Source: an uncultured Candidatus Saccharibacteria bacterium
Lineage (GTDB): Bacteria; Patescibacteriota; Saccharimonadia; Saccharimonadales; Saccharimonadaceae
Direction of reading: 5' to 3'
Length of the DNA stretch: 64,000 nucleotides
Assembly: GCA_947165465.1 (NCBI GenBank)
Contig: CAMVAM010000004.1
Location: 40,623 to 104,622 of the forward strand
The notes beneath the pieces are model-generated. The model searched no databases. It saw nothing but the letters and a program-made list of their open reading frames with translations, and was not told the origin of the DNA. The position numbers were made by a program, and so were the translations under genes. Below are positions 1-64,000 of this stretch, in pieces (within the stretch, counting starts at the first letter, position 1; every line of letters begins with the position of its first letter).

Positions 1-560
1 AAGAAGCTGACGTAATCGGCTACCCACTCCCAGACAATGAAGTCATCATCATGGATCTAAAGACCAAAAAAGAAGCCAAACTCGGAAATGACGGAGAAAT
101 CTTAGTGCGCGGTCTTGCCGTCATGAAAGAATACCTAAATAAGCCAAAAGAAACCGAAGAAGCCTTTATTACGGTTGGCACTAAAAAGTATCTCAGAACC
201 GGTGATATTGGCTACGCCGATGAGCGTGGCGTCATTCACTTTCGCTCGCGCTTAAAGCGCATGATTATTTCAAACGGCTACAATATTTACCCGGCCAATA
301 TCGAAGATGTGACCCTTAAGTGCGAAATGGTTACCGCCTGCGCAGTAGTTGGCCGTGAAGATAAACTCCGTGGTGAAAAAGTCGTAGTGTTTGTGGTCGC
401 AAAAGAAGGCGCCTCGGAGCGCAATATTAAAAAAGAATTAACTAATATTTATAAAAAATATCTCGCGAAGTATGAGATTCCACGCGAGATTCGTTTCCTG
501 CCTGAACTGCCAAAGACCAAACTAGCTAAAGTCGATTTTAAAGCACTCGAGAAGTATTAA
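1..560 (+). CDS. AMP-dependent acyl-CoA synthetase/ligase, C-terminal part (5' truncated)
   Basis: The reading frame is open from base 3, before the ATG at 51, so the gene enters from outside the window and only the last ~185 residues are seen. The segment RTGDIGYADERG followed by SRLKRMIISNGYNIYP matches the hinge and C-terminal lid of ANL adenylating enzymes (acyl-CoA synthetase type). The lysine in PKTKLAKVD near the end is the expected adenylation lysine. The family activates carboxylates as acyl-AMP and transfers them to CoA or a carrier thiol. The substrate cannot be read from this part. The stop overlaps the convergent recR stop by 4 bases. Family confident, substrate unknown. Confidence 0.85.
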   Translation, partial: EADVIGYPLPDNEVIIMDLKTKKEAKLGNDGEILVRGLAVMKEYLNKPKETEEAFITVGTKKYLRTGDIGYADERGVIHFRSRLKRMIISNGYNIYPANIEDVTLKCEMVTACAVVGREDKLRGEKVVVFVVAKEGASERNIKKELTNIYKKYLAKYEIPREIRFLPELPKTKLAKVDFKALEKY

Positions 561-1162
561 AGATCAGTGCGGTGCTCTAAAGCCGCACTAATCGTAACTT
601 GGTCAGCGTAAGAGATATCAACGCCAAGTGGTAGACCACGAGCGAGGCGCGTAAGTTTTAATTCCGGCTTCGCCTCGTGTAATACTTTTTCGAGTAGAAG
701 TGCCGTTGATTCTCCCTCAACAGACGGATTTGTCGCAATAATTACTTCATCAGCCTTATCTTTTTTAACGCGTTCGACTAATTCTTTAATATGGAGTTGG
801 TCCGGCGTAATACCATCAATCGGGGACACGGCGCCGCCCAGTACGTGATAGGTGCCATGATAACCATGAGTCGCTTCAATTGCAAAAATGTCCAGCGGTT
901 CTTCCACTACAAGAATCGTCTTTTTGTCGCGCTCCGGGTCGGTATAGAGCGGTGATAAATCATCATCGGCATCGATTAAAGCAAAAGTTACTGGGCAAGA
1001 TTTTACTCTATTGTGTAGATTTGAAAGCGCGTCCGAAATCTCTTCAGAAATCTTGGAATCGGATTTAAAAAGATAGTAGGCGTACCTTTCAGCCGTACGT
1101 GGACCTACACCCGGAAGCATGCCGAGCGCATTAATCGTGTCGATGAGTGCTTTTGGCAGCAT
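557..1162 (-). CDS. recR: Recombination mediator RecR, lacking zinc-finger cysteines
   Basis: RecR works with RecO/RecF to load RecA at gapped DNA. The helix-hairpin-helix LPGVGPRTAERYAYYL is near the N-terminus and a Toprim-like segment starting ILVVEEPLDIFAIE follows. I start at the ATG at 1162, which gives the usual MLPKALIDTI opening, rather than the longer track ORF that runs back into ybaB. Start and ybaB stop are one base apart, so coupling is likely. Oddity: where RecR normally has a C4 zinc finger, the sequence reads VKSCPVTFALIDADDDLSPLYT, with a single cysteine. Length (~201 aa) is otherwise normal, so this looks like ligand replacement and not truncation. Confidence 0.93.
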   Translation of the reverse strand: MLPKALIDTINALGMLPGVGPRTAERYAYYLFKSDSKISEEISDALSNLHNRVKSCPVTFALIDADDDLSPLYTDPERDKKTILVVEEPLDIFAIEATHGYHGTYHVLGGAVSPIDGITPDQLHIKELVERVKKDKADEVIIATNPSVEGESTALLLEKVLHEAKPELKLTRLARGLPLGVDISYADQVTISAALEHRTDL

Positions 1163-1163
1163 T

Positions 1164-1460
1164 CTACATTCCGAGGTTGCCGAGGCCACCCATCAAAGGT
1201 TTCATTTTTTCAGTAGCGATTTCTTGGGCTTTAGCAAAGCCATCGCGCATGCAGTTCTCAATCCAGCGTTCGAGTTCGTGGATGTCATCAAGATCAACCT
1301 TCTCTGGGTCGATTTTAACTTTCTTTACTTTAAGTTCACCATTAATTTGAATAACAACAGCACCATCACCTGCTTCGACTTCAACGATTTCATTCTTAAG
1401 TTCTTTTTGTGCTTTGCGAAGCTGGTTCAAAAGCTTCATCTGGTCCATAGTCTGACCCAT
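1164..1460 (-). CDS. ybaB: YbaB/EbfC family nucleoid-associated protein
   Basis: This is a 98-residue protein with the typical YbaB layout: an N-terminal helix (MDQMKLLNQLRKAQKELKNE), a central sheet (GAVVIQINGELKVKKVKID) and a C-terminal helix ending in a Gly/Met-rich tail (KPLMGGLGNLGM). The family binds DNA as a dimer and is usually encoded between dnaX and recR, as it is here apart from inserted genes. A clear ribosome-binding site (AAAGGAG) lies 6 bases before the ATG. It sits one base after the stop of the upstream membrane protein gene and directly before recR, so it is part of the leftward replication/repair operon. Confidence 0.93.
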   Translation of the reverse strand: MGQTMDQMKLLNQLRKAQKELKNEIVEVEAGDGAVVIQINGELKVKKVKIDPEKVDLDDIHELERWIENCMRDGFAKAQEIATEKMKPLMGGLGNLGM

Positions 1461-1461
1461 A

Positions 1462-2898
1462 TTATTCTCCTTTTTCTGTATATAGATATATTATATCAGA
1501 ATTTTCGCGCATAGGGGACGTGATAATGCGTTCTAGCGTGTAATTCTCGTCGTAGATACTATCATTTAGTGACGCGAGTCTGGCTGGCTTATTGTCGTAG
1601 TCGGTCACCACATCGATGTCGGTCGATTCTTCCAAAATCTTGTAGAATTCATATTGTTCTGGCTGTACCAAAAGTGCCTCGTTTGTGAGATTCTTTCTAA
1701 TAATCGATAGTTCCATCGAGAACTGTCCGGCTACGCTTGGATTATAGCGGTAACCATACACGTATTGGAGTAGGCTTGGAAGTAGTATAACTACGAACAG
1801 AAGTGAAAGCGGAATAATCGCTGCAATTCTGGCGTACGGGTTTTCTGGGAAGAGACCATACCATTTTTCGAGCAAATACTTTAAGCCGTGAGCAACGAGA
1901 ATTGCGAGCGGCAGAATTAGGAAAATCACCGCGTCCGGATTGAAACCAGTGATAAACAGAGTGAATAAGAATAATAGTGACGCAATCATGTTTCTTGAGG
2001 CAAAGAAGCCCATAGTGGTTGAAAATAAGCCAACCAGCGCAAGAGCTAGAGTCGGGAGGCCAACGAGTGGCGTCATAAAGACGCTTTCGAGTGAACCATC
2101 CCATAAGAATACTGGAGTTAAGCCATTCGCGAGATTATGAAAGAATTGTGAGAATGTGAAGTCCTTAGCTGTTAGAAGCTCAGAGATAACTTCCGGTTGA
2201 TTTACCATATTGATGATTAGTGATGTTACGCCAGCGATGATAAGTGCTGAAACGATTGAAAACGGCAGTCTTGGCAAGCTTCGAATCACAAAACGTAGAT
2301 GTGGCTGCAAGAACACGAAAATGAGACAGAAAGCTGCGAAATATAGCATATATGGCGTAAAGATCGAGAATAACATCACTACTGCAAAAAGTAATGAATA
2401 CATTGGCTTTGGTCTTTTTTCGCCTTGAATCTTTGAACCAAGCCAAAGAAGTAGCGTTGGCCAAAATACAATCATAATGAGCGGTGTACCATTCCCAGCT
2501 AGGAACAAGAATGGCGTCGATAAAACCACGAGGATAGATGCAAGAAGAGACACATTGGTCTTGAACCAACGGTTCAATAGAAGAATTAAAAGAAGCCCAA
2601 GTGCTAAACCAACGATGATACTTGGCAATTTAATTGCGTATGGCGTTAAGCCAAATAGCATAATGGAAACCTTTTGGAGAGCCCGATATGGCAAATCAAC
2701 CATGTCGCCGTTAAATGGTGCGTCAAACTCTAGTGTATATGAGTTTGTAGCAGAATTCATCTCGGCTTCCGAAAGCCCAGTCTGTGCGAATAGTGGCAAA
2801 AGGAAGAGCAAGAAAATAAAGGCCGCTCCAAGCAAAATATAACCAATCACAAACCGATATCGATACAAAAAGAGTTTAGAAATTATTATTTTCTTCAC
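1462..2898 (-). CDS. Polytopic membrane protein, GT-C (GT39/ArnT-like) glycosyltransferase fold
   Basis: The 478 residues contain about ten hydrophobic segments. After the first there is an extracytoplasmic loop with GLSEAEM, followed by DLPYRALQKVSIMLFGLTPYAIKLPS, which resembles the start of GT39/ArnT-type GT-C transferases where an acidic pair in this loop is catalytic. Such enzymes move sugars from polyprenyl-phosphate donors to envelope acceptors. The C-terminal ~90 residues form a soluble, probably extracytoplasmic domain. It lies between dnaB (15 bases upstream) and ybaB (1 base downstream), an unusual place for an envelope enzyme. The fold call is moderate and the substrate unknown. 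Confidence 0.6.
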   Translation of the reverse strand: MKKIIISKLFLYRYRFVIGYILLGAAFIFLLFLLPLFAQTGLSEAEMNSATNSYTLEFDAPFNGDMVDLPYRALQKVSIMLFGLTPYAIKLPSIIVGLALGLLLILLLNRWFKTNVSLLASILVVLSTPFLFLAGNGTPLIMIVFWPTLLLWLGSKIQGEKRPKPMYSLLFAVVMLFSIFTPYMLYFAAFCLIFVFLQPHLRFVIRSLPRLPFSIVSALIIAGVTSLIINMVNQPEVISELLTAKDFTFSQFFHNLANGLTPVFLWDGSLESVFMTPLVGLPTLALALVGLFSTTMGFFASRNMIASLLFLFTLFITGFNPDAVIFLILPLAILVAHGLKYLLEKWYGLFPENPYARIAAIIPLSLLFVVILLPSLLQYVYGYRYNPSVAGQFSMELSIIRKNLTNEALLVQPEQYEFYKILEESTDIDVVTDYDNKPARLASLNDSIYDENYTLERIITSPMRENSDIIYLYTEKGE

Positions 2899-2913
2899 AT
2901 AATAATTATATAT

Positions 2914-4278
2914 TTATTCGTGAGTTTTATCAAGCGATATGAAGCGTAGCAACTCTTCCTTGAAGTAGAGCTCAATCTTACCAGTGGCGCCATGGCGGTG
3001 CTTAGCGATAATGAGCTCAGTGATATTGGTTTTCTCATAGTCTTTATCGTTTTGATGATAGTAATCAGGACGGTGAAGGAACAAAACAAGGTCGGCATCC
3101 TGCTCGATAGAGCCAGATTCACGAATATCAGAAAGAACCGGTGTCGGATCGTCACGACCGGTCACGTTACGCGAAAGCTGTGCGAGCGCAATTACCGGAA
3201 TTTTTAGTTCGCGCGCCATAATCTTAAGTCCACGCGAGATTTCGGTAACCTCCTGCACACGTTGGCCTTTGTAGCGATCTGAACCCTGAATTAACTGTAG
3301 GTAATCGATAATCACAGCACCGATTTCGTGATCATGCATGGCACGTCTAGCTTTATTTCTAATCTCTGTGATATCCATTGAGCTGGTATCGTCGATAAAG
3401 AGTGGGATTTCAGATAAAGTGGCAAGTGCATCCTCAACTTGGTTAACCTGGTCACTCGTCATATTACCGGTTCTCACGTTCCAGTTATCGACACCAGAGA
3501 TGCTAGAAACCATACGATCCATAATTTCACCGGAGCCCATCTCCATCGAGAAGAACAAAACACCTTTGTTATTGATTGAAGCAATATTATATGCTAGGTT
3601 CTGTGCGAAAGTGGTTTTACCCATAGCCGGACGGGCGCCCACAATGACAAGGTCGCCTTTTTGGAAACCGGCCGTCTTTTTATCGATATCACGAAAGCCG
3701 GTTTTAAGACCACGGAGCGTGCCCTTGTTCTTATAAAGCATCTCGATACGATCGAAAGCCTCAGCAGCGAGATCATCCATAGTTCGATAGTCAGACTTGA
3801 TAATCTTGTCTGAAACAGCGAATAGTTCCTTTTCCGCTGCACCAACCAGTGCATTCACATTTGCATCGTCAGAATAAGCCTTTTCAATAATTTCGGTGCC
3901 GGCGGCGATTAGTTTGCGACGCGTAGAACAACGTTCGATAATTTCAGCGTAGGCTTTGGCGTTGGCAGCAGTCTGCACATAAGTCGAAAGCTCAGTTAGA
4001 TATGTGGCTTTCCCAACTTCATTCAATTTCTTCAAGGTCTTTAGCTCGTTTGTAAGGGTAATAAGGTCAATTGGTCGGTGCGCGTCATAAAGATTCATCA
4101 TCGCACGGTAAATGATTTGATGCCTCGCCTCATAGAAATCCTCAGGCTTTAAAAGTGTACTGACTTCCGTAAGTACGCCATCAGAAATCATTATCGCACC
4201 GAGTAATGATTTCTCGGTTTCGATATCTTGCGGTGGCACACGGCCACCAGTTTTAGAATGGGTTACCTCCTCCGTCAT
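2914..4278 (-). CDS. dnaB: Replicative DNA helicase DnaB
   Basis: The hexameric 5'-3' helicase of the replication fork. At 454 residues it is full length. The N-terminal DnaB domain starts PPQDIETEKSLLGAIMISDG, and the RecA-like domain carries Walker A GARPAMGKTTFAQN, Walker B GAVIIDYLQLI and the ALAQLSRNV segment. No intein is present. The start overlaps the end of dnaX by 26 bases and is preceded by a strong ribosome-binding site (GGAGGAGAGGT), so DnaX and DnaB, physical partners at the fork, are probably translationally coupled. Confidence 0.97.
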   Translation of the reverse strand: MTEEVTHSKTGGRVPPQDIETEKSLLGAIMISDGVLTEVSTLLKPEDFYEARHQIIYRAMMNLYDAHRPIDLITLTNELKTLKKLNEVGKATYLTELSTYVQTAANAKAYAEIIERCSTRRKLIAAGTEIIEKAYSDDANVNALVGAAEKELFAVSDKIIKSDYRTMDDLAAEAFDRIEMLYKNKGTLRGLKTGFRDIDKKTAGFQKGDLVIVGARPAMGKTTFAQNLAYNIASINNKGVLFFSMEMGSGEIMDRMVSSISGVDNWNVRTGNMTSDQVNQVEDALATLSEIPLFIDDTSSMDITEIRNKARRAMHDHEIGAVIIDYLQLIQGSDRYKGQRVQEVTEISRGLKIMARELKIPVIALAQLSRNVTGRDDPTPVLSDIRESGSIEQDADLVLFLHRPDYYHQNDKDYEKTNITELIIAKHRHGATGKIELYFKEELLRFISLDKTHE

Positions 4279-5650
4279 TTTGTACCTCTCCTCCCATTAT
4301 AGCGGACATCTTAGAAAGTAGTAAGTCTTGACTTTTATGCGGATTATCGCCGACTGCATGAATCACCACCCTCATGCCACTAGCATCGGCGAGTACGCGA
4401 CGATTGTTGTCGCGAGACAAAATCGCGACTTCCATCTTGCGCTTTGGATAGAGATTTAGTACTCCACCATCGGTGTCATAATCGACGTTTCTTAGCTGTG
4501 ACGAAATCGCATCATTAAGGCTAGTCACAGTTTCGACGAATTTATCCCAATTAAAATCGGTATTAGTAGTGACTGCCACTTTTTCTTCCACGCTCGTCTT
4601 TTCGACGGTCTTCGTTACGACTACCGGAGCTTCCTTTGGCTTTTCTACTGGTTCCGGCTTCTTTTCAATCTTTACTGTTTGAGTATTCGAAACAGTAGTG
4701 CGGCTAGCTGTCACAGTAGTGAGCTTGTTCTCGGTCATCGCAACGAGGAGTTTTGCCTCAGCAAACGGAGCTTTCACGTCCGGAAGTTTAGCGAGCAACG
4801 GCAATAGTTCCGGCTTTGGCGACTCAATAATAAGTGAAATCATTTCACTGGTTAAAGTTTCCGGTTTTACGCCACTACTTAAAACAGTTTTTAGCGCATT
4901 TGAAATTTGCTCAAGGTCACCAGAAACATAACTATTTAAAAGCTCGACAATCTTCTCATCTTCCGGCAGACCCATTGCTGATACCACCAGTGCCTTCGTG
5001 ATTTTATCGTCCGATAAGGTCGAAATCTGGTCGAGTAGCGACAATGAATCGCGGAACGAACCGCCACCACGCTTTACTACAATCATGAGCGCATCGTCGT
5101 CAATCTTGATCTTTTCCTTCTCGCAGACTGACTTTAGATAATTAAACATCGTCTTTTCGTCGGCGAGATAAAAAGTATAAGTCTGGGCTCTCGATGTAAT
5201 CGTCACGGGTACTTTGTAGGCATCGGTAGTCGCCATAATAAAAATCACGTGCTTTGGTGGCTCTTCTAAAGTCTTAAGAAGTGCATTGAAAGCTTCCTTA
5301 GTCAGCATGTGGACTTCGTCGATAATGTAAATCTTATATTTGCCGGAAGTTGGAGCAATCGCGACCTTTTCGCGTAATTCCCTGATATTATCGATGCCAC
5401 GATTCGAGGCGCCATCGATTTCGATAATGTCGACATAGTCATCTTCGAGCTCATATTTGAAGCCATTCACTTCATGTGCAAAAATACGTGCTACCGAAGT
5501 CTTGCCGGTACCACGTGGACCAATAAAAAGATAGGCATGCGAAATCTTTCCTTGCTTTAAGGACTTTTCGAGCACACCAGTAACCTGTTCCTGTCCTACG
5601 ACTTCGGAGAGGGACTTTGGTCGATATTTTCTATATAATGCTTTCGCCAT
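4253..5650 (-). CDS. dnaX: DNA polymerase III subunit gamma/tau (clamp-loader ATPase), zinc-less
   Basis: AAA+ clamp-loader subunit of 465 residues. Residues 1-10 read MAKALYRKYR; Walker A GPRGTGKTS is at about 44-52 and Walker B IIDEVHML near 110. Two departures from the family are visible. The zinc module normally inserted after Walker A is gone: ARIFAHEVNGFKYELEDDYV contains no cysteine where four are expected. The SRC arginine-finger motif reads SRAQTYTF, keeping Arg but losing Cys. After ~310 there is a Glu/Lys/Thr/Val-rich linker and a C-terminal domain. I see no obvious frameshift slippery run. The gene follows an unknown 172-residue ORF by 8 bases and overlaps dnaB. Confidence 0.95.
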   Translation of the reverse strand: MAKALYRKYRPKSLSEVVGQEQVTGVLEKSLKQGKISHAYLFIGPRGTGKTSVARIFAHEVNGFKYELEDDYVDIIEIDGASNRGIDNIRELREKVAIAPTSGKYKIYIIDEVHMLTKEAFNALLKTLEEPPKHVIFIMATTDAYKVPVTITSRAQTYTFYLADEKTMFNYLKSVCEKEKIKIDDDALMIVVKRGGGSFRDSLSLLDQISTLSDDKITKALVVSAMGLPEDEKIVELLNSYVSGDLEQISNALKTVLSSGVKPETLTSEMISLIIESPKPELLPLLAKLPDVKAPFAEAKLLVAMTENKLTTVTASRTTVSNTQTVKIEKKPEPVEKPKEAPVVVTKTVEKTSVEEKVAVTTNTDFNWDKFVETVTSLNDAISSQLRNVDYDTDGGVLNLYPKRKMEVAILSRDNNRRVLADASGMRVVIHAVGDNPHKSQDLLLSKMSAIMGGEVQNDGGGNPF

Positions 5651-5658
5651 GCATCAAC

Positions 5659-6177
5659 CTAGAGCGCAGCCTCAACTGCCGCCCAGGTTGCTTCGCTATT
5701 ATCTGCCGGAATGGTTACCGAAACCTGTGATCCGTCACGCAAATGGAAATATGTTACAGAAGCGTAAAGAATTTGATATTCTTTACCAGCTACTTCAACA
5801 TAGTATTTGTCATCATGATGAGTAAGAGTACCAATCACGGTCTTACGTTCGACCGGACCAATCTGCTTATAAAGGAATTTACCGTCTTCAGTAATAGTAA
5901 GCTTCATAATGTCGCCTTCAACTAACTTCGATTTCGAAGCATAGTTAGCTGGCACTGGGTAATTCTTGCCATCAGGGCCAATCATGATTTGACCATCAAA
6001 GATGCCTTCAATGATTTTGCCTTCTGGGCCTGATACTACGGTCTCGCGCGGAGCCGTAATTGAATCGCCGTCGCCTAGTATCGAAACTAAAAGCTCTTTA
6101 GCAGCTGATAAATTTGTCTCGGCCTCATTGATGAGGCTACGGAGTCTCTTTATTTGTTTTTCTGGAATTTCAGACAT
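5659..6177 (-). CDS. Conserved-looking protein of unknown function, first gene of the dnaX operon
   Basis: I do not recognise this 172-residue protein. I choose the ATG at 6177 (MSEIPEKQIKRLR) over the longer track ORF because GAGGT precedes it and a promoter lies between the two starts. Residues 1-35 form a helical, probably coiled-coil segment (KRLRSLINEAETNLSAAKELL). The rest looks like one or two small beta-barrels: EGDIMKLTITEDGKFLYKQIGPVERK and GTLTHHDDKYYVEVAGKEYQIL. There is no signal peptide or membrane segment. Its position 8 bases before dnaX suggests a cytosolic role tied to replication or nucleic acids, but that is inference from context only. Confidence 0.7.
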   Translation of the reverse strand: MSEIPEKQIKRLRSLINEAETNLSAAKELLVSILGDGDSITAPRETVVSGPEGKIIEGIFDGQIMIGPDGKNYPVPANYASKSKLVEGDIMKLTITEDGKFLYKQIGPVERKTVIGTLTHHDDKYYVEVAGKEYQILYASVTYFHLRDGSQVSVTIPADNSEATWAAVEAAL

Positions 6178-6213
6178 ACCTCGCATCCTGTCTAAATATA
6201 GTATTAATATTAT

Positions 6214-6240
6214 ATTATATCTAGATGCCCGTAAAGTCAA
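6214..6240 (-). promoter_or_regulatory. Sigma70-type promoter of the dnaX operon
   Basis: On the minus strand TTGACT (6235-6240) is followed 15 bases later by TATAAT, or 17 bases later by TAATAT in the same AT run. The predicted transcript starts about 30 bases before the ATG at 6177. Confidence 0.7.
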
Positions 6241-6319
6241 GAATTTTGTGTGAAAGTTTTCCACCAATTTAACAGCGGTCAAAGCAAAATCGTTGTAAAT
6301 TTTACAATAAAACGTAAGC

Positions 6320-7369
6320 TTATTCGCTCTTCCAAAGACCGGTAGTCTTCTTACCGTCGTAGAGCATAGTCGGGATACCTTTGACTTTTAATTCATTCTC
6401 GACAATCTCACGATTTTTCTTGAGAATTTCCGTAATCTCATCAGACTCGGCGGACTCGCTGATCGTTTCAATTTCATTTTCGAATGCACCGGCAGCCCTC
6501 ATCCATCTCTTCATACGCTTCACGATGTCTGCTTTTTCGTATTCGTAATTAATTAGGGACTGGTATGAAATACCTTCGCTATTCTTGCCAGTGTAAATTT
6601 CGTCGATAATCGCTAAGGCATATTTAGGATTAATCTTGTTTGCAGCATACATATATCGCACGATAATTTCTGAATTCTTAAACTTAAACGAATCGTCTGA
6701 ATCCTGAATTGCAAATGGTACTAGCCTTACATTGTTGTTTTCAAAGAATCCGGCAGCCTTTTGGTTGCGATATGACGAAAGGCAAACCGAGCAGCCCGGA
6801 TCGAAAATGTCGACCGCAGTCTTTTTGTCTGTATCTTCCTCCCCTTCTTCAATATATTCAAAGCCGTAGTCTTCAATATTATATGTTCTGAACTTATCCG
6901 GAATCGCTTCAAAGATTTCGCCCCATTCCGTAAACCAACGGCCGGTCGCTTCGAGAATGTTCTTTGGCTCATCCTCGTCAATCGAGCACATCTCGGCACC
7001 TAATGAACATGAAGATGGTTTCGTCACGTTGCAACTTCCGAGCGCCCAAAGTGCGAGCAGAGATTTAATGGCGGTGAGAAGTGCCCAAACTGCTACTACA
7101 ACAATGGTTACTGAAATCATTTCAATTACCCATGAAAGTGGCTTCACCCATTTTGGGTGTTTAATGATTACGCGACTAAGCAAAGTGTTTTTGACGTCGT
7201 CTTTAAAGCCGGTTTCACACTTTTGGAGGCGCACCTTTTTCCAAAGACAACCCCAAGATTTCTTGAATGCTTTTAAGTAGGCCTTTCCGACTTTTGGTTT
7301 GAAAATAGAAATAATAGCCACAAAAATTCCGATGATGGCCAAAATAATAAATGCAGCAATACACACCAT
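6320..7369 (-). CDS. Membrane-anchored thioredoxin/DsbA-like protein
   Basis: 349 residues with an N-terminal membrane segment (AAFIILAIIGIFVAIISIF), a basic cytosolic stretch, a second membrane segment (VTIVVVAVWALLTAIKSLLALWAL), then an extracytoplasmic domain. That domain holds a CxxC site (DPGCSVCLSSY), and near the C-terminus KGIPTMLYDGKKTTG supplies the cis-proline segment typical of thioredoxin folds. Three further cysteines sit just after the second membrane span. It is likely a surface thiol oxidoreductase, which would suit the cysteine-paired exported proteins in this window. Electron partner and direction (oxidase or reductase) cannot be read. It has its own TGTGGTACAAT-type promoter just before the start. 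Confidence 0.72.
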   Translation of the reverse strand: MVCIAAFIILAIIGIFVAIISIFKPKVGKAYLKAFKKSWGCLWKKVRLQKCETGFKDDVKNTLLSRVIIKHPKWVKPLSWVIEMISVTIVVVAVWALLTAIKSLLALWALGSCNVTKPSSCSLGAEMCSIDEDEPKNILEATGRWFTEWGEIFEAIPDKFRTYNIEDYGFEYIEEGEEDTDKKTAVDIFDPGCSVCLSSYRNQKAAGFFENNNVRLVPFAIQDSDDSFKFKNSEIIVRYMYAANKINPKYALAIIDEIYTGKNSEGISYQSLINYEYEKADIVKRMKRWMRAAGAFENEIETISESAESDEITEILKKNREIVENELKVKGIPTMLYDGKKTTGLWKSE

Positions 7370-7396
7370 AATATATATTATTGTACCACAAAGCTG

Positions 7397-8560
7397 TTAT
7401 TTTACGACTTTACCGAGAACTTTCTTGATTTTCTCGATATCCTCCGGACGATTATGGAGTCCGAGTGAGAAACGAATAAGTGGTGGATAGCCCATCACAT
7501 GATCGAGATAATAATGTACACAGAAGTATCCGGTGCGTGCCATGATGTTTTCGCGCGACAACGCTTCACCAACCAAATGCGAATCGAGGCCTTCAATATA
7601 AAATGCCATGGTTGGGTTTGGTTCTTTATTAATTAAATGGACCTTGCTAGAGCTATTTAGAAAATCAAACAATTCCTTGGTGTTGTTCTCAAGATTTTGC
7701 CAGTCTTTCTTCGGGAGTTTTTCGAGCCAGTCGAGCGCGGCGCCAAGTCCCACGATTTCGCCCCATGCCTGAAGCCCAGATTCAAATCTCGTGTAGCGAT
7801 GCTCTTTATTATTGGCGGAAAGCACATATTTTTCTTTATCAACGTCGTCTACCATACCACCACCAATAAACCTGGTGTCTAATACATCGACGAGCTCATC
7901 TTTCCAAACGATGACGCCAAGTGATGGTGCATAGAGTTTGTGCGCGGAGAAACAAATCGCATCAACTTCCACACCGCGGATAATGTCGGCGGAATGAGCC
8001 ATTGCCTGCGCAGCATCGATAATCAGAATACCACCGGCTTTATGGACGGCGTCATTTAATTGCTTCACATTAAGCAGTTTTCGACCGTCAAAATTTGATG
8101 CACAGTTGACGACTACGATTGCTTTTTTAAAATCATAATCCTTGATATTAATTGAGCCATCTTCGTTTCGTTTCATGACTTCGCGTGGCAGTCCGGTACG
8201 TTCCGAAAAAGCGAGCGAAGCGAGAAATGGCGAGTTGTGCTCAATTTCGCTCGTCATGATCTTTTCAAATTTGTCAGCTTTAATTTGATTTAAAAGCAGA
8301 TTAATGCCGTAGGTGGTGTTTAAAGTAAACGAAGTGGTATATTTTTTTGGTTTTAGCTTCAAAAATTTCAGAACCTTCTCACGTGTGGCTTCGACTTTTT
8401 CATCGGTCACTCTTCCCCACTTGTATTTTACGCGCTCACCACAGGAATTATGTTCAGTGTAATAGTTGTTAATTGCGTCAATCACCGGACGCGGACGTAA
8501 GCTCTGGCATGCGCCATCGAGGTATACCTCACCCTCACCTAAATAATCAAAATCTTCCAT
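7397..8560 (-). CDS. Class V aminotransferase, SufS-like cysteine desulfurase
   Basis: PLP-dependent fold type I enzyme of 387 residues from the ATG at 8560. The Schiff-base lysine is in CFSAHKLYAP, the PLP-binding aspartate and histidine region is IIDAAQAMAHS, and a cysteine sits in ARTGYFCVHYY, the place of the catalytic Cys of SufS-type desulfurases. The opening EGEVYLDGACQSLRPR is the usual substrate loop region. It would release sulfur from cysteine for Fe-S clusters or thio-modifications. No SufB/C/D/U gene is nearby, so the acceptor is unknown. The start is chosen because an extended -10 lies 7 bases upstream, which predicts a leaderless mRNA. Confidence 0.85.
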   Translation of the reverse strand: MEDFDYLGEGEVYLDGACQSLRPRPVIDAINNYYTEHNSCGERVKYKWGRVTDEKVEATREKVLKFLKLKPKKYTTSFTLNTTYGINLLLNQIKADKFEKIMTSEIEHNSPFLASLAFSERTGLPREVMKRNEDGSINIKDYDFKKAIVVVNCASNFDGRKLLNVKQLNDAVHKAGGILIIDAAQAMAHSADIIRGVEVDAICFSAHKLYAPSLGVIVWKDELVDVLDTRFIGGGMVDDVDKEKYVLSANNKEHRYTRFESGLQAWGEIVGLGAALDWLEKLPKKDWQNLENNTKELFDFLNSSSKVHLINKEPNPTMAFYIEGLDSHLVGEALSRENIMARTGYFCVHYYLDHVMGYPPLIRFSLGLHNRPEDIEKIKKVLGKVVK

Positions 8561-8567
8561 GCTAGCT

Positions 8568-8578
8568 ATTATAGCACA
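8568..8578 (-). promoter_or_regulatory. Extended -10 promoter (TGTGCTATAAT), leaderless start of the SufS-like gene
   Basis: TGTGCTATAAT ends 7 bases before the ATG at 8560, so transcription should begin at or next to the start codon. No ribosome-binding site fits between them. Confidence 0.65.
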
Positions 8579-8580
8579 CC

Positions 8581-8701
8581 AAAAAACCAGGTACAGCATT
8601 TTAAGGGTAGTCCGGAGCGCGGCAGCGCGAGGATTTAGCGCCGGTCACCCATGGCGATGGGCTGACCGGACGCGACCCTTAAAATACTGTTCTGGTTTTT
8701 T
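8581..8701 (-). ncRNA. Large branched hairpin between rplL and the SufS-like gene (structure 1)
   Basis: The two ends are near-perfect inverted repeats of about 28 bases (AAAAAACCAG, ACAG, ATTTTAAGGGT in each arm). Inside are two GC-rich hairpins: GCGC-ggca-GCGC, and CCGGTCA..CCCAT-ggcg-ATGGG..TGACCGG. The predicted fold is a three-way junction on a long AT-rich stem. The minus-strand 3' arm ends in CTGGTTTTTT, so it could end the rplJL transcript, but a simple terminator does not need the branched head. It resembles structure 2 at 12567-12690 in architecture but not in sequence. ncRNA is a tentative label; the structure is directly visible. Confidence 0.5.
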
Positions 8702-8730
8702 AAAGTATACAATTAGCTAGCACGGAAGAT

Positions 8731-9105
8731 TTATGCAAGCTCGACGGTTGCACCAGCCTCTTCGAGGGCTTTCTTCATCGCTTCAGCGTCAGCCTTAGCG
8801 ACCTTTTCCTTAACGGTAGCAGGAGCACCATCAACGATAGCCTTAGCTTCGCCTAGACCCAACCCGGTAGCTTCCTTAACAGCCTTGATGACTGCAATCT
8901 TCTGAGCACCAGCGTCCTTAAGAACGACATCGTATTCAGACTTGCCTTCATCGGCGGCAGCGCCATCAGCACCGGCAGCAGCGACAGCTACAGCTGCGAC
9001 TGGCTCGATGCCATATTCATCTTTAAGTACAGTTTTAAGTTCGTTAACTTCGAGAACGGTCAACTTGACGAGTTCTTCAGCCAACTTCTTGATATCAGTT
9101 GCCAT
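8731..9105 (-). CDS. rplL: 50S ribosomal protein L7/L12
   Basis: 124 residues, normal length. An N-terminal dimerisation helix ([19 protein letters not shown]), an Ala/Gly hinge ([17 protein letters not shown]) and the C-terminal factor-binding domain ([32 protein letters not shown]) are all present. L12 dimers form the stalk with L10 and recruit translation GTPases. It follows rplJ by 36 bases and is probably co-transcribed with it under the L10-leader element. A large branched hairpin lies downstream. Confidence 0.97.
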
Positions 9106-9141
9106 ATTTATCCTTTCAGTAATAGGTAAACCTAGTAATTA

Positions 9142-9642
9142 TTAAGCGGTTGCTTTCTCTGCATGTTCCTCGAGTCCAGAAACGATACCATTGATGCCAG
9201 AAAGAAGTGTATCCACGACCTGGGCGATAAGTTCGTTCTTGGATGGAAGTGAGCCGAGCGTTTTGACCTCTTCAGTGGAGAGGGTGGTACCCTCAGCATT
9301 GAAACCACCAACGAGTTCCATTTTAGCGTGAGTCTTTGCAAACTTGGCAAGGACCTTTGCTGCATCGAAATCTTCGTCAGCGCCCACAGCGTAAAGAAGC
9401 TGGCCGGTAAGAGCGGAAACATCCGTATTCTTGTAAGCTGCAATTTCTTTCATTGCAACTTTCACAAGGCGGTTTTTCACAACCTTAATCTTAACGCCAG
9501 ATTCACGTGCGAGTTTACGGAGCTCTTGAAGTTCAGCGACAGTAAGACCTTCGTATTTAGCGTAGACTACCATCTTTGAATCATTAAGAAGCTCGGTGAG
9601 ATCTGCAACCAATGTGTTCTTTTTATCTCTTGAAATTGCCAT
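9142..9642 (-). CDS. rplJ: 50S ribosomal protein L10
   Basis: 166 residues. The N-terminal rRNA-binding domain (KKNTLVADLTELLNDSKMVVYAKYEGLTVAELQELR) and the C-terminal helix that carries L12 dimers (SKNELIAQVVDTLLSGINGIVSGLEEHAEKA) match the family. It is the first gene of a rplJ-rplL pair and lies downstream of an RNA element that fits the L10 autoregulatory leader. Confidence 0.97.
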   Translation of the reverse strand: MAISRDKKNTLVADLTELLNDSKMVVYAKYEGLTVAELQELRKLARESGVKIKVVKNRLVKVAMKEIAAYKNTDVSALTGQLLYAVGADEDFDAAKVLAKFAKTHAKMELVGGFNAEGTTLSTEEVKTLGSLPSKNELIAQVVDTLLSGINGIVSGLEEHAEKATA

Positions 9643-9691
9643 AAAAAGTTCCTTTGGTTATTTAATATAAAAGCTAGCTAATTGTTAAGTA

Positions 9692-9766
9692 GCGTCACCA
9701 AATAAATTGAAGAATTGTCCTCGGTGGCATAATTAAGTAAAAAACACCGCCACTGTCTTTGGTAAC
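9692..9766 (-). promoter_or_regulatory. Ribosomal protein L10 leader RNA
   Basis: On the minus strand an outer stem (GTTACCAAA with TTTGGTGAC) encloses AGACAGTGGC and GCCACCGAGGAC. The GTGGC/GCCAC helix flanked by AGACA and CCGAGG is the kink-turn-like L10 binding core known from L10 leaders. It sits between the rplJ promoter and the rplJ start, as expected for feedback repression by L10-(L12)n. Confidence 0.72.
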
Positions 9767-9773
9767 TTCAAAC

Positions 9774-9784
9774 ATTATACCACA
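9774..9784 (-). promoter_or_regulatory. Promoter of rplJ-rplL (TGTGGTATAAT)
   Basis: An extended -10, TGTGGTATAAT, lies just upstream of the L10 leader on the minus strand. It gives the rplJL pair its own promoter, separate from rplA and rplK. Confidence 0.65.
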
Positions 9785-9796
9785 AGGGGAGTTTAA

Positions 9797-10357
9797 TTAC
9801 AAGTGTTTTGTCGAATTGAATTGGTACGAACAACCAATGATAGCGAGACCGATGAGGATTGGGAAATAGAAAATGGTTGGATTAATGCTTGGAATCCAAG
9901 TAAGAAGTGCAACGGTAAGACAATAAGAACCGGCGATAGAAGTAGCAATAATAATTGCTGGTTTCATCATTGTAACAGCGAAGGCACCAAGGATAATACC
10001 GATAATTGCGCCAACCGCCAGTGTCGGAACATCGTTTCCGAAATATTTCATCGTGACGATCATAGTGAGACCAAACACGATACCGCCCACGCAGAGCTTT
10101 TCAATTGAAAGCCCAAGGAGCGCTAGTAGCAAGCCACCTGCAATCGGCATCAAAATATGGAAGAGCTGCGTGTCCATTTGTGGTACCCACTGCATCAAAG
10201 TTGGCATGAAGTTTTGCATTAATGTATAGCCAATCAAAAACCAAATCACAAAGAATGCGACTTGTTTGACGCGGTAGCCAAATAAAAGCAGGATAACACC
10301 GACGACTGCCATCACAACTAATTCTGGTATTTGAACATGTATAAGATTGAAATTCAT
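9797..10357 (-). CDS. Multi-span membrane protein of the DUF4203/TMEM198-like type
   Basis: 186 residues that are almost entirely hydrophobic, with about seven membrane spans (for example VVMAVVGVILLLFGYRV, VAFFVIWFLIGYTLM, AVGAIIGIILGAFAVTMM). The pattern of paired short spans with glycine-rich turns resembles DUF4203/TMEM198-type proteins. No catalytic motif is seen. It is inserted between rplA and rplJ, separated by the rplA terminator on one side and the rplJ promoter on the other. A TATGCTATAAT -10 ends 9 bases before the ATG, so the leader would be only a few bases. Function unknown. Confidence 0.65.
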   Translation of the reverse strand: MNFNLIHVQIPELVVMAVVGVILLLFGYRVKQVAFFVIWFLIGYTLMQNFMPTLMQWVPQMDTQLFHILMPIAGGLLLALLGLSIEKLCVGGIVFGLTMIVTMKYFGNDVPTLAVGAIIGIILGAFAVTMMKPAIIIATSIAGSYCLTVALLTWIPSINPTIFYFPILIGLAIIGCSYQFNSTKHL

Positions 10358-10366
10358 AATACTTTC

Positions 10367-10377
10367 ATTATAGCATA
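10367..10377 (-). promoter_or_regulatory. Extended -10 (TATGCTATAAT) for the 9797-10357 gene
   Basis: The hexamer ends 9 bases before the ATG at 10357, predicting a leader of only two or three bases. Confidence 0.55.
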
Positions 10378-10382
10378 AACAT

Positions 10383-10415
10383 AAAAAATAGCCCCCGTGT
10401 GGAGGGCTATTTTTT
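10383..10415 (-). terminator. rplA terminator (symmetrical)
   Basis: AATAGCCC and GGGCTATT arms around a short loop are flanked by A- and T-runs, so the hairpin could work on either strand. It follows the rplA stop by 7 bases. Confidence 0.85.
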
Positions 10416-10422
10416 AGTTCGA

Positions 10423-11328
10423 TTAATTGTAAAGATTTTCAACCGAGATCGATGGACCCATAGTCGTAGTCACAAAGACAGACTTTACATAAGTACCCTT
10501 AAGTGAAGCTGGCTTCTGAGATTTAAGGCTATCAAAGAATGCGTTGGCGTTCTCGAGTAATTTGTCGGTGCCAAATGAAACTTTACCAAGACCAATGTGA
10601 ACGATTGATTGTTTATCAACACGATATTCAACCTTACCGGCCTTAGATTCTTTCACGGCTTTCTCGACATCCATCGTAACGGTGCCAGCCTTTGGATTTG
10701 GCATCAAGCCTTTAGGTCCAAGGAGTCTTGCGAACTTACCAAGCTTTGGCATGTATTGTGGGGTCGAGATGAGAATATCAAAGTTAATCTCACCTTTTTC
10801 AAGTTGCTTCAAAAATTCTTCATCCTCAGCGATGTCGGCGCCGGCAGCTTTAGCAGCCTTGCAGACATCAAGTGGAGCAAATACAGCTACGCGAACAGTC
10901 TTGCCATTGCCATTTGGAAGGACCAAAGTAGTACGGATGTTCTGATCAGCTTGGCGTGGATCTACGCCAAGGCGGACGTGAGCTTCGAGTGAAGCATCAA
11001 ATTTAGCTGGGTTGGTTTTAACAGCGAGTTCAATCGCATCTTTAAGAGAATAGGTTTTGCCCTTTTCGACTAACTTGTAGGCTTCCTGATACTTCTTGCC
11101 ACGGCGTTCAATGCGTGGGCGAGTAACTGGCTTAGCGCCTTTTGGTTTTTCGACAGCGTCAGAAGCAGCGCGCTCAGCTTTGCGGGCTTGGCGTTCTTCT
11201 TCGGCTTTCACCTCTTCGATATGCTTTTTAGATTTTTTGCCAGACTTTGCAAAAGTTTCTGGCTCGGCAGTTTCTGGAGCTTCAGTCGCTTCAACTGCAT
11301 CAAGTTTTTTGGCTTCTTCTTCAGCCAT
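10423..11328 (-). CDS. rplA: 50S ribosomal protein L1 with a charged N-terminal extension
   Basis: The last ~230 residues are a complete L1 (GKKYQEAYKLVEKGKTYSLKDAIEL at the start; PKLGKFARLLGPKGLMPNPKAGTV in the RNA-binding region). Before it come about 70 extra residues rich in Glu, Ala and Lys (MAEEEAKKLDAVEATEAPE, then KKSKKHIEEVKAEEERQARKAERAA) that look disordered or helical and are absent from typical bacterial L1. The start is supported by AAAGGATATC before the ATG. It has its own promoter and terminator. Confidence 0.95.
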   Translation of the reverse strand: MAEEEAKKLDAVEATEAPETAEPETFAKSGKKSKKHIEEVKAEEERQARKAERAASDAVEKPKGAKPVTRPRIERRGKKYQEAYKLVEKGKTYSLKDAIELAVKTNPAKFDASLEAHVRLGVDPRQADQNIRTTLVLPNGNGKTVRVAVFAPLDVCKAAKAAGADIAEDEEFLKQLEKGEINFDILISTPQYMPKLGKFARLLGPKGLMPNPKAGTVTMDVEKAVKESKAGKVEYRVDKQSIVHIGLGKVSFGTDKLLENANAFFDSLKSQKPASLKGTYVKSVFVTTTMGPSISVENLYN

Positions 11329-11389
11329 GATATCCTTTCTGTGGTATTAGCGGGGTAATCCCCTCCCATCAAATTATATTAACCTAAGT

Positions 11390-11418
11390 ATTATAACAAA
11401 TTAATAGATAAAATGCAA
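11390..11418 (-). promoter_or_regulatory. rplA promoter
   Basis: TTGCAT (11413-11418), a 17-base spacer, and TATAAT (11390-11395) preceded by TG. The leader of about 55 bases contains a small GGGG-ATTA-CCCC hairpin that could serve L1 feedback, which is inference. Confidence 0.65.
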
Positions 11419-11425
11419 GTGAATA

Positions 11426-11443
11426 GGGGGCCACTTGGCCCCC
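11426..11443 (-). terminator. GC-rich hairpin after the 11457-11927 gene
   Basis: GGGGGCC-actt-GGCCCCC is a perfect 7-bp stem just after the stop of the unknown gene. The following T-run is weak, so it may be a poor terminator or a 3'-end stabiliser. Confidence 0.5.
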
Positions 11444-11456
11444 ATGGGGTGATGGG

Positions 11457-11927
11457 TTATTGCTGCGAATTTGCATGCCGAGGACGTCTTCCGTTCATAA
11501 ACGGTCCTGCGGTACGCAGTTCGGTGTCCATGACACCATAGGCGTGACATTTCTCGCCAAAGTGTGCCATTTCATATGCGAGCTCGACGATTCGGGCAGA
11601 CACGGTTCTATATGCATGGTTGCATTCCAGTTCATACCTGGTCGTATTTATCATATACCGAATGTCCGACGGCCGCATCTTCTCTAGCCAGTTTCTCAGG
11701 GTATCTTTGTTGATAAATTCTAGAAGCGGCAGTCCCGGATAGGCGTCAAGAATATATTTCGGAATACGTCCGACACGAATTTTCTTGTTGCCACTGCACA
11801 CTTCAGCCTTCCAACTGATGAGAAACAAATAGCGATAAATAGTCGTCCTATATGTTTCTGCATACGTAGACCAGAGGTCTATCGCCTCTTCGATTAAAGA
11901 GTCCTGGCTTGCACTTAAAAGTTCCAT
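11457..11927 (-). CDS. Unknown 156-residue protein inserted in the ribosomal-protein cluster
   Basis: I do not recognise it. The sequence is mostly helical, with RKTT/RYLF-like aromatic and basic patches (TYRTTIYRYLFLISWKAE), and ends in a basic, likely disordered tail (NGRRPRHANSQQ). Four cysteines are scattered without a CxxC. There is no signal peptide or membrane span. It is a complete transcription unit between rplK and rplA: a canonical promoter, AGGAGG 7 bases before the ATG, and a GC-rich hairpin after the stop. This packaging suggests an insertion into the old L11-L1 junction. Real coding is supported by the ribosome-binding site and promoter; function is unknown. Confidence 0.7.
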   Translation of the reverse strand: MELLSASQDSLIEEAIDLWSTYAETYRTTIYRYLFLISWKAEVCSGNKKIRVGRIPKYILDAYPGLPLLEFINKDTLRNWLEKMRPSDIRYMINTTRYELECNHAYRTVSARIVELAYEMAHFGEKCHAYGVMDTELRTAGPFMNGRRPRHANSQQ

Positions 11928-11971
11928 TTTAGCCTCCTAACTAAAATCTCTATGGAATAACCCACGAATCC

Positions 11972-12000
11972 ATTATAACATTTATAGAGAGAACGGTCAA
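11972..12000 (-). promoter_or_regulatory. Canonical promoter of the unknown 11457-11927 gene
   Basis: TTGACC (11995-12000), a 17-base spacer and TG-T-TATAAT (11972-11977), just downstream of the rplK terminator. Confidence 0.75.
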
Positions 12001-12010
12001 TTTATAGATA

Positions 12011-12037
12011 AAAAAACAGACCCCGAAGGGTCTGTTT
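12011..12037 (-). terminator. rplK terminator
   Basis: AAACAGACCC-ttcg-GGGTCTGTTTTTTT on the minus strand, 13 bases after the rplK stop: a strong stem with a T-run. Confidence 0.9.
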
Positions 12038-12050
12038 AATTTCAAATTAC

Positions 12051-12479
12051 TTAGTCAGTAACTTCTACGCCCATTGAGCGAGCAGTGCCGGCAACGATTT
12101 TGACTGCACCTTCGAGATCGACTGCGTTAAGCTGTTCCATTTTAGCTTTTGCAATCTCTTCGAGTTGTGCACGGCTGATTTTGCCAACCTTCTCAACGTT
12201 TGGTTTGCCAGAGCCTTTCTCAATCTTGATTGCTTCGCGAATGAGGTCGTCTACTGGTTGACCAAGGCACTTCCAATCAAAGGTACGATCTTCGAAAACA
12301 CGGATGTGAACGATTACGTTCTTGCCCATGAATTCCTTGGTCTTTTCGTTGAATGGGTTGATGAAATCCATCATGTTAAGACCCCATTGACCAAGTGTAG
12401 AACCTACCGGAGGACCTGCTGTAGCTTTACCGCCAGGGATTCTGAGTTTCAGATTACCGATAACTTTCTTTTCTGCCAT
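12051..12479 (-). CDS. rplK: 50S ribosomal protein L11
   Basis: 142 residues, full length. The N-terminal domain (LRIPGGKATAGPPVGSTLGQWGLNMMDFI) and the C-terminal RNA-binding domain (GTARSMGVEV near the end) are both intact. L11 forms the GTPase-associated centre with 23S rRNA. Here it is monocistronic, with its own -10 upstream and a strong terminator downstream, where most bacteria have a single L11-L1 transcript. Confidence 0.97.
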   Translation of the reverse strand: MAEKKVIGNLKLRIPGGKATAGPPVGSTLGQWGLNMMDFINPFNEKTKEFMGKNVIVHIRVFEDRTFDWKCLGQPVDDLIREAIKIEKGSGKPNVEKVGKISRAQLEEIAKAKMEQLNAVDLEGAVKIVAGTARSMGVEVTD

Positions 12480-12535
12480 CGAATTAAATTCCCATTAAAA
12501 TTAATAATTTTAGAAGCATTTATGTAACGTGACTT

Positions 12536-12541
12536 ATTATA
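12536..12541 (-). promoter_or_regulatory. -10 box of rplK
   Basis: TTTGTTATAAT on the minus strand (TG-T-TATAAT), right after structure 2. It lets rplK be transcribed separately from secE-nusG. Confidence 0.6.
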
Positions 12542-12566
12542 ACAAAAAAACTTAAAAATGTAAAGG

Positions 12567-12690
12567 TGAAACAAAAAAATCTTCATTTTCGGAGGCGCTT
12601 GGTCTCGCCCGTCGTTACGGGGAGACCGGCGCTCGGTTCGCTCCCCGTTGGTCGCGAATGCTCCTCAAAAGAAGATTTCTTTTGTTTCAA
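12567..12690 (-). ncRNA. Large branched hairpin between nusG and rplK (structure 2)
   Basis: Both ends carry inverted arms TGAAACAAAA...AAATCTTC...TTTT..GGAG with only small bulges. The GC-rich interior can form GGTCTC-CCCG...CGGG-AGACC, or alternatively CGGGGAG...CTCCCCG, so two exclusive folds are possible. The design (long AT-rich outer stem, branched GC head, ~120 bases) matches structure 1 near rplL although the sequences differ. It starts within a few bases of the nusG stop and ends just before the rplK promoter, so ending or processing the secE-nusG mRNA is the simplest role. Confidence 0.5.
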
Positions 12691-12693
12691 ACT

Positions 12694-13245
12694 TTAATTG
12701 TTAAGTTGTTTTACTTGCAATGCATCAAGTTCCACAGGTGTTTCGCGTCCGAACATTGATACCATAACTTTGAGCTTGCCCTTGGCGGCATCAATTTCAG
12801 AAACGGTACCATCAAAGCCCTTGAATGGGCCATCGGTAATCGAAACCACTTCGCCGATTTCGTATTTGACGGAGAACTTTGGATCTTCTACGCCCATACG
12901 CTTCTTAATCTTAGCGATTTCCTTTTCAGAAACTGGGGTTGGCTGGGTGCCGGTGCCGATAAAGCCAGTCACACCAGGAGTGTTGCGGATGATGTACCAG
13001 GTTTCATCCGAAAGTTTCATATCGACAAGTACATAGCCTTGAAGAATCTTACGGTCAACGACTTTGCGCTTACCATTCTTAATTTCAATTTGTTTTTCCT
13101 TTGGTACAATAGCTTCGAAAATCTTATCAGCCATTTCGACGGTGTTCGTACGTTGGTTGATACTATCAGCTACCTTATCCTCGTAGCCGCTGTATGTTGA
13201 AATAGCATACCACGAACGAGTTGCGTCATAACGGTTTACTGCCAT
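12694..13245 (-). CDS. nusG: Transcription termination/antitermination protein NusG
   Basis: 183 residues. The NGN domain begins RSWYAISTYSGYEDKVADSI, and the C-terminal KOW domain carries VSITDGPFKGFDGTVSEIDAAKGKLKVMV. NusG binds RNA polymerase and links it to Rho or the ribosome. It follows secE by 15 bases with an AAAGGAA ribosome-binding site, keeping the classical secE-nusG pair. Confidence 0.97.
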   Translation of the reverse strand: MAVNRYDATRSWYAISTYSGYEDKVADSINQRTNTVEMADKIFEAIVPKEKQIEIKNGKRKVVDRKILQGYVLVDMKLSDETWYIIRNTPGVTGFIGTGTQPTPVSEKEIAKIKKRMGVEDPKFSVKYEIGEVVSITDGPFKGFDGTVSEIDAAKGKLKVMVSMFGRETPVELDALQVKQLNN

Positions 13246-13260
13246 TAATAATTCCTTTCT

Positions 13261-13668
13261 TTATCCTAAAATAATGCTAAATAGCCATGTAAAGAACAAA
13301 TCAAGAAGTGTGATGATTACGGCGAAGAGTGCTGTATAAACGAGCACTGCGAGCACCATTTTCCAAGTTGCTTTGCGATTCGGCCAGCGGACTTGGCGGA
13401 TTTCGCGCCATGAATCACGAATGTAACGGAAGAATGCTACGAACGGGCGGAATAAGATAAATGGTTTCTTTTCGCCGTTTGCTTTTGCTTCCCGCTTTGC
13501 TTCTTTCTTTGCCTCCTTAGCGGCTTTTTTGTCTTCTTTTCGGTTTGCTTTCTCAGTCTTTTTGTCTTTGACAACAACTTTTTTCCGAGTAATAGGCGTC
13601 TGCTCTTCTTCCTTGGTTTCCTTGGAAGCTTCGCCAGCCTTGATACGGGTAATTTTAGGTTTAGCCAT
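13261..13668 (-). CDS. secE: Preprotein translocase subunit SecE with a lysine-rich extension
   Basis: The final ~60 residues are a normal SecE: an amphipathic segment (FFRYIRDSWREIRQVRWPNRKATWKMV) and one membrane span (LAVLVYTALFAVIITLLDLFF). Ahead of it are about 70 very basic residues (KKVVVKDKKTEKANRKEDKK...) that look disordered. SecE clamps SecY in the protein-conducting channel. The start has AAGGAG four bases upstream. The extended Lys/Glu tail parallels that on L1. Confidence 0.93.
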   Translation of the reverse strand: MAKPKITRIKAGEASKETKEEEQTPITRKKVVVKDKKTEKANRKEDKKAAKEAKKEAKREAKANGEKKPFILFRPFVAFFRYIRDSWREIRQVRWPNRKATWKMVLAVLVYTALFAVIITLLDLFFTWLFSIILG

Positions 13669-13684
13669 TTTACTCCTTGTTATT

Positions 13685-13707
13685 AAAAAAAGTCTGATAC
13701 CAGACTT
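13685..13707 (-). terminator. Terminator after the alpha-glucan phosphorylase gene
   Basis: AAGTCTG-gtat-CAGACTTTTTTT on the minus strand, between the phosphorylase stop and secE. Confidence 0.8.
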
Positions 13708-13719
13708 GTCAATAGTATA

Positions 13720-15462
13720 CTACGCCGGGAACAAATAGTCAAGATAATCACGCATCATTCTGGAACCGGAAATCACCGGAATGTAAGCCGAGAGTTGTTT
13801 TTGAATCAAGAATTCAAGATCGAAATCATTTTGCCAGGCTTGGGTTGCTTCTTCCATGCGACGATAAAGTTCATCAAGCTCATCATCCTCAGACGAACCA
13901 CGGACAGACAAATAATTATCATATGAAGCATCAGCTACGCCACCGTCATGGGTTGAAATAAGAAGATTTAGATTTGCAATATCCTTCATCCAAGAAGTAC
14001 CGCAAGCCTCAAGCCCGACGATTGGCACATTGATTGCAGTATTTGAACCACAAGAAAGTCCGTAGGCAAGCTTTTCGTCATAATCTGCAATGTAATGAAC
14101 GTGCGAACTTAAAAATTCGTCTTTTTTAATCTCGTCGAGAAGCTTATAGAGTTTCCCTGCCATTGTATCGTCACCGGTGTGGATGCGACCGGCTAAAATG
14201 TAATGTGCGTTCGCACTCTCTAGAATCTTCTTCAGTCTCGGTAAATCTTTAAACGGAAGTTCCGGGCGCTTGTAGTCGACAAAACGACGCTTAAAATCAA
14301 AGATAAAATCTTTGTCGTCAAAATGTAAAATGTTGCCGTTTTGATCCGGACGGTTAGAGAGCGTCTCGTTTAAAATCTTGCGACCTTCTTTCTTTAGTTC
14401 GCGAATTTTGTCAGCCGAAACAGCACTAAGTTTTTCAACGAACTTTTCGCATGGGTAATTAACACTATCAACAATTCCGTTTTCATGATAAAACTTCATG
14501 GTCTCCGGCATCACCCATTTATTCATATCGATACCATTTGTGATGGCTTTAAATTTCACCTTGTTCCCGGCGATGTCGTGATAGTTTGCGACACGTGCAT
14601 GAAGTTTTGACACGCCACTTCTAAGCTCGGCAATTTCAATTGCGACAGACGAAAGCTTCATTCTGCCGTTTACGAATTTGTCATTTATCCACTTACGTAC
14701 GGCCGGAGATTTGAGATTTGGATAAACGAAACGTTCGAACTGTTCAACACTAAACTCTGCTTCAGCGGCCTGGACCAATGTGTGGTTAGTATATAGTGTA
14801 TGCTTTCTGGTATAGACTACAGCTTCATAAAAATCCATACCGTTTGATGCGAGTTCGTCAAGACGAGCAAGCGCTGCAAAGAAAGTTGCGACTTCGTTTA
14901 ATTGCATAATTGCGGGTTTCAGACCAAGTAGTTTAAGCGCAGCATAGCCACCAAACCCAAGCGAGACTTCCTGATACAAACGATGGTCGGAGCCACTCAT
15001 GCCTGAATAAAGCTCACCATAATTCGGCTCAGTAATACAAATAATCCTGGATGAACGGAAACATTTTTCAATTACATCGAGATGACAAAGTGTGCCACAA
15101 CACTTAATATTAACGGAATCAATATATTTAAAACCAAAGCTATGATAATCTACCGGGCGATGCTCGTCAATAACCTTGTTACCGTCCATTTTTTGGTGAG
15201 CCTCACTTGGATAAAAAGGCGTAATTAATGCAAATTGTACGCCCATTTGCTCGGCGATACGACGAGTATCGGCTGCAAGCACGCCAAGCCCACCGCCACC
15301 GCGAATGCCATTTTCCTGATCATATAATTCAAGCGTCCAATAAGTATATGGCCGTTCCGGTGAAAGGCTTTTGGTGAGATGTGTCCTTTCGACTGCGGTC
15401 TCAAAATCATCAATATCCTCGATATTTTCGAGCGGATGATAAAAATACGGTTCGTCTTGCAT
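13720..15462 (-). CDS. Alpha-glucan (glycogen) phosphorylase, GT35, short form
   Basis: A 580-residue GT35-like enzyme, much shorter than the ~800 residues of classical phosphorylases. Recognisable parts are a glycine-rich N-terminal loop (NGIRGGGGLGVLAADT), the LNEVATFFAALARLDEL and TNHTLVQAAEAEF segments, ITNGID, the RRFVDYKRPEL motif and the region around the PLP lysine (EACGTSWMKDIANL). It would release glucose-1-phosphate from alpha-1,4-glucan. The sequence GTSWMK differs from the usual GTSGMK/GTGNMK, so activity should be treated as probable. It fits with the GT4 and GH57 genes at 51.5-53.9 kb. Confidence 0.8.
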   Translation of the reverse strand: MQDEPYFYHPLENIEDIDDFETAVERTHLTKSLSPERPYTYWTLELYDQENGIRGGGGLGVLAADTRRIAEQMGVQFALITPFYPSEAHQKMDGNKVIDEHRPVDYHSFGFKYIDSVNIKCCGTLCHLDVIEKCFRSSRIICITEPNYGELYSGMSGSDHRLYQEVSLGFGGYAALKLLGLKPAIMQLNEVATFFAALARLDELASNGMDFYEAVVYTRKHTLYTNHTLVQAAEAEFSVEQFERFVYPNLKSPAVRKWINDKFVNGRMKLSSVAIEIAELRSGVSKLHARVANYHDIAGNKVKFKAITNGIDMNKWVMPETMKFYHENGIVDSVNYPCEKFVEKLSAVSADKIRELKKEGRKILNETLSNRPDQNGNILHFDDKDFIFDFKRRFVDYKRPELPFKDLPRLKKILESANAHYILAGRIHTGDDTMAGKLYKLLDEIKKDEFLSSHVHYIADYDEKLAYGLSCGSNTAINVPIVGLEACGTSWMKDIANLNLLISTHDGGVADASYDNYLSVRGSSEDDELDELYRRMEEATQAWQNDFDLEFLIQKQLSAYIPVISGSRMMRDYLDYLFPA

Positions 15463-15472
15463 TATGCTTATG

Positions 15473-15483
15473 ATTATAGCACG
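15473..15483 (-). promoter_or_regulatory. Extended -10 (CGTGCTATAAT) of the phosphorylase gene
   Basis: The hexamer ends 10 bases before the ATG at 15462, so the leader is predicted to be only a few bases. Confidence 0.55.
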
Positions 15484-15492
15484 AACAATTAT

Positions 15493-16452
15493 TTAGTACC
15501 AAAACTTTTTCGGCAGTTTTTTGGCGATGCGCATATGGAAATCGTAATCAAATCCCTCGAGACGCTTTGGGTTTTTGGTCTTGAAATATTTCTTACGGAT
15601 TTCTTCCGACGTCATGATTTCACCCGGAATTAATTTGTATTTTTTCCGGAAGTTTAGTCCGCGCTTATAATTTTCTGGCGGCAACACGGCCATTGGAAGA
15701 AAGTCACATTTAATATCCTTGTCCTGGTATAGTTTTAATGCCAGCACTGACATTGTCGGAATAATATCTTCTTTTTTATCGTAAACAGCCTTAGTCTTAA
15801 AAACAGTTGCTTGGCGCGTAGCGGACGGTGCCACGAAAATCACGCCACCATTCTTGACGCCGTCATGCGAAATTTTCGTGTAAACTTCGCGAAAATCGTG
15901 CTTCAAACGATTGGCCGGCTCGTATAGTTCGGAACTTTCATCAAGCCCAATCTTTTTCCAGGTGGACGGCGTGATAGTTGGCGTAATAATAATGCCAAGT
16001 CTTTTAATGCGATCATAATTCGGAGCCAAAGCTTCGTACCAAGGCAAATTCACCGGGAAATACATTGGTTTCTCACCCATAATGTCGACTTTCATGAGTA
16101 GAATGCGACCAATCTCGCCAAGTGATGGGTGATTGAAGCCAACAACGAGGCCATTTTTCTGGTCTTTTGGCATGCCTTCATATGAACCCGGAGTGAGTTT
16201 TGAAAGAGTCTTAACGAGTTTTCGCCTTGCCGCCTGCGTATGCTTTACTGGATCTTTTTTCGGACCGGTAGTTTTAAAGAAATAGTTGATAGCCGTATTG
16301 CAAGCTTTGCCAACCGGCACCATTTCCTTGCGGAGCTTTTCCGCGCCAAGCGTATTTAAAAGTGAATAATTCTCGTGTTGCATTTTATCGATGATTTCTT
16401 CAGCCGAAAGATTCTTAAGCTCATCGATAGAAAAAAGTTTTTTCTTTCCCAT
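15493..16452 (-). CDS. PlsC-like glycerophospholipid acyltransferase family protein
   Basis: 319 residues from the ATG at 16452. The segment VVGFNHPSLGEIGRI resembles acyltransferase motif I (NHxxxxD), here with Glu in the acidic position, and GVIFVAPSATRQ matches motif III. There is no membrane span, but flanking segments are basic. A role in making phosphatidic acid or remodelling host-derived lipids is plausible but unproven. The NHx4E variant and missing FPEG make this divergent, so the family call is moderate. The start is set by an extended -10 ending 6 bases upstream, so the mRNA is probably leaderless. Confidence 0.65.
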   Translation of the reverse strand: MGKKKLFSIDELKNLSAEEIIDKMQHENYSLLNTLGAEKLRKEMVPVGKACNTAINYFFKTTGPKKDPVKHTQAARRKLVKTLSKLTPGSYEGMPKDQKNGLVVGFNHPSLGEIGRILLMKVDIMGEKPMYFPVNLPWYEALAPNYDRIKRLGIIITPTITPSTWKKIGLDESSELYEPANRLKHDFREVYTKISHDGVKNGGVIFVAPSATRQATVFKTKAVYDKKEDIIPTMSVLALKLYQDKDIKCDFLPMAVLPPENYKRGLNFRKKYKLIPGEIMTSEEIRKKYFKTKNPKRLEGFDYDFHMRIAKKLPKKFWY

Positions 16453-16458
16453 GAATTC

Positions 16459-16469
16459 ATTATAGCACA
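16459..16469 (-). promoter_or_regulatory. Extended -10 (TGTGCTATAAT), leaderless start
   Basis: TGTGCTATAAT ends 6 bases before the ATG at 16452, with no room for a ribosome-binding site. Confidence 0.65.
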
Positions 16470-16473
16470 CATG

Positions 16474-16500
16474 AAAAACCCCCGACTTTTGTCGGGGGTA
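16474..16500 (-). terminator. hppA terminator
   Basis: ACCCCCGAC-aaaa-GTCGGGGGTTTTT on the minus strand, 6 bases after the hppA stop. Confidence 0.92.
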
Positions 16501-16505
16501 AGGAG

Positions 16506-18662
16506 TTAGAACAACCGGTACGTATAGAAAACCGGTGCCAGAGTATTTGCGACGGTCGACATTGTCTTGATGAAAATATCAAGTGCGACGCCGACAACGT
16601 CCTTACGTGTATCGCCAACGGTGTCACCGACGACAGCAGCTTTATGTGCCGCAGAGCCTTTTTCGTGACCCGGCAGACCGCCAGTTTCGATCAGCTTCTT
16701 TGCATTATCGAAGGCGCCGCCTGAATTGCCGTTAAAGATGGCACGGCAAATGGCCACAATAGTGCTACCACCGAGGAGACCAAGCACAATTTCAGGACCA
16801 AACGGAAAACCGAATACGATGGGCGCAGCGAGCGCCAAGACCGACGGCAGAAGCATACATCTCAAAGCTTCATCGGCGGCCATTTTGATGACTTTGTCAT
16901 AGTCAGGCTTTTTCGTTCCCTCAATGATTCCCGGAATCTTCAGCTGACGCTCTCCTTCGTCAGCCATCAGTTTTGCTGAGTTGATGGTATTTTCGGTCAG
17001 AATCGAAATAAAGAATTCGATTAAGGCTCCGCCGATAATACCACCGACAATTACGCTGATAATTACCATGGGGTTGCTGTAATCCGAAGCGGGGTAACTA
17101 CCGATATAGGACATGATGAGTGCGACAGTTGCAAAAGCTGCCGAGCCAATCGCATTGCCCTTACCAATAGCTGCCGTGGTGTTACCAACTGCATCCAGTT
17201 GGTCTGTGATGTCGCGGACTTTTTCCTCGAGATGACAACTTTCAGCGATACCACCAGCATTATCTGCGATGGGACCAAAAGCGTCAATCGAGACGGTTGT
17301 GCCGACAAAGCTAAGCATGCCGAGCGCCGCAATCGCGATACCATAGGTTCCGCAAAAGATACCGGATATGATGATGGAAATACCAATCACCAGCACCGGC
17401 AGGAGCACTGAACGTGCTCCCACTGCGTCACCATAGGTTACGACGAAAGCTTCGCCTTCGGTCGCCATTTGGGCCAGCCGCTTGACCGGCTTAAACTTCA
17501 TACTAGTATAGTATTCCGTAATTTTACCCACGGCTACCGAACTAACCATGCCAAGTACTGCTGCGAGCCACGGCGAGAGCCACCCAATTCTGAAAACCGA
17601 TTCGAGACCAGAAACGTTTCCAAAAATCGAATGTGCCCCATAAAGAGCTATCACGATGACAACTATCGCAGAAAGATATGTTGCACGGTTTAACTCTTCG
17701 CCAGGGTCACTGGTTTCACGCGAGTATTCCATCGGCACCATTTTACCGTCAACTTTCACAAAAGCAGTCTGCTTTTTGTTTTTGATGATGATGTGGTTTA
17801 CACCGATGATACTGCTGAGTAGCCCGCCTGCCGCCAAGATAAATGGCAACATGCAAGCCGCAGTTAGTGCCTCCGGATTGTCCTTGAACACCTGCATAGA
17901 AATCAGAATACATGCAGTAGGTGTTGCGACGAAACTCTCCAGAAGGTCGGAGATGTTTCCAGCAATGTCATTCACGCAATCGCCAATAAAGTCGGCGAGC
18001 GAGTTTGGCATTCTGGAATCATCCTCGGGCATGTTGTGGATGTTCTTGCCAACTATGTCCGCAGAGATGTCGGCGGCCTTTGTGTAGTTGCCACCGGCGA
18101 CGCGGTTAAACATTGCTACGACTGAACAGCCCAGAGAATAGGTTGTCAGTCTCATAGTGACGGCATTGCACGGAGTCTTAATTAGTAGGCCATATCCTAC
18201 GATGTCCGAATGGGCACCTCCAGAAACTAACCATACTATTAGAAAACCGAGCAAACCAAATGCCGGAACCGAGTAGCCACTTAAGCTCCCACCAAGTAGC
18301 GCGATACGCATCGTTCTGCTCATCGCGCCAGTTACTCGTGCTGCATTTGTTGTCCGCACATTGGCATATGTCCCGCCGCGCATACCGATTTCCACTGCCA
18401 TTATGCTGAGTAGCGAGCCGAAAATAAAAGTAATTCCGGAACCTACTTCACGAAACAGTGAATACATCAAAGCGACAATCAAAACGGTCGGCGCAATGAT
18501 TCGGTATTCTCGCTTCAGAAAGGTTTTGGCTCCAGCCCGAATTATGCCAGCCAGTTCTTGCATCTCTTCAGTGCCTTCGTTATGATTGCGAAGGTCGATG
18601 AAGTTTCGCCAGATCAAGATGAACGTAATGCAGACTATCACCAACGTCAATGAGTAGACCAT
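16506..18662 (-). CDS. hppA: Membrane-bound ion-translocating pyrophosphatase
   Basis: 718 residues and about 16 membrane spans. The catalytic loops are present: DISADIVGK with EDDSRMPNSLADFIGD, and VDAFGPIADNAGGIAE-like and GDTVGDTRKD segments. It couples PPi hydrolysis to pumping H+ or Na+ across the membrane. GNTTAAIGKGNAIGS carries alanine where K+-independent enzymes have lysine, so it is predicted to be K+-stimulated. I start at the ATG at 18662, preceded by AGGAGGT, and not at the longer track start. It is monocistronic, with its own promoter, hairpin-bearing leader and strong terminator. Confidence 0.95.
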   Translation of the reverse strand: MVYSLTLVIVCITFILIWRNFIDLRNHNEGTEEMQELAGIIRAGAKTFLKREYRIIAPTVLIVALMYSLFREVGSGITFIFGSLLSIMAVEIGMRGGTYANVRTTNAARVTGAMSRTMRIALLGGSLSGYSVPAFGLLGFLIVWLVSGGAHSDIVGYGLLIKTPCNAVTMRLTTYSLGCSVVAMFNRVAGGNYTKAADISADIVGKNIHNMPEDDSRMPNSLADFIGDCVNDIAGNISDLLESFVATPTACILISMQVFKDNPEALTAACMLPFILAAGGLLSSIIGVNHIIIKNKKQTAFVKVDGKMVPMEYSRETSDPGEELNRATYLSAIVVIVIALYGAHSIFGNVSGLESVFRIGWLSPWLAAVLGMVSSVAVGKITEYYTSMKFKPVKRLAQMATEGEAFVVTYGDAVGARSVLLPVLVIGISIIISGIFCGTYGIAIAALGMLSFVGTTVSIDAFGPIADNAGGIAESCHLEEKVRDITDQLDAVGNTTAAIGKGNAIGSAAFATVALIMSYIGSYPASDYSNPMVIISVIVGGIIGGALIEFFISILTENTINSAKLMADEGERQLKIPGIIEGTKKPDYDKVIKMAADEALRCMLLPSVLALAAPIVFGFPFGPEIVLGLLGGSTIVAICRAIFNGNSGGAFDNAKKLIETGGLPGHEKGSAAHKAAVVGDTVGDTRKDVVGVALDIFIKTMSTVANTLAPVFYTYRLF

Positions 18663-18689
18663 ATACTCTACCTCCTTGTAAAAGTACAT

Positions 18690-18705
18690 GGCGGTTTTAC
18701 CCGCC
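18690..18705 (-). promoter_or_regulatory. Hairpin in the hppA leader
   Basis: GGCGG-gtaaaa-CCGCC forms in the ~50-base leader upstream of the ribosome-binding site. A regulatory role is possible but not shown. Confidence 0.4.
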
Positions 18706-18717
18706 ACGCCGTCGGTG

Positions 18718-18726
18718 ATTATACCA
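18718..18726 (-). promoter_or_regulatory. hppA extended -10 (TGGTATAAT)
   Basis: TGG-TATAAT on the minus strand, about 55 bases before the hppA ATG. Confidence 0.6.
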
Positions 18727-18770
18727 CTATTTTAGGGAAAATAAAAGGACAAGAGGTTTAGTATTATTAT

Positions 18771-18798
18771 TTGACAAAAATACAATATAGTGTATAAT
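18771..18798 (+). promoter_or_regulatory. Strong sigma70 promoter of the 18847 gene
   Basis: TTGACA, 16-base spacer, TATAAT preceded by TG. It is among the closest to consensus in the window and points away from hppA. Confidence 0.8.
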
Positions 18799-18846
18799 AT
18801 ATATGTTGGTAATACCAACGCACATTATTTTTAGGAGGTCACTGAT

Positions 18847-19074
18847 ATGAGTCTGTTCAGTAATTCCGGCAAGGTCAATGTCGACAAGGCGGCGGAAAGC
18901 ATCGTCGAGAACGGCGGAGGCATGTCCTCCACCCAGAAGAGCGATCACGTCCATCATACGGCCTACTCGAGGGACGAAAATCGCCACCTTTCCTGGGATG
19001 AATATCCCGATGGTAGTGTTAAGAACGTCCACACGGACAAAGACAACAAGAGCTACACTCAGTACGGAAATTAA
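18847..19074 (+). CDS. Small hydrophilic histidine-rich protein of unknown function
   Basis: I do not recognise this 75-residue protein. It has no membrane span or signal. Its second half is rich in His, Asp, Asn and Tyr (SDHVHHTAYSRDENRHL, KNVHTDKDNKSYTQYGN). Expression signals are strong: a consensus promoter, TTAGGAGGTC 10 bases before the ATG, and a GC-rich terminator. The codons favour C/G endings (GGC, AAG, GTC), unlike the AAA/GAA-leaning neighbours, suggesting either high expression or acquisition. It lies between hppA and the first giant surface protein. The track ORFs in other frames here are shadows. Confidence 0.75.
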   Translation: MSLFSNSGKVNVDKAAESIVENGGGMSSTQKSDHVHHTAYSRDENRHLSWDEYPDGSVKNVHTDKDNKSYTQYGN

Positions 19075-19085
19075 TCCACCTCACA

Positions 19086-19109
19086 GGGCGCCACGCGCGC
19101 CCATTTTTT
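19086..19109 (+). terminator. Terminator of the 18847 gene
   Basis: GGGCGC-cacgc-GCGCCC followed by ATTTTTT, 12 bases after the stop. Confidence 0.82.
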
Positions 19110-19149
19110 ATGTATTTTTTAGGCATTTTCCTTCGCATTTTATTATGGT

Positions 19150-19160
19150 TGTGCTATAAT
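19150..19160 (+). promoter_or_regulatory. Extended -10 (TGTGCTATAAT) of the first giant surface protein
   Basis: It lies 35 bases before the GTG at 19196. A GGAGGAAGG ribosome-binding site follows, so this copy of the motif drives a led transcript. Confidence 0.65.
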
Positions 19161-19195
19161 TAAAACTGTATGCGAGAGTGTTGGAGGAAGGACCT

Positions 19196-22100
19196 GTGAG
19201 GGGTCCGATAAAAAAGCTAATTGCATTTATTTTACTCGCATTTACCAGCCTACTATTTACCAGTCGGGCGGTTTTTGCTACTTCAGAGCTAGAAGTTACT
19301 ATTTCGCCAGACCAAGTTTACATGAGTCTAATACCGGCTCAACTTGAGACGGAAGATCAAACAATTTCGGTCTCTACCGATAATGCCACGGGTTATCGAG
19401 TTATACTAACCACGGCCGGCACGTCTTCGGCACTTGTTGAAGTATCAGACGATACAAAGACCATACCAACACTCACTTTACCGAGCGGTGCTACCAGTAT
19501 CCCGGCTTCTTCAGTCGAAGATGGATATGGCTATAGTATTGATAATGGAGCGAACTTTTATCCAGTGCCAGAGCCATCAGCGGACCCGATTACGCTATTT
19601 ACTACTAATACAGCAGGCGACAATGAACATACTCTAACTTTTGGCGCTAACGTTCCAATCGACCTCGCCAAGGGTACATATACTAATACATTCAATATAA
19701 TTGTGATTGCCAATATTTTGCCATGTGATGCTGACAGTATTTGTTATGACGGCAATGGCGATGATAGAACGGGCTCAATGAGCAATCAGCTAGCCGAATC
19801 CAATTCGGAAGTAACGTTACTTGCTTCCAATTTCTCCCGTTCAGGATATGGTTTTGCGGGCTGGAATACTGAACCAGACGGTACTGGCACTAATTATGGT
19901 CCAAATCAAACAATCACGACTGGCGACCTTTCGGTAACCGGGTTACAGCTATATGCTCGCTGGATACCGTCATCGGGCAATCTACAAGGCTGGCGTGGTT
20001 GTGCCGGAATGACGGCTATCGATTATGACAATAATGGCGAATTAATAATGGCCGCGAACAGTATCACGGCTTTGACGGATACCCGTGACAACAATACATA
20101 TGCCGTGGTCAAATTTGCCGACAATCAATGCTGGATGATTGAAAACCTTCGTCTGAATCTAAATAACCCAAATTTGACAATTTCAAATGAAAACACTAAT
20201 AAACCGTCTGCGGATTTTGTCACGGCGGCCAATAATCATCCTGCATCATCAAATAGCTTTTGCGCTAATAACAATGCCACATGTAATAATCAAATCAAAT
20301 ATAACACCAATAACACGAACCGCAACTTAACTGCGTCTTATGACACAAATAACAACTCTAGCTCTTGGTATTCCTACGGACACTATTATAACTGGTATAC
20401 TACTACTGCCGGAAATGGCACTTACGGCACAAGTGATGAGGGGGCATCTGTCGATGGTGATATTTGCCCAGCCGATTGGCGATTGCCGTCTGGCTATGGT
20501 AGCGACGGAGATCTAGCGGTTCTTGATGTCGCCATGGGAGGAAATGGTATTAATAGAGCTTCTGGTACCCAAGCCGGTCTAGCCACCTCGAAGCGTTGGC
20601 GCACTTACCCATATAACTATATATTAAGCGGTGAATTCCGAAGCAACGCTGGTTATAATCGTGGTACTTCAAGTAGCTATGCTACACTTAACGCATTAAG
20701 CGCAGCCAATACTGCTAACCTCTGGTTAAAGCCGGATGGTGTTCATATGAACTCCAATGGCACAGCGAAAGTACGTGGGCAAACAGTACGATGTGTATAC
20801 AACCCGGGTGCCCACATAATCGGCAACATCCATTACGATGCTAATGAAGGTACTGGTACAGTGCCAGACGAAACCAACATCGACTTTAGCACTGCGGTGG
20901 CTGCAACTAATACTTTCACAAAAACACATTCTGTGTTCACTGGTTGGAACACTTTGGCTAACGGCAATGGTGTAGAAGTAAATGAAGGCGAATCGGTAGC
21001 TAATGCCGCTGAAAGCATGCATATTACTGATGGTCAAACCCTTACTTTGTACGCTAATTGGCGACCGCTGTATACTTTAGTTTATGACGGCAATGGCTCA
21101 GATGCTGGTGTTATGACAAGCGCTAACGTCAGCGATCTTGAACCGGGTCAAAAAACGCTGGTTGCCTCTAATTTCTCCCGCGTAGGCTATGGATTTGCGG
21201 GCTGGAGTCTAGATAGTGATGCCGGTACCAAACTCATGAATGGCCAAGCGGTAACAATTTATGGGCCAAATCAATCCATTACCGTCAATGACGAATTTTA
21301 CATCAATGCCGATCAGGAGAATCAAATCACTCTCTATGCAGTGTGGCTTGCGGCAGATTCTAATTACACACTACAATCGTTTAACTCGGCTAAGTGCGAC
21401 GATATGGAATTCGGCGAGTTTGTTGCTCTCAGGGATACCCGCGACAATAATGTATACTCTGTGGCTAAACTAGAAGACGGAAACTGTTGGATGGTGGAAA
21501 ACCTTCGTCTCGACCCATCTACCACCACCTTCAGCAGCAGTAACACCAATTCGCCTACCGCAGAATTTATCACAAATGCTCCAAATTCTTCCAGCTCTAA
21601 CACTCTATGTAACGATGACGAGGATACCTGTATAGATACAATTGGTTTCAACGCTAACGCAATAAATCGAAATCTTTCCCCATCATATAGCAACAACAGT
21701 GTAAGTAGATCATGGTATAGCTACGGCGTGATGTATAACTGGTATACGGCCACGGCTGGCAATGGTACTTACGATACTGATGGCACTAATGTAGCTGGCG
21801 ATATTTGTCCAACTGGATGGAGACTCCCAACTGGTGGCCAAAGCGGTGAATTTGCAAATCTCAATGATTTGGCAAATGATGGTTCCCTGATTACCGATGC
21901 TGGTCTGGTGAAGTTCCCTGACAACTTTATCTACTCCGGTGATTTTAATAACACTATACCTGGTGGACGCAACAGCTATGGCCGCTTCTGGAGTGCTACG
22001 TCCGAAGGCAATCTTAATGCCTATCGTCTAGGCATAGTAACTAGTGGCGCTACGCCGACCGGCTCATACAAGAAATGGGACGCTTTTGCCGTGCGTTGTA

Positions 22101-25100
22101 TTTACCCAGGTGTATTCCCTACATATTTGGAATATATTCTCGATTATGATGCTGACAATTATTCAGTTACTGTTCCGGAAGATGAAACGGCGAGCAGTCG
22201 AAACAACTCCTATGATTTCTCTATTTCAACTAGCACGATTCCTTCTCTCTATGGTTACACGTTCCTTGGTTATAGCAACACTAGTGGTGCCACTACACCG
22301 GACTATGTCTATAATGCCGTGAGTAATACCTTTACGCCAAGCACCATCACAATTAATAGTACTGGTGATTCTACCACGAAGACGATTTATGCCGTTTTTG
22401 AAGAGGACACCTGCCCAGCGGGATATATTTGTTATCTTGATAATGGAGCGGATGGCGGCGTCGGTACTATGGCGAACCAGCCGGCTACGTCTAATAGTAC
22501 TGTCACGCTAATTCCATCCAACTACTCTAAGACAGGCTATGGATTTGCCGGTTGGTCTGCATCAGATGACGGAGCACCATATGGTCCAAACGCCACTATT
22601 ACGACGGGAGACCTTAGTTCTGAAGGTCTGATGCTCTATGCTAGATGGATACCTTCTTCCGGTAGCCTTCAGAGTTGGACTGGTTGCAATTCTATGATTC
22701 AGGGCGACGTAATAGCTTTAACGGATACTCGCGACAATCAAACCTACACCGTAGCTAAGCTGGGTGATGAAAAATGCTGGATTGTCGAGAACCTCCGCCT
22801 AGATCCAGGAACGGCCACTATTACTGCTCAGAATACAAATAATCCGGTCGCCGGTTTTATAGAAGAGTCAAATGATAGTAATACCCATTCCCTAAACACG
22901 CTTTGTAATACCAGAAGTCTTGAATGTTTTGATCAGATTCAATATAACGCGAACAGTCTCAATAGGTCTTTGACACAATCCTACACTAACGACGATGCGG
23001 CAAGCGGATGGTATTCTTATGGCGTTTATTATAACTGGTATACCGCCACTGCTGGAAACGGCACCTTTAGTACCATGGAACAAAGTGGTCCAAACCATGA
23101 CGGTGTGCTTACGGGTGATATTTGTCCTTCGAACTGGCATTTACCAACTGGCGGCAGTGGTGGAGAATATAGTGTTCTGAATTCAGTAATTAATAATAAT
23201 TCGGACACTTCTGATGTTGTCTGGCGCGCATATCCAAACAACTTTGTCTGGTCCGGTGACTATAATAATAACAAGAGAAATTCGAGCTACTTAAACGGTA
23301 GAATCTGGACATCAACCGTAAAAGACAATGATAAAGCATACCGACTTGGATATGCAGAAGGAGTTTTACAAGCAAACGCAAATTCTTACAATAAATGGGA
23401 TGGTTTTGCGGTCAGGTGCGTCTTTAATGGCACCGCTACGGAGTATAATACTGTTACAGTGACATTCCCACAGCATGTCAGTAAAGTTACATTTGTTAGC
23501 AGTAAGTACGATACTGTAACGGCAACGAGCAGTAATAATACCGTGAGCTTAGCTAGAGGGACCACATATACTGTAACTGCCAGCATTGCATCTGGTTATG
23601 TACTAGACACTTGGACTGCAGGTGCGAATGGCTTTATTGGCGATTCCAACCAGAATCCAACCACCTTTGCAATCAATAATGATACCACTTTAACACTTTC
23701 AACTGCCCAAGCCACTAATTATGCAGTTACCGTTAATCTTGACGCCGGCACATCTAGCGTTAGCTTCTACCACGCGGATTATGGCACTCAGACCGCCACA
23801 AACAACAATAATAATGGTGATGGTACTGCAACGGTAACTATAAACTTGTATGCTGGCGTCAATTATACTATTACGTCTAATCTCTCCAACAATTACTCAT
23901 TTGATAGCTGGTCTACTACCGGAAATGGTACCCTAGGTTCCACCTTAAATGATACGACTACCTATTCGGTCAGTGGCGCCGCAGAACTTAGCGCCACCAG
24001 CCAAGCTTATCTAGGTCCAGAACCACCAGCATCTTGTAGCACCCCGGTTCCAAATATTACTTATATGCAAGAAATTAATACCAGCAACTATACTACAGTT
24101 CTAGGAACACTTATTACCGAGCAACCTTACTATCTAAGAGATTCTCGTGACGGCGAACCTTATTGCGTTTCGAAACTTGCCGATGGCCGTCTGTGGATGA
24201 TAGATAATTTGAGACTAGATCTTGGAAATAGCGATGTACTAGCCAACGTAACTGCAGCAAACACCAACGCTACTGCCGAACAACTTCAATATCTCAAGAA
24301 TGGCGGCGGTACAGCTAACGATCAATACCCAACCGCCGGTATCAACAGCACAGCTTGGACGAGTAGCAGCCAAGATTACTACAGCGTACCGATGTCGGTT
24401 TCTTCTGGCACATGTCTGAACTCGGGTTCTTGTGTCAATGAAAGCGGGACTAATTGGAACAAAGATTCTACAGTCACTGTCTATGGGAATGGTAGCGGAA
24501 AAGTTGGCGTCCTATATAATTACTGCGCTGTCTCTGCGGGTACTTATTGCTATGGCAATGGCACAGCTAAGACTAATATCCCGGAGACAGATTCTAATCC
24601 GTCTTCATATTATGATCTTGACGGCGACATTTGTCCTGCCGGTTGGCGTATGCCTACCGGTAACATATCCGGCGAGATTTATGGCCTCTACAATTATTAT
24701 GGCTATAGAAATGCAAGCTCTCCTTCTAGTTTGCAATATATGACTTCTATGCCTTTTGCTGGTGTCTTTATTTCAGGTAAATTCAATAGTTTCCCAGACT
24801 ATCAAGGCGGTATTTGGACTGCAACGAGAGGTACAAGCTCTAACCCACAGGAATTCATCGTAAGACAAAATACAATAACAATGAGCAATAGTCTTACTCA
24901 TAACTACGCCATCGCTACAAGGTGTATACTTGAAACTCCTACTTATACCGCTACCGTTAATTTTGCCGGCTCGGGTATTTCCAGTGTCACCATTTCACAC
25001 CCTGCCTATGATACTCAGACTGTGACGACCAGCGGCGGAACTGTTACTCTGAGATACGGCATAACCTATACGGTCACTACGGAACTAAACTCTGGCTATA

Positions 25101-25510
25101 GGTTCGTAAGCTATACTACAGCATCAAACGGCTCTCTGGAACCAGACAATACTAATCCAGCTAAATACACTATTACTGGCAATTCTACTTTGACAGTTAC
25201 CGGTGAGGCAATACCAACCTATACCACAACCGTGAATCTTGATGCACATACCACCAGTGTTACTATAGCCAATAACACGTTCGGTACTACCACAATCACA
25301 AATAGCAATAACAATGGCGACGGCACCCACACTGAAGCTCTGACTCTCTATGAGGGTGTATCCTATACTATAACTGCGGAATTTGAGACGGATTATCTCA
25401 TTAATACTTGGTCAACTACTGGCGGTACACTTGGTTCTACGACGGATAACCCTACAACCTTTACGGTTGGCGGCGCTTCAACTTTATCTATTACTAGTCA
25501 AGCGCCATAA
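19196..25510 (+). CDS. Giant exported FISUMP/InlB-repeat surface protein A
   Basis: About 2,104 residues. I start at GTG 19196, behind GGAGGAAGG; the track start at 19178 lies upstream of that site. A signal peptide (KKLIAFILLAFTSLLFTSRAVFA) is followed by a beta-rich domain ending GTYTNTFNIIVIANI, also found in two other exported proteins here. Then come alternating InlB-B-like repeats (GYGFAGWN...LYARWIP) and four FISUMP domains (Fibrobacter succinogenes major paralogous type: DTRDNN, CWMxENLRL, YNWYTA, DICPxxWRLP, xVRC). Four divergent InlB-like modules are included, the last two at the C-terminus. No LPxTG, membrane anchor or enzyme motif is seen. Likely an adhesin-like or host-contact protein; the role is inferred from architecture. 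Confidence 0.82.
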   Translation: MRGPIKKLIAFILLAFTSLLFTSRAVFATSELEVTISPDQVYMSLIPAQLETEDQTISVSTDNATGYRVILTTAGTSSALVEVSDDTKTIPTLTLPSGATSIPASSVEDGYGYSIDNGANFYPVPEPSADPITLFTTNTAGDNEHTLTFGANVPIDLAKGTYTNTFNIIVIANILPCDADSICYDGNGDDRTGSMSNQLAESNSEVTLLASNFSRSGYGFAGWNTEPDGTGTNYGPNQTITTGDLSVTGLQLYARWIPSSGNLQGWRGCAGMTAIDYDNNGELIMAANSITALTDTRDNNTYAVVKFADNQCWMIENLRLNLNNPNLTISNENTNKPSADFVTAANNHPASSNSFCANNNATCNNQIKYNTNNTNRNLTASYDTNNNSSSWYSYGHYYNWYTTTAGNGTYGTSDEGASVDGDICPADWRLPSGYGSDGDLAVLDVAMGGNGINRASGTQAGLATSKRWRTYPYNYILSGEFRSNAGYNRGTSSSYATLNALSAANTANLWLKPDGVHMNSNGTAKVRGQTVRCVYNPGAHIIGNIHYDANEGTGTVPDETNIDFSTAVAATNTFTKTHSVFTGWNTLANGNGVEVNEGESVANAAESMHITDGQTLTLYANWRPLYTLVYDGNGSDAGVMTSANVSDLEPGQKTLVASNFSRVGYGFAGWSLDSDAGTKLMNGQAVTIYGPNQSITVNDEFYINADQENQITLYAVWLAADSNYTLQSFNSAKCDDMEFGEFVALRDTRDNNVYSVAKLEDGNCWMVENLRLDPSTTTFSSSNTNSPTAEFITNAPNSSSSNTLCNDDEDTCIDTIGFNANAINRNLSPSYSNNSVSRSWYSYGVMYNWYTATAGNGTYDTDGTNVAGDICPTGWRLPTGGQSGEFANLNDLANDGSLITDAGLVKFPDNFIYSGDFNNTIPGGRNSYGRFWSATSEGNLNAYRLGIVTSGATPTGSYKKWDAFAVRCIYPGVFPTYLEYILDYDADNYSVTVPEDETASSRNNSYDFSISTSTIPSLYGYTFLGYSNTSGATTPDYVYNAVSNTFTPSTITINSTGDSTTKTIYAVFEEDTCPAGYICYLDNGADGGVGTMANQPATSNSTVTLIPSNYSKTGYGFAGWSASDDGAPYGPNATITTGDLSSEGLMLYARWIPSSGSLQSWTGCNSMIQGDVIALTDTRDNQTYTVAKLGDEKCWIVENLRLDPGTATITAQNTNNPVAGFIEESNDSNTHSLNTLCNTRSLECFDQIQYNANSLNRSLTQSYTNDDAASGWYSYGVYYNWYTATAGNGTFSTMEQSGPNHDGVLTGDICPSNWHLPTGGSGGEYSVLNSVINNNSDTSDVVWRAYPNNFVWSGDYNNNKRNSSYLNGRIWTSTVKDNDKAYRLGYAEGVLQANANSYNKWDGFAVRCVFNGTATEYNTVTVTFPQHVSKVTFVSSKYDTVTATSSNNTVSLARGTTYTVTASIASGYVLDTWTAGANGFIGDSNQNPTTFAINNDTTLTLSTAQATNYAVTVNLDAGTSSVSFYHADYGTQTATNNNNNGDGTATVTINLYAGVNYTITSNLSNNYSFDSWSTTGNGTLGSTLNDTTTYSVSGAAELSATSQAYLGPEPPASCSTPVPNITYMQEINTSNYTTVLGTLITEQPYYLRDSRDGEPYCVSKLADGRLWMIDNLRLDLGNSDVLANVTAANTNATAEQLQYLKNGGGTANDQYPTAGINSTAWTSSSQDYYSVPMSVSSGTCLNSGSCVNESGTNWNKDSTVTVYGNGSGKVGVLYNYCAVSAGTYCYGNGTAKTNIPETDSNPSSYYDLDGDICPAGWRMPTGNISGEIYGLYNYYGYRNASSPSSLQYMTSMPFAGVFISGKFNSFPDYQGGIWTATRGTSSNPQEFIVRQNTITMSNSLTHNYAIATRCILETPTYTATVNFAGSGISSVTISHPAYDTQTVTTSGGTVTLRYGITYTVTTELNSGYRFVSYTTASNGSLEPDNTNPAKYTITGNSTLTVTGEAIPTYTTTVNLDAHTTSVTIANNTFGTTTITNSNNNGDGTHTEALTLYEGVSYTITAEFETDYLINTWSTTGGTLGSTTDNPTTFTVGGASTLSITSQAP
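19723..25507 (+). repeat. InlB-B-like and divergent InlB modules in protein A
   Basis: Typical modules span about 19723-19970, 20818-21063, 21064-21357, 22106-22410 and 22411-22660; each ends LYARWIP, LYANWRP, LYAVWL or similar. Divergent modules with TVTVxFxxxVSxVTF...GYxxxxWTAxxNG...TLTL lie at about 23437-23715, 23716-24010, 24940-25215 and 25216-25507. They are probably beta-grasp or Ig-like spacers between FISUMP domains. Confidence 0.75.
19990..24935 (+). repeat. Four FISUMP domains of protein A
   Basis: Approximate spans: 19990-20804, 21364-22108, 22676-23430 and 24029-24935. Each has DTRD/DSRD, a tryptophan-containing WMxxNLRL, an NWYTA/NYCAV turn, DICPxxWR and a closing RCV/RCI. Domains 1-3 have six cysteines, including an internal C-x6-C pair (FCANNNATC, LCNDDEDTC, LCNTRSLEC). 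Domain 4 has TCLNSGSC and extra cysteines. Confidence 0.8.
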
Positions 25511-25523
25511 CTAAATAGAAATT

Positions 25524-26543
25524 CTATTCTGCCAACGTCCATGGCGATTCGGCCGTGCCATCTCCGCCAGCTACCTTTGTGGTCGTTTTTAGCACTACGA
25601 TTGGCTTCAACCCACCGCGTCCTGTGGCTGGGTTTCGTACGCCTTCACTCTGATCGTATTGATACCAATCGGTGGCTTCGAAACCACCAACCTGGAAACT
25701 ACTCCCTTTGTCAGGATAAATCATGTATTCCGGCAAACTATACGAGAAGAACAATTGATTTAAGTAGCTATTATCACGAATGGAAATAATACTATCTGCT
25801 AAAAGTGCATCAGCTACTCGATTCTCACCATATGTAGTAGCAAACAATTCCTCATAAACTGGGTTATCAAGAAAACTTGTTACCGAATAAGTTGAAGATG
25901 TGTAATTAATACTAAAACAGTTATTAATAGTCTCAGTGACTTTTCCGATTGATCGGCTGACGCCATAATTTGTATTCATCGCTTTGCAAGCACTTTCATA
26001 TACAGCCTTCCAGCTGCCTTCATTACTTACGTCTTTATTCGTTTTCTCCTGGACGGCAGCGGCCATTTTCACTAAATTCATTTTCGAGACAAGATCCACT
26101 AATCTCATCGATCTTGCATCGCGTGCATAATCATTTACATAAATTTTTGCCATCTCATTTAGTGTATTAATGGCATTATCATAGCCAGTTTTTCCCTTGA
26201 ACTCAAAACGATCACCATATTTACTTACCATCAAGCCATCAGCTATTAGGGATACTTCGCCATCTTCAATTCCGAGCACTCGCCATTTTTCCTTGCCGGT
26301 CACTTCCAAAGTTTGATCCTTATCGATACCGGACACAGTAGACTTAATGACATAAGAATTATTTTCAGGCGCCTTGTAATCGACATAGTCACCTACCTTC
26401 ATTAGCTGGATTGCTGTAGTACCACCGGATGTTCCACCACCATCGCCACTAGTATTACTATTCGCTACTAGTCCTACGATTATGACGGTTATAATTACGG
26501 TGATTGCTCCACCAATACACCAAATCATTGAAGTCTTTTTCAT
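25524..26543 (-). CDS. Membrane-anchored extracytoplasmic protein of unknown function
   Basis: 339 residues from the ATG at 26543; the track ORF extends through the tRNA-Gln gene and cannot be right. One N-terminal membrane span (MIWCIGGAITVIITVIIVGLVA) is followed by a Gly/Thr-rich linker and a folded domain. The pattern VGDYVDYKAP...KWRVLGIEDGEVSLIADG...GYDNAINTLNEMAKIYVNDYARDARSMR, ending GLKPIVVLK...GTAESPWTL, recurs in exported proteins of Firmicutes and phages, from memory, with no known activity. It is convergent with giant protein A (13 bases between stops). Location is well supported, function unknown. Confidence 0.75.
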   Translation of the reverse strand: MKKTSMIWCIGGAITVIITVIIVGLVANSNTSGDGGGTSGGTTAIQLMKVGDYVDYKAPENNSYVIKSTVSGIDKDQTLEVTGKEKWRVLGIEDGEVSLIADGLMVSKYGDRFEFKGKTGYDNAINTLNEMAKIYVNDYARDARSMRLVDLVSKMNLVKMAAAVQEKTNKDVSNEGSWKAVYESACKAMNTNYGVSRSIGKVTETINNCFSINYTSSTYSVTSFLDNPVYEELFATTYGENRVADALLADSIISIRDNSYLNQLFFSYSLPEYMIYPDKGSSFQVGGFEATDWYQYDQSEGVRNPATGRGGLKPIVVLKTTTKVAGGDGTAESPWTLAE

Positions 26544-26578
26544 TTTTTCCGATGCTCCGTTAAGTTGATATAAAAAAA

Positions 26579-26653
26579 TGGCTGGGGATGAGGGATTCGA
26601 ACCCCCGAATGGTGGGACCAGAACCCACTGCCTTACCACTTGGCGAATCCCCA
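26579..26653 (-). tRNA. tRNA-Gln (anticodon CTG), CCA encoded
   Basis: Acceptor arms TGGGGAT and ATCCCCA pair, followed by G73 and an encoded CCA. The anticodon stem GTGGG/CCCAC closes the loop TTCTGGT, giving CTG. The T-arm reads GGGGGTTCGAATCCC. Confidence 0.95.
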
Positions 26654-26666
26654 TCAGGATGTATAT

Positions 26667-26677
26667 ATTATACCACA
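26667..26677 (-). promoter_or_regulatory. tRNA-Gln promoter (TGTGGTATAAT)
   Basis: The extended -10 ends 13 bases upstream of the tRNA 5' end, preceded by a T-rich stretch. Confidence 0.6.
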
Positions 26678-26702
26678 AAAACCACAAAAACCGCAAAAAC
26701 AC
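26676..26702. repeat. Three tandem CC(A/G)CAAAAA units
   Basis: Three consecutive 9-base units, two identical (CCACAAAAA) and one with a single change (CCGCAAAAA), lie upstream of the tRNA-Gln promoter. They are followed by an AT-only palindrome. Origin unclear. Confidence 0.6.
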
Positions 26703-26727
26703 TACATATATATTATATATATGTTTT

Positions 26728-29700
26728 TTATTCGCTTCTTAAAGCTTCGACCGGGTCCTTCTTCGATGCAGAGCGTGCCGGGATTAAGCCACCAATAAGT
26801 GTTAGGACTACACTGAGCAAAACCAGTTCCAATGCGGTTGAAACGGCAAGTGTGGCCGAAAGTGGGATGTCACCAGTGAAATGATGGAGCACGGCATTAA
26901 TAATCGGAATAAGGAGATATGAAATGCCAATGCCGAAGATACCAGATAGGAACCCAATAATAACTGTTTCAGCATTAAAGATGTTCGAAATATTGTGTTT
27001 ACTAGCACCAATCGCACGGAGAATACCGATTTCCTTAGTGCGTTCGTATACTGAAATATAAGTAATCACACCAATCATTATTGAGCTTACTACGAGCGAG
27101 ATTGAAACAAACGCTATCAGCACATATGACACTGCATCAACAATAGTTTTGACGCTAGACATGAGAACGCCAGTAATATCAGTATATTTAATTTCCCTTT
27201 CGTCCTCACCCATCGACTTGAATGTTTCATTGTATTTATCGAGGAAGCTAATAAAATGACTCTTACCGTCAAAACTATTGAAATAGAACTGCATATAGGT
27301 TGGTTCATCGAGTTTCTGGTAGCCCATCGCCGAGAGATTGGCGTCAAGCGTTGACTCGCTCTTGGTGAACATCGCCGTGACCACGCGTGCCAACTCGTCT
27401 TCAGTAAAGTTCAGTTTAAAGGCACCAACAATCGCAGATTCGTCCACCGAAAAGGCATTCGCAAAGCTGCTAGTAAGATATGAAGAAAGACCACCAACTT
27501 TGGTTAAGATTTCGGATTTCATGCGAACCTCCAGTATCGCAATCGCAAACTCATCTAAAGTTTTATTGATCAGCTCTTCCTGCCCACCGGCAATTGTAAG
27601 TTTCAGCATTCCGGCATAAGCAAGTGCGAATCTATCCTTTGGAATCAGATATTTAGTTTCAAAATCTGAAAAATCTTTTGTCGCTACAAATTCGTCAATA
27701 TAATCCGGAACTTTAGTCGGGTCATAATCCTCTTCCATGGCTTTACTCATGATATAAGTCATCATCTCCGGCGCGAGTTCGGTTAATTTATCCGCGAGCT
27801 CTTTTCTAATCGGTCGAATATCGGCATCAATCGATTCGGAAATCTGATTCATATAATCCATCGTTTTGGCTGCCACCATATTCTGGTCGATTTTTATATT
27901 AAAGGTCTGAGCTAGTTTATTTGAATCAACCGAAACTAAATCCGAGAACTCGAAATTGAATTTGTTTTTCTTTTCGCCAAACTTAGTGTTTGAAAATACG
28001 TCAATGCTCGGGGTGGAAAGTTGTTTCTTTACAATCTCCGCATCGCCGGCTTTTTCGATAATCTTTTCGACGAGGCTTGGTAAATATACTACGCCACTAT
28101 TTGTTACTGCTACACTATCTTTCGGCGTTAAAATACCAACGATTTTAAGCGTCTCCGCCGACTCATATAATTTATTGATATATTCCTCATTTTCACTCAT
28201 ATCCTCGTAAACTTCATATTTGGAATTGTATTTATATAGGTCAAACGGATAAATCAGTTTGTATTCTTTGGACATGATATCGCTATAAGAAAGCTTCAAA
28301 GGTTCACCCTCAATTTCAACGCTCTCGCCACTCATCACGTTAGTAATTAGTTTCGACAGTTCGCTCGTGTCATGATAGCCAAGCGAATATGTAAGCAAAT
28401 CAGACATCTCATGCGGGTCCTTTAATACAATTGCCATTTCGTTGTATTTTTCCGGATAACGACCGGCTACCACTTTTGTAGTGTCCTCAAGAACTTCGAT
28501 ATTAAATTGTTCAAAGATCGAAGTGAGGTTCGAATATGAACTCATGATGGTGCTACCACCATAGAACGATTCAAATAATGAATTTGGGTTTAGTTTCGCA
28601 ACTTTTTTAGTAGCATCGACCGTATAAATCGGCGGATCAACATTATAAGTGTAATTAATCACTTTGATATCATCTTTAACCTCATCCTCGTGCTTATCCA
28701 AATACCCCTGGAAAGCTTTCAAATCATTTGATGAAACACTACCGAGCATCGACGTGAGCATGCGATTTTCGTTCACAAAGTCACCCTCGAGATTGTTGTT
28801 TGACGCACTAGTGAGACTAAGAAGCATACCGGTAATATCGGCTGATTCTTTCGATAAAATCAGTGGATAAGAAGTTAAGGTATTTTCCTCAATATAATCA
28901 ATATAATTTTGGAAACCGGTTGAAACGGCAGAAATCAGCGCAATACCAATAATGCCAATCGAGCCGGCAAACGCTACTAGAATCGTACGGGCCTTCTTTG
29001 TAAGCAAGTTCTTGAGCGACAATGAGAGGGCCGTAAAGAAAGACATTTTAGTTTTTTTACTCTTCCTGCCAGCATTCGTTTCATCTAGATTTGTAACCGC
29101 GCTGCCGTCATAATAGGACGAATCAGAAGTAATCCTACCATCCTTGAGTCTGATAATTCTATTAGCATATTTATCGGCAAGCTCAGGGTTGTGCGTAACC
29201 ATAATCACGAGCTTGGTCTTTGCAATTTCTTTTAAAAGCTCCATGATTTGGATGCTCGTCTCAGAATCGAGCGCGCCGGTTGGCTCGTCAGCAAGCAAGA
29301 TATCCGGGTCATTTACGAGGGCTCTAGCGATTGCAACGCGCTGCATTTGCCCACCGGAAAGTTGACTTGGACGCTTATCAATATGGTCAGCTAGACCGAC
29401 GTCCTTTAGCGCCTTCTTCGCTCTAATAATTGAATCTCTTTTTGAAATACCAGAAAGTGTCAGCGCTAATCTGACATTCTGCAGAACTGTTTGGTGTGGA
29501 ATCAAATTATAACTCTGAAATACAAAACCAATCCGGTGATTGCGGTAGCTATCCCAATCTTTATCGCGGAATTTCTTGGTACTTTTTTCATTAATAATCA
29601 AATCACCGGTCGTGTAATGGTCAAGTCCGCCGATAATGTTTAGAAGCGTAGTTTTACCGGAGCCGGACGGACCAAGAATGGCGGCAAATTCAGAGACACG

Positions 29701-29784
29701 AAAATTAAGATCGACATTATCAAGGACGGTGCGCTTAATACCACCAGTCTCGTAGACTTTCGTCACACCTCGCAGTTCCAACAT
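26728..29784 (-). CDS. MacB-like ABC transporter, ATPase fused to FtsX-type permease
   Basis: 1,018 residues. The N-terminal ATPase has Walker A LGPSGSGKTTLLN, signature LSGGQMQRVAIARAL and Walker B ILLADEPTGALD. A membrane span near residue 270 (ILVAFAGSIGIIGIALISAVS) is followed by a very large extracytoplasmic region of about 600 residues. Three C-terminal spans make up the FtsX domain (SYVLIAFVSISLVVSSIMIGV, then EIGILRAIGAS). Such mechanotransmission transporters drive export or envelope work. It lies 37 bases after a histidine kinase gene, typical of peptide/antimicrobial sensing modules. The oversized outer domain is unusual for MacB itself. Confidence 0.9.
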   Translation of the reverse strand: MLELRGVTKVYETGGIKRTVLDNVDLNFRVSEFAAILGPSGSGKTTLLNIIGGLDHYTTGDLIINEKSTKKFRDKDWDSYRNHRIGFVFQSYNLIPHQTVLQNVRLALTLSGISKRDSIIRAKKALKDVGLADHIDKRPSQLSGGQMQRVAIARALVNDPDILLADEPTGALDSETSIQIMELLKEIAKTKLVIMVTHNPELADKYANRIIRLKDGRITSDSSYYDGSAVTNLDETNAGRKSKKTKMSFFTALSLSLKNLLTKKARTILVAFAGSIGIIGIALISAVSTGFQNYIDYIEENTLTSYPLILSKESADITGMLLSLTSASNNNLEGDFVNENRMLTSMLGSVSSNDLKAFQGYLDKHEDEVKDDIKVINYTYNVDPPIYTVDATKKVAKLNPNSLFESFYGGSTIMSSYSNLTSIFEQFNIEVLEDTTKVVAGRYPEKYNEMAIVLKDPHEMSDLLTYSLGYHDTSELSKLITNVMSGESVEIEGEPLKLSYSDIMSKEYKLIYPFDLYKYNSKYEVYEDMSENEEYINKLYESAETLKIVGILTPKDSVAVTNSGVVYLPSLVEKIIEKAGDAEIVKKQLSTPSIDVFSNTKFGEKKNKFNFEFSDLVSVDSNKLAQTFNIKIDQNMVAAKTMDYMNQISESIDADIRPIRKELADKLTELAPEMMTYIMSKAMEEDYDPTKVPDYIDEFVATKDFSDFETKYLIPKDRFALAYAGMLKLTIAGGQEELINKTLDEFAIAILEVRMKSEILTKVGGLSSYLTSSFANAFSVDESAIVGAFKLNFTEDELARVVTAMFTKSESTLDANLSAMGYQKLDEPTYMQFYFNSFDGKSHFISFLDKYNETFKSMGEDEREIKYTDITGVLMSSVKTIVDAVSYVLIAFVSISLVVSSIMIGVITYISVYERTKEIGILRAIGASKHNISNIFNAETVIIGFLSGIFGIGISYLLIPIINAVLHHFTGDIPLSATLAVSTALELVLLSVVLTLIGGLIPARSASKKDPVEALRSE

Positions 29785-29821
29785 GAGTTAATTTTACCAC
29801 AAATGGAATGCTAAAAGAATG

Positions 29822-30748
29822 CTAGAAATTTAGAATAAATGTGGTGTTACTATTAGATTTAGCTTTGAGAACCCAATGATTGCGGTCGGCCAGAGACTTC
29901 GCAATTGAAAGCCCGAGCCCTACACCTTCAGAATTCTTATCCGCCTGGTAGAAACGATCGAAGATGTGCGACAAAGCCTCCTTACTAATCTTTGCCCCAT
30001 CATTTGAAATCCTAAGTTCATGGTCTACAAGGATTAATTCAATCTTCTTATCCGAATATTTAATCGCATTATCCATCAGGATGCCTAGAATCTGCGTGAA
30101 GTCGTTTGCGTTGATTTTGGCCTTGTCAGCGATATTTAGAGTTTTCTTAAACTTAATGTCTTTCATTCTCGGCTCAAAACTTTGAATCTGCTTTTCGACC
30201 AAATCTTTAATCTTTACTTCCTCGCTAGTCACAGTATTAACTAAATCTGTTCTCGCAAGTGTCAAAAGCTCAGAGTTTAAGGCTGCGAGTTTATCGGTTT
30301 CCTTCGAAACATTATCAATCCAACGATTATTCTTAATGTCGGCAGCTTCGAGGTTTGCTGAAATCGCGGCAAGCGGAGTCTTGATTTCGTGCGAAGCGTT
30401 TGCGATAAAAACTTTCTGCGACTCATAAGCTTCACGAATCGGTTTAATTGCTTCTTCGGCTAGATAATATGAAATCAAGACCACAGCGAGCTCAATACAT
30501 AAACCGGAAACAATCAAAGCGCTTAGAAGGTTTTTCGCAGAAGCTTCCCGATCGGCTCGGACCCAAGTCTCAAACATTTGGTCGGCTTCAGGATTAAAAT
30601 TGAATTCCACGAACTGCTCCGTAAACTGAGGTCTTCTCTCGTCATTTCTGGTCGAGAAAAGATAAATCGATGCAAAAGAAATGATGAGCACGACCGTCGT
30701 GATGCCAACGTTAATTAAAACCAGTCTATTTCTGAGTTTCTTGAACAT
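29822..30748 (-). CDS. Sensor histidine kinase
   Basis: 308 residues. Two membrane spans flank a short (~55-residue) extracytoplasmic sensor (LINVGITTVVLIISFASIYLF and NLLSALIVSGLCIELAVVLIS). The HisKA box is FIANASHEIKTPLAAIS with the phospho-accepting His. N box ILMDNAIKYSD and G2 box GVGLGLSIAKSLADRN complete the ATPase domain. The start overlaps the response-regulator gene by 23 bases, so the two are translated together. With such a small sensor, the adjacent ABC transporter may take part in sensing, which is inference from similar modules. Confidence 0.93.
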   Translation of the reverse strand: MFKKLRNRLVLINVGITTVVLIISFASIYLFSTRNDERRPQFTEQFVEFNFNPEADQMFETWVRADREASAKNLLSALIVSGLCIELAVVLISYYLAEEAIKPIREAYESQKVFIANASHEIKTPLAAISANLEAADIKNNRWIDNVSKETDKLAALNSELLTLARTDLVNTVTSEEVKIKDLVEKQIQSFEPRMKDIKFKKTLNIADKAKINANDFTQILGILMDNAIKYSDKKIELILVDHELRISNDGAKISKEALSHIFDRFYQADKNSEGVGLGLSIAKSLADRNHWVLKAKSNSNTTFILNF

Positions 30749-31397
30749 CTAATTTGTACCCAAGGTTTCTAATCGTCTTAATGGTTACTTTTGATTTTAA
30801 ACTCTTTATCTTCTTCCGTAAATAGCTCATATAAACTTCGACATAATTTTCTTCGAGTTCCGAATCTGCACCCCAAACGTGCGCCAAGATTTGAGTTTTA
30901 GTTACGGCGGCATCAGGGCTTTTCACGAGCATCATAAAGATTTCGCCTTCTTTGTCGGTGAGTGAAACACCATTGAGCGTGCGATTCGCTGGATCGAATA
31001 TTAAATCTTTATATTTTATTTCCTTCTGCTCGACTAGTGGCGGACGACGCGTCAGTGCATTGATTCTAGCAATCAACTCGGCAGTTTTGAATGGCTTTGC
31101 GAGATAATCATCGGCTCCACCTTCAAGACCACGGATCTTATCCTCCACTTCATTCAAAGCCGACAGCATAATAATTGGTGTCTTAATGCCACGGGCACGG
31201 ACAATCTTTAAAATATCCAGTCCGGACATTCTAGGAAGCATAATATCAAGTACAATACAGTCATAATTTGGCTTGAGTGCAAGACTTAGGCCTTCCTCGC
31301 CATCACTGGCCCAGTCGACCATGATTTTTTCTTTCTTTAATAAATGGATTACGGCTTCCGCCAGAAATTTTTCGTCTTCTACATATAAAATTCTCAT
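30726..31397 (-). CDS. OmpR/PhoB-family response regulator
   Basis: 223 residues from the ATG at 31397 (MRILYVEDE). The receiver domain has the phospho-accepting Asp in YDCIVLDIMLPRMSG, the switch Thr/Ser region IIMLSALNE and Lys in DDYLAKPF. The C-terminal winged helix (LTDKEGEIFMMLVKSPDAAVTKTQILAHVW) binds DNA. The start is chosen because a TGTGCTATGAT -10 ends 6 bases upstream. It leads the RR-HK-ABC operon. Confidence 0.95.
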   Translation of the reverse strand: MRILYVEDEKFLAEAVIHLLKKEKIMVDWASDGEEGLSLALKPNYDCIVLDIMLPRMSGLDILKIVRARGIKTPIIMLSALNEVEDKIRGLEGGADDYLAKPFKTAELIARINALTRRPPLVEQKEIKYKDLIFDPANRTLNGVSLTDKEGEIFMMLVKSPDAAVTKTQILAHVWGADSELEENYVEVYMSYLRKKIKSLKSKVTIKTIRNLGYKLDVQETQK

Positions 31398-31403
31398 AAT
31401 TTC

Positions 31404-31414
31404 ATCATAGCACA
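31404..31414 (-). promoter_or_regulatory. Extended -10 (TGTGCTATGAT), leaderless start of the two-component operon
   Basis: It ends 6 bases before the ATG at 31397 and overlaps the small palindrome AGCACATGTGCT, which could be a regulator site. Confidence 0.55.
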
Positions 31415-31488
31415 TGTGCTAAATTTGAAAACTTAAAATCTACGAAATTTAAAAAAATTTTAAGGTTTGTGATTTAATATAAGAGAGT

Positions 31489-32211
31489 ATGGATGAAAAA
31501 ACATTCGATAGAGTCGAAAAAAAATATATTATATCGTCTGCGAACAAGAAGGAACTCCTTAAAGTAATTAAGAAGAACATGAAGAAGGACAAGTTCCATA
31601 AGTCCGGCGTATTTAATATATATTTTGATAACGACAACTACGACTTCATTATTCAATCCATCGATCATCCGGTTTTCAAAGAAAAACTGCGTGTCCGTTC
31701 GTATTACGGCTACGATAAAGCTTTCTTTGAGATTAAAACCAAAATGTTAGGCAAAGATTATAATGTCGGTTACAAGCGCCGAGTACTGGTCACACATAAG
31801 GACTATAACGACTTTGTCAAAAAGAAGGCCGACTTTATCGAAATTGCCGAGCGAAGAATCGAGACGAAAAATGATCTCCAAATCGCTCGCGAAATCGATT
31901 ATTTTATTAAACAATATAATTTAAAGCCAAAGATACTGGTCTATTACAATCGTGAAAGTTATAAAGGCGACAATAACCTTCGTATCACTTTCGACACGAA
32001 CTTAAAATGCCGGAACAGCAATTTAAAATTTACGAAAAACAAAAAGGATAAGCTTGCACTTAAAAAAGGCGATATTATTATGGAAATTAAGGCATCGGGC
32101 AGCTATCCAATGTGGCTAGTCCAAGCATTATCGAAAGAACATACTTACCCACAACGTTTTTCAAAAATTGGTAAAATATACGAACTATTAAGAAAGGAGC
32201 AAAATGTTTAA
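31489..32211 (+). CDS. VTC-domain (polyphosphate polymerase-like) protein
   Basis: 240 residues with the VTC tunnel-fold layout: FDRVEKKYIIS at the start, FNIYFDNDNYDFI, KEKLRVRSYYGYDKAFFEIKTK, GYKRRV, NNLRITFDTNLKCR and IIMEIKASGSYPMW, then QRFSKIGKIYELL. Basic and acidic residues expected to bind phosphate and metal (KEKLRVRSY, FEIKTK, MEIK) are all present. The family includes the ATP-dependent polyphosphate polymerase Vtc4; many bacterial members are unassigned. The stop overlaps the DUF4956 gene by 8 bases. Confidence 0.85.
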   Translation: MDEKTFDRVEKKYIISSANKKELLKVIKKNMKKDKFHKSGVFNIYFDNDNYDFIIQSIDHPVFKEKLRVRSYYGYDKAFFEIKTKMLGKDYNVGYKRRVLVTHKDYNDFVKKKADFIEIAERRIETKNDLQIAREIDYFIKQYNLKPKILVYYNRESYKGDNNLRITFDTNLKCRNSNLKFTKNKKDKLALKKGDIIMEIKASGSYPMWLVQALSKEHTYPQRFSKIGKIYELLRKEQNV

Positions 32212-32875
32212 CAGTATATTTGATGCCAGTACTACCGGACTGGAAATCACTACGGCCTTAATCTCGGCGGCGGTCGCGCTAGGGCTTGGTTTGGTGCTCG
32301 CAGTTACCCACATGAAGACCTCGCAGACGACTAAAGGATTCTTAATTACGCTTGCGGTCCTGCCACTTCTTGTGATGGCCGTGATGATTATGATTAACGG
32401 CAATCTCGGCACTTCAATTGCAATTCTAGGCGCCTTCTCACTTATCCGCTTCCGTTCCCTGCAAGGTCGCGCAAAAGACTTACTAGCCATCTTCTTTGCG
32501 ATGATGATTGGCCTCGCCTGTGGTATGGGCCATATCTTATTTGGCACAGTCATTACAGTAATCGCAGTCATTGCTATCATTCTGTTCAGCTTCACTAAAT
32601 TTCTCGAACCAGATCGTCACGACCGCGTCCTCAAAGTTGTGATCCCAGAAGACATGGATTATGATGAAGTGTTTGATGAAATCTTCAAAAAATACACCAC
32701 GCGCCATAATCTCGTTCGTATGAAGACCATGAATATGGGTAGCCTCTACAAACTAACTTATGATGTCAGAATGAAACATGGCGTGAAAGAAAAAGACTTC
32801 CTCGATGAAATCCGCGTTAAAAATATGAATCTAAAAGTCCTTCTTTCTGAGCCGTGCTTTGAAGAGGAGATTTAA
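32204..32875 (+). CDS. DUF4956 membrane protein
   Basis: 223 residues. About four membrane spans (LISAAVALGLGLVLAVTHM, FLITLAVLPLLVMAVMIMI, LAIFFAMMIGLACGMGHILF, VITVIAVIAIILFSF) and the motif NLGTSIAILGAFSLIRFRSLQGRAKDL, typical of DUF4956, precede a cytosolic ~85-residue C-terminal domain. DUF4956 proteins are commonly encoded with VTC proteins and may provide the membrane part of a polyphosphate or surface-polymer system; that partnership is inferred from linkage. It has an AAGGAG ribosome-binding site inside the VTC gene and shares ATG/TAA bases with the next gene. Confidence 0.88.
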   Translation: MFNSIFDASTTGLEITTALISAAVALGLGLVLAVTHMKTSQTTKGFLITLAVLPLLVMAVMIMINGNLGTSIAILGAFSLIRFRSLQGRAKDLLAIFFAMMIGLACGMGHILFGTVITVIAVIAIILFSFTKFLEPDRHDRVLKVVIPEDMDYDEVFDEIFKKYTTRHNLVRMKTMNMGSLYKLTYDVRMKHGVKEKDFLDEIRVKNMNLKVLLSEPCFEEEI

Positions 32876-34446
32876 TGAGCAGTAAAATAGACGGCAAATG
32901 GCTCGCTCTTGGTGCTATTACGTCGGCGGCTCTCGTCACGACAATAGTATTTAACATCAATCGTGACACGGCAAATGGCAACAAAGTTGAGCGCACGATT
33001 TCTACGGATAATGGTGATCTCAAAATCAATTGGGATAAATATCAGACATATGATGTTGCACTTGAATCGACCTACACTATCACGAAATCCGGCGTTTATC
33101 ATTTAACCGGCGAGCTTAAAGACGGCTCTGTGATTGTACGCGTCACAGATGGTGTAGTGAAGCTAATTCTCGATAATGCCACAATTATCAATTCGTCCGG
33201 CCCGGCTATCGCTTGTTATGAAGCAGATGATTTAGTTATCGAGCTGGTTGGCAAAAACACGCTCATGGATGGTGAAAAATATTCCGCTTCGCTCGACGAG
33301 GATGTAAATGGCGTAGTTTATTCAAAGGCTGATCTAACGTTTAATGGCTCCGGTTCTGTGACGATTCTCGCAAACTACCAAGACGGTATTGTTTCAAAAG
33401 ACGACCTAAAGTTTAATGGTGGCACTTACAATATTACAGCCAGTGACGACGGTATTCGTGGTAAAGACTCAGTCTACGTGGTTGACGGTAATTTCACCAT
33501 TAGTGCTGGCGCTGACGGTATTAAATCTACCAATGAAGAAACGGCCGGCAAAGGCTTTATCCTAATCGAAAAAGGCACATTTAAAATCACGGCCGGAGCT
33601 AAAGGCATTAAAGCTATCAATAGTATTTTGATTTATGATGGCGATATTGCCGTCACGTCTAAAGATGATGGCATCCATTCTAATAGTTATATTGGTATTA
33701 TCGGTGGTAACATTACGGTTTCGTCCGGCGATGATGGTATTCATGCCGATAAAGAATTAATTGTCGATGGTGGCAAGACCAATATCGAAAAAAGCTACGA
33801 AGGTCTCGAAGCTAAAGCTATCACTATTAACGATGGCGAAATCAACATCCTAGCTTCCGATGATGGCATGAATGCTGGTGGCGGTGCGGACTCTTCGGCT
33901 AACAATCGCCCAGGTGCCGGTGCCTTTGATGCCGACACTAGCTGCACACTAACGATTAATGGTGGCAAAATCTATGTAAATGCGGCCGGAGATGGCCTTG
34001 ACAGTAACGGCTACCTCACCTTTAATGGTGGCGAAGTCGTAGTGGATGGTCCAACCAATAACGGCAACGGCGCTCTCGATGCCGGCGCCGGAATCACAAT
34101 GAATGGCGGCTCAGTTATTGCGGTTGGTGCCAGTGGTATGGCCGAATCGCTCGGTACCGGCTCGTCGACTTATAATGCCAGTATCTACCTTAGCTCAGCC
34201 AAAAATGCCGATACGACTATCGAAATCAAGGATGCGGATGACAACGTGATCATTAGCCACGTGGCAGCTAAATCCTTTAATCATATCGCAGTTGGCAGCG
34301 ATAAGTTTGTACTTGGCGAAACTTATACGGTTTATCTAAACGGTGCCAAATATGAATCCTTTACGATTAATAGTATCGTGACTACGGTTGGCACCAATAA
34401 TAATAGTATGAATTCTAATCCTAGGATGCGTCAGCTGAACCGCTGA
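32875..34446 (+). CDS. Cthe_2159-like carbohydrate-binding beta-helix protein
   Basis: 523 residues. An N-terminal membrane span/signal (LALGAITSAALVTTIVFNI) leads to a repetitive right-handed beta-helix in which DDGI/DGIxS/DGIHA turns recur (SKDDGIHSNSYIGIIGGNITV, SGDDGIHADKELIVDGG). This matches the Cthe_2159-type domain, which binds polygalacturonate-like glycans in the founding protein. It shares one base with the DUF4956 gene, so the three genes form one unit. Its 3' end overlaps the convergent beta-lactamase-like gene by 26 bases. Likely a cell-surface glycan-binding protein. Confidence 0.85.
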   Translation: MSSKIDGKWLALGAITSAALVTTIVFNINRDTANGNKVERTISTDNGDLKINWDKYQTYDVALESTYTITKSGVYHLTGELKDGSVIVRVTDGVVKLILDNATIINSSGPAIACYEADDLVIELVGKNTLMDGEKYSASLDEDVNGVVYSKADLTFNGSGSVTILANYQDGIVSKDDLKFNGGTYNITASDDGIRGKDSVYVVDGNFTISAGADGIKSTNEETAGKGFILIEKGTFKITAGAKGIKAINSILIYDGDIAVTSKDDGIHSNSYIGIIGGNITVSSGDDGIHADKELIVDGGKTNIEKSYEGLEAKAITINDGEINILASDDGMNAGGGADSSANNRPGAGAFDADTSCTLTINGGKIYVNAAGDGLDSNGYLTFNGGEVVVDGPTNNGNGALDAGAGITMNGGSVIAVGASGMAESLGTGSSTYNASIYLSSAKNADTTIEIKDADDNVIISHVAAKSFNHIAVGSDKFVLGETYTVYLNGAKYESFTINSIVTTVGTNNNSMNSNPRMRQLNR

Positions 34447-35383
34447 CTGACATCGTATTGATACCGGCATGATAAGCTGCTTCGAATTCACTCCCGAAGC
34501 GGCTTATTTGTTGGTACGGGACATAACTAGACATCACGACTACAATAAAGTGGCGATTCTCGGCCGGAAATTCCACGATAGCGGCATCATCATAAATCGT
34601 CCAAGCTCTAGCATCTGGGCTGTAATTCCAACCGACTTTATTATAGACTTTGGCGGCAGTTGTAAAACCGGATGGCAATCCTTGACGCCAGTTATAAGTC
34701 GTAGTCGGTTGGTTCAGGAACGAATCTTTCATGACAGAAACCAAACTTTCGTCAGTGACCTCAGTATGATAGTAGAACATTAACATCATGTCTTTAATCT
34801 CGTTTGCAGTAGCCTGTAGGCTCGACACTGTGACAGACATCATGTTGAATTCATAATTTACAACATCATTCAAATGACTCTGTCCAATCTTAGACCATAA
34901 CGGCTCGGCACATCCGGAATCGGAAGAACGAATCGCCGCATCGAGACATTGAAGGATCGTATTTCCCCGTCCGTTTGCGATGGCATTTCTGTCCCATTCG
35001 CCTTTTTGTACCAGACGATAGCCATGATAAACGACATATAATTTATATAGCGACGCAGTTGCGAATTTAGTATCAGCATTATAAGAGCCGACAACTTTAT
35101 TGTGTTCGATGTCGAAGACAACTACACCTTTATTTCCGCCAATTGAATTCACCCAAGCATCAACGGTAGGTTGAAAATTGATTTCCGGAATTACCGGTTC
35201 CGGTTCAGGCTCCGGCTCCGGTTCTGGATCCTCAATACTGCTCGGCTCCGGTTCGTTCTTTGGCAAGTAGTTTACGCAGACATGAATCACTAATGTCGTA
35301 AATGATGCCACGATGGCGAATAGAAAAAATATCTTAATGAAGTTTTTTACGGACGAGCCTTTGCTAGCCTGTTGAGAAACCAT
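34421..35383 (-). CDS. Class A beta-lactamase-like serine hydrolase, membrane anchored
   Basis: 320 residues: an N-terminal span (FIKIFFLFAIVASFTTLVIHV), a PE-repeat linker (EDPEPEPEPEPEPVIPE), then a serine hydrolase domain. The SxxK motif is TASLYKLYV. SSDSG stands for the SDN loop, and NKVGW for the KTG strand. A role in peptidoglycan turnover or D,D-peptidase-type activity is as likely as beta-lactam hydrolysis. The Glu of the omega loop is not obvious. It overlaps the CapA-like gene by 37 bases and is transcribed with it. Confidence 0.75.
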   Translation of the reverse strand: MVSQQASKGSSVKNFIKIFFLFAIVASFTTLVIHVCVNYLPKNEPEPSSIEDPEPEPEPEPEPVIPEINFQPTVDAWVNSIGGNKGVVVFDIEHNKVVGSYNADTKFATASLYKLYVVYHGYRLVQKGEWDRNAIANGRGNTILQCLDAAIRSSDSGCAEPLWSKIGQSHLNDVVNYEFNMMSVTVSSLQATANEIKDMMLMFYYHTEVTDESLVSVMKDSFLNQPTTTYNWRQGLPSGFTTAAKVYNKVGWNYSPDARAWTIYDDAAIVEFPAENRHFIVVVMSSYVPYQQISRFGSEFEAAYHAGINTMSVSGSADAS

Positions 35384-36828
35384 ACTGCTGTCTCCTTATC
35401 CATTAATCTGGTTTGCATATCATCACCATAAACGGTTGGAACGAGTTTAGTTTGAAGCAGCTTGCCGTTGTAGAAATAGTGAGCGAGAATTAGGCTTCTA
35501 GTTGTGCCAGGCCACCAAACCTGATCAAAGAAGAGGTTACCGAGGCCATAATAAATCACGCCATTACCATATACTTCGAAGGTCTGAGTCTGGTGGGCGG
35601 ATGTACCAACTACAACATCGGCACCAAGGTCGATAATGTGTCTGAAGAGCCCGATTTGGTCTCCGGCTGCGGAGTTAGCATAATCACAAGTATAGTCCTC
35701 ATAAGTGGAGGCGTAAGCATTACATTCGTAATACTGAATATCAACAATCACGAAATCACCGGCTTTCTTGGCGTCCTGGATTTGTGGCCCAATCACTTCT
35801 TCGTAGTATTGGTTTGCACCTGGCGTGGAATCATAAGTAGCGCCACCGGTCGAAAGGTTGAAGGCGAGGAAAGTAATATTGCTTCCCTTCTGAGTAATGC
35901 GAAGTGGCACATAAGCTTCCTCGGCGCTTCTGCCACCACCCACAATCTTCATGCCATTATTTAGGTACGTCTCAACAGTTTCAATCGCAGCTTGGTCGCC
36001 ACAATCGATGTTATGGTTACCGGTGAGCTCTACGATATCAAGCCCAATTGCGGTGAGCGTATTAATGAAACGTTTGTCAGAGCAAATATTCCTGGTATTA
36101 GCGTAATCTGTAAATGATGATTCGTTTGAAGTATGAGTAAGATCAAAACTAGATAAATATTCACCGATTTGGGCGGCAAAATATGTGGCATCACCAACCT
36201 TATAAAGTTTTGCATTCATCCCACGCGAAAGTGCCGTGACACCGGTTTGCGCAAAAGTGAGCACGGTATCTTTTGATGGGAATGACTTGGTGTAAGTTTC
36301 TGCTACGAGTGGTTTGATTTCCTCGTCATATTTTTCGGATTCGAATTTAATGATTCTATAAATACCACCTTCGGAGAAAGAATCGAGATAGTATTTATTA
36401 TTAATTTTTAGAAGTGACATTTTGTCTGTCAAAGCACCGATGTCGACAATCGTCACATTTGGGTTCTCAAGTAACGCGTCGGCCGTCTCGGCATTAACAT
36501 TGTCAATTGTGAATTCATAGAAATCCGCTACTGGTACACGAATGCTATAAAGGAATTCGCCTTCAGCTAGTTCCGGTAGCACAAGTTCGTTTCGACCCGA
36601 AATCGTGACATCCTTATCGAGATCAATTTCTTCAGTGAAAATTTTGGCCAGTTCTTCTTTTTCAGCCTCACTTAAAGACTCATCATAATATACGACACCC
36701 GGAATTCTAAAGATACCGGTTTTCGTAAAAAATTGGACGCCGAAGAAAACTCCAGCACCCACAAATAAGAAACCAAATAAACAGATAAAAAATCGTTTTA
36801 GTCCAGAGCGTTTTTTCTTCCCAACCAT
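35347..36828 (-). CDS. CapA/PgsA-like metallophosphatase-fold surface protein
   Basis: 493 residues from the ATG at 36828 (MVGKKKRSGLKRF); the track start would lie inside the divergent GH97 gene. It has an N-terminal span and then a ~150-residue beta-rich region. The CapA-type domain shows VELTGNHNIDCG, FLAFNLS and VVVGTSAHQTQTFEVYGNGVIYYGLGNLFFD. In the first metal-binding loop the usual GDxMLGR reads TGVTALSR, so the Asp is missing. CapA/PgsA proteins act in poly-gamma-glutamate or capsule export. The start is 6 bases from its -10 box. Confidence 0.78.
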   Translation of the reverse strand: MVGKKKRSGLKRFFICLFGFLFVGAGVFFGVQFFTKTGIFRIPGVVYYDESLSEAEKEELAKIFTEEIDLDKDVTISGRNELVLPELAEGEFLYSIRVPVADFYEFTIDNVNAETADALLENPNVTIVDIGALTDKMSLLKINNKYYLDSFSEGGIYRIIKFESEKYDEEIKPLVAETYTKSFPSKDTVLTFAQTGVTALSRGMNAKLYKVGDATYFAAQIGEYLSSFDLTHTSNESSFTDYANTRNICSDKRFINTLTAIGLDIVELTGNHNIDCGDQAAIETVETYLNNGMKIVGGGRSAEEAYVPLRITQKGSNITFLAFNLSTGGATYDSTPGANQYYEEVIGPQIQDAKKAGDFVIVDIQYYECNAYASTYEDYTCDYANSAAGDQIGLFRHIIDLGADVVVGTSAHQTQTFEVYGNGVIYYGLGNLFFDQVWWPGTTRSLILAHYFYNGKLLQTKLVPTVYGDDMQTRLMDKETAVWFLNRLAKARP

Positions 36829-36834
36829 ATTTTT

Positions 36835-36854
36835 ATTATAACATATGCTATAAT
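36835..36854. promoter_or_regulatory. Back-to-back promoters, both predicted leaderless
   Basis: Minus-strand TATAAT (36835-36840) ends 6 bases before the CapA-like ATG. Plus-strand TATGCTATAAT (36844-36854) ends 7 bases before the GH97 ATG. The two hexamers are 8 bases apart, so polymerases should exclude each other. Confidence 0.65.
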
Positions 36855-36861
36855 TATATGT

Positions 36862-38823
36862 ATGTTTAAGTGGGCAAAATGGCTTAACGGTAGCGATACG
36901 GAAAAAGAAATAGTATCGCCAAACGGTCGCAATAAATGCATAGTCGCACTTAAGAATAAACAAATTTTCTATAAAGTTGATCGCGACAACAAACCAATTA
37001 TTGGGCTTTCCCGACTTGGTTTTGATATCTGTGGCGAAGAGATGCTTGGTAATAATTTAAGGGTTATTCGTATTGTTTCGAAGAATATCGACGAAACTAT
37101 TGAGATGCTTTGGGGTGAAGACAGACTAATTAAAAACAAATGTCGCGAAACCGCACTTTATTGTACTGAGGATAAAGACCCACGCCGTATTTTTACTTTA
37201 AGATTTCGCGTCTACGATAATGCAGTGGCTTTTCGCTACGAAATTCCACCGCAGCCCAAGTTTCAGCAAATCACAATCGCGGATGAGTTAACGGAATTCA
37301 ACATCGATTTAAATACTACAGTTTGGAAGATTCCAGCATATCAACCGGATCGCTATGAGTATAATTATGAAAAAGCTATCGTCTATGATTTGAAACACTC
37401 CGTTCATACTCCGCTCACCATGAGAACACCAAACGGTTGCTATATGTCGATTCATGAAGCGGCTCTTTACAACTATGGTTCTGCCACCATTAAGCTTAGT
37501 GCAGAAAATAAACTAAAAACCGATATCACGCCGCTTTCCGACGGAACTAAGGCTCATGTTTCCCTGCCATTTGAAACTCCGTGGCGCCTGATTATGATTG
37601 CGGATTCTGCCATCGAATTAACCACCAACCGTGTCATGTATTGTTTGAATGATCCGCCAAAAGGTGATTTCTCGTGGGTCAGAACCTTGAAGTTCATCGG
37701 CATTTGGTGGGCAATGTATGTCGGTGAATGGACCTGGGCTCCGGGCGAACGTCATGGTGCTACCACGCAGCACGCTAAGGAATATATTGATGCTGCAGTT
37801 AGATTAGGTATTGCCGGGCTTCTCATCGAAGGCTGGAATGATGGCTGGGAAGGCGACTGGCTTGAAAACGGCATTAATAATAGCTTCACCAAGTCGACAC
37901 CGGATTTTAATCTTCCAGAAGTAGCACGCTATGCCCGTGCCAGAGGAGTTGAAATCGTTGGTCATCACGAAACGGTGGGCTTTGTTGATAATTACGAAAA
38001 ACAACTGGAAGAAGCCTACAATTTCTACGCCGCAAACGGTGTGCATTTCATTAAGACTGGCTATGCCGGTTCACAAATTATGATTCATGGCAGACGTGAA
38101 TACCATCATTCGCAAGCCGGAGTGAATCATTATCAAAAAACTGTTGAACTTGCTGCCAAAAAACATATTTGTTTAGACATCCACGAGCCTATTAAAGGTA
38201 CCGGTATTGAAAGAACTTGGCCTAACCTTTTGTCACGCGAAGGTGCCCGTGGCCAGGAATATGAAGGTGGTGCAATTTCCCCGTCACATGCTTGTTATTT
38301 ACCTTACACCAGACTGCTTTCCGGTGGCATGGATTATACGAACGGAATCTTTGATTTGGCGAACAATGTCAAACGCATGTCCACTACCCTCACGCGCCAA
38401 ATTGCCTATTTCATCACGATTTATTCCGGCATGGCAATGGCGGCGGACCGCCCATACATTTATGAGGAAAGATTTAAAGATATGCTCAAATTCCTCCGCG
38501 ATGTGCCGACGAATTTTGAGCGTACAGTTCCGCTTGCCGGCGAAGTGGGTGAATATTATGTCGTGGCTAGAAAAGCCCGCAATGGCGACTGGTATATTGG
38601 CGGTGTTACTGACGAAACCGCAAGGCGTGTGAATATCGGGCTCAACTTCCTGGATGAGGGTGTTTATCAGGCCGAAATCTACGCCGATTCCGAAGACGCG
38701 CACTATCGCGACAACCAATTTGGTCACACTATTAGTACTAGAAATGTCAGCAAAACAGAGTCTATTGAACTCTACATGGCGCCGGGTGGCGGATTCGCTA
38801 TACGGCTTTCGCGGTCAAAATAA
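36862..38823 (+). CDS. GH97-family alpha-glycosidase (SusB-like)
   Basis: 653 residues without a signal peptide. An N-terminal beta-sandwich (SPNGRNKCIVALKNKQIFYKV, LRFRVYDNAVAFRYEIP) precedes a TIM barrel (KFIGIWWAMYVGEWTW, AAVRLGIAGLLIEGWNDGW, VEIVGHHETVG, ICLDIHEPIKGTGIERTWPN) and a C-terminal sandwich. GH97 members cleave alpha-glucosides or alpha-galactosides with a Ca2+ site. EGWNDGW and HETVG lie where catalytic acids are expected. The cytosolic location suits intracellular alpha-glucan use. The ATG follows its -10 by 7 bases. The 3' end overlaps the convergent sortase gene by 26 bases. Confidence 0.88.
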   Translation: MFKWAKWLNGSDTEKEIVSPNGRNKCIVALKNKQIFYKVDRDNKPIIGLSRLGFDICGEEMLGNNLRVIRIVSKNIDETIEMLWGEDRLIKNKCRETALYCTEDKDPRRIFTLRFRVYDNAVAFRYEIPPQPKFQQITIADELTEFNIDLNTTVWKIPAYQPDRYEYNYEKAIVYDLKHSVHTPLTMRTPNGCYMSIHEAALYNYGSATIKLSAENKLKTDITPLSDGTKAHVSLPFETPWRLIMIADSAIELTTNRVMYCLNDPPKGDFSWVRTLKFIGIWWAMYVGEWTWAPGERHGATTQHAKEYIDAAVRLGIAGLLIEGWNDGWEGDWLENGINNSFTKSTPDFNLPEVARYARARGVEIVGHHETVGFVDNYEKQLEEAYNFYAANGVHFIKTGYAGSQIMIHGRREYHHSQAGVNHYQKTVELAAKKHICLDIHEPIKGTGIERTWPNLLSREGARGQEYEGGAISPSHACYLPYTRLLSGGMDYTNGIFDLANNVKRMSTTLTRQIAYFITIYSGMAMAADRPYIYEERFKDMLKFLRDVPTNFERTVPLAGEVGEYYVVARKARNGDWYIGGVTDETARRVNIGLNFLDEGVYQAEIYADSEDAHYRDNQFGHTISTRNVSKTESIELYMAPGGGFAIRLSRSK

Positions 38824-39289
38824 GTCGATGCGTAGCATCTTGATTATCTAATTCTTCGCCAGCACAAGTCATTATTACAAGTGTATCCACGTCTTCTGAT
38901 TTTAAAATCTTATTCATATTGATTTCGCTTTTTAAAAGCGTAACTTTTTCTTTGATTTCGTAGCCGTGGCCGTTATACCAAACTACATCGCCCACGTTCG
39001 TCTCATCAAGTTTATAAAATACGGTCGAAGAGTGGCCAATTAATAAAGTTTTATTTGTAGCATCAGAGTAGCTCCCTACAATTGTGTCCGGAGTGTTGAG
39101 CTTTCGTCCGTCTAGTTGCAATTCAGTCACATCAGACATTAAGTCAATTGATGGGATACTAATTCTGGCCGAAACCTTATAATCAGTTGCTCCGGCCGGC
39201 ATAAATCCAATTAAAATATAAATCAAAAAGGCAAAAGCATAAAGAATCAAGATGCATTTCTTTGTGTCATAAGAATGCCTTATCTCCAC
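38798..39289 (-). CDS. Sortase family transpeptidase
   Basis: 163 residues. One N-terminal span (CILILYAFAFLIYILIGFM) precedes a sortase barrel. The catalytic triad is visible: His in LLIGHSSTVFYKL, Cys in TLVIMTCAGE and Arg in ATHRLILTA. Sortases attach surface proteins to peptidoglycan through LPxTG-like signals. The protein begins with a GTG behind AAAGGAGGT. No protein encoded in this window ends with an obvious LPxTG-span-basic tail, so its substrates must be elsewhere or use an unrecognised signal. Confidence 0.88.
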   Translation of the reverse strand: MEIRHSYDTKKCILILYAFAFLIYILIGFMPAGATDYKVSARISIPSIDLMSDVTELQLDGRKLNTPDTIVGSYSDATNKTLLIGHSSTVFYKLDETNVGDVVWYNGHGYEIKEKVTLLKSEINMNKILKSEDVDTLVIMTCAGEELDNQDATHRLILTAKAV

Positions 39290-39306
39290 AGACCTCCTTT
39301 TAAGTC

Positions 39307-39317
39307 ATTATAGCATA
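39307..39317 (-). promoter_or_regulatory. Extended -10 (TATGCTATAAT) of the sortase gene
   Basis: It lies 18 bases before the GTG at 39289, with a ribosome-binding site between. Confidence 0.55.
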
Positions 39318-39331
39318 AGAATTTAAAACCG

Positions 39332-39340
39332 TGTTATAAT
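39332..39340 (+). promoter_or_regulatory. -10 (TGTTATAAT) of the 39348 gene, leaderless
   Basis: The hexamer ends 7 bases before the ATG at 39348. Confidence 0.55.
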
Positions 39341-39347
39341 TTTGGTA

Positions 39348-39680
39348 ATGGAACGCATATCTGAAACTATCAGCAAAATCTACGAAAAATACCTGCCAAT
39401 CGTGAAAAAAGTTGGCGCAACGCTTGATGTTGATTTTCCGGATACTACAATTACGATTCGTGAAAAAGAACGCGTAGAACGCGATCTTGATAAAACTATG
39501 CAATCTGCCGTGAAGCGCGCCAAAACAAATGGCCGCATTGTTATTACCGTTCGCCCAGGTAAAGTCATTATCAAAGATAATGGCACTGTTCTATCCAAAA
39601 CTACTTGTGACCTACTCTCAACTGAGCATATCAACGTCAAATCCAGAGTCGGATTTGGTACTACTGTAACGATTAGCTAA
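39348..39680 (+). CDS. Stand-alone GHKL/HATPase-like mini-protein
   Basis: 110 residues from the ATG at 39348 (MERISETISKIY). It looks like the second half of a histidine-kinase ATPase domain: GRIVITVRPGKVIIKDNG resembles the G1 region (DxGxG, here DNGTV), and INVKSRVGFGTTVTIS resembles the final G2-strand segment. There is no HisKA helix pair, no N box with clear Asn and no sensor. It may be a divergent regulator of the anti-sigma type or a degraded kinase. The start is supported by the -10 spacing. It overlaps the convergent YgjP-like gene by 4 bases. Confidence 0.55.
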   Translation: MERISETISKIYEKYLPIVKKVGATLDVDFPDTTITIREKERVERDLDKTMQSAVKRAKTNGRIVITVRPGKVIIKDNGTVLSKTTCDLLSTEHINVKSRVGFGTTVTIS

Positions 39681-40222
39681 ACGCCAGGACTAAATAATTT
39701 CAGTTTCTTCTCGTGGGCTTTGTAATTTTTGTCGTGCGAACCAACTTCGGCCCAAAAGGCTTTAGAATGATCCATATGGTTTAGATGCGCTAGCTCATGT
39801 AGAATTACGTAATCACGGAGCGGTTCCGGCACATTCATGAGACCGATGTTTAAAGAGATCACGCGATTTGAAGAACAGCTTCCCCATCTAGTATTGGCAT
39901 GAGTTAGACGACATTTTTCGTATGAATAGCCATAAAGTTTAGCATGATACTCTAAGCGATAAGGAAGGTATTCTTTCGCTTTTTTCATCAATAGTTTCTT
40001 TTGATAGTCGCGCGAGCGTTGCTCTTTTGGATCTTTTACAGGAAGCTTTTCGCGAATTAATTCGCGATTGGAATTTAAAAATCTTTTAGCCAAAAAATCA
40101 GAAGTGTATTTTGGTACACTCATTTGGAGTCTACCTGAAGTAGAAATCGAAAAGCGCACAGATTTAGCCAGTGGGCTTTTTCGGACGACTACTTCGCCGA
40201 ATTCAGAATCATTTATGAGCAT
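39677..40222 (-). CDS. YgjP-like (DUF45) zinc metallopeptidase
   Basis: 181 residues. The metal-binding motif HELAHLNHMDHSKAFW and the upstream THANTRWGSCSSNRVISLN are diagnostic of the YgjP/DUF45 family. The protein is cytosolic. The cellular substrate is not known. It overlaps the downstream partner of the same strand (kinase-like gene at 40209) by 14 bases, so the two are coupled. Confidence 0.88.
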   Translation of the reverse strand: MLINDSEFGEVVVRKSPLAKSVRFSISTSGRLQMSVPKYTSDFLAKRFLNSNRELIREKLPVKDPKEQRSRDYQKKLLMKKAKEYLPYRLEYHAKLYGYSYEKCRLTHANTRWGSCSSNRVISLNIGLMNVPEPLRDYVILHELAHLNHMDHSKAFWAEVGSHDKNYKAHEKKLKLFSPGV

Positions 40223-40703
40223 CAGCTAAACCAGTAACCGCGTGTCTTGTTTGCGTTTCAAAAGTGTGCTTACCGGAAAGAATAATCGGGCGCTCGAGTT
40301 CGGAAGGGGCTTCGAGTTTTTCAATCGCTTCGTCGTAAGCACTTTTAGCTTTACTGACGGACTTAAAGCGTAGTTTCATGCGATTGCGAATAGTGGCGAT
40401 GTCGGTCTGAATCCAGATTAGGTCGACGTCATACCCTGCCACGATGAAGACATTTTTAACTTCTTGGCGTTGCTTCTCGGTGTCGAGACCGCCTTCAATA
40501 ATTACAGTATGTTTAGTATGAGTAATAAGCCCCAAGATGGCAATGATTTGCTCTCTCGAAAACTTATTCTTATTGGCGATATCATCTAAATCGTAATATG
40601 CCAAATTGAATTTGTTTGCGAATTTCATCGCAAAAGTTGTTTTGCCGCTACAAGGTGCACCGAAAACCAGAAGCGCGCGCGGTTTAGATTTTTTACCTTC
40701 CAT
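40209..40703 (-). CDS. P-loop AAA/zeta-like kinase
   Basis: 164 residues from the ATG at 40703 (MEGKKSKPRALLVFG). Walker A is FGAPCSGKTTFAMKFA; YYDLDDIANK supplies an acidic pair and VDLIWIQTDIATIRNRMKLRF resembles the LID region of small nucleotide or metabolite kinases. The substrate cannot be told. It precedes and overlaps the YgjP-like metallopeptidase gene. Confidence 0.75.
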   Translation of the reverse strand: MEGKKSKPRALLVFGAPCSGKTTFAMKFANKFNLAYYDLDDIANKNKFSREQIIAILGLITHTKHTVIIEGGLDTEKQRQEVKNVFIVAGYDVDLIWIQTDIATIRNRMKLRFKSVSKAKSAYDEAIEKLEAPSELERPIILSGKHTFETQTRHAVTGLADAHK

Positions 40704-40712
40704 AATACCCCC

Positions 40713-40723
40713 ATTGTAGCACA
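40713..40723 (-). promoter_or_regulatory. Extended -10 (TGTGCTACAAT)
   Basis: It ends 9 bases before the ATG at 40703, giving a very short leader. Confidence 0.5.
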
Positions 40724-40745
40724 AGTTTATCTATTAGTGCAAAAA

Positions 40746-41654
40746 TTAATTGATAAACAGTTTTCTGTCCAAACTAAGTGTGTCAACGAAGTCAGTAATG
40801 ACACGAATTTCATTTGAAACTTTTTCAATTTCAGCCTTCTCGTCGATTGGTTTTGAAGATTTTGGTGCTTCAAATGAGTCTTTGCCATCATTAAGGCCAA
40901 TAAGGAGAGTGTTGTTTAAGAAACCAAACATCACACGATTCTTATGAATCTCACTAATCTTTTGAATCTTCTCCATGATTGCTGGATCGAGAAGATAAAA
41001 AGCCTCGAACCCATCCTGCGCATAGATTTTGAAAATCTTATTGAATTCAACGGATTCAGTCGAGAGTTTAGACATTTTACGCCCAGTAGTCTTATCTTTC
41101 CCTGGGACTCTTGCCGAGCGGCCGAATTTTTTTCCGATTAATTGAAGTTTAAAGCTGAACTTCTTTGGAAATTCAAAAACCATGTATTTGCCTTTAAAAA
41201 TCGTGACGTATTGGGTATTGCCGTCTGAATCGGTGTATTCTTCCTGAATATGAACGTCGGCCTGTACAAAATTCACGCCCTTGTACGTTCCCTGTGCCAA
41301 GTCATTTGAAGTATATACGTCACCCGTGTGAACCATCTCGCTAGCGCGAAGCAAGTTGCGGTTTAAGCCGACATTATGTTGATAAACTAGGTTCGTAAAT
41401 ACACTCGCTAGATTTCTTCTAATAAAATAATCCTTATATGCTGTATTATAGGCTTCCGCTTCTTTGCGTGTGACAAACGCAATGATGATTGCGCCGAATG
41501 CAAATGCAAACAAGGCAATAAAGATTGCAATGAATGATGCAAAGGCAAAAGTGAGACCACCAATAATTAAGCTGATAATGGCGACAATTGTCCATGCATG
41601 GACCAGTTTGTCGTGATAAGTAATTCTTGCTTTTTCAACATCTTTAAATTCCAT
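40746..41654 (-). CDS. DUF3137-like membrane protein
   Basis: 302 residues from the ATG at 41654. Two adjacent membrane spans (WTIVAIISLIIGGLTFAFASF and IFIALFAFAFGAIIIAFV) are followed by a cytosolic region with GTYKGVNFVQADVHIQ, KGKYMVFEFPKK, KIYAQDGFEAFYLLDPAIMEKIQ and FGFLNNTLLIGLND. This layout matches DUF3137 proteins, whose function is unknown. The -10 box TATAAT ends 6 bases upstream, which supports this start over the longer track ORF and predicts a leaderless mRNA. Confidence 0.75.
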   Translation of the reverse strand: MEFKDVEKARITYHDKLVHAWTIVAIISLIIGGLTFAFASFIAIFIALFAFAFGAIIIAFVTRKEAEAYNTAYKDYFIRRNLASVFTNLVYQHNVGLNRNLLRASEMVHTGDVYTSNDLAQGTYKGVNFVQADVHIQEEYTDSDGNTQYVTIFKGKYMVFEFPKKFSFKLQLIGKKFGRSARVPGKDKTTGRKMSKLSTESVEFNKIFKIYAQDGFEAFYLLDPAIMEKIQKISEIHKNRVMFGFLNNTLLIGLNDGKDSFEAPKSSKPIDEKAEIEKVSNEIRVITDFVDTLSLDRKLFIN

Positions 41655-41660
41655 GATTTT

Positions 41661-41666
41661 ATTATA
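41661..41666 (-). promoter_or_regulatory. -10 TATAAT, leaderless start of the DUF3137-like gene
   Basis: It ends 6 bases before the ATG at 41654. Confidence 0.55.
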
Positions 41667-41742
41667 AAACAAAACTTTAAAAATATCTGTTTTTTATAGA
41701 CAAAGCATAGGCAAAATCAATCCACTGCATCATGAAGAATTT

Positions 41743-42786
41743 CTAGTTATTAACTCTATGATGGGCAGTTGGAGAATTCATATCAAGTTTTTTAAATTCA
41801 TAACCATTGGCGAGGCCAAACTGAATAATCTTTTCTACCGCTTCAACCGAAAAGCCTTTTGAATCGTGTTGTAAAACAATCGAATCGCCATATTCTTTAA
41901 AGGCATAGACAACGTTTTCAAAAACGGCATTTGGTGTATAAGCGTTTCCGGCATCACCAGAAGATATATTCCAGTCAAAGAAGACGAATCCTTTATTCGT
42001 AACTTCTTTTACGAGTTTCGTCATAATCCCAGAGCCACCATCATACTTTGCACTCACAGTATTTGAACTGCCACCCGGAAAACGCATTAGCATTGAAGTA
42101 TATCCGGTGAGGTTTTTAACACGATTTTGTACTGTATAAAGATCAGCAAAGAAATTTGCGGTGCTTTGATATACATATGAATAATCATGCGAAGCGGTGT
42201 GAAGTCCAATCGCGTGGCCTTCATTATATTCACGCACAATCATTGCATCGTCACCATAACCTGTAACAAAGAAAGTAGCTTTTATGTCATATTTTTTCAG
42301 GATATCAAGAAGAAGTGCAGTGTGTTGGCTCGGTCCATCATCAAATGTCAGATAGATTGTGCCATGATATTTTGGAATAACATTTACAATGCGCTCTTTT
42401 TTACTGGTATTTTGCAAACTATCCATTGATGAATAAGTTACCTTATAAGTTCCGGCAGTATTAGTGTCAACTGCTCCAGAAACTACTACTTCCACTTCCT
42501 CGCAGCTATCGACTGCAGTGGCACCAAGTTCTTCATATTTTTCACCAACTTTCAGAGAAATTGTGCCATTTCCGATTAATGAAATTTCTGGTGCTTCTTC
42601 GTCTTTTGTTGTGCAAAAGCTATCTGCAGTTCCCTCCGCTTTCTCCATCATGTGTTCATCAAAATTATTTTTGGCGGCATAACAACCGATTGTGAATAAA
42701 GAAACTACAACTAGCACCAGAATTAAAAATAACCTAAGCCAACGATGCCTAGGTTTTGGTTGTACTATTTGTGGCTGTTCTTCCAT
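41743..42786 (-). CDS. Polysaccharide deacetylase with an Ig-like (DUF5011) domain
   Basis: 347 residues. One N-terminal membrane span is followed by an Ig-like domain of the DUF5011 type (ISLKVGEKYEELGATAVDSCEE ... AGTYKVTYSSMDSLQNTSKK), then a NodB domain. The NodB domain carries metal-binding TFDDGPSQH and GLHTASHDY, MRFPGGSSN and a closing LQHDSKG. It probably removes N-acetyl groups from peptidoglycan or another surface polysaccharide. An AAAGG ribosome-binding site precedes the ATG. It is divergent from giant protein B. Confidence 0.92.
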   Translation of the reverse strand: MEEQPQIVQPKPRHRWLRLFLILVLVVVSLFTIGCYAAKNNFDEHMMEKAEGTADSFCTTKDEEAPEISLIGNGTISLKVGEKYEELGATAVDSCEEVEVVVSGAVDTNTAGTYKVTYSSMDSLQNTSKKERIVNVIPKYHGTIYLTFDDGPSQHTALLLDILKKYDIKATFFVTGYGDDAMIVREYNEGHAIGLHTASHDYSYVYQSTANFFADLYTVQNRVKNLTGYTSMLMRFPGGSSNTVSAKYDGGSGIMTKLVKEVTNKGFVFFDWNISSGDAGNAYTPNAVFENVVYAFKEYGDSIVLQHDSKGFSVEAVEKIIQFGLANGYEFKKLDMNSPTAHHRVNN

Positions 42787-42898
42787 GTGAACCTTTTCTT
42801 AATTTTATCATATTTTAATCTTATTTATGCAATAAAAAATCTCGAAATCAAGCTTATGCTATATGACAAAAAATGATAAAATTATATGGAACAAGGTT

Positions 42899-45800
42899 AT
42901 GTTATTGGGCAAAAGAAACAGAGGGATGAAGATATCCGAATTTCGTAGAATTCGGAGGCCTTTGACAGTTGGAGTTTATTCCCTGTTTATCTTGATTGGT
43001 ATTGGTTTTTTGCTGCCGTTCGCTAGGACCCAAAGCTCAGTAGAGGCTCTTATTGACCTAACCGGCGAAGCATCTATTACGATGACATCGATAAAAAACA
43101 GCGCCACGGTCACAATTGATCCGTCAGCGACCGGTGTATTCGAAACTACATCAGGTGAAGGTGATATTGCATTCTCTGTTTCGACTACTAATTACACTGG
43201 CTATACGCTTTCCGCCCGTAGCACAGTGACGACGCTTAATAAAGAGACTAGCTCGATTGCTTCCCTCACTTCCGGAGTTACAGCTGAACAGTTCGCACTA
43301 GGCGGGAACACTACCCTTAGTAACCGTTGGGGCTACAAACCGAGCTTCTACAATTCGGAGGCAAATAGCTATTACTTTGGCTCCTCTACATCTGCAGTGA
43401 CGCTTGACCATACGGTAGCTGCAAATAGCACAGCAAAGGATTATACTATCTCACTTGGCGCAAGAGTCGACAATACGCTCCCTTCCGGTAGCTATATCAA
43501 CGATAATTTCATCTTGGAAGCCGTTGCGAACGTCGTTCCAACATCAATACTCACAATTAGCTATGGAGACCATGTTACCGGTGTAAGTATTGGTGGCACA
43601 AACGTGACTAGTGGCGAAACGGTTAAACTAATCGTCGGTGCCCCATATAGTATTTCCATGACGACCGACCAATATTTCAATCGTGCTAGCTGGACGGCAA
43701 CCACCGGCACTATCGCGTCAGCTAGTTCTCTTTCAACCACATATACCATTACTTCGAGTAATGCCACTTTGACTGCAACTGGTTTATTCAATGGTCCGGA
43801 AATCCAAAACCTTAGTGACGCCAACTGTACCTCAACGGCCAGCCTCGCTATAGATACTCGCGACGAGACGATTTATCAGGTTAAACGCCTCGAGGACGGT
43901 CGTTGCTGGATGATGCAGAATCTCGACCTCGGTCGTACAGCGCTTTCGGCAGATCTTACAAGTAGTAACACGAATATCTCCTCGACAATCTCTTTCTCGA
44001 CATTTAATAACTGGATTAAAGCGGCTGGTACTTGGACATATTCAGACGGCGAAGTGATTCCTGTCACCGGTACCGATTCGGTTTCTGATGTTCCATATGG
44101 TACCCTGTACAACTATTATGCAGTTTCAGCCGGTACGATTGCCGGTTATACAAATGCTAATAACGCAGTTTATGATATTTGCCCAGCCGGATGGCGTCTC
44201 CCGACCGGTGGCACAAATGGAGAATTCGCCGGTGTTTACGCCTATCACGACTCTTATAATGGTTTCCGCGCCTCCGAAGCTGACGGCGGTCTAGCTTACC
44301 CACTTTCTGGTGCATTTGTGCAATCCGGTCCGGGATCTGTGGACACCGCAGGTATTTATTGGGCATCGACCATCTCGACTGGTAGCAACTGGGCCCAGGG
44401 TAAGTACGATATTTCGATGCAAGAATTATATATTACAGAAGCGATAGAAGAACCAATCGTAATCGAAGAGCCATCAGTCTTCCTTGGTGATGCAGACTAT
44501 CGCACGCTAGGCATCGCGGCTCGTTGTATCAAAAAACGTGCATCGCATACCCTAACGGTAAACTATGGTGCTGGCGTCCAAGCTGTCTATGTCAACGGCA
44601 ACCTTATCGCAAACGCCGGTACAATCAGTATTGAAGAAGGCGTCCCACATCCAATTAAAGTGATATTTGATAAGAACTATGCATTCAGTAGCTGGTCTGC
44701 TACGTCTGGCACTATCGGCACAGCAAGCGAGCAGTTCACTACTTATGCTATAGGAAGCTCCAACGCTACACTTACGGCAAACGGTGCAGTGTTTACTGGT
44801 GGCGTAATTCAAAATCTTGACTCCTCGTTATGTACGACAACTGAAGCTAAGTTTAAAGACAATCGTGACAACCAGGTTTACACTGTCAAACGTCTCGCCG
44901 ATGGTAGATGTTGGATGATGCAAAACCTCGATCTCGGGCGTACGAGTTTAACTGTAGACCTAACCAGTGCAAACTCAAATCTCGAAACAACGGTACCTGC
45001 TGCAACATTTAATAGTTGGGTTACAAGTTCCTCCCCGGCCGCCAGCTATGATACTGGTGTAGTATACCCAGCAAGTGGTATGGTCCTTGAATCAGATATT
45101 CCAAAAGGTACATATTATAACTTCTATGCGGCTAGTGGTGGCTCAATTTCTGGTTCATCGAATGCCAATAACGCCACGCATGATATCTGCCCGGCCGGTT
45201 GGAGATTGCCAACCGGAGGCGCTAATAGTGAAATGAGAAAAATGAGCGATTTGTATTCTGAAGACTTAATGATTAGAACGCCGAGCGCAATGGGTGGTGC
45301 AGCATTTGGTATTGCAGGGTACTTTAATACCGCCGGCTCAATCTTAAGCAGCTATGGTGATTATTGGACCGCAACTCGTTCTTCAAATACGAACATGAGG
45401 TATTTAATGACGTTTGGCAGTGGCTATGGCTATAACGATAATAGCACTTTGAACCGTAGAAGTGGCGCTTCAATTCGTTGTATTCTTGATCAAATGACTA
45501 TCTCTGATTTGCAATACTTGCAAGACTTTGCTTCCCTCACAAATCAAGAAAGGAGTGAGGTTTTATCGAGCATGCTAGAAGGCCAAACCTACCAGCTAAC
45601 CGATAACCGCGACAGTAAGGTTTATGATATTGCAAAGATGAAAGACGGGCACATTTGGCTTGCCGAAAACCTTGATCTTGGTCGCACTACTTTGTCTAAC
45701 GACCTTACTAGTGCTAATACCAATTTAAGCAACACAATTCCGTATGCCACATTTAATGGGTGGAAGAAATCAACCGGCACTATGACTTATGCTAACGGTG

Positions 45801-48800
45801 AGTTCATTAATGTTACCGGTACTGATGAGGCGTCTGGTACCGCATATGGCACACTATATAATTATTATGCAGCTACGGCAGGTACCATTAAAGGCAGCGA
45901 AAGTGGCGAAGATGCCCACTTTGATATCTGTCCAGCTGGCTGGAGATTACCAACCGGTGGCTCTTCAGGGGAATTTCAAGCTCTCTACACCGAGTATCCA
46001 AGCAACGCACGGATGAGAGCTCCAATCGCTGAATCCGGTGCCGCGTTTACGCTTGCCGGCGTATTCTATGGTGGAGCCCCAACCTATCAAGAAACCAATG
46101 GCCGTCTCTGGTCCTCGACGAGAGTTGATAGCTCAAATGTAAATATCAATTTCATGAGTACTACGGGCGTTAGCCCGGCTAGTACTAATGGTCGCCGTGA
46201 TGGGTGCTCAATTAGGTGCATTGTTAAAACTAACGTCTATACGCTTACTATTTCGTATGGTACAGGCGTTTCCGGTGTTGTAATTAATGGTGTTACATAT
46301 CATAATGGCGATACGGTTAATCTCGAACCGGGCGTCTCGAATACAATTACCATGACGACATCACCAGCCTATGCATTCACCACCTGGTTAGCAACTTCTG
46401 GCACTGTCGGAAACGTCCTAGCCCAGTCTACTACGTACACTATTGGATCAACTAATGCGACATTGTCAGTAACCGCAACCTTCTCGCCACCAAACCTCCA
46501 AAACATCGACCAGTCTAACTGTACCTCAACCCCATCAATTGCGGTAGATACACGCGATGATCATCTATATACTATTCAACGCCTCGACGACGGCAATTGT
46601 TGGATGATGGAAAACTTAGACCTTGGCCGCACCACGCTTACCACAGACCTTACGAGCTCAAATACAAATCTTTCCACCACTATTACGGCAGCTACATTTA
46701 ACAGCTGGAAGAAGACTGGTGGCGGCCCATCATTTACTGATGGTGAATTCATCTCTATATCTGGTACAGATTCTGTTTCTGACACAGACTATGGCACATT
46801 GTATAACTATTATGCTGCCTCGGCAGGAACTGTTTCTGGCAATGTTAACCGTAATAATGCAGTTTACGATCTTTGCCCTGCGGGATGGCGACTCCCAATC
46901 GGCACCGTTAATGGAGAATTTCAAGAATTATACTCATACTACAACTCGGCTAATAGCATTAGAGCATCAATTAATGATTCTGGGGCTGCGTTCGCTTTAG
47001 CGGGGGATTTCCTTCAAGGCGCACCAGTGAGACAAGGAAGCGACGGCTTCTATTGGACTTCTTCAAATGGCTACACTGATACAGGCGTATTCGCCCTAGT
47101 TGTACATACAACGAGCGTATATCCGAGCAGTGGCGCTGATCGTAATCTTGGTGCTTCGATTCGTTGTGTAGCCAAAAAAACAGCTCACTCAGTAACTGTC
47201 ACATATGCTACCGGTATTTCAAACGTCACAGTTAATGGTACCTCCGTCCCTAATGGCGGCTCTATTAGCCTTGAGGAAGGCGTAAAATATGCAATAAATG
47301 CATATGTTTCCACAGGTTTCTCTTGGGGTGCATGGTCGGTATCGTCTGGCACAATTGTCCAGTCCAGCTCGTCATCAATGATATATACAATAGGAACTAC
47401 AGACGATACAATTACAATGACCACAACATTTATTGGTCCAAATATTCAAAACCTTGCACCGAATAATTGTACTTCAACACCAAACAACGCTAAGGACACT
47501 CGTGATGGACGTATATACACTATTAAGCGTCTCGACGATGGCAATTGTTGGATGATGGAAAACCTCGACCTTGGCCGTACCACGCTTACTACGGACCTTA
47601 CAAGTTCCAACACAAATTTATCCACCACTGTTACGGCAGCAACATTCAATGGTTGGAAAAAGACTACCGGCTCATATACATTAACTGATGGAGAATATAT
47701 CGCCATATCAGGCACAGACTCCGTGTCCAATACGGAATATGGCGTACTATACAACTATCACGCCGCCACCGCTGGTACTGTTACTGGTAGTACAAACAAT
47801 AAAGATGCAAAATACGACATTTGTCCAGCCGGATGGAGATTGCCAACCGGCAATACGGAAGGTGAAATCTACGAATTATATGAAGAATATCATTCCAATG
47901 CACTCATTAGAGCATCTATCAATGACTCCGGGGCTGCCTTTGCACTTGCTGGCCATTTCTATAACAGCACTCCGACTGCTGAGGGATCCTATGGCCATTA
48001 TTGGACTTCCACGCGGGCCAACGATGCAAGCATGTACAATTTTTATCTAAGCACTTCAAGTGTGACGCCGGCAAACTATAATCATAGAGGAACCGGAAGC
48101 TCTATGCGCTGTATATTAACAGAGCCAAAGACAATATCCGATCTAACATATATGCAAGATTTTAGGAAACTTGCTGACTACGATAAAGCATCAGTGATAG
48201 CATCAATGTCCTATGATACTACCTATGACCTTATTGATAATCGAGATAATAGAACATATAAAGTCGCGAAGTTGAAGGATGGTAATATTTGGATGGCGGA
48301 AAACCTAGATCTCGGTCATACGAGCTTATCGGTAAATCTTACAAGTACAAATACGAATGTCAGTACATCGGTTACAGCTGCTACTTTCAATGGTTGGATT
48401 ACTACTTCTGCGGTAGGAACTAATGATGCCGGTGAAGTAATGGCCGTCTCGGGAACTGATGAAACATCCGGTACGGCTTATGGCACGCTATATAATTATT
48501 ATGCTGCATCAGCCGGAGAAGTAACGGGCAGTTCGTATACAGCAAATGCAAATAATGATCTTTGTCCTGCTGGATGGAGAATGCCAACTGGTAGTATGTA
48601 TGGAGAAATGTATCAATTGTATAGTGTGACCGATTATAATTCTCCAACGTTGTTTAGGACACCAATTACGAGTGGTGGAGCTGGTTTTTCACTCGCTGGA
48701 GTTGCTTGGAGCGGTACACCAGAATATACCTCATATTATGCCAGTTATTGGACGTCCACGATGGCTAGTAGTACTCTTGCGTATAGAGCTAGTATGAATA

Positions 48801-49630
48801 AAACTAGTGTCGGTGCGGATGGTAGTGATAATAGATCGCCACTTGGTTCAATCCGTTGCATCGCAAAGCTGACGGATAATATAATTAGCGATTATACGTA
48901 CATGCAAGAGCTACGCACGCTAACTGCTGAGACGAAGGAAATACTCATGGAATCAATGACGGCTAATGCAAATTATACTTTGACAGATGCACGTGACAAT
49001 GCGTCGTATACAATTTCAAAGCTCAATAACGACAGCATTTGGATGACGCAAAACCTCGATTTAGGCCGCACTGACCTAACGATTAATCTAATGTCATCTA
49101 ACACGAACATTGATGTCCCATCTGTTTCTGCATCCACATTTAACGGTTGGCGCAAAACATCTGGGACCAACACAACCGATGCTGGCGAATATATAAATGT
49201 ATCAGGCACAGATTCGGTCAATGGTTCAGCGCATGGCACGTTGTATAATTACTATGCGGCGACGGCAGGAACTATCTCGGGCACCTCTAACGACACCGCT
49301 GCCACTTACGATATCTGTCCTGCAGGTTGGCGACTTCCAACTGGAGGCCCTACTGTAAATGCTGATATATACAAAATGTATAGCGCTACTGGCTATGGTA
49401 CGTATGACAGTATGAGGCAGTCAAACGCTAATGGCGGGCTCGGCTTCACGCTAAGCGGTTATTTCCAAAATGGTGTTGCCTTCAACCAGAATAACTACGG
49501 GAATTACTGGGCGTCAAACGCATACTCTACTGCAAACAGATATATCTTCTATTTCACAGCTACAGTTGCATATCCAAATCGTAATAACGCTCGTGGGTAT
49601 GGCTATTCAATTCGCTGCATTTTGAAATAA
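42899..49630 (+). CDS. Giant exported FISUMP surface protein B
   Basis: About 2,243 residues. The start is uncertain: the track ATG at 42863 lies upstream of the likely -10 (TGATAAAAT), so I use 42899; 42926 is also possible. A basic N-terminus and one span (LTVGVYSLFILIGIGFLLPFA) precede a beta-rich domain shared with protein A. Seven FISUMP domains (DTRD, CWMMxNLDLGRT, YNYYAA, DICPAGWRLPTGG, SIRC) follow, separated in part by ~85-residue Ig/InlB-like modules. Domains 3, 6 and 7 instead follow a helical linker (LQYLQDFASLTNQE-like) and lack two cysteines. No C-terminal anchor or LPxTG is seen; the hydrophobic N-terminus may be an anchor or a signal. Probably an adhesin-like protein. Confidence 0.82.
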   Translation: MLLGKRNRGMKISEFRRIRRPLTVGVYSLFILIGIGFLLPFARTQSSVEALIDLTGEASITMTSIKNSATVTIDPSATGVFETTSGEGDIAFSVSTTNYTGYTLSARSTVTTLNKETSSIASLTSGVTAEQFALGGNTTLSNRWGYKPSFYNSEANSYYFGSSTSAVTLDHTVAANSTAKDYTISLGARVDNTLPSGSYINDNFILEAVANVVPTSILTISYGDHVTGVSIGGTNVTSGETVKLIVGAPYSISMTTDQYFNRASWTATTGTIASASSLSTTYTITSSNATLTATGLFNGPEIQNLSDANCTSTASLAIDTRDETIYQVKRLEDGRCWMMQNLDLGRTALSADLTSSNTNISSTISFSTFNNWIKAAGTWTYSDGEVIPVTGTDSVSDVPYGTLYNYYAVSAGTIAGYTNANNAVYDICPAGWRLPTGGTNGEFAGVYAYHDSYNGFRASEADGGLAYPLSGAFVQSGPGSVDTAGIYWASTISTGSNWAQGKYDISMQELYITEAIEEPIVIEEPSVFLGDADYRTLGIAARCIKKRASHTLTVNYGAGVQAVYVNGNLIANAGTISIEEGVPHPIKVIFDKNYAFSSWSATSGTIGTASEQFTTYAIGSSNATLTANGAVFTGGVIQNLDSSLCTTTEAKFKDNRDNQVYTVKRLADGRCWMMQNLDLGRTSLTVDLTSANSNLETTVPAATFNSWVTSSSPAASYDTGVVYPASGMVLESDIPKGTYYNFYAASGGSISGSSNANNATHDICPAGWRLPTGGANSEMRKMSDLYSEDLMIRTPSAMGGAAFGIAGYFNTAGSILSSYGDYWTATRSSNTNMRYLMTFGSGYGYNDNSTLNRRSGASIRCILDQMTISDLQYLQDFASLTNQERSEVLSSMLEGQTYQLTDNRDSKVYDIAKMKDGHIWLAENLDLGRTTLSNDLTSANTNLSNTIPYATFNGWKKSTGTMTYANGEFINVTGTDEASGTAYGTLYNYYAATAGTIKGSESGEDAHFDICPAGWRLPTGGSSGEFQALYTEYPSNARMRAPIAESGAAFTLAGVFYGGAPTYQETNGRLWSSTRVDSSNVNINFMSTTGVSPASTNGRRDGCSIRCIVKTNVYTLTISYGTGVSGVVINGVTYHNGDTVNLEPGVSNTITMTTSPAYAFTTWLATSGTVGNVLAQSTTYTIGSTNATLSVTATFSPPNLQNIDQSNCTSTPSIAVDTRDDHLYTIQRLDDGNCWMMENLDLGRTTLTTDLTSSNTNLSTTITAATFNSWKKTGGGPSFTDGEFISISGTDSVSDTDYGTLYNYYAASAGTVSGNVNRNNAVYDLCPAGWRLPIGTVNGEFQELYSYYNSANSIRASINDSGAAFALAGDFLQGAPVRQGSDGFYWTSSNGYTDTGVFALVVHTTSVYPSSGADRNLGASIRCVAKKTAHSVTVTYATGISNVTVNGTSVPNGGSISLEEGVKYAINAYVSTGFSWGAWSVSSGTIVQSSSSSMIYTIGTTDDTITMTTTFIGPNIQNLAPNNCTSTPNNAKDTRDGRIYTIKRLDDGNCWMMENLDLGRTTLTTDLTSSNTNLSTTVTAATFNGWKKTTGSYTLTDGEYIAISGTDSVSNTEYGVLYNYHAATAGTVTGSTNNKDAKYDICPAGWRLPTGNTEGEIYELYEEYHSNALIRASINDSGAAFALAGHFYNSTPTAEGSYGHYWTSTRANDASMYNFYLSTSSVTPANYNHRGTGSSMRCILTEPKTISDLTYMQDFRKLADYDKASVIASMSYDTTYDLIDNRDNRTYKVAKLKDGNIWMAENLDLGHTSLSVNLTSTNTNVSTSVTAATFNGWITTSAVGTNDAGEVMAVSGTDETSGTAYGTLYNYYAASAGEVTGSSYTANANNDLCPAGWRMPTGSMYGEMYQLYSVTDYNSPTLFRTPITSGGAGFSLAGVAWSGTPEYTSYYASYWTSTMASSTLAYRASMNKTSVGADGSDNRSPLGSIRCIAKLTDNIISDYTYMQELRTLTAETKEILMESMTANANYTLTDARDNASYTISKLNNDSIWMTQNLDLGRTDLTINLMSSNTNIDVPSVSASTFNGWRKTSGTNTTDAGEYINVSGTDSVNGSAHGTLYNYYAATAGTISGTSNDTAATYDICPAGWRLPTGGPTVNADIYKMYSATGYGTYDSMRQSNANGGLGFTLSGYFQNGVAFNQNNYGNYWASNAYSTANRYIFYFTATVAYPNRNNARGYGYSIRCILK
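43548..47440 (+). repeat. Ig/divergent InlB-like spacers of protein B
   Basis: Four modules at about 43548-43800, 44540-44800, 46235-46490 and 47185-47440 share LTISYGxxVxxVxxNG...GxxxxIxMxxxxxYxFxxWxATSGTIxxxSxxxTTYTIGSxxATLT. Each directly precedes a cysteine-rich FISUMP domain (1, 2, 4 and 5). Confidence 0.75.
43800..49627 (+). repeat. Seven FISUMP domains of protein B
   Basis: Approximate spans: 43800-44535, 44810-45490, 45500-46230, 46490-47170, 47440-48120, 48130-48870 and 48880-49627. Domains 1, 2, 4 and 5 have a cysteine before DTRD and another in CWMM. Domains 3, 6 and 7 lack both (IWLAEN, IWMAEN, IWMTQN). All seven keep the pair in ICPAGWR/LCPAGWR and the closing RC. Confidence 0.82.
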
Positions 49631-49642
49631 ACCTTCTTTCAT

Positions 49643-49653
49643 CGTGCTATAAT
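49643..49653 (+). promoter_or_regulatory. pyrG extended -10 (CGTGCTATAAT)
   Basis: It lies 34 bases before the pyrG ATG and is followed by an AGAGAGG ribosome-binding site. Confidence 0.65.
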
Positions 49654-49672
49654 AAAAAAATAGTTTAGATAG

Positions 49673-51298
<1,626 letters not shown>

Positions 51299-51312
51299 TT
51301 AGCCATAAAAAA

Positions 51313-51388
51313 TGGCAGGGGCGGCAAGACTTGAACTCGCGACACCTGGTTTTGGAGACCAGTGCTCTACCAACTGAGCTACACCCCT
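51313..51388 (-). tRNA. tRNA-Trp (anticodon CCA), 3' CCA encoded
   Basis: Acceptor arms AGGGGTG and CGCCCCT pair with one G-U. G73 and CCA are encoded. The anticodon stem CTGGT/ACCAG closes loop CTCCAAA, giving CCA. It is transcribed toward pyrG. Confidence 0.95.
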
Positions 51389-51463
51389 ACAAAAGTATAT
51401 GTAATATTTTATCATATTTTTAATAAAAAATCATCAAAAAATTAGCACAAATGTTTTAAAACG

Positions 51464-51472
51464 TGCTAAAAT
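51464..51472 (+). promoter_or_regulatory. -10 (TGCTAAAAT) of the GT4 gene, leaderless
   Basis: CGTGCTAAAAT ends 8 bases before the ATG at 51481. The track's GTG at 51463 lies inside the promoter and is rejected as a start. Confidence 0.55.
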
Positions 51473-51480
51473 TAAAAGTG

Positions 51481-52707
51481 ATGAAAATACTTATGTTAGG
51501 CTGGGAATTACCACCTCACAATAGTGGAGGCCTTGGTGTCGCCTGTTTGAACATGGCGAGAGCTTTGTCGCGCCAAGGTGTCGACATCGATTTTGTCGTG
51601 CCATACGAAGCCGAGCATCCTGACATCAAATTCATGCATGTTTTGTCCGCTACGCATCTAGATCCGATTTATCGCTATGGTGGTGGCGCCTATGAATCAC
51701 TTAGACTCACCGAAAAAATCATTCCGACCCAGGGCAAACAAGATTTAATTTCTATCCGCGACGTCCAAAAGTCTTATTGTGAATATGTCGACAACCTGCT
51801 TAAGACTAGCGAAAAGCCAGAAATCGTCCATGCACACGACTGGCTAACTTATGAAGCCGGCATGATTGCGAAAAAGAATTATGATATTCCTCTAATTGCA
51901 CACGTCCACGCTACCGAATTTGATCGCGCCGGCATGCACTCTGGCAATCCGATTATTCACGAAATCGAATATGAAGGCCTCATGATGGCTGACAGAATCA
52001 TTGCTGTATCTGAGGCGACCAAGCGCATCGTCCATCAAAAATACAACATCCCACTAGGCAAAATCGACGTTGTTTATAATTCCCTCGATGAAAATTACGA
52101 AAATTCCGACTATAAATTCCAGGAGCAAACTTACAAATTCCTACTCAAGCAAAAAGAGAATGGCTGTACAATCGTTTCAACGGTTGGTCGTTTCACAGTC
52201 CAAAAAGGTTTACACAACCTCATGGAAGCAGCCGCACTTGCCGTATCAAAAAATCCTAAGCTCATCTTTGTCTTCGCTGGCGATGGCGAAGAACGTAACG
52301 AATTAATCGAAATGGCAGCTGATCTCGGTATTTCAAAGAACGTTATCTTTACTGGTTTTATCCGTGGTCGCAGACTACGTGACATTTATGCTGTTTCCGA
52401 TATCTTTGTCATGAGCTCAATTTCCGAACCATTTGGTCTAACCGCACTTGAGGCTGCGCACCATGGCGATGCACTAATCCTTACTAAGCAATCCGGTGTT
52501 GCAGAAGTGATTTGGTCCGCCATGACTTATGATTTCTGGGACGAAAGAAAGCTTGCCGACGAAATTGTTTCAATCTCAAAAAATCCAGAACTTCGCGAAG
52601 CTTTGCAGACAAATGTTAAACACGAATACAACAAGATCTCGTGGAATGATGTTGCAAAAAAATGTATCAAGGTTTACAATAATACAATAAAACATAAGAG
52701 GAAATAG
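51481..52707 (+). CDS. GT4/GT5-type glycosyltransferase, glycogen-synthase-like
   Basis: 408 residues from the ATG at 51481 (MKILMLGWELPP). GT-B fold: an N-terminal glycine-rich loop (HNSGGLGVACLN), VHAHDWLTYEAGM, the C-terminal VSTVGRFTVQKGLHNLMEAA, FAGDGEE and the nucleotide-sugar EX7E region SISEPFGLTALEAAHHGD. The opening is that of glycogen/alpha-glucan synthases. It is followed after one base by a GH57 gene, a pairing known for alpha-glucan synthesis in archaea and some bacteria. The likely product is a storage or surface alpha-glucan. Confidence 0.88.
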   Translation: MKILMLGWELPPHNSGGLGVACLNMARALSRQGVDIDFVVPYEAEHPDIKFMHVLSATHLDPIYRYGGGAYESLRLTEKIIPTQGKQDLISIRDVQKSYCEYVDNLLKTSEKPEIVHAHDWLTYEAGMIAKKNYDIPLIAHVHATEFDRAGMHSGNPIIHEIEYEGLMMADRIIAVSEATKRIVHQKYNIPLGKIDVVYNSLDENYENSDYKFQEQTYKFLLKQKENGCTIVSTVGRFTVQKGLHNLMEAAALAVSKNPKLIFVFAGDGEERNELIEMAADLGISKNVIFTGFIRGRRLRDIYAVSDIFVMSSISEPFGLTALEAAHHGDALILTKQSGVAEVIWSAMTYDFWDERKLADEIVSISKNPELREALQTNVKHEYNKISWNDVAKKCIKVYNNTIKHKRK

Positions 52708-52708
52708 G

Positions 52709-53914
52709 GTGCGAGCAGTTTGTTTATATCTACACATTCACCAGCCAATCCGCTACCGCGAGTACTCGATTTTTGATGTTGGAAACAATTCCAATTATTT
52801 CTACGATAATTACAGTGGTCGTCAATCTAATGAGCGCATTTTTAGAAAAGTTGCTGACAAAAGCTACTATCCAATGCTGAATTTGCTCTACAAAAACATG
52901 GTTGAGCACCCAGATTTTAAGGTATCATTCTCGATTACCGGTACTTGGCTTGAACAAGCCGAAAAATGGGCCCCAGATCTAATCAATATCATCCGCGATA
53001 TGGTAAATCGTGGCCAAGCTGAAATTGTTGGCGAAACCTACTACCATTCGCTAGCCTATTTCTATAACCTAGACGAATTTAACGATCAAGTCAAAATGCA
53101 CACCGGTCTCATTGAAAGACTCTTTGGCGTCACACCAAAAGTTTTCCGTAATACCGAATTTGCCTATAATGATTCCCTCGCTCGCTGGGCCGAAAGCCAA
53201 GGCTACAAAGCTATTCTCGCTGAAGGTTGGGATAAAGTCCTCGGTTGGCGTAGCCCGAATCACGTTTATCGTCCAGCCGGTTGTAAGGATATCAAACTAC
53301 TTCTAAAAAATTATCGTTTATCTGATGATATCGCTTTCCGCTTCTCGAACCGCGCTTGGGCAGAATGGCCACTGACAGTGCCAAAGTACCAACGCTGGAT
53401 TGACGACGATTGTCTCCGTGGCAATCTCATCAATCTCTTCATGGATTTCGAGACCTTTGGCGAACACCAATGGAAGGATACCGGCATCTTTGATTTCATG
53501 AACACATTCATTGGCTCATGGCTCTCTGAATACGAGAATAAATTTGTGACCGTTTCCGAGGCCGCCGACCTAGAGGCTCCAGTTGACGAAGTCTCAATGC
53601 CGGAAACCGTAACCTGGGCTGATACCGAAAGAGACTTGTCTGCTTGGCTTTCAAACTCGATGCAGTCATCCGCAATGAGCCAAATCTTTGGTCTTCGTGA
53701 TAAGGTGCTGTCAACTCATGATGGCCAACTTATCTCAGGCTGGCGCTATATGACGACTTCAGACCACCCATATTCAATGTGCACTAAGTATTGGAACGAT
53801 GGCGACGTTCACGCCTATTTCTCTGCCTATGCATCGCCATACGAAAGCTTCATGTATTACATGAATGTCTTCCGCGATATCGAATATCGTATTAATAATA
53901 TCCTCGGATATTAA
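52709..53914 (+). CDS. GH57-family alpha-glucan enzyme (amylase/branching type)
   Basis: 401 residues starting with GTG one base after the GT4 stop, behind AGAGGAAATAGG. GH57 motifs are present: CLYLHIHQPIRYRE (motif 1), FSITGTWLEQ (2), VFRNTEFAYND with the nucleophile Glu (3), LFMDFETFGEHQ with the acid/base Asp (4) and LSAWLSN-SMQ (5). The family covers amylases, 4-alpha-glucanotransferases and branching enzymes; the pairing with a glycogen-synthase-like GT4 favours trimming or branching of the new glucan. Confidence 0.9.
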   Translation: MRAVCLYLHIHQPIRYREYSIFDVGNNSNYFYDNYSGRQSNERIFRKVADKSYYPMLNLLYKNMVEHPDFKVSFSITGTWLEQAEKWAPDLINIIRDMVNRGQAEIVGETYYHSLAYFYNLDEFNDQVKMHTGLIERLFGVTPKVFRNTEFAYNDSLARWAESQGYKAILAEGWDKVLGWRSPNHVYRPAGCKDIKLLLKNYRLSDDIAFRFSNRAWAEWPLTVPKYQRWIDDDCLRGNLINLFMDFETFGEHQWKDTGIFDFMNTFIGSWLSEYENKFVTVSEAADLEAPVDEVSMPETVTWADTERDLSAWLSNSMQSSAMSQIFGLRDKVLSTHDGQLISGWRYMTTSDHPYSMCTKYWNDGDVHAYFSAYASPYESFMYYMNVFRDIEYRINNILGY

Positions 53915-53935
53915 TATATATAATATATATGTAAC

Positions 53936-53966
53936 AAAAATCCCCTCGATATGAGGGGTATTTTTT
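53936..53966. terminator. Bidirectional terminator between GH57 and rpmG
   Basis: AAAAATCCCCTC-gatat-GAGGGGTATTTTTT serves the GH57 operon and the convergent rpmG gene. Confidence 0.9.
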
Positions 53967-53973
53967 AGCTTGA

Positions 53974-54183
53974 TTAGCGCTTCTTTTCCTTGACTTCGTT
54001 ACGACCGAGGTTTTTCTTGGTTTCAGTAAAGACAACGTGCTTTCTTAGAACTGGATCGTACTTCTTAAGGCTTAGCTTATCAGGAGTATTCATCGTATTC
54101 TTTTTGGTATAGTAAGCACGAACACCAGACTCCTCAGAAACGAGGCCTACGAGTTTACGCTTAGTGTTATTCTTTTTTGCCAT
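53974..54183 (-). CDS. rpmG: 50S ribosomal protein L33, cysteine-free form
   Basis: 69 residues. [21 protein letters not shown] followed by [21 protein letters not shown] is L33. No cysteine is present, so it is the C-minus paralogue type that does not bind zinc. It fits the wider loss of structural zinc in this genome segment. It is monocistronic. Confidence 0.93.
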
Positions 54184-54210
54184 GATTCTTTACATTTTAC
54201 CATACTCTAT

Positions 54211-54238
54211 AAAAAATGGCAAGACTTAGTCTTGCCAT
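54211..54238 (-). terminator. Terminator after the zinc mini-protein gene
   Basis: ATGGCAAGAC-taa-GTCTTGCCATTTTTT on the minus strand, directly after the stop at 54247. Confidence 0.85.
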
Positions 54239-54246
54239 AGGGGGGA

Positions 54247-54432
54247 TTACGGCCTTTTAACACCGCTTCCGTTGCAATGCGGGCATTTAGCCCCATAATA
54301 GGTTTTGCCGCTTCCATTGCAATAGATACATTTGGGCAGTTTATATACATACCCGCATTGTCCTTGGTGTTTGTCGCGTTCCTCTTCGGTGAGGAAAGGC
54401 CTACCGCAACGATTGCAACTCCAGGTCGCCAT
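54247..54432 (-). CDS. Zinc-binding mini-protein with a C2HC-like finger and two CxxCxGxG motifs
   Basis: 61 residues. The first half, CNRCGRPFLTEEERDKHQGQC, resembles a single C2HC/C2H2 finger. The second half has CIYCNGSGKTYYGAKCPHCNGSG, two CxxCxGSG units as in the DnaJ zinc domain. No J-domain exists, so it is not a DnaJ. It may bind nucleic acid or unfolded protein; this is inference from the motifs. It has its own terminator and an AAAGGTG ribosome-binding site. Confidence 0.72.
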   Translation of the reverse strand: MATWSCNRCGRPFLTEEERDKHQGQCGYVYKLPKCIYCNGSGKTYYGAKCPHCNGSGVKRP

Positions 54433-54475
54433 TCATATCACCCACCTTTCGTAAAGTACTGGGCGTATTTTAATA

Positions 54476-57400
54476 CTATTCAGTACTTTTTGCAAGCAAT
54501 AGCTCAATGAAGCTGAGGATGTCTTTAATACCTAGCTCTGTGTTCGGCTCGACGAATAGCTCTGGATCGTCAATGAAGTCAAGCGAAGTGACGTGTTTAT
54601 AGACCACCTTGATTAACTGGTGCAATTCTTCTTCATCTTTATCATTGAACTCGTAAACCTTATCATAGACCTCGCCGTCATTATCAGGTATCACAAATAA
54701 GATGTGTGCCTTCTCAATCTTGTATTTAGAGTATCTTGGCGAATTCTTGAGAAGCAGCTTATAAAACTCGAGTTGGAGCATGTATTTATAAAGCGTTTTA
54801 TGTGAGCGCCACTTATCTTTATGATAGGCACTGGTCTTAAAGTCGTAAATCTCAATTGTCTTATTCTCTTCATCAATCGCAATGTGGTCGACTTTACCGG
54901 TCACCGGAACGCCATCTACCACTAGCTTGTCCGGGCCAAGATTAACTTCGGCTTCACCGTTTCGAAGGATATCTTTGAAGTGCTCTAGAGCTACCAATAA
55001 ATAGCCAGGCCCTTTCTCACGAATCTTTTGTTTAATACTGCTTTCGACATCATAGCGGTCGAGTTCTTCGAGGAATAATTGAACCGCCTCTTCATCGGAA
55101 ATGCCTTTATTGGTGACATTTTCAAAGACGGAGTGCATGAGAGTTCCGGTCACGAGTGATTCAGTCTCTGGCTCACGTGGCGTATTTAAGACATAGCTCT
55201 TAAAGAAGCTCTGCGGACCAGCGTAAACGATATCGATGAATGAAGTAAGAGCTGAAGCGGACATCTTCCAGTTTTTGATGCGCTCCTTGTATAAGAGCCT
55301 GATATCTGGACTTTTATCAACATAGGAAGAAATCCAGTTCTTGATGCTCTTTTCACGAGCCTCGACAGATGGCATTGTATACATCGTTTCGACTTTGCCG
55401 GACGGAATAAACGGTGATAACAGTATGTCTTCTCCATCAACTTTGGTGACGTTTTCAGCCAAGTATTCCAACCTATCTTGTTCCTTATCATTAAAGTCAT
55501 GAAGCGCGTTAGTGATATATAGATGAGACTTCGCACGGGTAAGAGCCACATAAAGAATACGGAGTCTCTCGCCATCGGTCATACCGGTGTGGCGAATCTG
55601 TGTGAGGTTATTTGGTAGGAACAAAAGATTATTATTGCCTTTGCCGGCGCCCCAAGCAGAGTGATCGGCGGTCAAAATAAAGACGTATTCGAACTCAAGA
55701 CCTTTAGCTTTGTGTGCGGTTAGGATTTGCACTGCCTCATCCGCGTCCTTATACGGGCTGGTTACAGTTAAGGGCATAGTTGCGTCTTCATAATCCGTCA
55801 CGAGCTCAACTAAGTCAGAAATTCTGAGTGGCTTATCACCGAAGTGTTTCTTAATCTTGCCCTTAAAGGAAGCGAGATTGTCGTAAAAAGTAAATCTTTC
55901 ATATGGCTCCAGCTTATCGATATCCATCTTCTTTACAATCATATCGATAATAATATCGAGTGGTTCAGTAAATGATTTAGCGACTAGTTCTGCAATGAAG
56001 TTCATCGCGCCAGCGACTCTCTCGTCTTCGGCGTGAGAAAGATAATCAAAGGCCGATTCGTGTGCCCCCCTTGCTTGACCGACTAAACGGATCACGTCAA
56101 CCATTGGTACGTTGAAGAATGGATATGATAAAACTTCCATTATCTGGACGGAAGGCGTCTTTTCGCTCGCAACCTCATTTACATATTTGATGGTCGTAAT
56201 AATTTGGTGAATCTTGTCGTCAAGGAAAAGATTGTCACGCTTCTCATAAGCAATCTTAATTTCATCATATTCCTTTAGATAAGGTAGAAGTGGTTCAAAG
56301 TATTTAGTTTTATAAGAAATTACCGCAATTTCGCTCTGCTTCACACCAGATTTAATTAGCTCGTGGATTTTTTTAGCTACATAGGAATACTCTTGGTCGG
56401 AAGAAAAGAATTCAACGCGGTGGATACCGGTGTCTTTAAGCGCCGGTTTGTGTGCAATCAGTTCCTTGTCGGCGAAACGATCCGGAGCTTGGTTAATAAT
56501 CTTACGCGAAAAGTCGAGAATCTCTTGTGTGCTGCGATAGTTCTCAACTAGAGGGATCACCTCGGAACTATAATATTTTTGGAAATCGGTGAGATTGGAA
56601 GAAAGCGCGCCCTGGAACTCAAAGATAGCCTGGTCGTCATCACCTACAGCCATGATCATCGGCTTTTCGTAGTCCGTGAGAGCTTTCACAATCGCAAACT
56701 GCGAAGGGTTTGTATCCTGGAATTCGTCGAGAAGAATAAACTGATATCTCTCTTCGAGTGAGAGTTTAAAACCTTCATCGGTATTTAGGATTCGTACTGC
56801 TTCTTCGATCATGTCATTAAAATCGAACAGACCATTCTCTCTCATATAATCCTGATACTGTTTCATGATATTTGCAGCCGAAAGGAGCTTCTTGTTTTTA
56901 ATGCGATCCTTCAAGCGATAATTTTTCTTCTCATCTCTTTCAAAATAGTCATCCTTCCAAGCCGAAAGTGGCGCTACGGTGTCTTTGTCAATTGCATCAG
57001 AGATAGCTTTTTTAAGATCTCTCGCCATGCTGGCAATTGAGCGCTCGACATTCTTAACAATCGGCTTGAGATGCTCATAATCCTTCAAAATCTCATAGAT
57101 TGGCTGGTAAGCACCCTCAAGCGATTCCTTAAACTTGTAGGGTACAATATTTAGTAGTAGTGGCGAAATTGCATTGCTTAAGATTTCAGAATCCTCGACA
57201 TTTTGTTTTGCTATCTTTAGCAAGTCATCTTCGGTGAGGCCGGCCTTTTTCGCTTCCGAAATCACGCCCATAATGTCGGAGACTTTGTCGCCCCTCAGGA
57301 TGTCATTTCCTTTTAAATTATCTTGAAGAGTCTTAACAATTTTAAATTGGGTAATTTCATCAATCGGCGAATCGAGCTGTCGGTCGTAATCTTCGGAATA

Positions 57401-57688
57401 ATTCTTGTACTGAGCCAGAATATCAGAGCCGAAGGCATGGTAAGTGCCGATATTAACCTTCAGAGCATCCTGGCCGATGATGGTCTTTAGACGCTCGCGC
57501 ATATTTGAAGCACCGGACTCAGTAAAGGTGAGACAAAGAACATTCTCAGGATTTGTATCGGTATGTGTCAAAATATAAGCAACCTTCTCAGAAAGTAACT
57601 GAGTCTTACCTGTACCCGGCCCAGCTAAAACTAATAGTGGCCCATCCAAGTATTCTACAGCTCTTTTTTGATTCGCATTTAATCCCAT
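54476..57688 (-). CDS. UvrD/PcrA-type superfamily 1 helicase fused to a PD-(D/E)XK nuclease
   Basis: 1,070 residues. Helicase motifs: Walker A LAGPGTGKTQLLSEK, DEFQDTNPSQF (II), VGDDDQAIFEFQGA (III), LTAHKAKGLEFEYVF (V) and VALTRAKSHLYI (VI). The last ~250 residues form a RecB/AddB-like nuclease: GTLMHSVFENV, GKVDHIAIDEENKTIEIYDFKTS and LQLEFYKLLL. No Fe-S cysteine cluster is seen. It may act as a single-chain substitute for AddAB/RecBCD in double-strand-end processing; that role is inferred. The ATG abuts the gpsA stop directly. Confidence 0.92.
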   Translation of the reverse strand: MGLNANQKRAVEYLDGPLLVLAGPGTGKTQLLSEKVAYILTHTDTNPENVLCLTFTESGASNMRERLKTIIGQDALKVNIGTYHAFGSDILAQYKNYSEDYDRQLDSPIDEITQFKIVKTLQDNLKGNDILRGDKVSDIMGVISEAKKAGLTEDDLLKIAKQNVEDSEILSNAISPLLLNIVPYKFKESLEGAYQPIYEILKDYEHLKPIVKNVERSIASMARDLKKAISDAIDKDTVAPLSAWKDDYFERDEKKNYRLKDRIKNKKLLSAANIMKQYQDYMRENGLFDFNDMIEEAVRILNTDEGFKLSLEERYQFILLDEFQDTNPSQFAIVKALTDYEKPMIMAVGDDDQAIFEFQGALSSNLTDFQKYYSSEVIPLVENYRSTQEILDFSRKIINQAPDRFADKELIAHKPALKDTGIHRVEFFSSDQEYSYVAKKIHELIKSGVKQSEIAVISYKTKYFEPLLPYLKEYDEIKIAYEKRDNLFLDDKIHQIITTIKYVNEVASEKTPSVQIMEVLSYPFFNVPMVDVIRLVGQARGAHESAFDYLSHAEDERVAGAMNFIAELVAKSFTEPLDIIIDMIVKKMDIDKLEPYERFTFYDNLASFKGKIKKHFGDKPLRISDLVELVTDYEDATMPLTVTSPYKDADEAVQILTAHKAKGLEFEYVFILTADHSAWGAGKGNNNLLFLPNNLTQIRHTGMTDGERLRILYVALTRAKSHLYITNALHDFNDKEQDRLEYLAENVTKVDGEDILLSPFIPSGKVETMYTMPSVEAREKSIKNWISSYVDKSPDIRLLYKERIKNWKMSASALTSFIDIVYAGPQSFFKSYVLNTPREPETESLVTGTLMHSVFENVTNKGISDEEAVQLFLEELDRYDVESSIKQKIREKGPGYLLVALEHFKDILRNGEAEVNLGPDKLVVDGVPVTGKVDHIAIDEENKTIEIYDFKTSAYHKDKWRSHKTLYKYMLQLEFYKLLLKNSPRYSKYKIEKAHILFVIPDNDGEVYDKVYEFNDKDEEELHQLIKVVYKHVTSLDFIDDPELFVEPNTELGIKDILSFIELLLAKSTE

Positions 57689-58462
57689 TTATGCTCCATT
57701 CATGTTAATAATTTCTTTTAGAATCGATGCTTCAAGTGGTACTTCAATCTCACCAGCTACAATCCTAGCTAGAGTTGCTAAACCTTCAACGGTCTTCTCC
57801 GGCTGGTAGTCTGGATTCTCGCGTTTTTTCATGCCATATTCGTAATTCCTAGACGGCAAATTACAGGTGAGTTTGAGATCGTCCACGCCACAGTAATGAT
57901 AAACCGTATCCCGCATCGCACCATTGGCTAGAAGAATTAACTCCATCTCCTTCGCTACATCAGTAATAAACTGTTGATGTTCGGCAGTGCCCGGTTTTAA
58001 GCCTAGATATCCGGCCCTAATTGCATAGACATTTTTAAGAGCACCGCACATGAGCACACCACGTAAATCCTTAGTGTGATCAAAGGAAATATATTCGGTA
58101 TCAAATAGATTGACTAACCTATCATCAGTCACGGTAAGGAAGGTCTCTTTCTTCGCCTTCATATCATCAGCAAAGCTAGGTCCAGAAAGCGCCATAATGT
58201 CATGAAAATCAGTAAAGACATCATCGGTCAAGAGACCCTTAGTTGCAATAATTAGTGGGGTATGGACATCAAGTTGTGGCAAAATCTCTGGAACAGTATT
58301 AGAAGGTGCCACTAGAACCACCATTTCAGCATCCCACATTAAATCATGGATAAATTTATCCGTAATCGCCGGATCATAATATATTACTTCGTGGCCCTTC
58401 TCTTCTAGGACGCCACCGAGAGCGGTTCCATAAGCTCCAGCTCCAATTACACCTATCTTCAT
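57689..58462 (-). CDS. gpsA: NAD(P)-dependent glycerol-3-phosphate dehydrogenase-like protein, short
   Basis: 257 residues against a usual ~330. The Rossmann motif is GVIGAGAYGTALGGVL, and ALSGPSFADDM plus LMCGALKNVYAIRAGYLGLK carry the substrate/catalytic region with its lysine. The shortfall lies mainly in the N-terminal half, where the loop after beta-2 is reduced. It would make glycerol-3-phosphate for phospholipids. It sits between a DUF916-like gene (8 bases upstream) and the helicase gene (no gap). Confidence 0.82.
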   Translation of the reverse strand: MKIGVIGAGAYGTALGGVLEEKGHEVIYYDPAITDKFIHDLMWDAEMVVLVAPSNTVPEILPQLDVHTPLIIATKGLLTDDVFTDFHDIMALSGPSFADDMKAKKETFLTVTDDRLVNLFDTEYISFDHTKDLRGVLMCGALKNVYAIRAGYLGLKPGTAEHQQFITDVAKEMELILLANGAMRDTVYHYCGVDDLKLTCNLPSRNYEYGMKKRENPDYQPEKTVEGLATLARIVAGEIEVPLEASILKEIINMNGA

Positions 58463-58470
58463 ATTACTCC

Positions 58471-59331
58471 TTAATCATTAAACATCTGCTTGCGACGGCG
58501 ATGTTTTTTAATTGATTTAAAAATCGAATAAACCAAAGTAATTACAGTTAAGAATAAAAGCACCATAAACCAAATTGGGCAACAAATCACGGTTTTCTCG
58601 ATTACGGAGACTTCGTCGAGATATGTGACGGTTTGTTTGATTGTGTAAATCCCAAGTGGCGAAAAGCCATCGAGGTCGCGAACAATATGACGGGTAGTTT
58701 CCGGCATAATTGTTTCTTCTATCGTGTTGTTTTCATTGCTCTTTGGGTAAATCGGAGTCGAAGAAAAAACACTTCTCACCTCAACGGCAACTCTAGCAAT
58801 ATCGTGAACGTTACCTTCATTAGTGACAGAAGCTTCCACTCGGATTGGCAGATTAGTGGCAAAGCCAGGAATGGTATTCTCAACTACCTTGCCGCCATGT
58901 TCGGTTTCACCGGCAACCTTGGCAAAGATGAGGCTAGCCATTTCAAATACATTCTCGACCGCAATACCTTCCACATTGCCGACATCAGCATCGGAGGTAA
59001 CGAGAAGCGCCGCATATTGACCACCGGCCGGAGCACTTTCCGGTACATTGATTGTGTAATTAATCTTTACGGATTCGTTAGGCTTTAATACACCAGAATC
59101 TTTGTCTAGAGTAATCCATTTAGTAATCAAGGTCCTATCATTCTCAGTCAAAAAGTCAGCGCTATATTCGTCGTCGGTAACCGAATAAGAAGAAACCGAT
59201 ACTTTGAATTTAAAATCAGAAGCCGAGTCAGCCGGATTGGAAATCGTAAGAGTGCCGTGATAGATTTCACCAGCATTTAATTCAATTCGTTTAGTCATCG
59301 GAGAGATGACAAATGAGCTGTCAGAATTCAC
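58471..59331 (-). CDS. DUF916-like surface protein with a C-terminal membrane anchor and no signal peptide
   Basis: 286 residues. Two Ig-like domains (SSFVISPMTKRIELNAGEIYHG..., PIRVEASVTNEGNVHDIARVAVEV) resemble DUF916/WxL-interacting proteins. A C-terminal span (CPIWFMVLLFLTVITLVYSIF) and basic tail KSIKKHRRRK follow. GTG at 59331 is preceded by AAGGAGG, and an in-frame TAA lies four codons upstream, so no N-terminal signal peptide can be added. The basic tail predicts an outside N-terminus, which would need export without a signal. Either the signal was lost or topology is unusual. Confidence 0.75.
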   Translation of the reverse strand: MNSDSSFVISPMTKRIELNAGEIYHGTLTISNPADSASDFKFKVSVSSYSVTDDEYSADFLTENDRTLITKWITLDKDSGVLKPNESVKINYTINVPESAPAGGQYAALLVTSDADVGNVEGIAVENVFEMASLIFAKVAGETEHGGKVVENTIPGFATNLPIRVEASVTNEGNVHDIARVAVEVRSVFSSTPIYPKSNENNTIEETIMPETTRHIVRDLDGFSPLGIYTIKQTVTYLDEVSVIEKTVICCPIWFMVLLFLTVITLVYSIFKSIKKHRRRKQMFND

Positions 59332-59359
59332 CGAACCTCCTTAGATATATATAATATAT

Positions 59360-59365
59360 ATTATA
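59360..59365 (-). promoter_or_regulatory. Promoter (TGATATAAT) of the DUF916-gpsA-helicase operon
   Basis: The extended -10 sits in an AT-only palindrome between nrdG and the GTG at 59331. Confidence 0.55.
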
Positions 59366-59371
59366 TCACGA

Positions 59372-59935
59372 TTATTCGATGCTTAGTATCTTACCGGTAC
59401 CTTGTTCTAGGTGGAGTAATCTCTGATTCTTTGAACCGCGGTAGCGAAGGCTAAGGTCTTTAAGGCCAATAATGAATGGTCCGTCAATCAAAGCATCTAA
59501 GGATTTTAGAAATTCCCATTGTTCGCCGCCAGCTTTCTGAATCTGTTCGTAAGTAAAGCCGGAAAAACTCCAGACATTCCAACCAAGCTCCTTGCGTACC
59601 CAATCAGCAATTTCTTTACAGGTGGCCGGCTGTACGAATGGCTCGCCACCACAGAACGTGAGCCCGGCCTGGCCTTTAAATTTACTTAGCCTTTCTTCAA
59701 TCTCACTAATTTCAATTAGGAAACCACCAGCATAGTCCCAAGTCTCTGGGTTCTGGCATTCCTTGCAATGATTTGGGCAACCTTGTGTCCAGACTACCGC
59801 CCTAAGTCCATCGCCGTTTACAATATTGTCGTGTTCAAGCGGACCGGACAAGCGAATCATGCCCTTAGGAGGCTGCGGAGCGACTTTCATCCGCTCTACA
59901 GCCATTTTATCCCAATCTACTTTTGGCTCTGCCAT
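59372..59935 (-). CDS. nrdG: Anaerobic ribonucleoside-triphosphate reductase activating enzyme
   Basis: 187 residues. The radical-SAM cluster motif is TQGCPNHCKECQNPETWDY (CxxxCxxC), followed by the SAM-binding GLTFCGGEPFVQP. The N-terminus carries ~25 extra residues. NrdG uses SAM and a 4Fe-4S cluster to put the glycyl radical on NrdD. The ATG overlaps the nrdD stop by one base, so both are made together. Its clear conservation contrasts with the missing radical motif in NrdD. Confidence 0.93.
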   Translation of the reverse strand: MAEPKVDWDKMAVERMKVAPQPPKGMIRLSGPLEHDNIVNGDGLRAVVWTQGCPNHCKECQNPETWDYAGGFLIEISEIEERLSKFKGQAGLTFCGGEPFVQPATCKEIADWVRKELGWNVWSFSGFTYEQIQKAGGEQWEFLKSLDALIDGPFIIGLKDLSLRYRGSKNQRLLHLEQGTGKILSIE

Positions 59936-62130
59936 TATTTACCCTTTGCGCAGTTACAAACTTTTTCGAAAGGCACATCGCCTTCGAGACGGCCACAGTG
60001 TGGGCAACGCTCGCCCTTAATGATGCCAGAGAAGCCACAGACTGGGTCGCGGTCGACCGGATGGTTTACAGAGCCATAGCCGATACCACAGTCGTGCATC
60101 TTGCGGATTACAGCTTCAAAGGCAGCAATATTCTGAGAAGGATCACCATCGAGCTCGATATAAGTGATATGACCGGCATTACAAAGGTTGTGATACGGAG
60201 CCTCAATTTCAATCTTGTCGAAGGCGGAAATTGGGTAGTAAACCGGTACGTGGAATGAGTTAGTGTAGAATTCCCTGTCGGTTACACCTTTAATCTTACC
60301 GAATTCTTTGCGGTCAATCTTGGTAAATCTACCGGCAATACCTTCAGCTGGGGTAGCAAGGAGCGAGAAGTTGAGATTATACTTCTTGCAGTAGCTATCG
60401 CATTTCTCGCGCATGTGAGTAATGATATCGAGACCAAGGTCACGTGCATCCTCATCTTCACCATGATGTTTGCCAGTCATAGCAACCAAAGTCTCAGCAA
60501 GGCCAATAAAACCAATCGAAAGTGTACCATGCTTGATTACATCACGGAGTGTATCATTTGGACCAAGCTTTTCGGAACCGAACCAGTTCCCTTGCCCCAT
60601 AAGAAACGGGAAGTTGCGGACGTGTTGGTTAGCTTGGAATTCAAAACGCTCGAGCAATTCGTCTCTAACTAAATCTAGTTTTTCATCGAGTTCGTGATAG
60701 AAGCCATCCCAATCGGCTTCTTTACGCTCGCCTAAGCAAATACCATGCTTAATGCCGATACGAACAATATTAATAGTCGTAAAGGACAAGTTTCCACGTC
60801 CAGTGACGATACCATCAGATTCTGGGAATACAGAAGCAAATACGCGCGTACGACAGCCCATGGTTGCGATTTCAGTGCGGTAATCGCCCTTCTTGTAATA
60901 CTTCAAATTGTATGGGGCATCGATAAAACAGAAATTCGGGAACAATCTCTTGGCGGAAACTTCCATCGAGCGCTTAAAGATATCATAGTTCGGATCTCCC
61001 GGATTATAGTTGATACCTTCCTTGACCTTCAAGATTGAAATTGGGAAGATTGGCGTTTCGCCCTTACCAAGGCCATTCTCGGTAGCTTGAAGAAGATCAA
61101 GCGACACAAGACGACCGGCCGGAGTAGTATCGGTACCGAAATTGATCGAAGTGAATGGCACCTGCGCACCAGCACGAGAGTGCATTGTGTTAAGGTTGTG
61201 CACAAATCCTTCCATCGCCTGGAGAGTTTCTCTCTCAACATCTTCATTTGAAGCATCAATAACTTCTTGCGGCCATTTATCCTTGACAAGTGTCTTATCA
61301 TCACCGTAGTTATAATTATCTTTTACAGCGAGTTCGAGTTTTTTACCAGTAAACTTATTGTATTTCTCGAGATTGCGCTTCAAAGCTTTGCGGTAAGATT
61401 TGTTTACACCGGGAGCCATTGCATAGTCGAAATTTGGAATAGATTGGCCACCATGTTGCTCGTTCTGGTTAGCTTGGAGCAAAATCGCAGCAAGTGCACC
61501 ATAAGAGCTGATCGAATTTGGCGTACGAAGATGACCATGGCCGGTATTAAAGCCACCATTTTCGAACATCACGAATGGATCGGATTGGCAGCAAGTCAGT
61601 GTACCGGTAGCATAGAAATCAAGGTCGTGAATATGGATTTCACCCGCATCATGAGCGGCAGCAATATCTGGACGAAGAAGCAAGGATTTAGCAAATACTT
61701 TTGAACCTTCTGCGCCGAATTGAAGCATCTTGCCCATGGCAGAGTTACCATCAACATTTGCATTTGAACGCTTCACATCTGAATCTTCTGAAGCATCAGC
61801 ATGGGAAATCGTGCGATAAATCATCATAAGATCGGACTTTGCAGTACGGATTCTTGAACGCTCTTGGCGATAGCGAATGTAAGCACGAGCAGTCTTTTTA
61901 AACGAAGACTCCATCAAAACCTCTTCGACTATGTCCTGAATCTGCTCGACGTTTGGAGTACGCGCAGTGATTTTTTCGTTAGCTCTCTGAACAACCTTCT
62001 CTGCGAGTGCCCTTGCGCGGTCCGCCTTGAACTCCTCAGTCGCAAGCCCAGCCTTCGCGATGGCGTCAACGATTTTTTCAGGATCGAATTTTACAATCTT
62101 CCCATCCCGCTTAATAATTCTTTTGAACAT
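59935..62130 (-). CDS. nrdD: Anaerobic ribonucleoside-triphosphate reductase, apparently lacking the C-terminal glycyl-radical motif
   Basis: 731 residues. An N-terminal ATP-cone (KRIIKRDGKIVKFDPEKIVDAI), a class III barrel with LTCCQSDPF, the thiyl-cysteine segment ATMGCRTRVFASV and GTLSIGFIGLAETLVAMTG are present. The C-terminus runs YGSVNHPVDRDPVCGF, then ERCPHCGRLEGDVPFEKV, and stops after CNCAKGK. In relatives, RRxTGY with the radical glycine and ~25 more residues follow at this point. One of the four zinc cysteines (Asp in DRDPVC) also seems replaced. AAGGAGG precedes the ATG. The upstream region has tandem NrdR-box-like sites. Family certain; activity in doubt. Confidence 0.92.
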   Translation of the reverse strand: MFKRIIKRDGKIVKFDPEKIVDAIAKAGLATEEFKADRARALAEKVVQRANEKITARTPNVEQIQDIVEEVLMESSFKKTARAYIRYRQERSRIRTAKSDLMMIYRTISHADASEDSDVKRSNANVDGNSAMGKMLQFGAEGSKVFAKSLLLRPDIAAAHDAGEIHIHDLDFYATGTLTCCQSDPFVMFENGGFNTGHGHLRTPNSISSYGALAAILLQANQNEQHGGQSIPNFDYAMAPGVNKSYRKALKRNLEKYNKFTGKKLELAVKDNYNYGDDKTLVKDKWPQEVIDASNEDVERETLQAMEGFVHNLNTMHSRAGAQVPFTSINFGTDTTPAGRLVSLDLLQATENGLGKGETPIFPISILKVKEGINYNPGDPNYDIFKRSMEVSAKRLFPNFCFIDAPYNLKYYKKGDYRTEIATMGCRTRVFASVFPESDGIVTGRGNLSFTTINIVRIGIKHGICLGERKEADWDGFYHELDEKLDLVRDELLERFEFQANQHVRNFPFLMGQGNWFGSEKLGPNDTLRDVIKHGTLSIGFIGLAETLVAMTGKHHGEDEDARDLGLDIITHMREKCDSYCKKYNLNFSLLATPAEGIAGRFTKIDRKEFGKIKGVTDREFYTNSFHVPVYYPISAFDKIEIEAPYHNLCNAGHITYIELDGDPSQNIAAFEAVIRKMHDCGIGYGSVNHPVDRDPVCGFSGIIKGERCPHCGRLEGDVPFEKVCNCAKGK

Positions 62131-62219
62131 GAAATATACCTCCTTAAATGTATTCCATTTTGGTTCGTTAATTTATATATGACCTGCCGGGCAACTGTGT
62201 GGTAATGCTGATTGCAGTA

Positions 62220-62235
62220 ACCCTACATTTAGTGT
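62220..62235 (-). promoter_or_regulatory. NrdR box 2 (downstream)
   Basis: ACCCTACATTTAGTGT matches the palindromic NrdR consensus ACACTATATATAGTGT at 13 of 16 positions. It starts 33 bases from box 1, about three helical turns, as in known tandem NrdR sites. Confidence 0.6.
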
Positions 62236-62244
62236 CTTGCATCA

Positions 62245-62273
62245 ATAATACTACACTATATATAGCATTTCAA
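62245..62273 (-). promoter_or_regulatory. nrdDG promoter
   Basis: TTGAAA (62268-62273), a 17-base spacer and TATTAT (62245-62250) on the minus strand. NrdR box 1 fills the spacer. Confidence 0.6.
62253..62268 (-). promoter_or_regulatory. NrdR box 1
   Basis: ACACTATATATAGCAT agrees with the NrdR consensus at 14 of 16 positions and lies between the -35 and -10 of nrdD, where bound NrdR would block polymerase. Confidence 0.7.
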
Positions 62274-62311
62274 GACTTTTATGCTAATTTTGTAAAAATT
62301 ACAACAAAAGA

Positions 62312-62833
62312 TTATTTTTGCGTCAAAGTATAGGTGGCGGTACCGGTGTAAGTACCGTATGGAACATTAGAAGCCGTAGAACATTTGTAATAGATTTGCT
62401 GTGAAGTGCCTTCACTGGTATCGGCTTCGGTAGTATCAATAATGTTTCCACCAGCAGTTACACGTGTAGTGCTGGATGAATCACCAAGATAAGCAGAATA
62501 TCGATTAGATCCCTTAGAAGGAGCAGAATAAGCGAAAGTAGCGGAGCCAGAGCCACCAGAAAGTGCCGTGAAAGTTGCAGCGACAGAATAGCCGTTACCA
62601 GAGTTGCAGACTGCAGTGAAAGTACTGCTACCCATACCGGTCGCACCTTTATTAGCGGTCATGGCTTTAGTAATAGTGCCACTACCAGAAGTACGAGAGA
62701 AAGTACAGATCTCGTCGACGGTAACACTAAGATTATCGACCACAGCTTCAGGATCAGATGTAGCAATAGCGCTTCCAGAAAGAATTAAAATAGGGAGTGA
62801 TAAGAACGAAACACTCACAAATTTTTTACCCAC
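62312..62833 (-). CDS. Small exported beta-rich protein
   Basis: 173 residues. I start at the GTG at 62833, behind GGAGGAG, instead of the track start 12 bases upstream. A signal peptide (FVSVSFLSLPILILSGSAIA) is followed by a single domain with three cysteines (EICTF, AVCNSGNGY, YYKCSTA), ending GTYTGTATYTLTQ. The GYSVAAT... and YGTYTGTxTYT pattern resembles the N-terminal domains of the two giant proteins, and more loosely spore-coat-U/pilin-like folds. It could be a secreted or surface subunit. The promoter is strong. Confidence 0.75.
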   Translation of the reverse strand: MGKKFVSVSFLSLPILILSGSAIATSDPEAVVDNLSVTVDEICTFSRTSGSGTITKAMTANKGATGMGSSTFTAVCNSGNGYSVAATFTALSGGSGSATFAYSAPSKGSNRYSAYLGDSSSTTRVTAGGNIIDTTEADTSEGTSQQIYYKCSTASNVPYGTYTGTATYTLTQK

Positions 62834-62870
62834 TATCTCCTCCACTTTTGATTTTTTTAACGATAATTTA

Positions 62871-62899
62871 AGTATAGTAAACCATTAACTTAATGTCAA
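62871..62899 (-). promoter_or_regulatory. Consensus promoter of the 62312-62833 gene
   Basis: TTGACA (62894-62899), 17-base spacer, TATACT (62871-62876). Confidence 0.8.
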
Positions 62900-62949
62900 T
62901 ACCGCTTCATAACGAAATAAATCTAGCGATTGCAGCTAAAGATAATTAT

Positions 62950-63834
62950 TTAACAATCGGTTTCAGTCAACACAGTATACGTTTCTATGTCAAAGATTCG
63001 ATCTTTATTCATGGTTCCCGCCGGCCAGACGCGGTTATGTATTTCTTTATGTTGAGTCAATAAGCTATGGCAATGCATATGACTAATAGAATAATCAGTA
63101 AAATAGTAATAGATGTTGCTTCCATCGATTTTGGCACGTGGCTGGCACTCGGCGCTGCGTCCTGTGCAGAAGCCCATCACGTCATGAAACCAAGGTTTTT
63201 CACCATCGGCAACGCCATAAGTCTTTAGTTCATTCAAATACTCGTAACCGCCTTTTATAGAAACTTTGCCATCGTCTTGATAAATAATAATCCAAATCGC
63301 ACTTCTAAGCTTGCCGTCGCTATTTTCTTCGTAAGTATAAAAAGCGATGTCGTCACCACTCCCATCCTGGTTGGCAATCTTGGTAAAGTTTTGCACTCCA
63401 AAATACTTAGTTACGTTTTCTGGTGTAAATTCGGATATATTAGTATAGTTCTTTCTGAATACCTTACGGGTCGTATATTTAGCAAGTGATTGTTTTCCTT
63501 GGTAATAATACTCACCTAATATATAATTGCCTTCGTCTTCGTCGAATTCAGTCGTATATTTTACGATTATTTCCTTAGTTTCATTATTAATTGGTACTGT
63601 GTAATAAATGACGAACTCGCTGTTGTTGTTTTCAGTCTTTTCGACTCTAGAAGTAACACCGAGCGGATTGTTAATCTCAGTAGGCGTATCGCTTTGTCCG
63701 TCATCGGCAGTATTACTGTTATTAGTAAGGATTGCGATAATGCCTCCAACCGCCACAATCGCACCTGCGCTTATTCCTGAAATCAATAATTTTGCTTTTT
63801 TTGATAGATTACTAAAAAGACCATTCTTTGGCAT
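62950..63834 (-). CDS. Membrane-anchored extracytoplasmic protein of unknown function
   Basis: 294 residues. A basic N-terminus and one span (LLISGISAGAIVAVGGIIAIL) precede a Thr/Asp/Asn-rich linker and a soluble domain of about 240 residues. The domain has cysteines in GFCTGRSAECQPR, HMHCHSLL and at the extreme C-terminus (TETDC). The N-terminal design (span, Asn/Thr-rich linker) is the same as in the 25524-26543 protein. I recognise no family. AAAGGAG precedes the ATG. Confidence 0.72.
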   Translation of the reverse strand: MPKNGLFSNLSKKAKLLISGISAGAIVAVGGIIAILTNNSNTADDGQSDTPTEINNPLGVTSRVEKTENNNSEFVIYYTVPINNETKEIIVKYTTEFDEDEGNYILGEYYYQGKQSLAKYTTRKVFRKNYTNISEFTPENVTKYFGVQNFTKIANQDGSGDDIAFYTYEENSDGKLRSAIWIIIYQDDGKVSIKGGYEYLNELKTYGVADGEKPWFHDVMGFCTGRSAECQPRAKIDGSNIYYYFTDYSISHMHCHSLLTQHKEIHNRVWPAGTMNKDRIFDIETYTVLTETDC

Positions 63835-63851
63835 TCTTACTCCTTTTTTAA

Positions 63852-63860
63852 ATTATATCA
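63852..63860 (-). promoter_or_regulatory. -10 (TGATATAAT) of the 62950-63834 gene
   Basis: It lies 17 bases before the ATG with a ribosome-binding site between; the -35 is weak. Confidence 0.5.
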
Positions 63861-63879
63861 TTAATAAGAGGTGTCAGAA

Positions 63880-63912
63880 TAAAAAAATGGGCATTTTTTA
63901 CAAAATGTCCAT
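63880..63912 (-). terminator. tRNA-Val terminator
   Basis: ATGGACATTTT-gtaa-AAAATGCCCAT followed by TTTTTTT on the minus strand, 10 bases after the tRNA. Confidence 0.82.
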
Positions 63913-63922
63913 AATTTCGTCG

Positions 63923-63999
63923 TGGTGGATCTTACTGGGCTCGAACCAGTGACCTTACGAATGTGAATCGTACGCTCTAGCCAACTGAGCTAAAGATCC
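63923..63999 (-). tRNA. tRNA-Val (anticodon CAC), CCA encoded
   Basis: Acceptor arms GGATCTT and AAGATCC, A73 and encoded CCA. The anticodon stem TACGA/TCGTA closes TTCACAT, giving CAC. The gene is complete at the window edge. Confidence 0.93.
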
Positions 64000-64000
64000 A

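Follow-up and report, generated by a model that had tools for sequence, protein, structure and literature searches.

In this study, we believe that the FISUMP domain of a Candidatus Saccharibacteria bacterium is very probably an exported binding module, in which one disulfide bond would be obligatory and a second would be an optional staple that is dropped where domains stand in direct tandem. The domains were studied in protein B, which lies in a window of 64,000 nucleotides (the whole stretch of DNA that was analysed), and four of their cysteines are named here C1 (before D-x-RD), C2 (in CWMM), C3 (in CPAGW) and C4 (in RC). In the proposed model, the C3–C4 bond, from CPAGW to RC, would close a loop of approximately 100 residues with a hypervariable, strand-rich face, and this face may bind ligands on partner cells. 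The C1–C2 staple would tie the N-terminal segment and the first beta hairpin together, and would be used where the domain begins the protein or comes after a flexible spacer, and dropped where the domain packs directly behind another FISUMP domain via a short linker, whose packing would replace the staple. Local pairs such as C-x6-C and C-x7-C would be optional additions. The model is built on observations of which cysteines are present or absent, of their parity, of context, of changes that are independent on a tree, and of the hypervariable stretch within the C3–C4 loop; from these we infer that the bonds themselves form in FISUMP domains.

Protein B, protein A and their cysteines

The host genome has a size of 785 kb, and in the genome collection it stands closest to Candidatus Saccharibacteria, for the most part from the ruminant gut. 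The FISUMP profile gave 31 matches in the host genome, and proteins A and B are two among its several large FISUMP-domain proteins. In a profile search, protein B matched TIGR02145 (E 8e-71) and PF09603 (E 1e-59) in seven stretches each, with 238 and 202 bits against curated cut-offs of 41.65 and 33.9 bits, respectively. A hydrophobic segment was read from the sequence at its N-terminus, and protein B is predicted to be secreted or membrane-anchored.

The first-pass annotation had placed C1 and C2 in domains 1, 2, 4 and 5 of protein B and C3 and C4 in all seven domains, and each of these cysteines was located (Table 1). It had also described domains 3, 6 and 7 as lacking C1 and C2 together; indeed, neither cysteine occurs in any of the three, where the sequence is IWLAEN, IWMAEN and IWMTQN, respectively. 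Its placing of C1 before DTRD is right as a position, except that the motif of domain 2 is DNRD. Domain 3 carries a further cysteine that had been overlooked, Cys1115 (RRDGCSIRC; window positions 46205-46207), a lone and likely free thiol at a place where relatives show a hypervariable column.

Table 1. Features of proteins A and B (window positions) and retroelement loci of relatives (positions within each locus); pLDDT refers to a structure model
Feature	Position	Strand	Cysteine codon starts	Cysteine residues	Remarks
Protein B	42863..49630	+			ORF; 2255 aa, 23 Cys, seven FISUMP domains; PF09603, TIGR02145
Domain 1	43784..44542	+	C1 43826, C2 43904, C3 44180, C4 44525	322/348, 440/555	4 Cys
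Domain 2	44789..45502	+	C1 44831, C2 44909, C3 45188, C4 45479	657/683, 776/873	4 Cys
Domain 3	45503..46234	+	C3 45929, C4 46217; lone Cys1115 46205	1023/1119	without C1/C2
Domain 4	46478..47182	+	C1 46520, C2 46598, C3 46874, C4 47165	1220/1246, 1338/1435	4 Cys
Domain 5	47426..48127	+	C1 47468, C2 47546, C3 47822, C4 48110	1536/1562, 1654/1750	4 Cys
Domain 6	48128..48874	+	C3 48563, C4 48857	1901/1999	without C1/C2; direct tandem with domain 5
Domain 7	48875..49627	+	C3 49316, C4 49616	2152/2252	without C1/C2; direct tandem with domain 6
Spacer before domain 2	44543..44788	+			PF18998 E 7e-4, below curated cut-off
Similar spacers	43544-43783, 46235-46477, 47183-47425	+			PF18998 E ~0.05 for two, below curated cut-off
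Protein A	19178..25510	+			2110 aa, four FISUMP domains; paralogue of B
Protein A domain 4	24023..24931	+			8 Cys; pLDDT 86.9
DGRs of gut Saccharibacteria	L036:4164-8221, L041:3237-8286, L098:1-3613

Because domains 6 and 7 hold only C3 and C4, a single intradomain pairing is possible in them, namely C3–C4, and besides the lone Cys1115, domain 3 holds C3–C4 only. C1 and C2 are added jointly on top of C3–C4, so the remaining pairing would be C1–C2. In the AlphaFold (AF2) model of domain 4 (pLDDT 97.7, pTM 0.93), strands 20-24 and 29-35 form the first hairpin, and by its register C1 (residue 15) would stand opposite approximately residue 38, near C2 (residue 41). The seven domains of protein B amount to approximately two lineages only (3, 6 and 7 versus 1, 2, 4 and 5). 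Since the split is one between two paralogue subtypes, the seven domains alone are weak evidence and not seven tests; the domains of relatives were therefore gathered, and the tests on 335 domains carry the statistics.

Protein A had been said to add a third, internal C-x6-C pair. This is true of its domains 1-3, which hold the C1–C2, C-x6-C and C3–C4 pairs, and untrue of domain 4, which has C-x5-C and C-x7-C instead. The remaining cysteines of domain 4 are Cys1620 far upstream, Cys1663, C3 and C4. The CWM cysteine is absent, and Cys1663, seven residues past D-x-RD (Y-C-V), looks like a relocated C2.

Cysteine parity and the sequence before the domain

The discovery set comprised 230 distinct FISUMP domains from the host genome and 74 loci of relatives, and the held-out set comprised 105 domains from other loci, less than 85% identical to the discovery set and among themselves. 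All 335 domains are from Saccharibacteria and none from Fibrobacter or Bacteroidota, and the rule is stated for the former. The first-pass annotation had proposed counting the co-occurrence of cysteines, and the count agreed with it: C1 and C2 come and go jointly, and the internal cysteines are even in number. C3 and C4 were invariant (335/335), including in domains without any other cysteine. An upstream cysteine accompanied C2 in 202/202 domains (131/131 in the discovery set and 71/71 in the held-out set), at spacings from -6 to -42. No upstream cysteine was found in 108 of the 133 domains without C2, with 45 to 60 residues examined. Most of the others had two cysteines, which can pair with each other, or a shifted partner (Y-C-V, R-L-C), and approximately four (L060, L194, L159 and L153) had an unmatched upstream cysteine within the 60 residues examined. 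Between C2 and C3, there were 0, 2 or 4 cysteines and an odd number in 0/335 domains, versus a mean of 149 and a minimum of 120 odd domains in column shuffles. In L046, L035, L010, L066, L067 and others, the first FISUMP domain of the ORF has two upstream cysteines in a cap (CNxxATTIxTGxxxTDAVCMQD) and no C2; this cap may be an alternative, self-paired staple.

On a tree of FISUMP domains built without the cysteine columns under test, the C2 state switches 57 times or more. Among the contrasts that were both supported and independent, 14 in all, C2 went with C1 in 13.2 and against it in 0.1 (p ~2e-4). In a mean-field coupling analysis of 27,261 column pairs, the C1 flag and column 46 (C2) ranked first, partly by construction because the flag is defined by upstream cysteine parity, and the C-x7-C pair, which is free of that effect, ranked second. 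The bonds predicted earlier, C1–C2 and C3–C4, are the simplest partition fitting the 335 domains and are supported by covariation, and we regard them as a well-supported prediction from sequence.

The first pair had also been claimed to track with the preceding sequence. C2 was present in 87/98 domains behind a spacer of more than 60 residues (absent in 11) and absent in 92/94 domains directly behind another FISUMP domain (present in 2), and nine independent contrasts gave 6.0 for this association and 0.1 against. The context rule was weaker in the held-out domains, where C2 occurred in 22/30 after a long spacer. This part of the claim stood, and the Ig-like nature of the spacer did not. No Ig-like match was obtained, and the best match, below threshold, was PF18998; the spacer might be a divergent InlB B-repeat-like sequence. 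We believe that the N-terminal staple is most likely replaced by packing directly against the domain before it.

The covariation could also reflect co-inheritance only, with C1 and C2 in one exchangeable N-terminal block, staple and linker subtypes being shuffled as blocks by recombination and no bond being formed; the tie of the pair to the preceding sequence fits this. The gap between C1 and C2 is approximately 26 residues, so block gene conversion could shift both together, and the two subtypes of protein B differ in linker as well. However, parity holds at varied C1 spacings (-6, -9, -13 and -23) and with a relocated C2 (YCV, RLC), self-paired upstream cysteines appear in the stead of a missing C2, the internal pairs are also even, and almost no domain among the 335 has just one of C1 and C2. 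This explanation is improbable. Cysteine pairs of metal sites covary too, but we hardly credit the binding of zinc or iron in place of disulfides, given that no conserved His or Cys lies near the pairs, that their spacings are C-x6-C and C-x7-C, that the protein is predicted to be exported, and that two-cysteine domains would leave only two metal ligands. Bonds of C3 or C4 with that of a neighbouring domain, conceivable in tandem arrays that reach eight domains, are just as hard to credit, because single-FISUMP ORFs keep C3 and C4, though some of these ORFs end at a contig edge. Bonds within the domain, C3–C4 always and C1–C2 by context, remain the preferred reading.

Targeted hypermutation and the proposed disulfide frame

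Inside the C3–C4 loop, 21 columns form a patch in which 58-74% of comparisons differ among domains that are 70-90% identical. Positions 1 and 2 of the patch codons change, and the third base is kept in 83-90% of replaced residues versus approximately 42% elsewhere in the domain, the signature that mutagenesis of adenines leaves in AAY codons. Three loci of relatives (L036, L041 and L098) carry a diversity-generating retroelement (DGR): behind the FISUMP gene come an accessory ORF and a reverse transcriptase (RT) with IGNLTSQ, and an N-rich template lies on the opposite strand (in L036, GNYWSSTRNNDTNMYNLNLNTSNVNPANNNNRNNGNAIRCVLK). The targets differ from the templates at 26/60, 30/61 and 21/63 A and at 0/143, 0/126 and 0/136 non-A positions, respectively. 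A homologue of the L036 RT was found in 37/60 same-genus genomes. In L102:6935-8098, the RT alone was seen.

Compared with the L036 template, an internal FISUMP domain on another contig of the host genome (G000:C6:30818-31002, - strand, inside L112) is changed at 30/58 A and 1/135 non-A positions, and by these A-specific differences it appears to be a near-perfect DGR target. The host assembly (98.3% complete) gave no match to the L036 RT or template, and at this completeness a gap could account for their absence. The host RT at G000:C1:55184-55771 (L108; 328 aa, motifs LPQGCPTSAS and YIDD) was rejected as the DGR RT since its motif is QGCPTSA and not IGxxxSQ; it may be retron-like or of another non-DGR type. 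Domains 4 and 5 of protein B differ in 90% of hypervariable columns versus 29% elsewhere. Domain 5 differs from the L036 template at a fraction of 0.43 of A and 0.35 of non-A positions, without A-bias, and the third codon base is not kept among the protein B domains. The data therefore do not support protein B as a target of ongoing DGR activity, and with the third base no longer kept, its variation would be no more than an ancient or indirect outcome of such mutagenesis.

The C4 codon lies within the template end and is free of A in all three templates, so mutagenesis cannot remove the closing cysteine. In 12 clear targets, which are not all independent and whose mutagenesis may depend on neighbouring bases, 0/256 template AAY codons had turned into TGY (Cys) versus 22.6 expected from base frequencies. 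Other residues were common at these codons, Tyr above all. Free thiols thus appear to be purged, and the simplest reading would be selection against them in a disulfide-dependent fold. Twelve discovery domains, that with Cys1115 included, have a single cysteine in this region, in all cases TGT or TGC and nearly always in hypervariable columns. We give an even chance to the wider proposal that, in the arrays of FISUMP receptors displayed by gut Saccharibacteria, C3–C4 clamps a face rewritten by DGRs, the C4 codon being A-free, that cysteines newly created by mutagenesis are lost by selection since they would upset the disulfide pairing, and that tandem copies swap the second disulfide for packing; within the host genome, a DGR-rewritten face is claimed for one FISUMP domain outside protein B.

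Known systems and meaning

The FISUMP/Fib_succ_major family (TIGR02145, PF09603) comprises many-copy surface proteins with cysteines near CPxGW and near the C-terminus, and protein B, which is predicted to be exported, resembles it in these respects. The text of TIGR02145 calls the conserved cysteines suggestive of disulfides. The pairing thus adds detail to a family already known, in which disulfides had probably been suspected before. What sets the present domains apart is the optional C1–C2 staple, the association of this staple with the sequence before the domain, and a parity rule; the open literature that was searched yielded no account of these.

Bacteria of the CPR have been reported to be enriched in an MdbA-like oxidase (PMC6744442). 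As with actinobacterial MdbA and its CPR homologues (PMC6744442), the host has a thioredoxin-fold protein that is anchored in the membrane and carries a CxxC motif, here CPYC. These two points speak for the formation of bonds, whereas the lack of a recognizable DsbB or VKOR speaks against it. Unlike the MdbA system, no recognizable DsbB or VKOR was found in the host genome; a GCPTCG membrane protein is encoded beside the gene instead. It overlaps or abuts the gene of the CPYC protein in 12/12 loci (L216-L227; in the host, L105:1390-2692, contig C3), occurs in 27/30 same-genus genomes, and is a candidate redox partner of the CPYC protein.

Known DGR target proteins comprise C-type-lectin-like, DUF1566, FGE-sulfatase and Fib_succ_major domains. 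Fib_succ_major has been listed as a DGR target (PMC4159848), and for the targets of CPR clade 2 an absence of recognizable domains has been stated (PMC8144416). The FISUMP genes of L036, L041 and L098 share the RT, the template and the A-specific changes of known targets; the differences are that variable FISUMP domains also stand within tandem arrays, that protein B has no A-bias and that the host has no RT or template. C-type lectin domains also have a variable face near the C-terminus and a cysteine in the last strand. Foldseek with the domain model gave weak matches to lectin-fold chains (gp42, snaclecs, langerin and rhodocetin) and to 4EPS. No match in the PDB reached E <= 0.001, so a lectin fold is a candidate assignment here. 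By sequence, FISUMP proteins had no real match in the PDB. Phage and plasmid collections gave no DNA or protein relatives, and two weak loci on viral contigs were excluded from the analysis.

FISUMP domains are abundant, and the sequence search gave no relative with a solved structure. A bond map derived from evolution guides their expression, by an oxidising route and with C1 inside the domain boundaries. It also indicates where the binding face is probably located. CPR retroelements were already known, and the stronger novelty would be a disulfide frame coupled with targeted hypermutation in gut Saccharibacteria. The link to the retroelement offers a concrete model for how reduced episymbionts could vary the surface that they use on partner cells.

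Follow-up and report, generated by a model that had tools for sequence, protein, structure and literature searches.

The sole ribonucleotide reductase (RNR) of a gut and rumen clade of Saccharibacteria is best read, from its gene sequences, as an enzyme whose two pieces are encoded separately, a distant gene supplying the one that bears the radical. The window analyzed here (64,000 nucleotides of a contig from an uncultured Candidatus Saccharibacteria bacterium) encodes a class III reductase, NrdD, that lacks the glycyl-radical motif in its own chain, and the motif is found instead on a separate chain encoded in the same genome. We consider it very probable that the two proteins constitute a split class III RNR whose radical subunit works in trans. 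The grounds for this reading are the sequences themselves, their complementarity, their co-occurrence across genomes, shared NrdR sites, purifying selection, and a genome in which no alternative was found; from these we infer complex formation, activation by NrdG and catalysis by the split enzyme.

The nrdD-nrdG locus of the window

The locus contains the following features (window positions, all on the minus strand):

59935..62130, minus: nrdD, a class III RNR catalytic core without the glycyl-radical segment, 731 aa, with ATP-cone, NxN flap, barrel and zinc module
61858..62130, minus: N-terminal ATP-cone of NrdD (Pfam ATP-cone, 9e-23)
60853..60855, minus: Cys426 codon; this residue of MGCRTRV is the presumed thiyl-radical cysteine and does not vary among aligned relatives
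59989..60054, minus: zinc module VDRDPVCGF...CPHCGR, with Asp at the first ligand position, universal across these genomes
59935..59961, minus: variable Cys-rich tail VCNCAKGK and stop, the split junction, replacing LRRITGYLVG...
59372..59935, minus: nrdG, a radical-SAM activase with an extended N-terminus, as is typical in the truncated clade
62220..62235, minus: NrdR box ACACTAAATGTAGGGT, upstream of nrdD (G000:C4:102842-102857)
62253..62268, minus: NrdR box ATGCTATATATAGTGT, upstream of nrdD, 17 bp from the other box (G000:C4:102875-102890)

The window NrdD possesses the catalytic core of a class III RNR and its thiyl cysteine, Cys426, which is invariant in 30 aligned relatives, both truncated and full-length. 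Pfam NRDD matches the protein at 8e-178 over model positions 2-529 of 562, and NCBIfam PRK07111 matches it with 1008 bits over positions 1-709 of 746. The chain stops just past its zinc module, its C-terminus reading ...NHPVDRDPVCGFSGIIKGERCPHCGRLEGDVPFEKVCNCAKGK-TAA, with ...CPHCGRLEGDVPFEKVCNCAKGK as the final residues before the nrdG overlap. Relatives that are 81-88% identical over the NrdD core run on as ...FERLRRITGYLVGSLDRWN..., and the C-terminal continuation of these relatives is FERLRRITGYLVGSLDRWNDAKKAEE..RVKH. The claim of an earlier note on this DNA that NrdD stops short of its glycyl-radical motif is borne out by the early end of model coverage and by the relatives that continue; its further statement that no other frame across the nrdD-nrdG junction supplies the motif agrees with a scan of 59001-60400, in which no RRxTGY-type motif was present in any of six frames. 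The window copy is the only NrdD in the genome (785 kb, 98% complete).

The same note had correctly seen Asp in place of one zinc Cys, but this is no anomaly: Asp occupies the first zinc-ligand position in all 136 NrdDs examined (29 full-length and 107 truncated), and its presence in the full-length enzymes argues against decay. A proposed alternative radical site, the glycine of the CGF sequence, was not supported. An AlphaFold model of the window NrdD, built with 30 close relatives as input, reached a pLDDT of 49.5, too poor for placement of the radical site.

The nrdG gene is intact and coupled to nrdD, as had been proposed: its product matches TIGR02491 with 129 bits (cut-off 126), and its start overlaps the nrdD stop as TAATG. 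NrdG of the truncated clade carries an N-terminal extension of 20-40 residues, ..DWHKISLEKLAKQLETPEGYIRLSGP; in most full-length relatives of genus g1 the protein begins near MxIRLSGP and has no extension, and in genus g11, which has a full-length NrdD, an extension is present too. The NrdR-like boxes of the earlier note were also confirmed, upstream of nrdD, and similar pairs stand before the gene for the separate radical protein described below. Paired boxes with a 16-17 bp spacer precede 91 of 93 nrdD genes tested and 68 of 68 free-protein genes (median pair score for the latter 34, best shuffled 29), so that the free-protein genes display the two promoter boxes, about 15-17 bp apart, that are characteristic of the NrdR regulon. 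Among known NrdR-box pairs, spacers of 15-16 bp are the commonest and those of 14-17 bp form the short class (PMC12051234). The best NrdR-box match in this genome (one mismatch) precedes the free-protein gene and overlaps its likely promoter. A further NrdR-like site, at C2:93743, lies inside a coding gene region and was taken as chance.

A separate glycyl-radical protein

When the NrdD C-terminus of a full-length relative was searched against this genome, one protein was identified (E 7e-19):

G000:C8:15066-15503: free-standing glycyl-radical protein, 145 aa, between polA and mutM on contig C8

Residues 85-117 of this protein form an intact RNR glycyl-radical domain, FERLRRITGYLVGTLDRWNDAKKAEE..RVKH. 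(A plain pattern search of the genome for the radical motif gave chance-level matches only.) The protein covers positions 709-744 of PRK07111 and 532-562 of NRDD, and together with NrdD (1-709 and 2-529, respectively) it tiles both models with almost no overlap. A radical carried on a separate spare-part protein, one of the options listed in the earlier note, is therefore strongly supported. The YfiD-like domain that the note suggested looking for does exist as a separate protein, but is of the RNR type rather than a member of the YfiD/PFL family: PF01228 (Gly_radical, PFL/YfiD) has no match anywhere in the genome, the free protein included, and the domain matches NRDD models instead.

No Pfam family, ATP-cone included, matches the first 80 residues of the free protein, and a KRDG-type nucleotide-binding motif is absent from its N-terminus (alignments A1 and A4). 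An AlphaFold model of a phage homologue (L204; pLDDT 72) contains two short strands and four helices, where an ATP-cone is b-b-a-a-a-a, and the six best PDB matches in a fold search with that model were all ATP-cone proteins (NrdR and RNRs), at weak E-values of 0.6-2. Profile comparison between the N-domain and the ATP-cone was weak, so the case for the likeness comes from secondary structure and the fold search. The N-domain is likely a degenerate ATP-cone without KRDG, which would fit an origin of the free protein through internal deletion of an nrdD copy.

Co-occurrence, selection and competing explanations

Within a genus sample of 174 genomes, mostly MAGs or drafts, 90 encode a truncated NrdD and 59 are listed with a full-length one. 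The free protein was found in 84 of the 90 truncated-NrdD genomes versus 19 of the 59 full-length genomes listed (Fisher p 1e-15), and in 52 of 52 versus 12 of 32 when only genomes at least 93% complete are counted. The six truncated genomes without a detected free protein are all 71-92% complete, and 8.1 such absences would be expected from incompleteness. In a family-wide sample the protein was present in 12 of 12 truncated genomes, none of which contained a fused glycyl-radical copy, and among 380 genomes sampled from across the phylum it had full-length matches only in genera g1 and g11. Class I/II RNR (PF02867) was found in none of 99 genus genomes (a control matched in 11 of 14), nor was any other glycyl-radical protein detected in the genome of the window with PF01228; a working RNR here should therefore depend on the free protein, barring an import of deoxynucleosides. 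Genomes of the truncated clade do not have the free-protein gene linked to nrdDG, so the case for a partnership is made by co-occurrence and regulation.

The same distribution bears on a second explanation, in which the free protein just repairs oxygen-cleaved NrdD while the truncated NrdD uses another glycine or its terminal Cys pair. The free protein does coexist with an intact full-length NrdD, in the 19 listed g1 genomes and in genus g11, and at least two Cys occur in 88 of 107 truncated tails (some as CxC), where they could serve as a zinc ligand or redox pair. This explanation nonetheless appears improbable, since the truncated genomes hold no intact copy to repair and yet contain the free protein in every case at 93% completeness or above. 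The tails vary, moreover, with eight lacking Cys altogether, and we know of no class III enzyme that uses another glycine.

As reduced episymbionts, Saccharibacteria scavenge many metabolites, and with no other RNR present one might picture a dying nrdD, in cells that make no deoxynucleotides de novo and import them from the host bacterium, with the free protein as a relic. The truncated NrdD core is, however, under very strong purifying selection. Its dN/dS is 0.024 versus 0.081 for full-length relatives (0.205 for the short truncated tail), and that of the free protein is 0.059 in the truncated clade (0.029 for the glycyl core) versus 0.143 elsewhere, all of these being figures that rest on few pairs with usable dS and serve as guides only. 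The free protein is thus more constrained in truncated genomes than alongside a whole NrdD, the catalytic residues are invariant, and both NrdG and the NrdR boxes are retained. In a tree of 93 NrdD cores truncation is a single change (SH-aLRT 96), and the truncated form is conserved, with no further decay, across 90 genomes of the genus. A dying gene is very improbable, and the recent truncation suggested in the earlier note is not supported, the truncation being one old event followed by such conservation.

On the same tree, presence of the free protein requires 16 changes. Those free proteins that belong to the truncated clade group as a single clade with a long stem. All 36 of their genes lie at polA, mutM or both, but none of the 34 genes that coexist with a full-length NrdD does; the latter have no conserved context and varying neighbours. 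The tree and the fixed site together indicate that an accessory gene went to fixation and seems to have become obligatory. The free subunit was probably at first a YfiD-like spare part that full-length NrdD could do without, and would have become obligatory once one lineage lost the NrdD C-terminus.

A role for the free protein in some glycyl-radical enzyme other than NrdD is very unlikely; its gene is indeed unlinked to nrdDG, but no further enzyme of that kind was detected in the genome, its domain matches NrdD models and not those of PFL/YfiD, and NrdR boxes stand before it. Lastly, an assembly or frameshift artefact concealing an intact C-terminus, which the earlier note had itself raised and to which the preponderance of MAGs might point, is effectively excluded, because 90 genomes, drawn from many studies, share this end, as do most of 80 related rumen and gut loci (including the named strain Nanosyncoccus alces, L044) while NrdDs of 81-88% identity continue, and the motif lies in no frame.

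Carriers in phages and plasmids, and relation to known systems

Two scans of IMG/VR yielded 125 loci that were examined, of which 107 contain a free ORF of <220 residues with the glycyl-radical motif. Neither NrdD nor NrdG was detected in the fetched flanks of 99 of these 107, and about 30 of 39 whole contigs, some of 80-268 kb, lacked an NrdD core, although such records may be fragments. Adjacent split pairs in which NrdD ends at the same point were found in L212, L229, L396/L402 and L397. An unannotated plasmid record of Subdoligranulum variabile (OY725842.1; L253:1538-4665) holds another such pair, with truncated nrdD, a glycyl-radical ORF of 54 aa and nrdG following one another in that order in a compact operon, and a further one occurs in Eggerthella phage EL753P1 (OP172808.1; L251:3741-7200), where NrdD ends after the zinc module and a separate glycyl ORF is present. 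Matches on C. difficile plasmids were rejected as split cases, as their NrdD is full-length. Some phages appear to encode or supply such a split class III RNR, and the loci suggest that phages may provide a host RNR with their own radical subunit.

Several further observations were made on these loci. The viral mini-proteins (L204-L208, L209-L250 and L356-L433) are free RNR-type glycyl-radical proteins of about 50-150 aa, mostly without nrdD nearby, and have at least three kinds of N-terminus: ATP-cone-like, an MTITVxGG domain (alignment A6) and a short GEGV type (A7). Large-terminase and portal-like genes, recognized by eye, mark L205 and L207 as phages; each has a glutaredoxin-like gene (CESCAGN / CEGCSGN; L205:9636-9929 and L207:6308-6613) near the one for the free glycyl-radical protein, and L205 has a DHFR gene as well. 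The EL753P1 NrdD has an apparent intein between MGC and RTRV, and its glycyl ORF has a frameshifting interruption of about 5 nt exactly between RRI and TGY, so that this ORF is broken, frameshifted or otherwise processed. A phage homologue of the free protein (L237:5001-5264) loses frame right after RRITG, possibly through an intron in the radical motif, and in a 238-kb viral contig (L219) the NrdD match falls in several pieces over about 4 kb, which points to more than one intein or intron.

We lean, with some reserve, towards a broader picture in which exchangeable class III glycyl-radical subunits with several unrelated N-domains form a widespread system, so far undescribed. Phages and plasmids of gut and rumen would circulate these subunits, and the host NrdD would use them as spare parts or be taken over by them. 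NrdD would have become dependent on them after losing its own domain in several lineages (the Saccharibacteria clade, the Subdoligranulum plasmid, the Eggerthella phage and several viral contigs).

In the split enzyme as we envisage it, NrdD would contribute the ATP-cone, barrel, thiyl cysteine and zinc module, and the 145-aa subunit would dock at the split point, its radical loop RRITGYLVG entering the barrel where the NrdD C-terminus is missing. NrdG would install the glycyl radical on Gly94 of the free protein, probably after docking, and the radical would then pass to Cys426. The degenerate ATP-cone-like domain and the NrdG extension are probably for docking; the former may also matter for activation, as the N-terminal half of YfiD does, a half that matters for activation rather than catalysis (PMC8683613). 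Such an arrangement would make radical transfer between RNR chains directly testable and offer a natural two-part system for studies of NrdG activation. The intermediate states are preserved, with the domain fused, fused alongside a free copy, or present as a free copy only. Automatic annotation would label such NrdDs as ordinary and leave the small partner hypothetical or unannotated.

The closest structural reference is Prevotella copri NrdD (PDB 8p23-8p39), which shares the ATP-cone, NxN flap, barrel, MGCRTRV cysteine, zinc module and NrdG partner; NrdD of this type matches the window protein over residues 1-714. In P. copri the zinc site precedes a buried in-chain loop with Gly711 near Cys416 (PMC11226230), whereas here the loop is on a separate polypeptide; by analogy, the split would lie between zinc module and radical loop. 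A separate C-terminal module is also seen in the split class II RNR NrdJa/NrdJb, whose catalytic chain is likewise encoded by two genes (PMC9669993), but that B12 enzyme has no glycyl radical and differs in class and module. Split RNRs of class II, but none of class III, are described in PMC9669993, and we found no description of the latter in the open-access literature.

The PFL spare parts YfiD/GrcA and T4 Y06I are, like the free RNR-type protein, small separate proteins of bacteria and phages, in each of which the C-terminal half is a copy of a large enzyme's glycyl-radical domain. They differ in serving PFL and in having a disordered N-terminus, whereas the present protein is of RNR type, is ATP-cone-like and would be obligatory in the truncated clade. 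By homology the free protein falls outside the YfiD/GrcA family (PF01228), matching NRDD instead, while the YfiD-like principle of a free radical domain alongside an intact parent enzyme is seen in the g1 and g11 genomes that retain full-length NrdD. A spare-part role has been validated for PFL only, with others considered possible (PMC8683613). The Saccharibacteria pair, not previously described as far as we found, would be a class III RNR variant that uses this principle, and gives a sequence-level answer, for a DNA-precursor enzyme, to the possibility of spare parts beyond PFL (PMC8683613).
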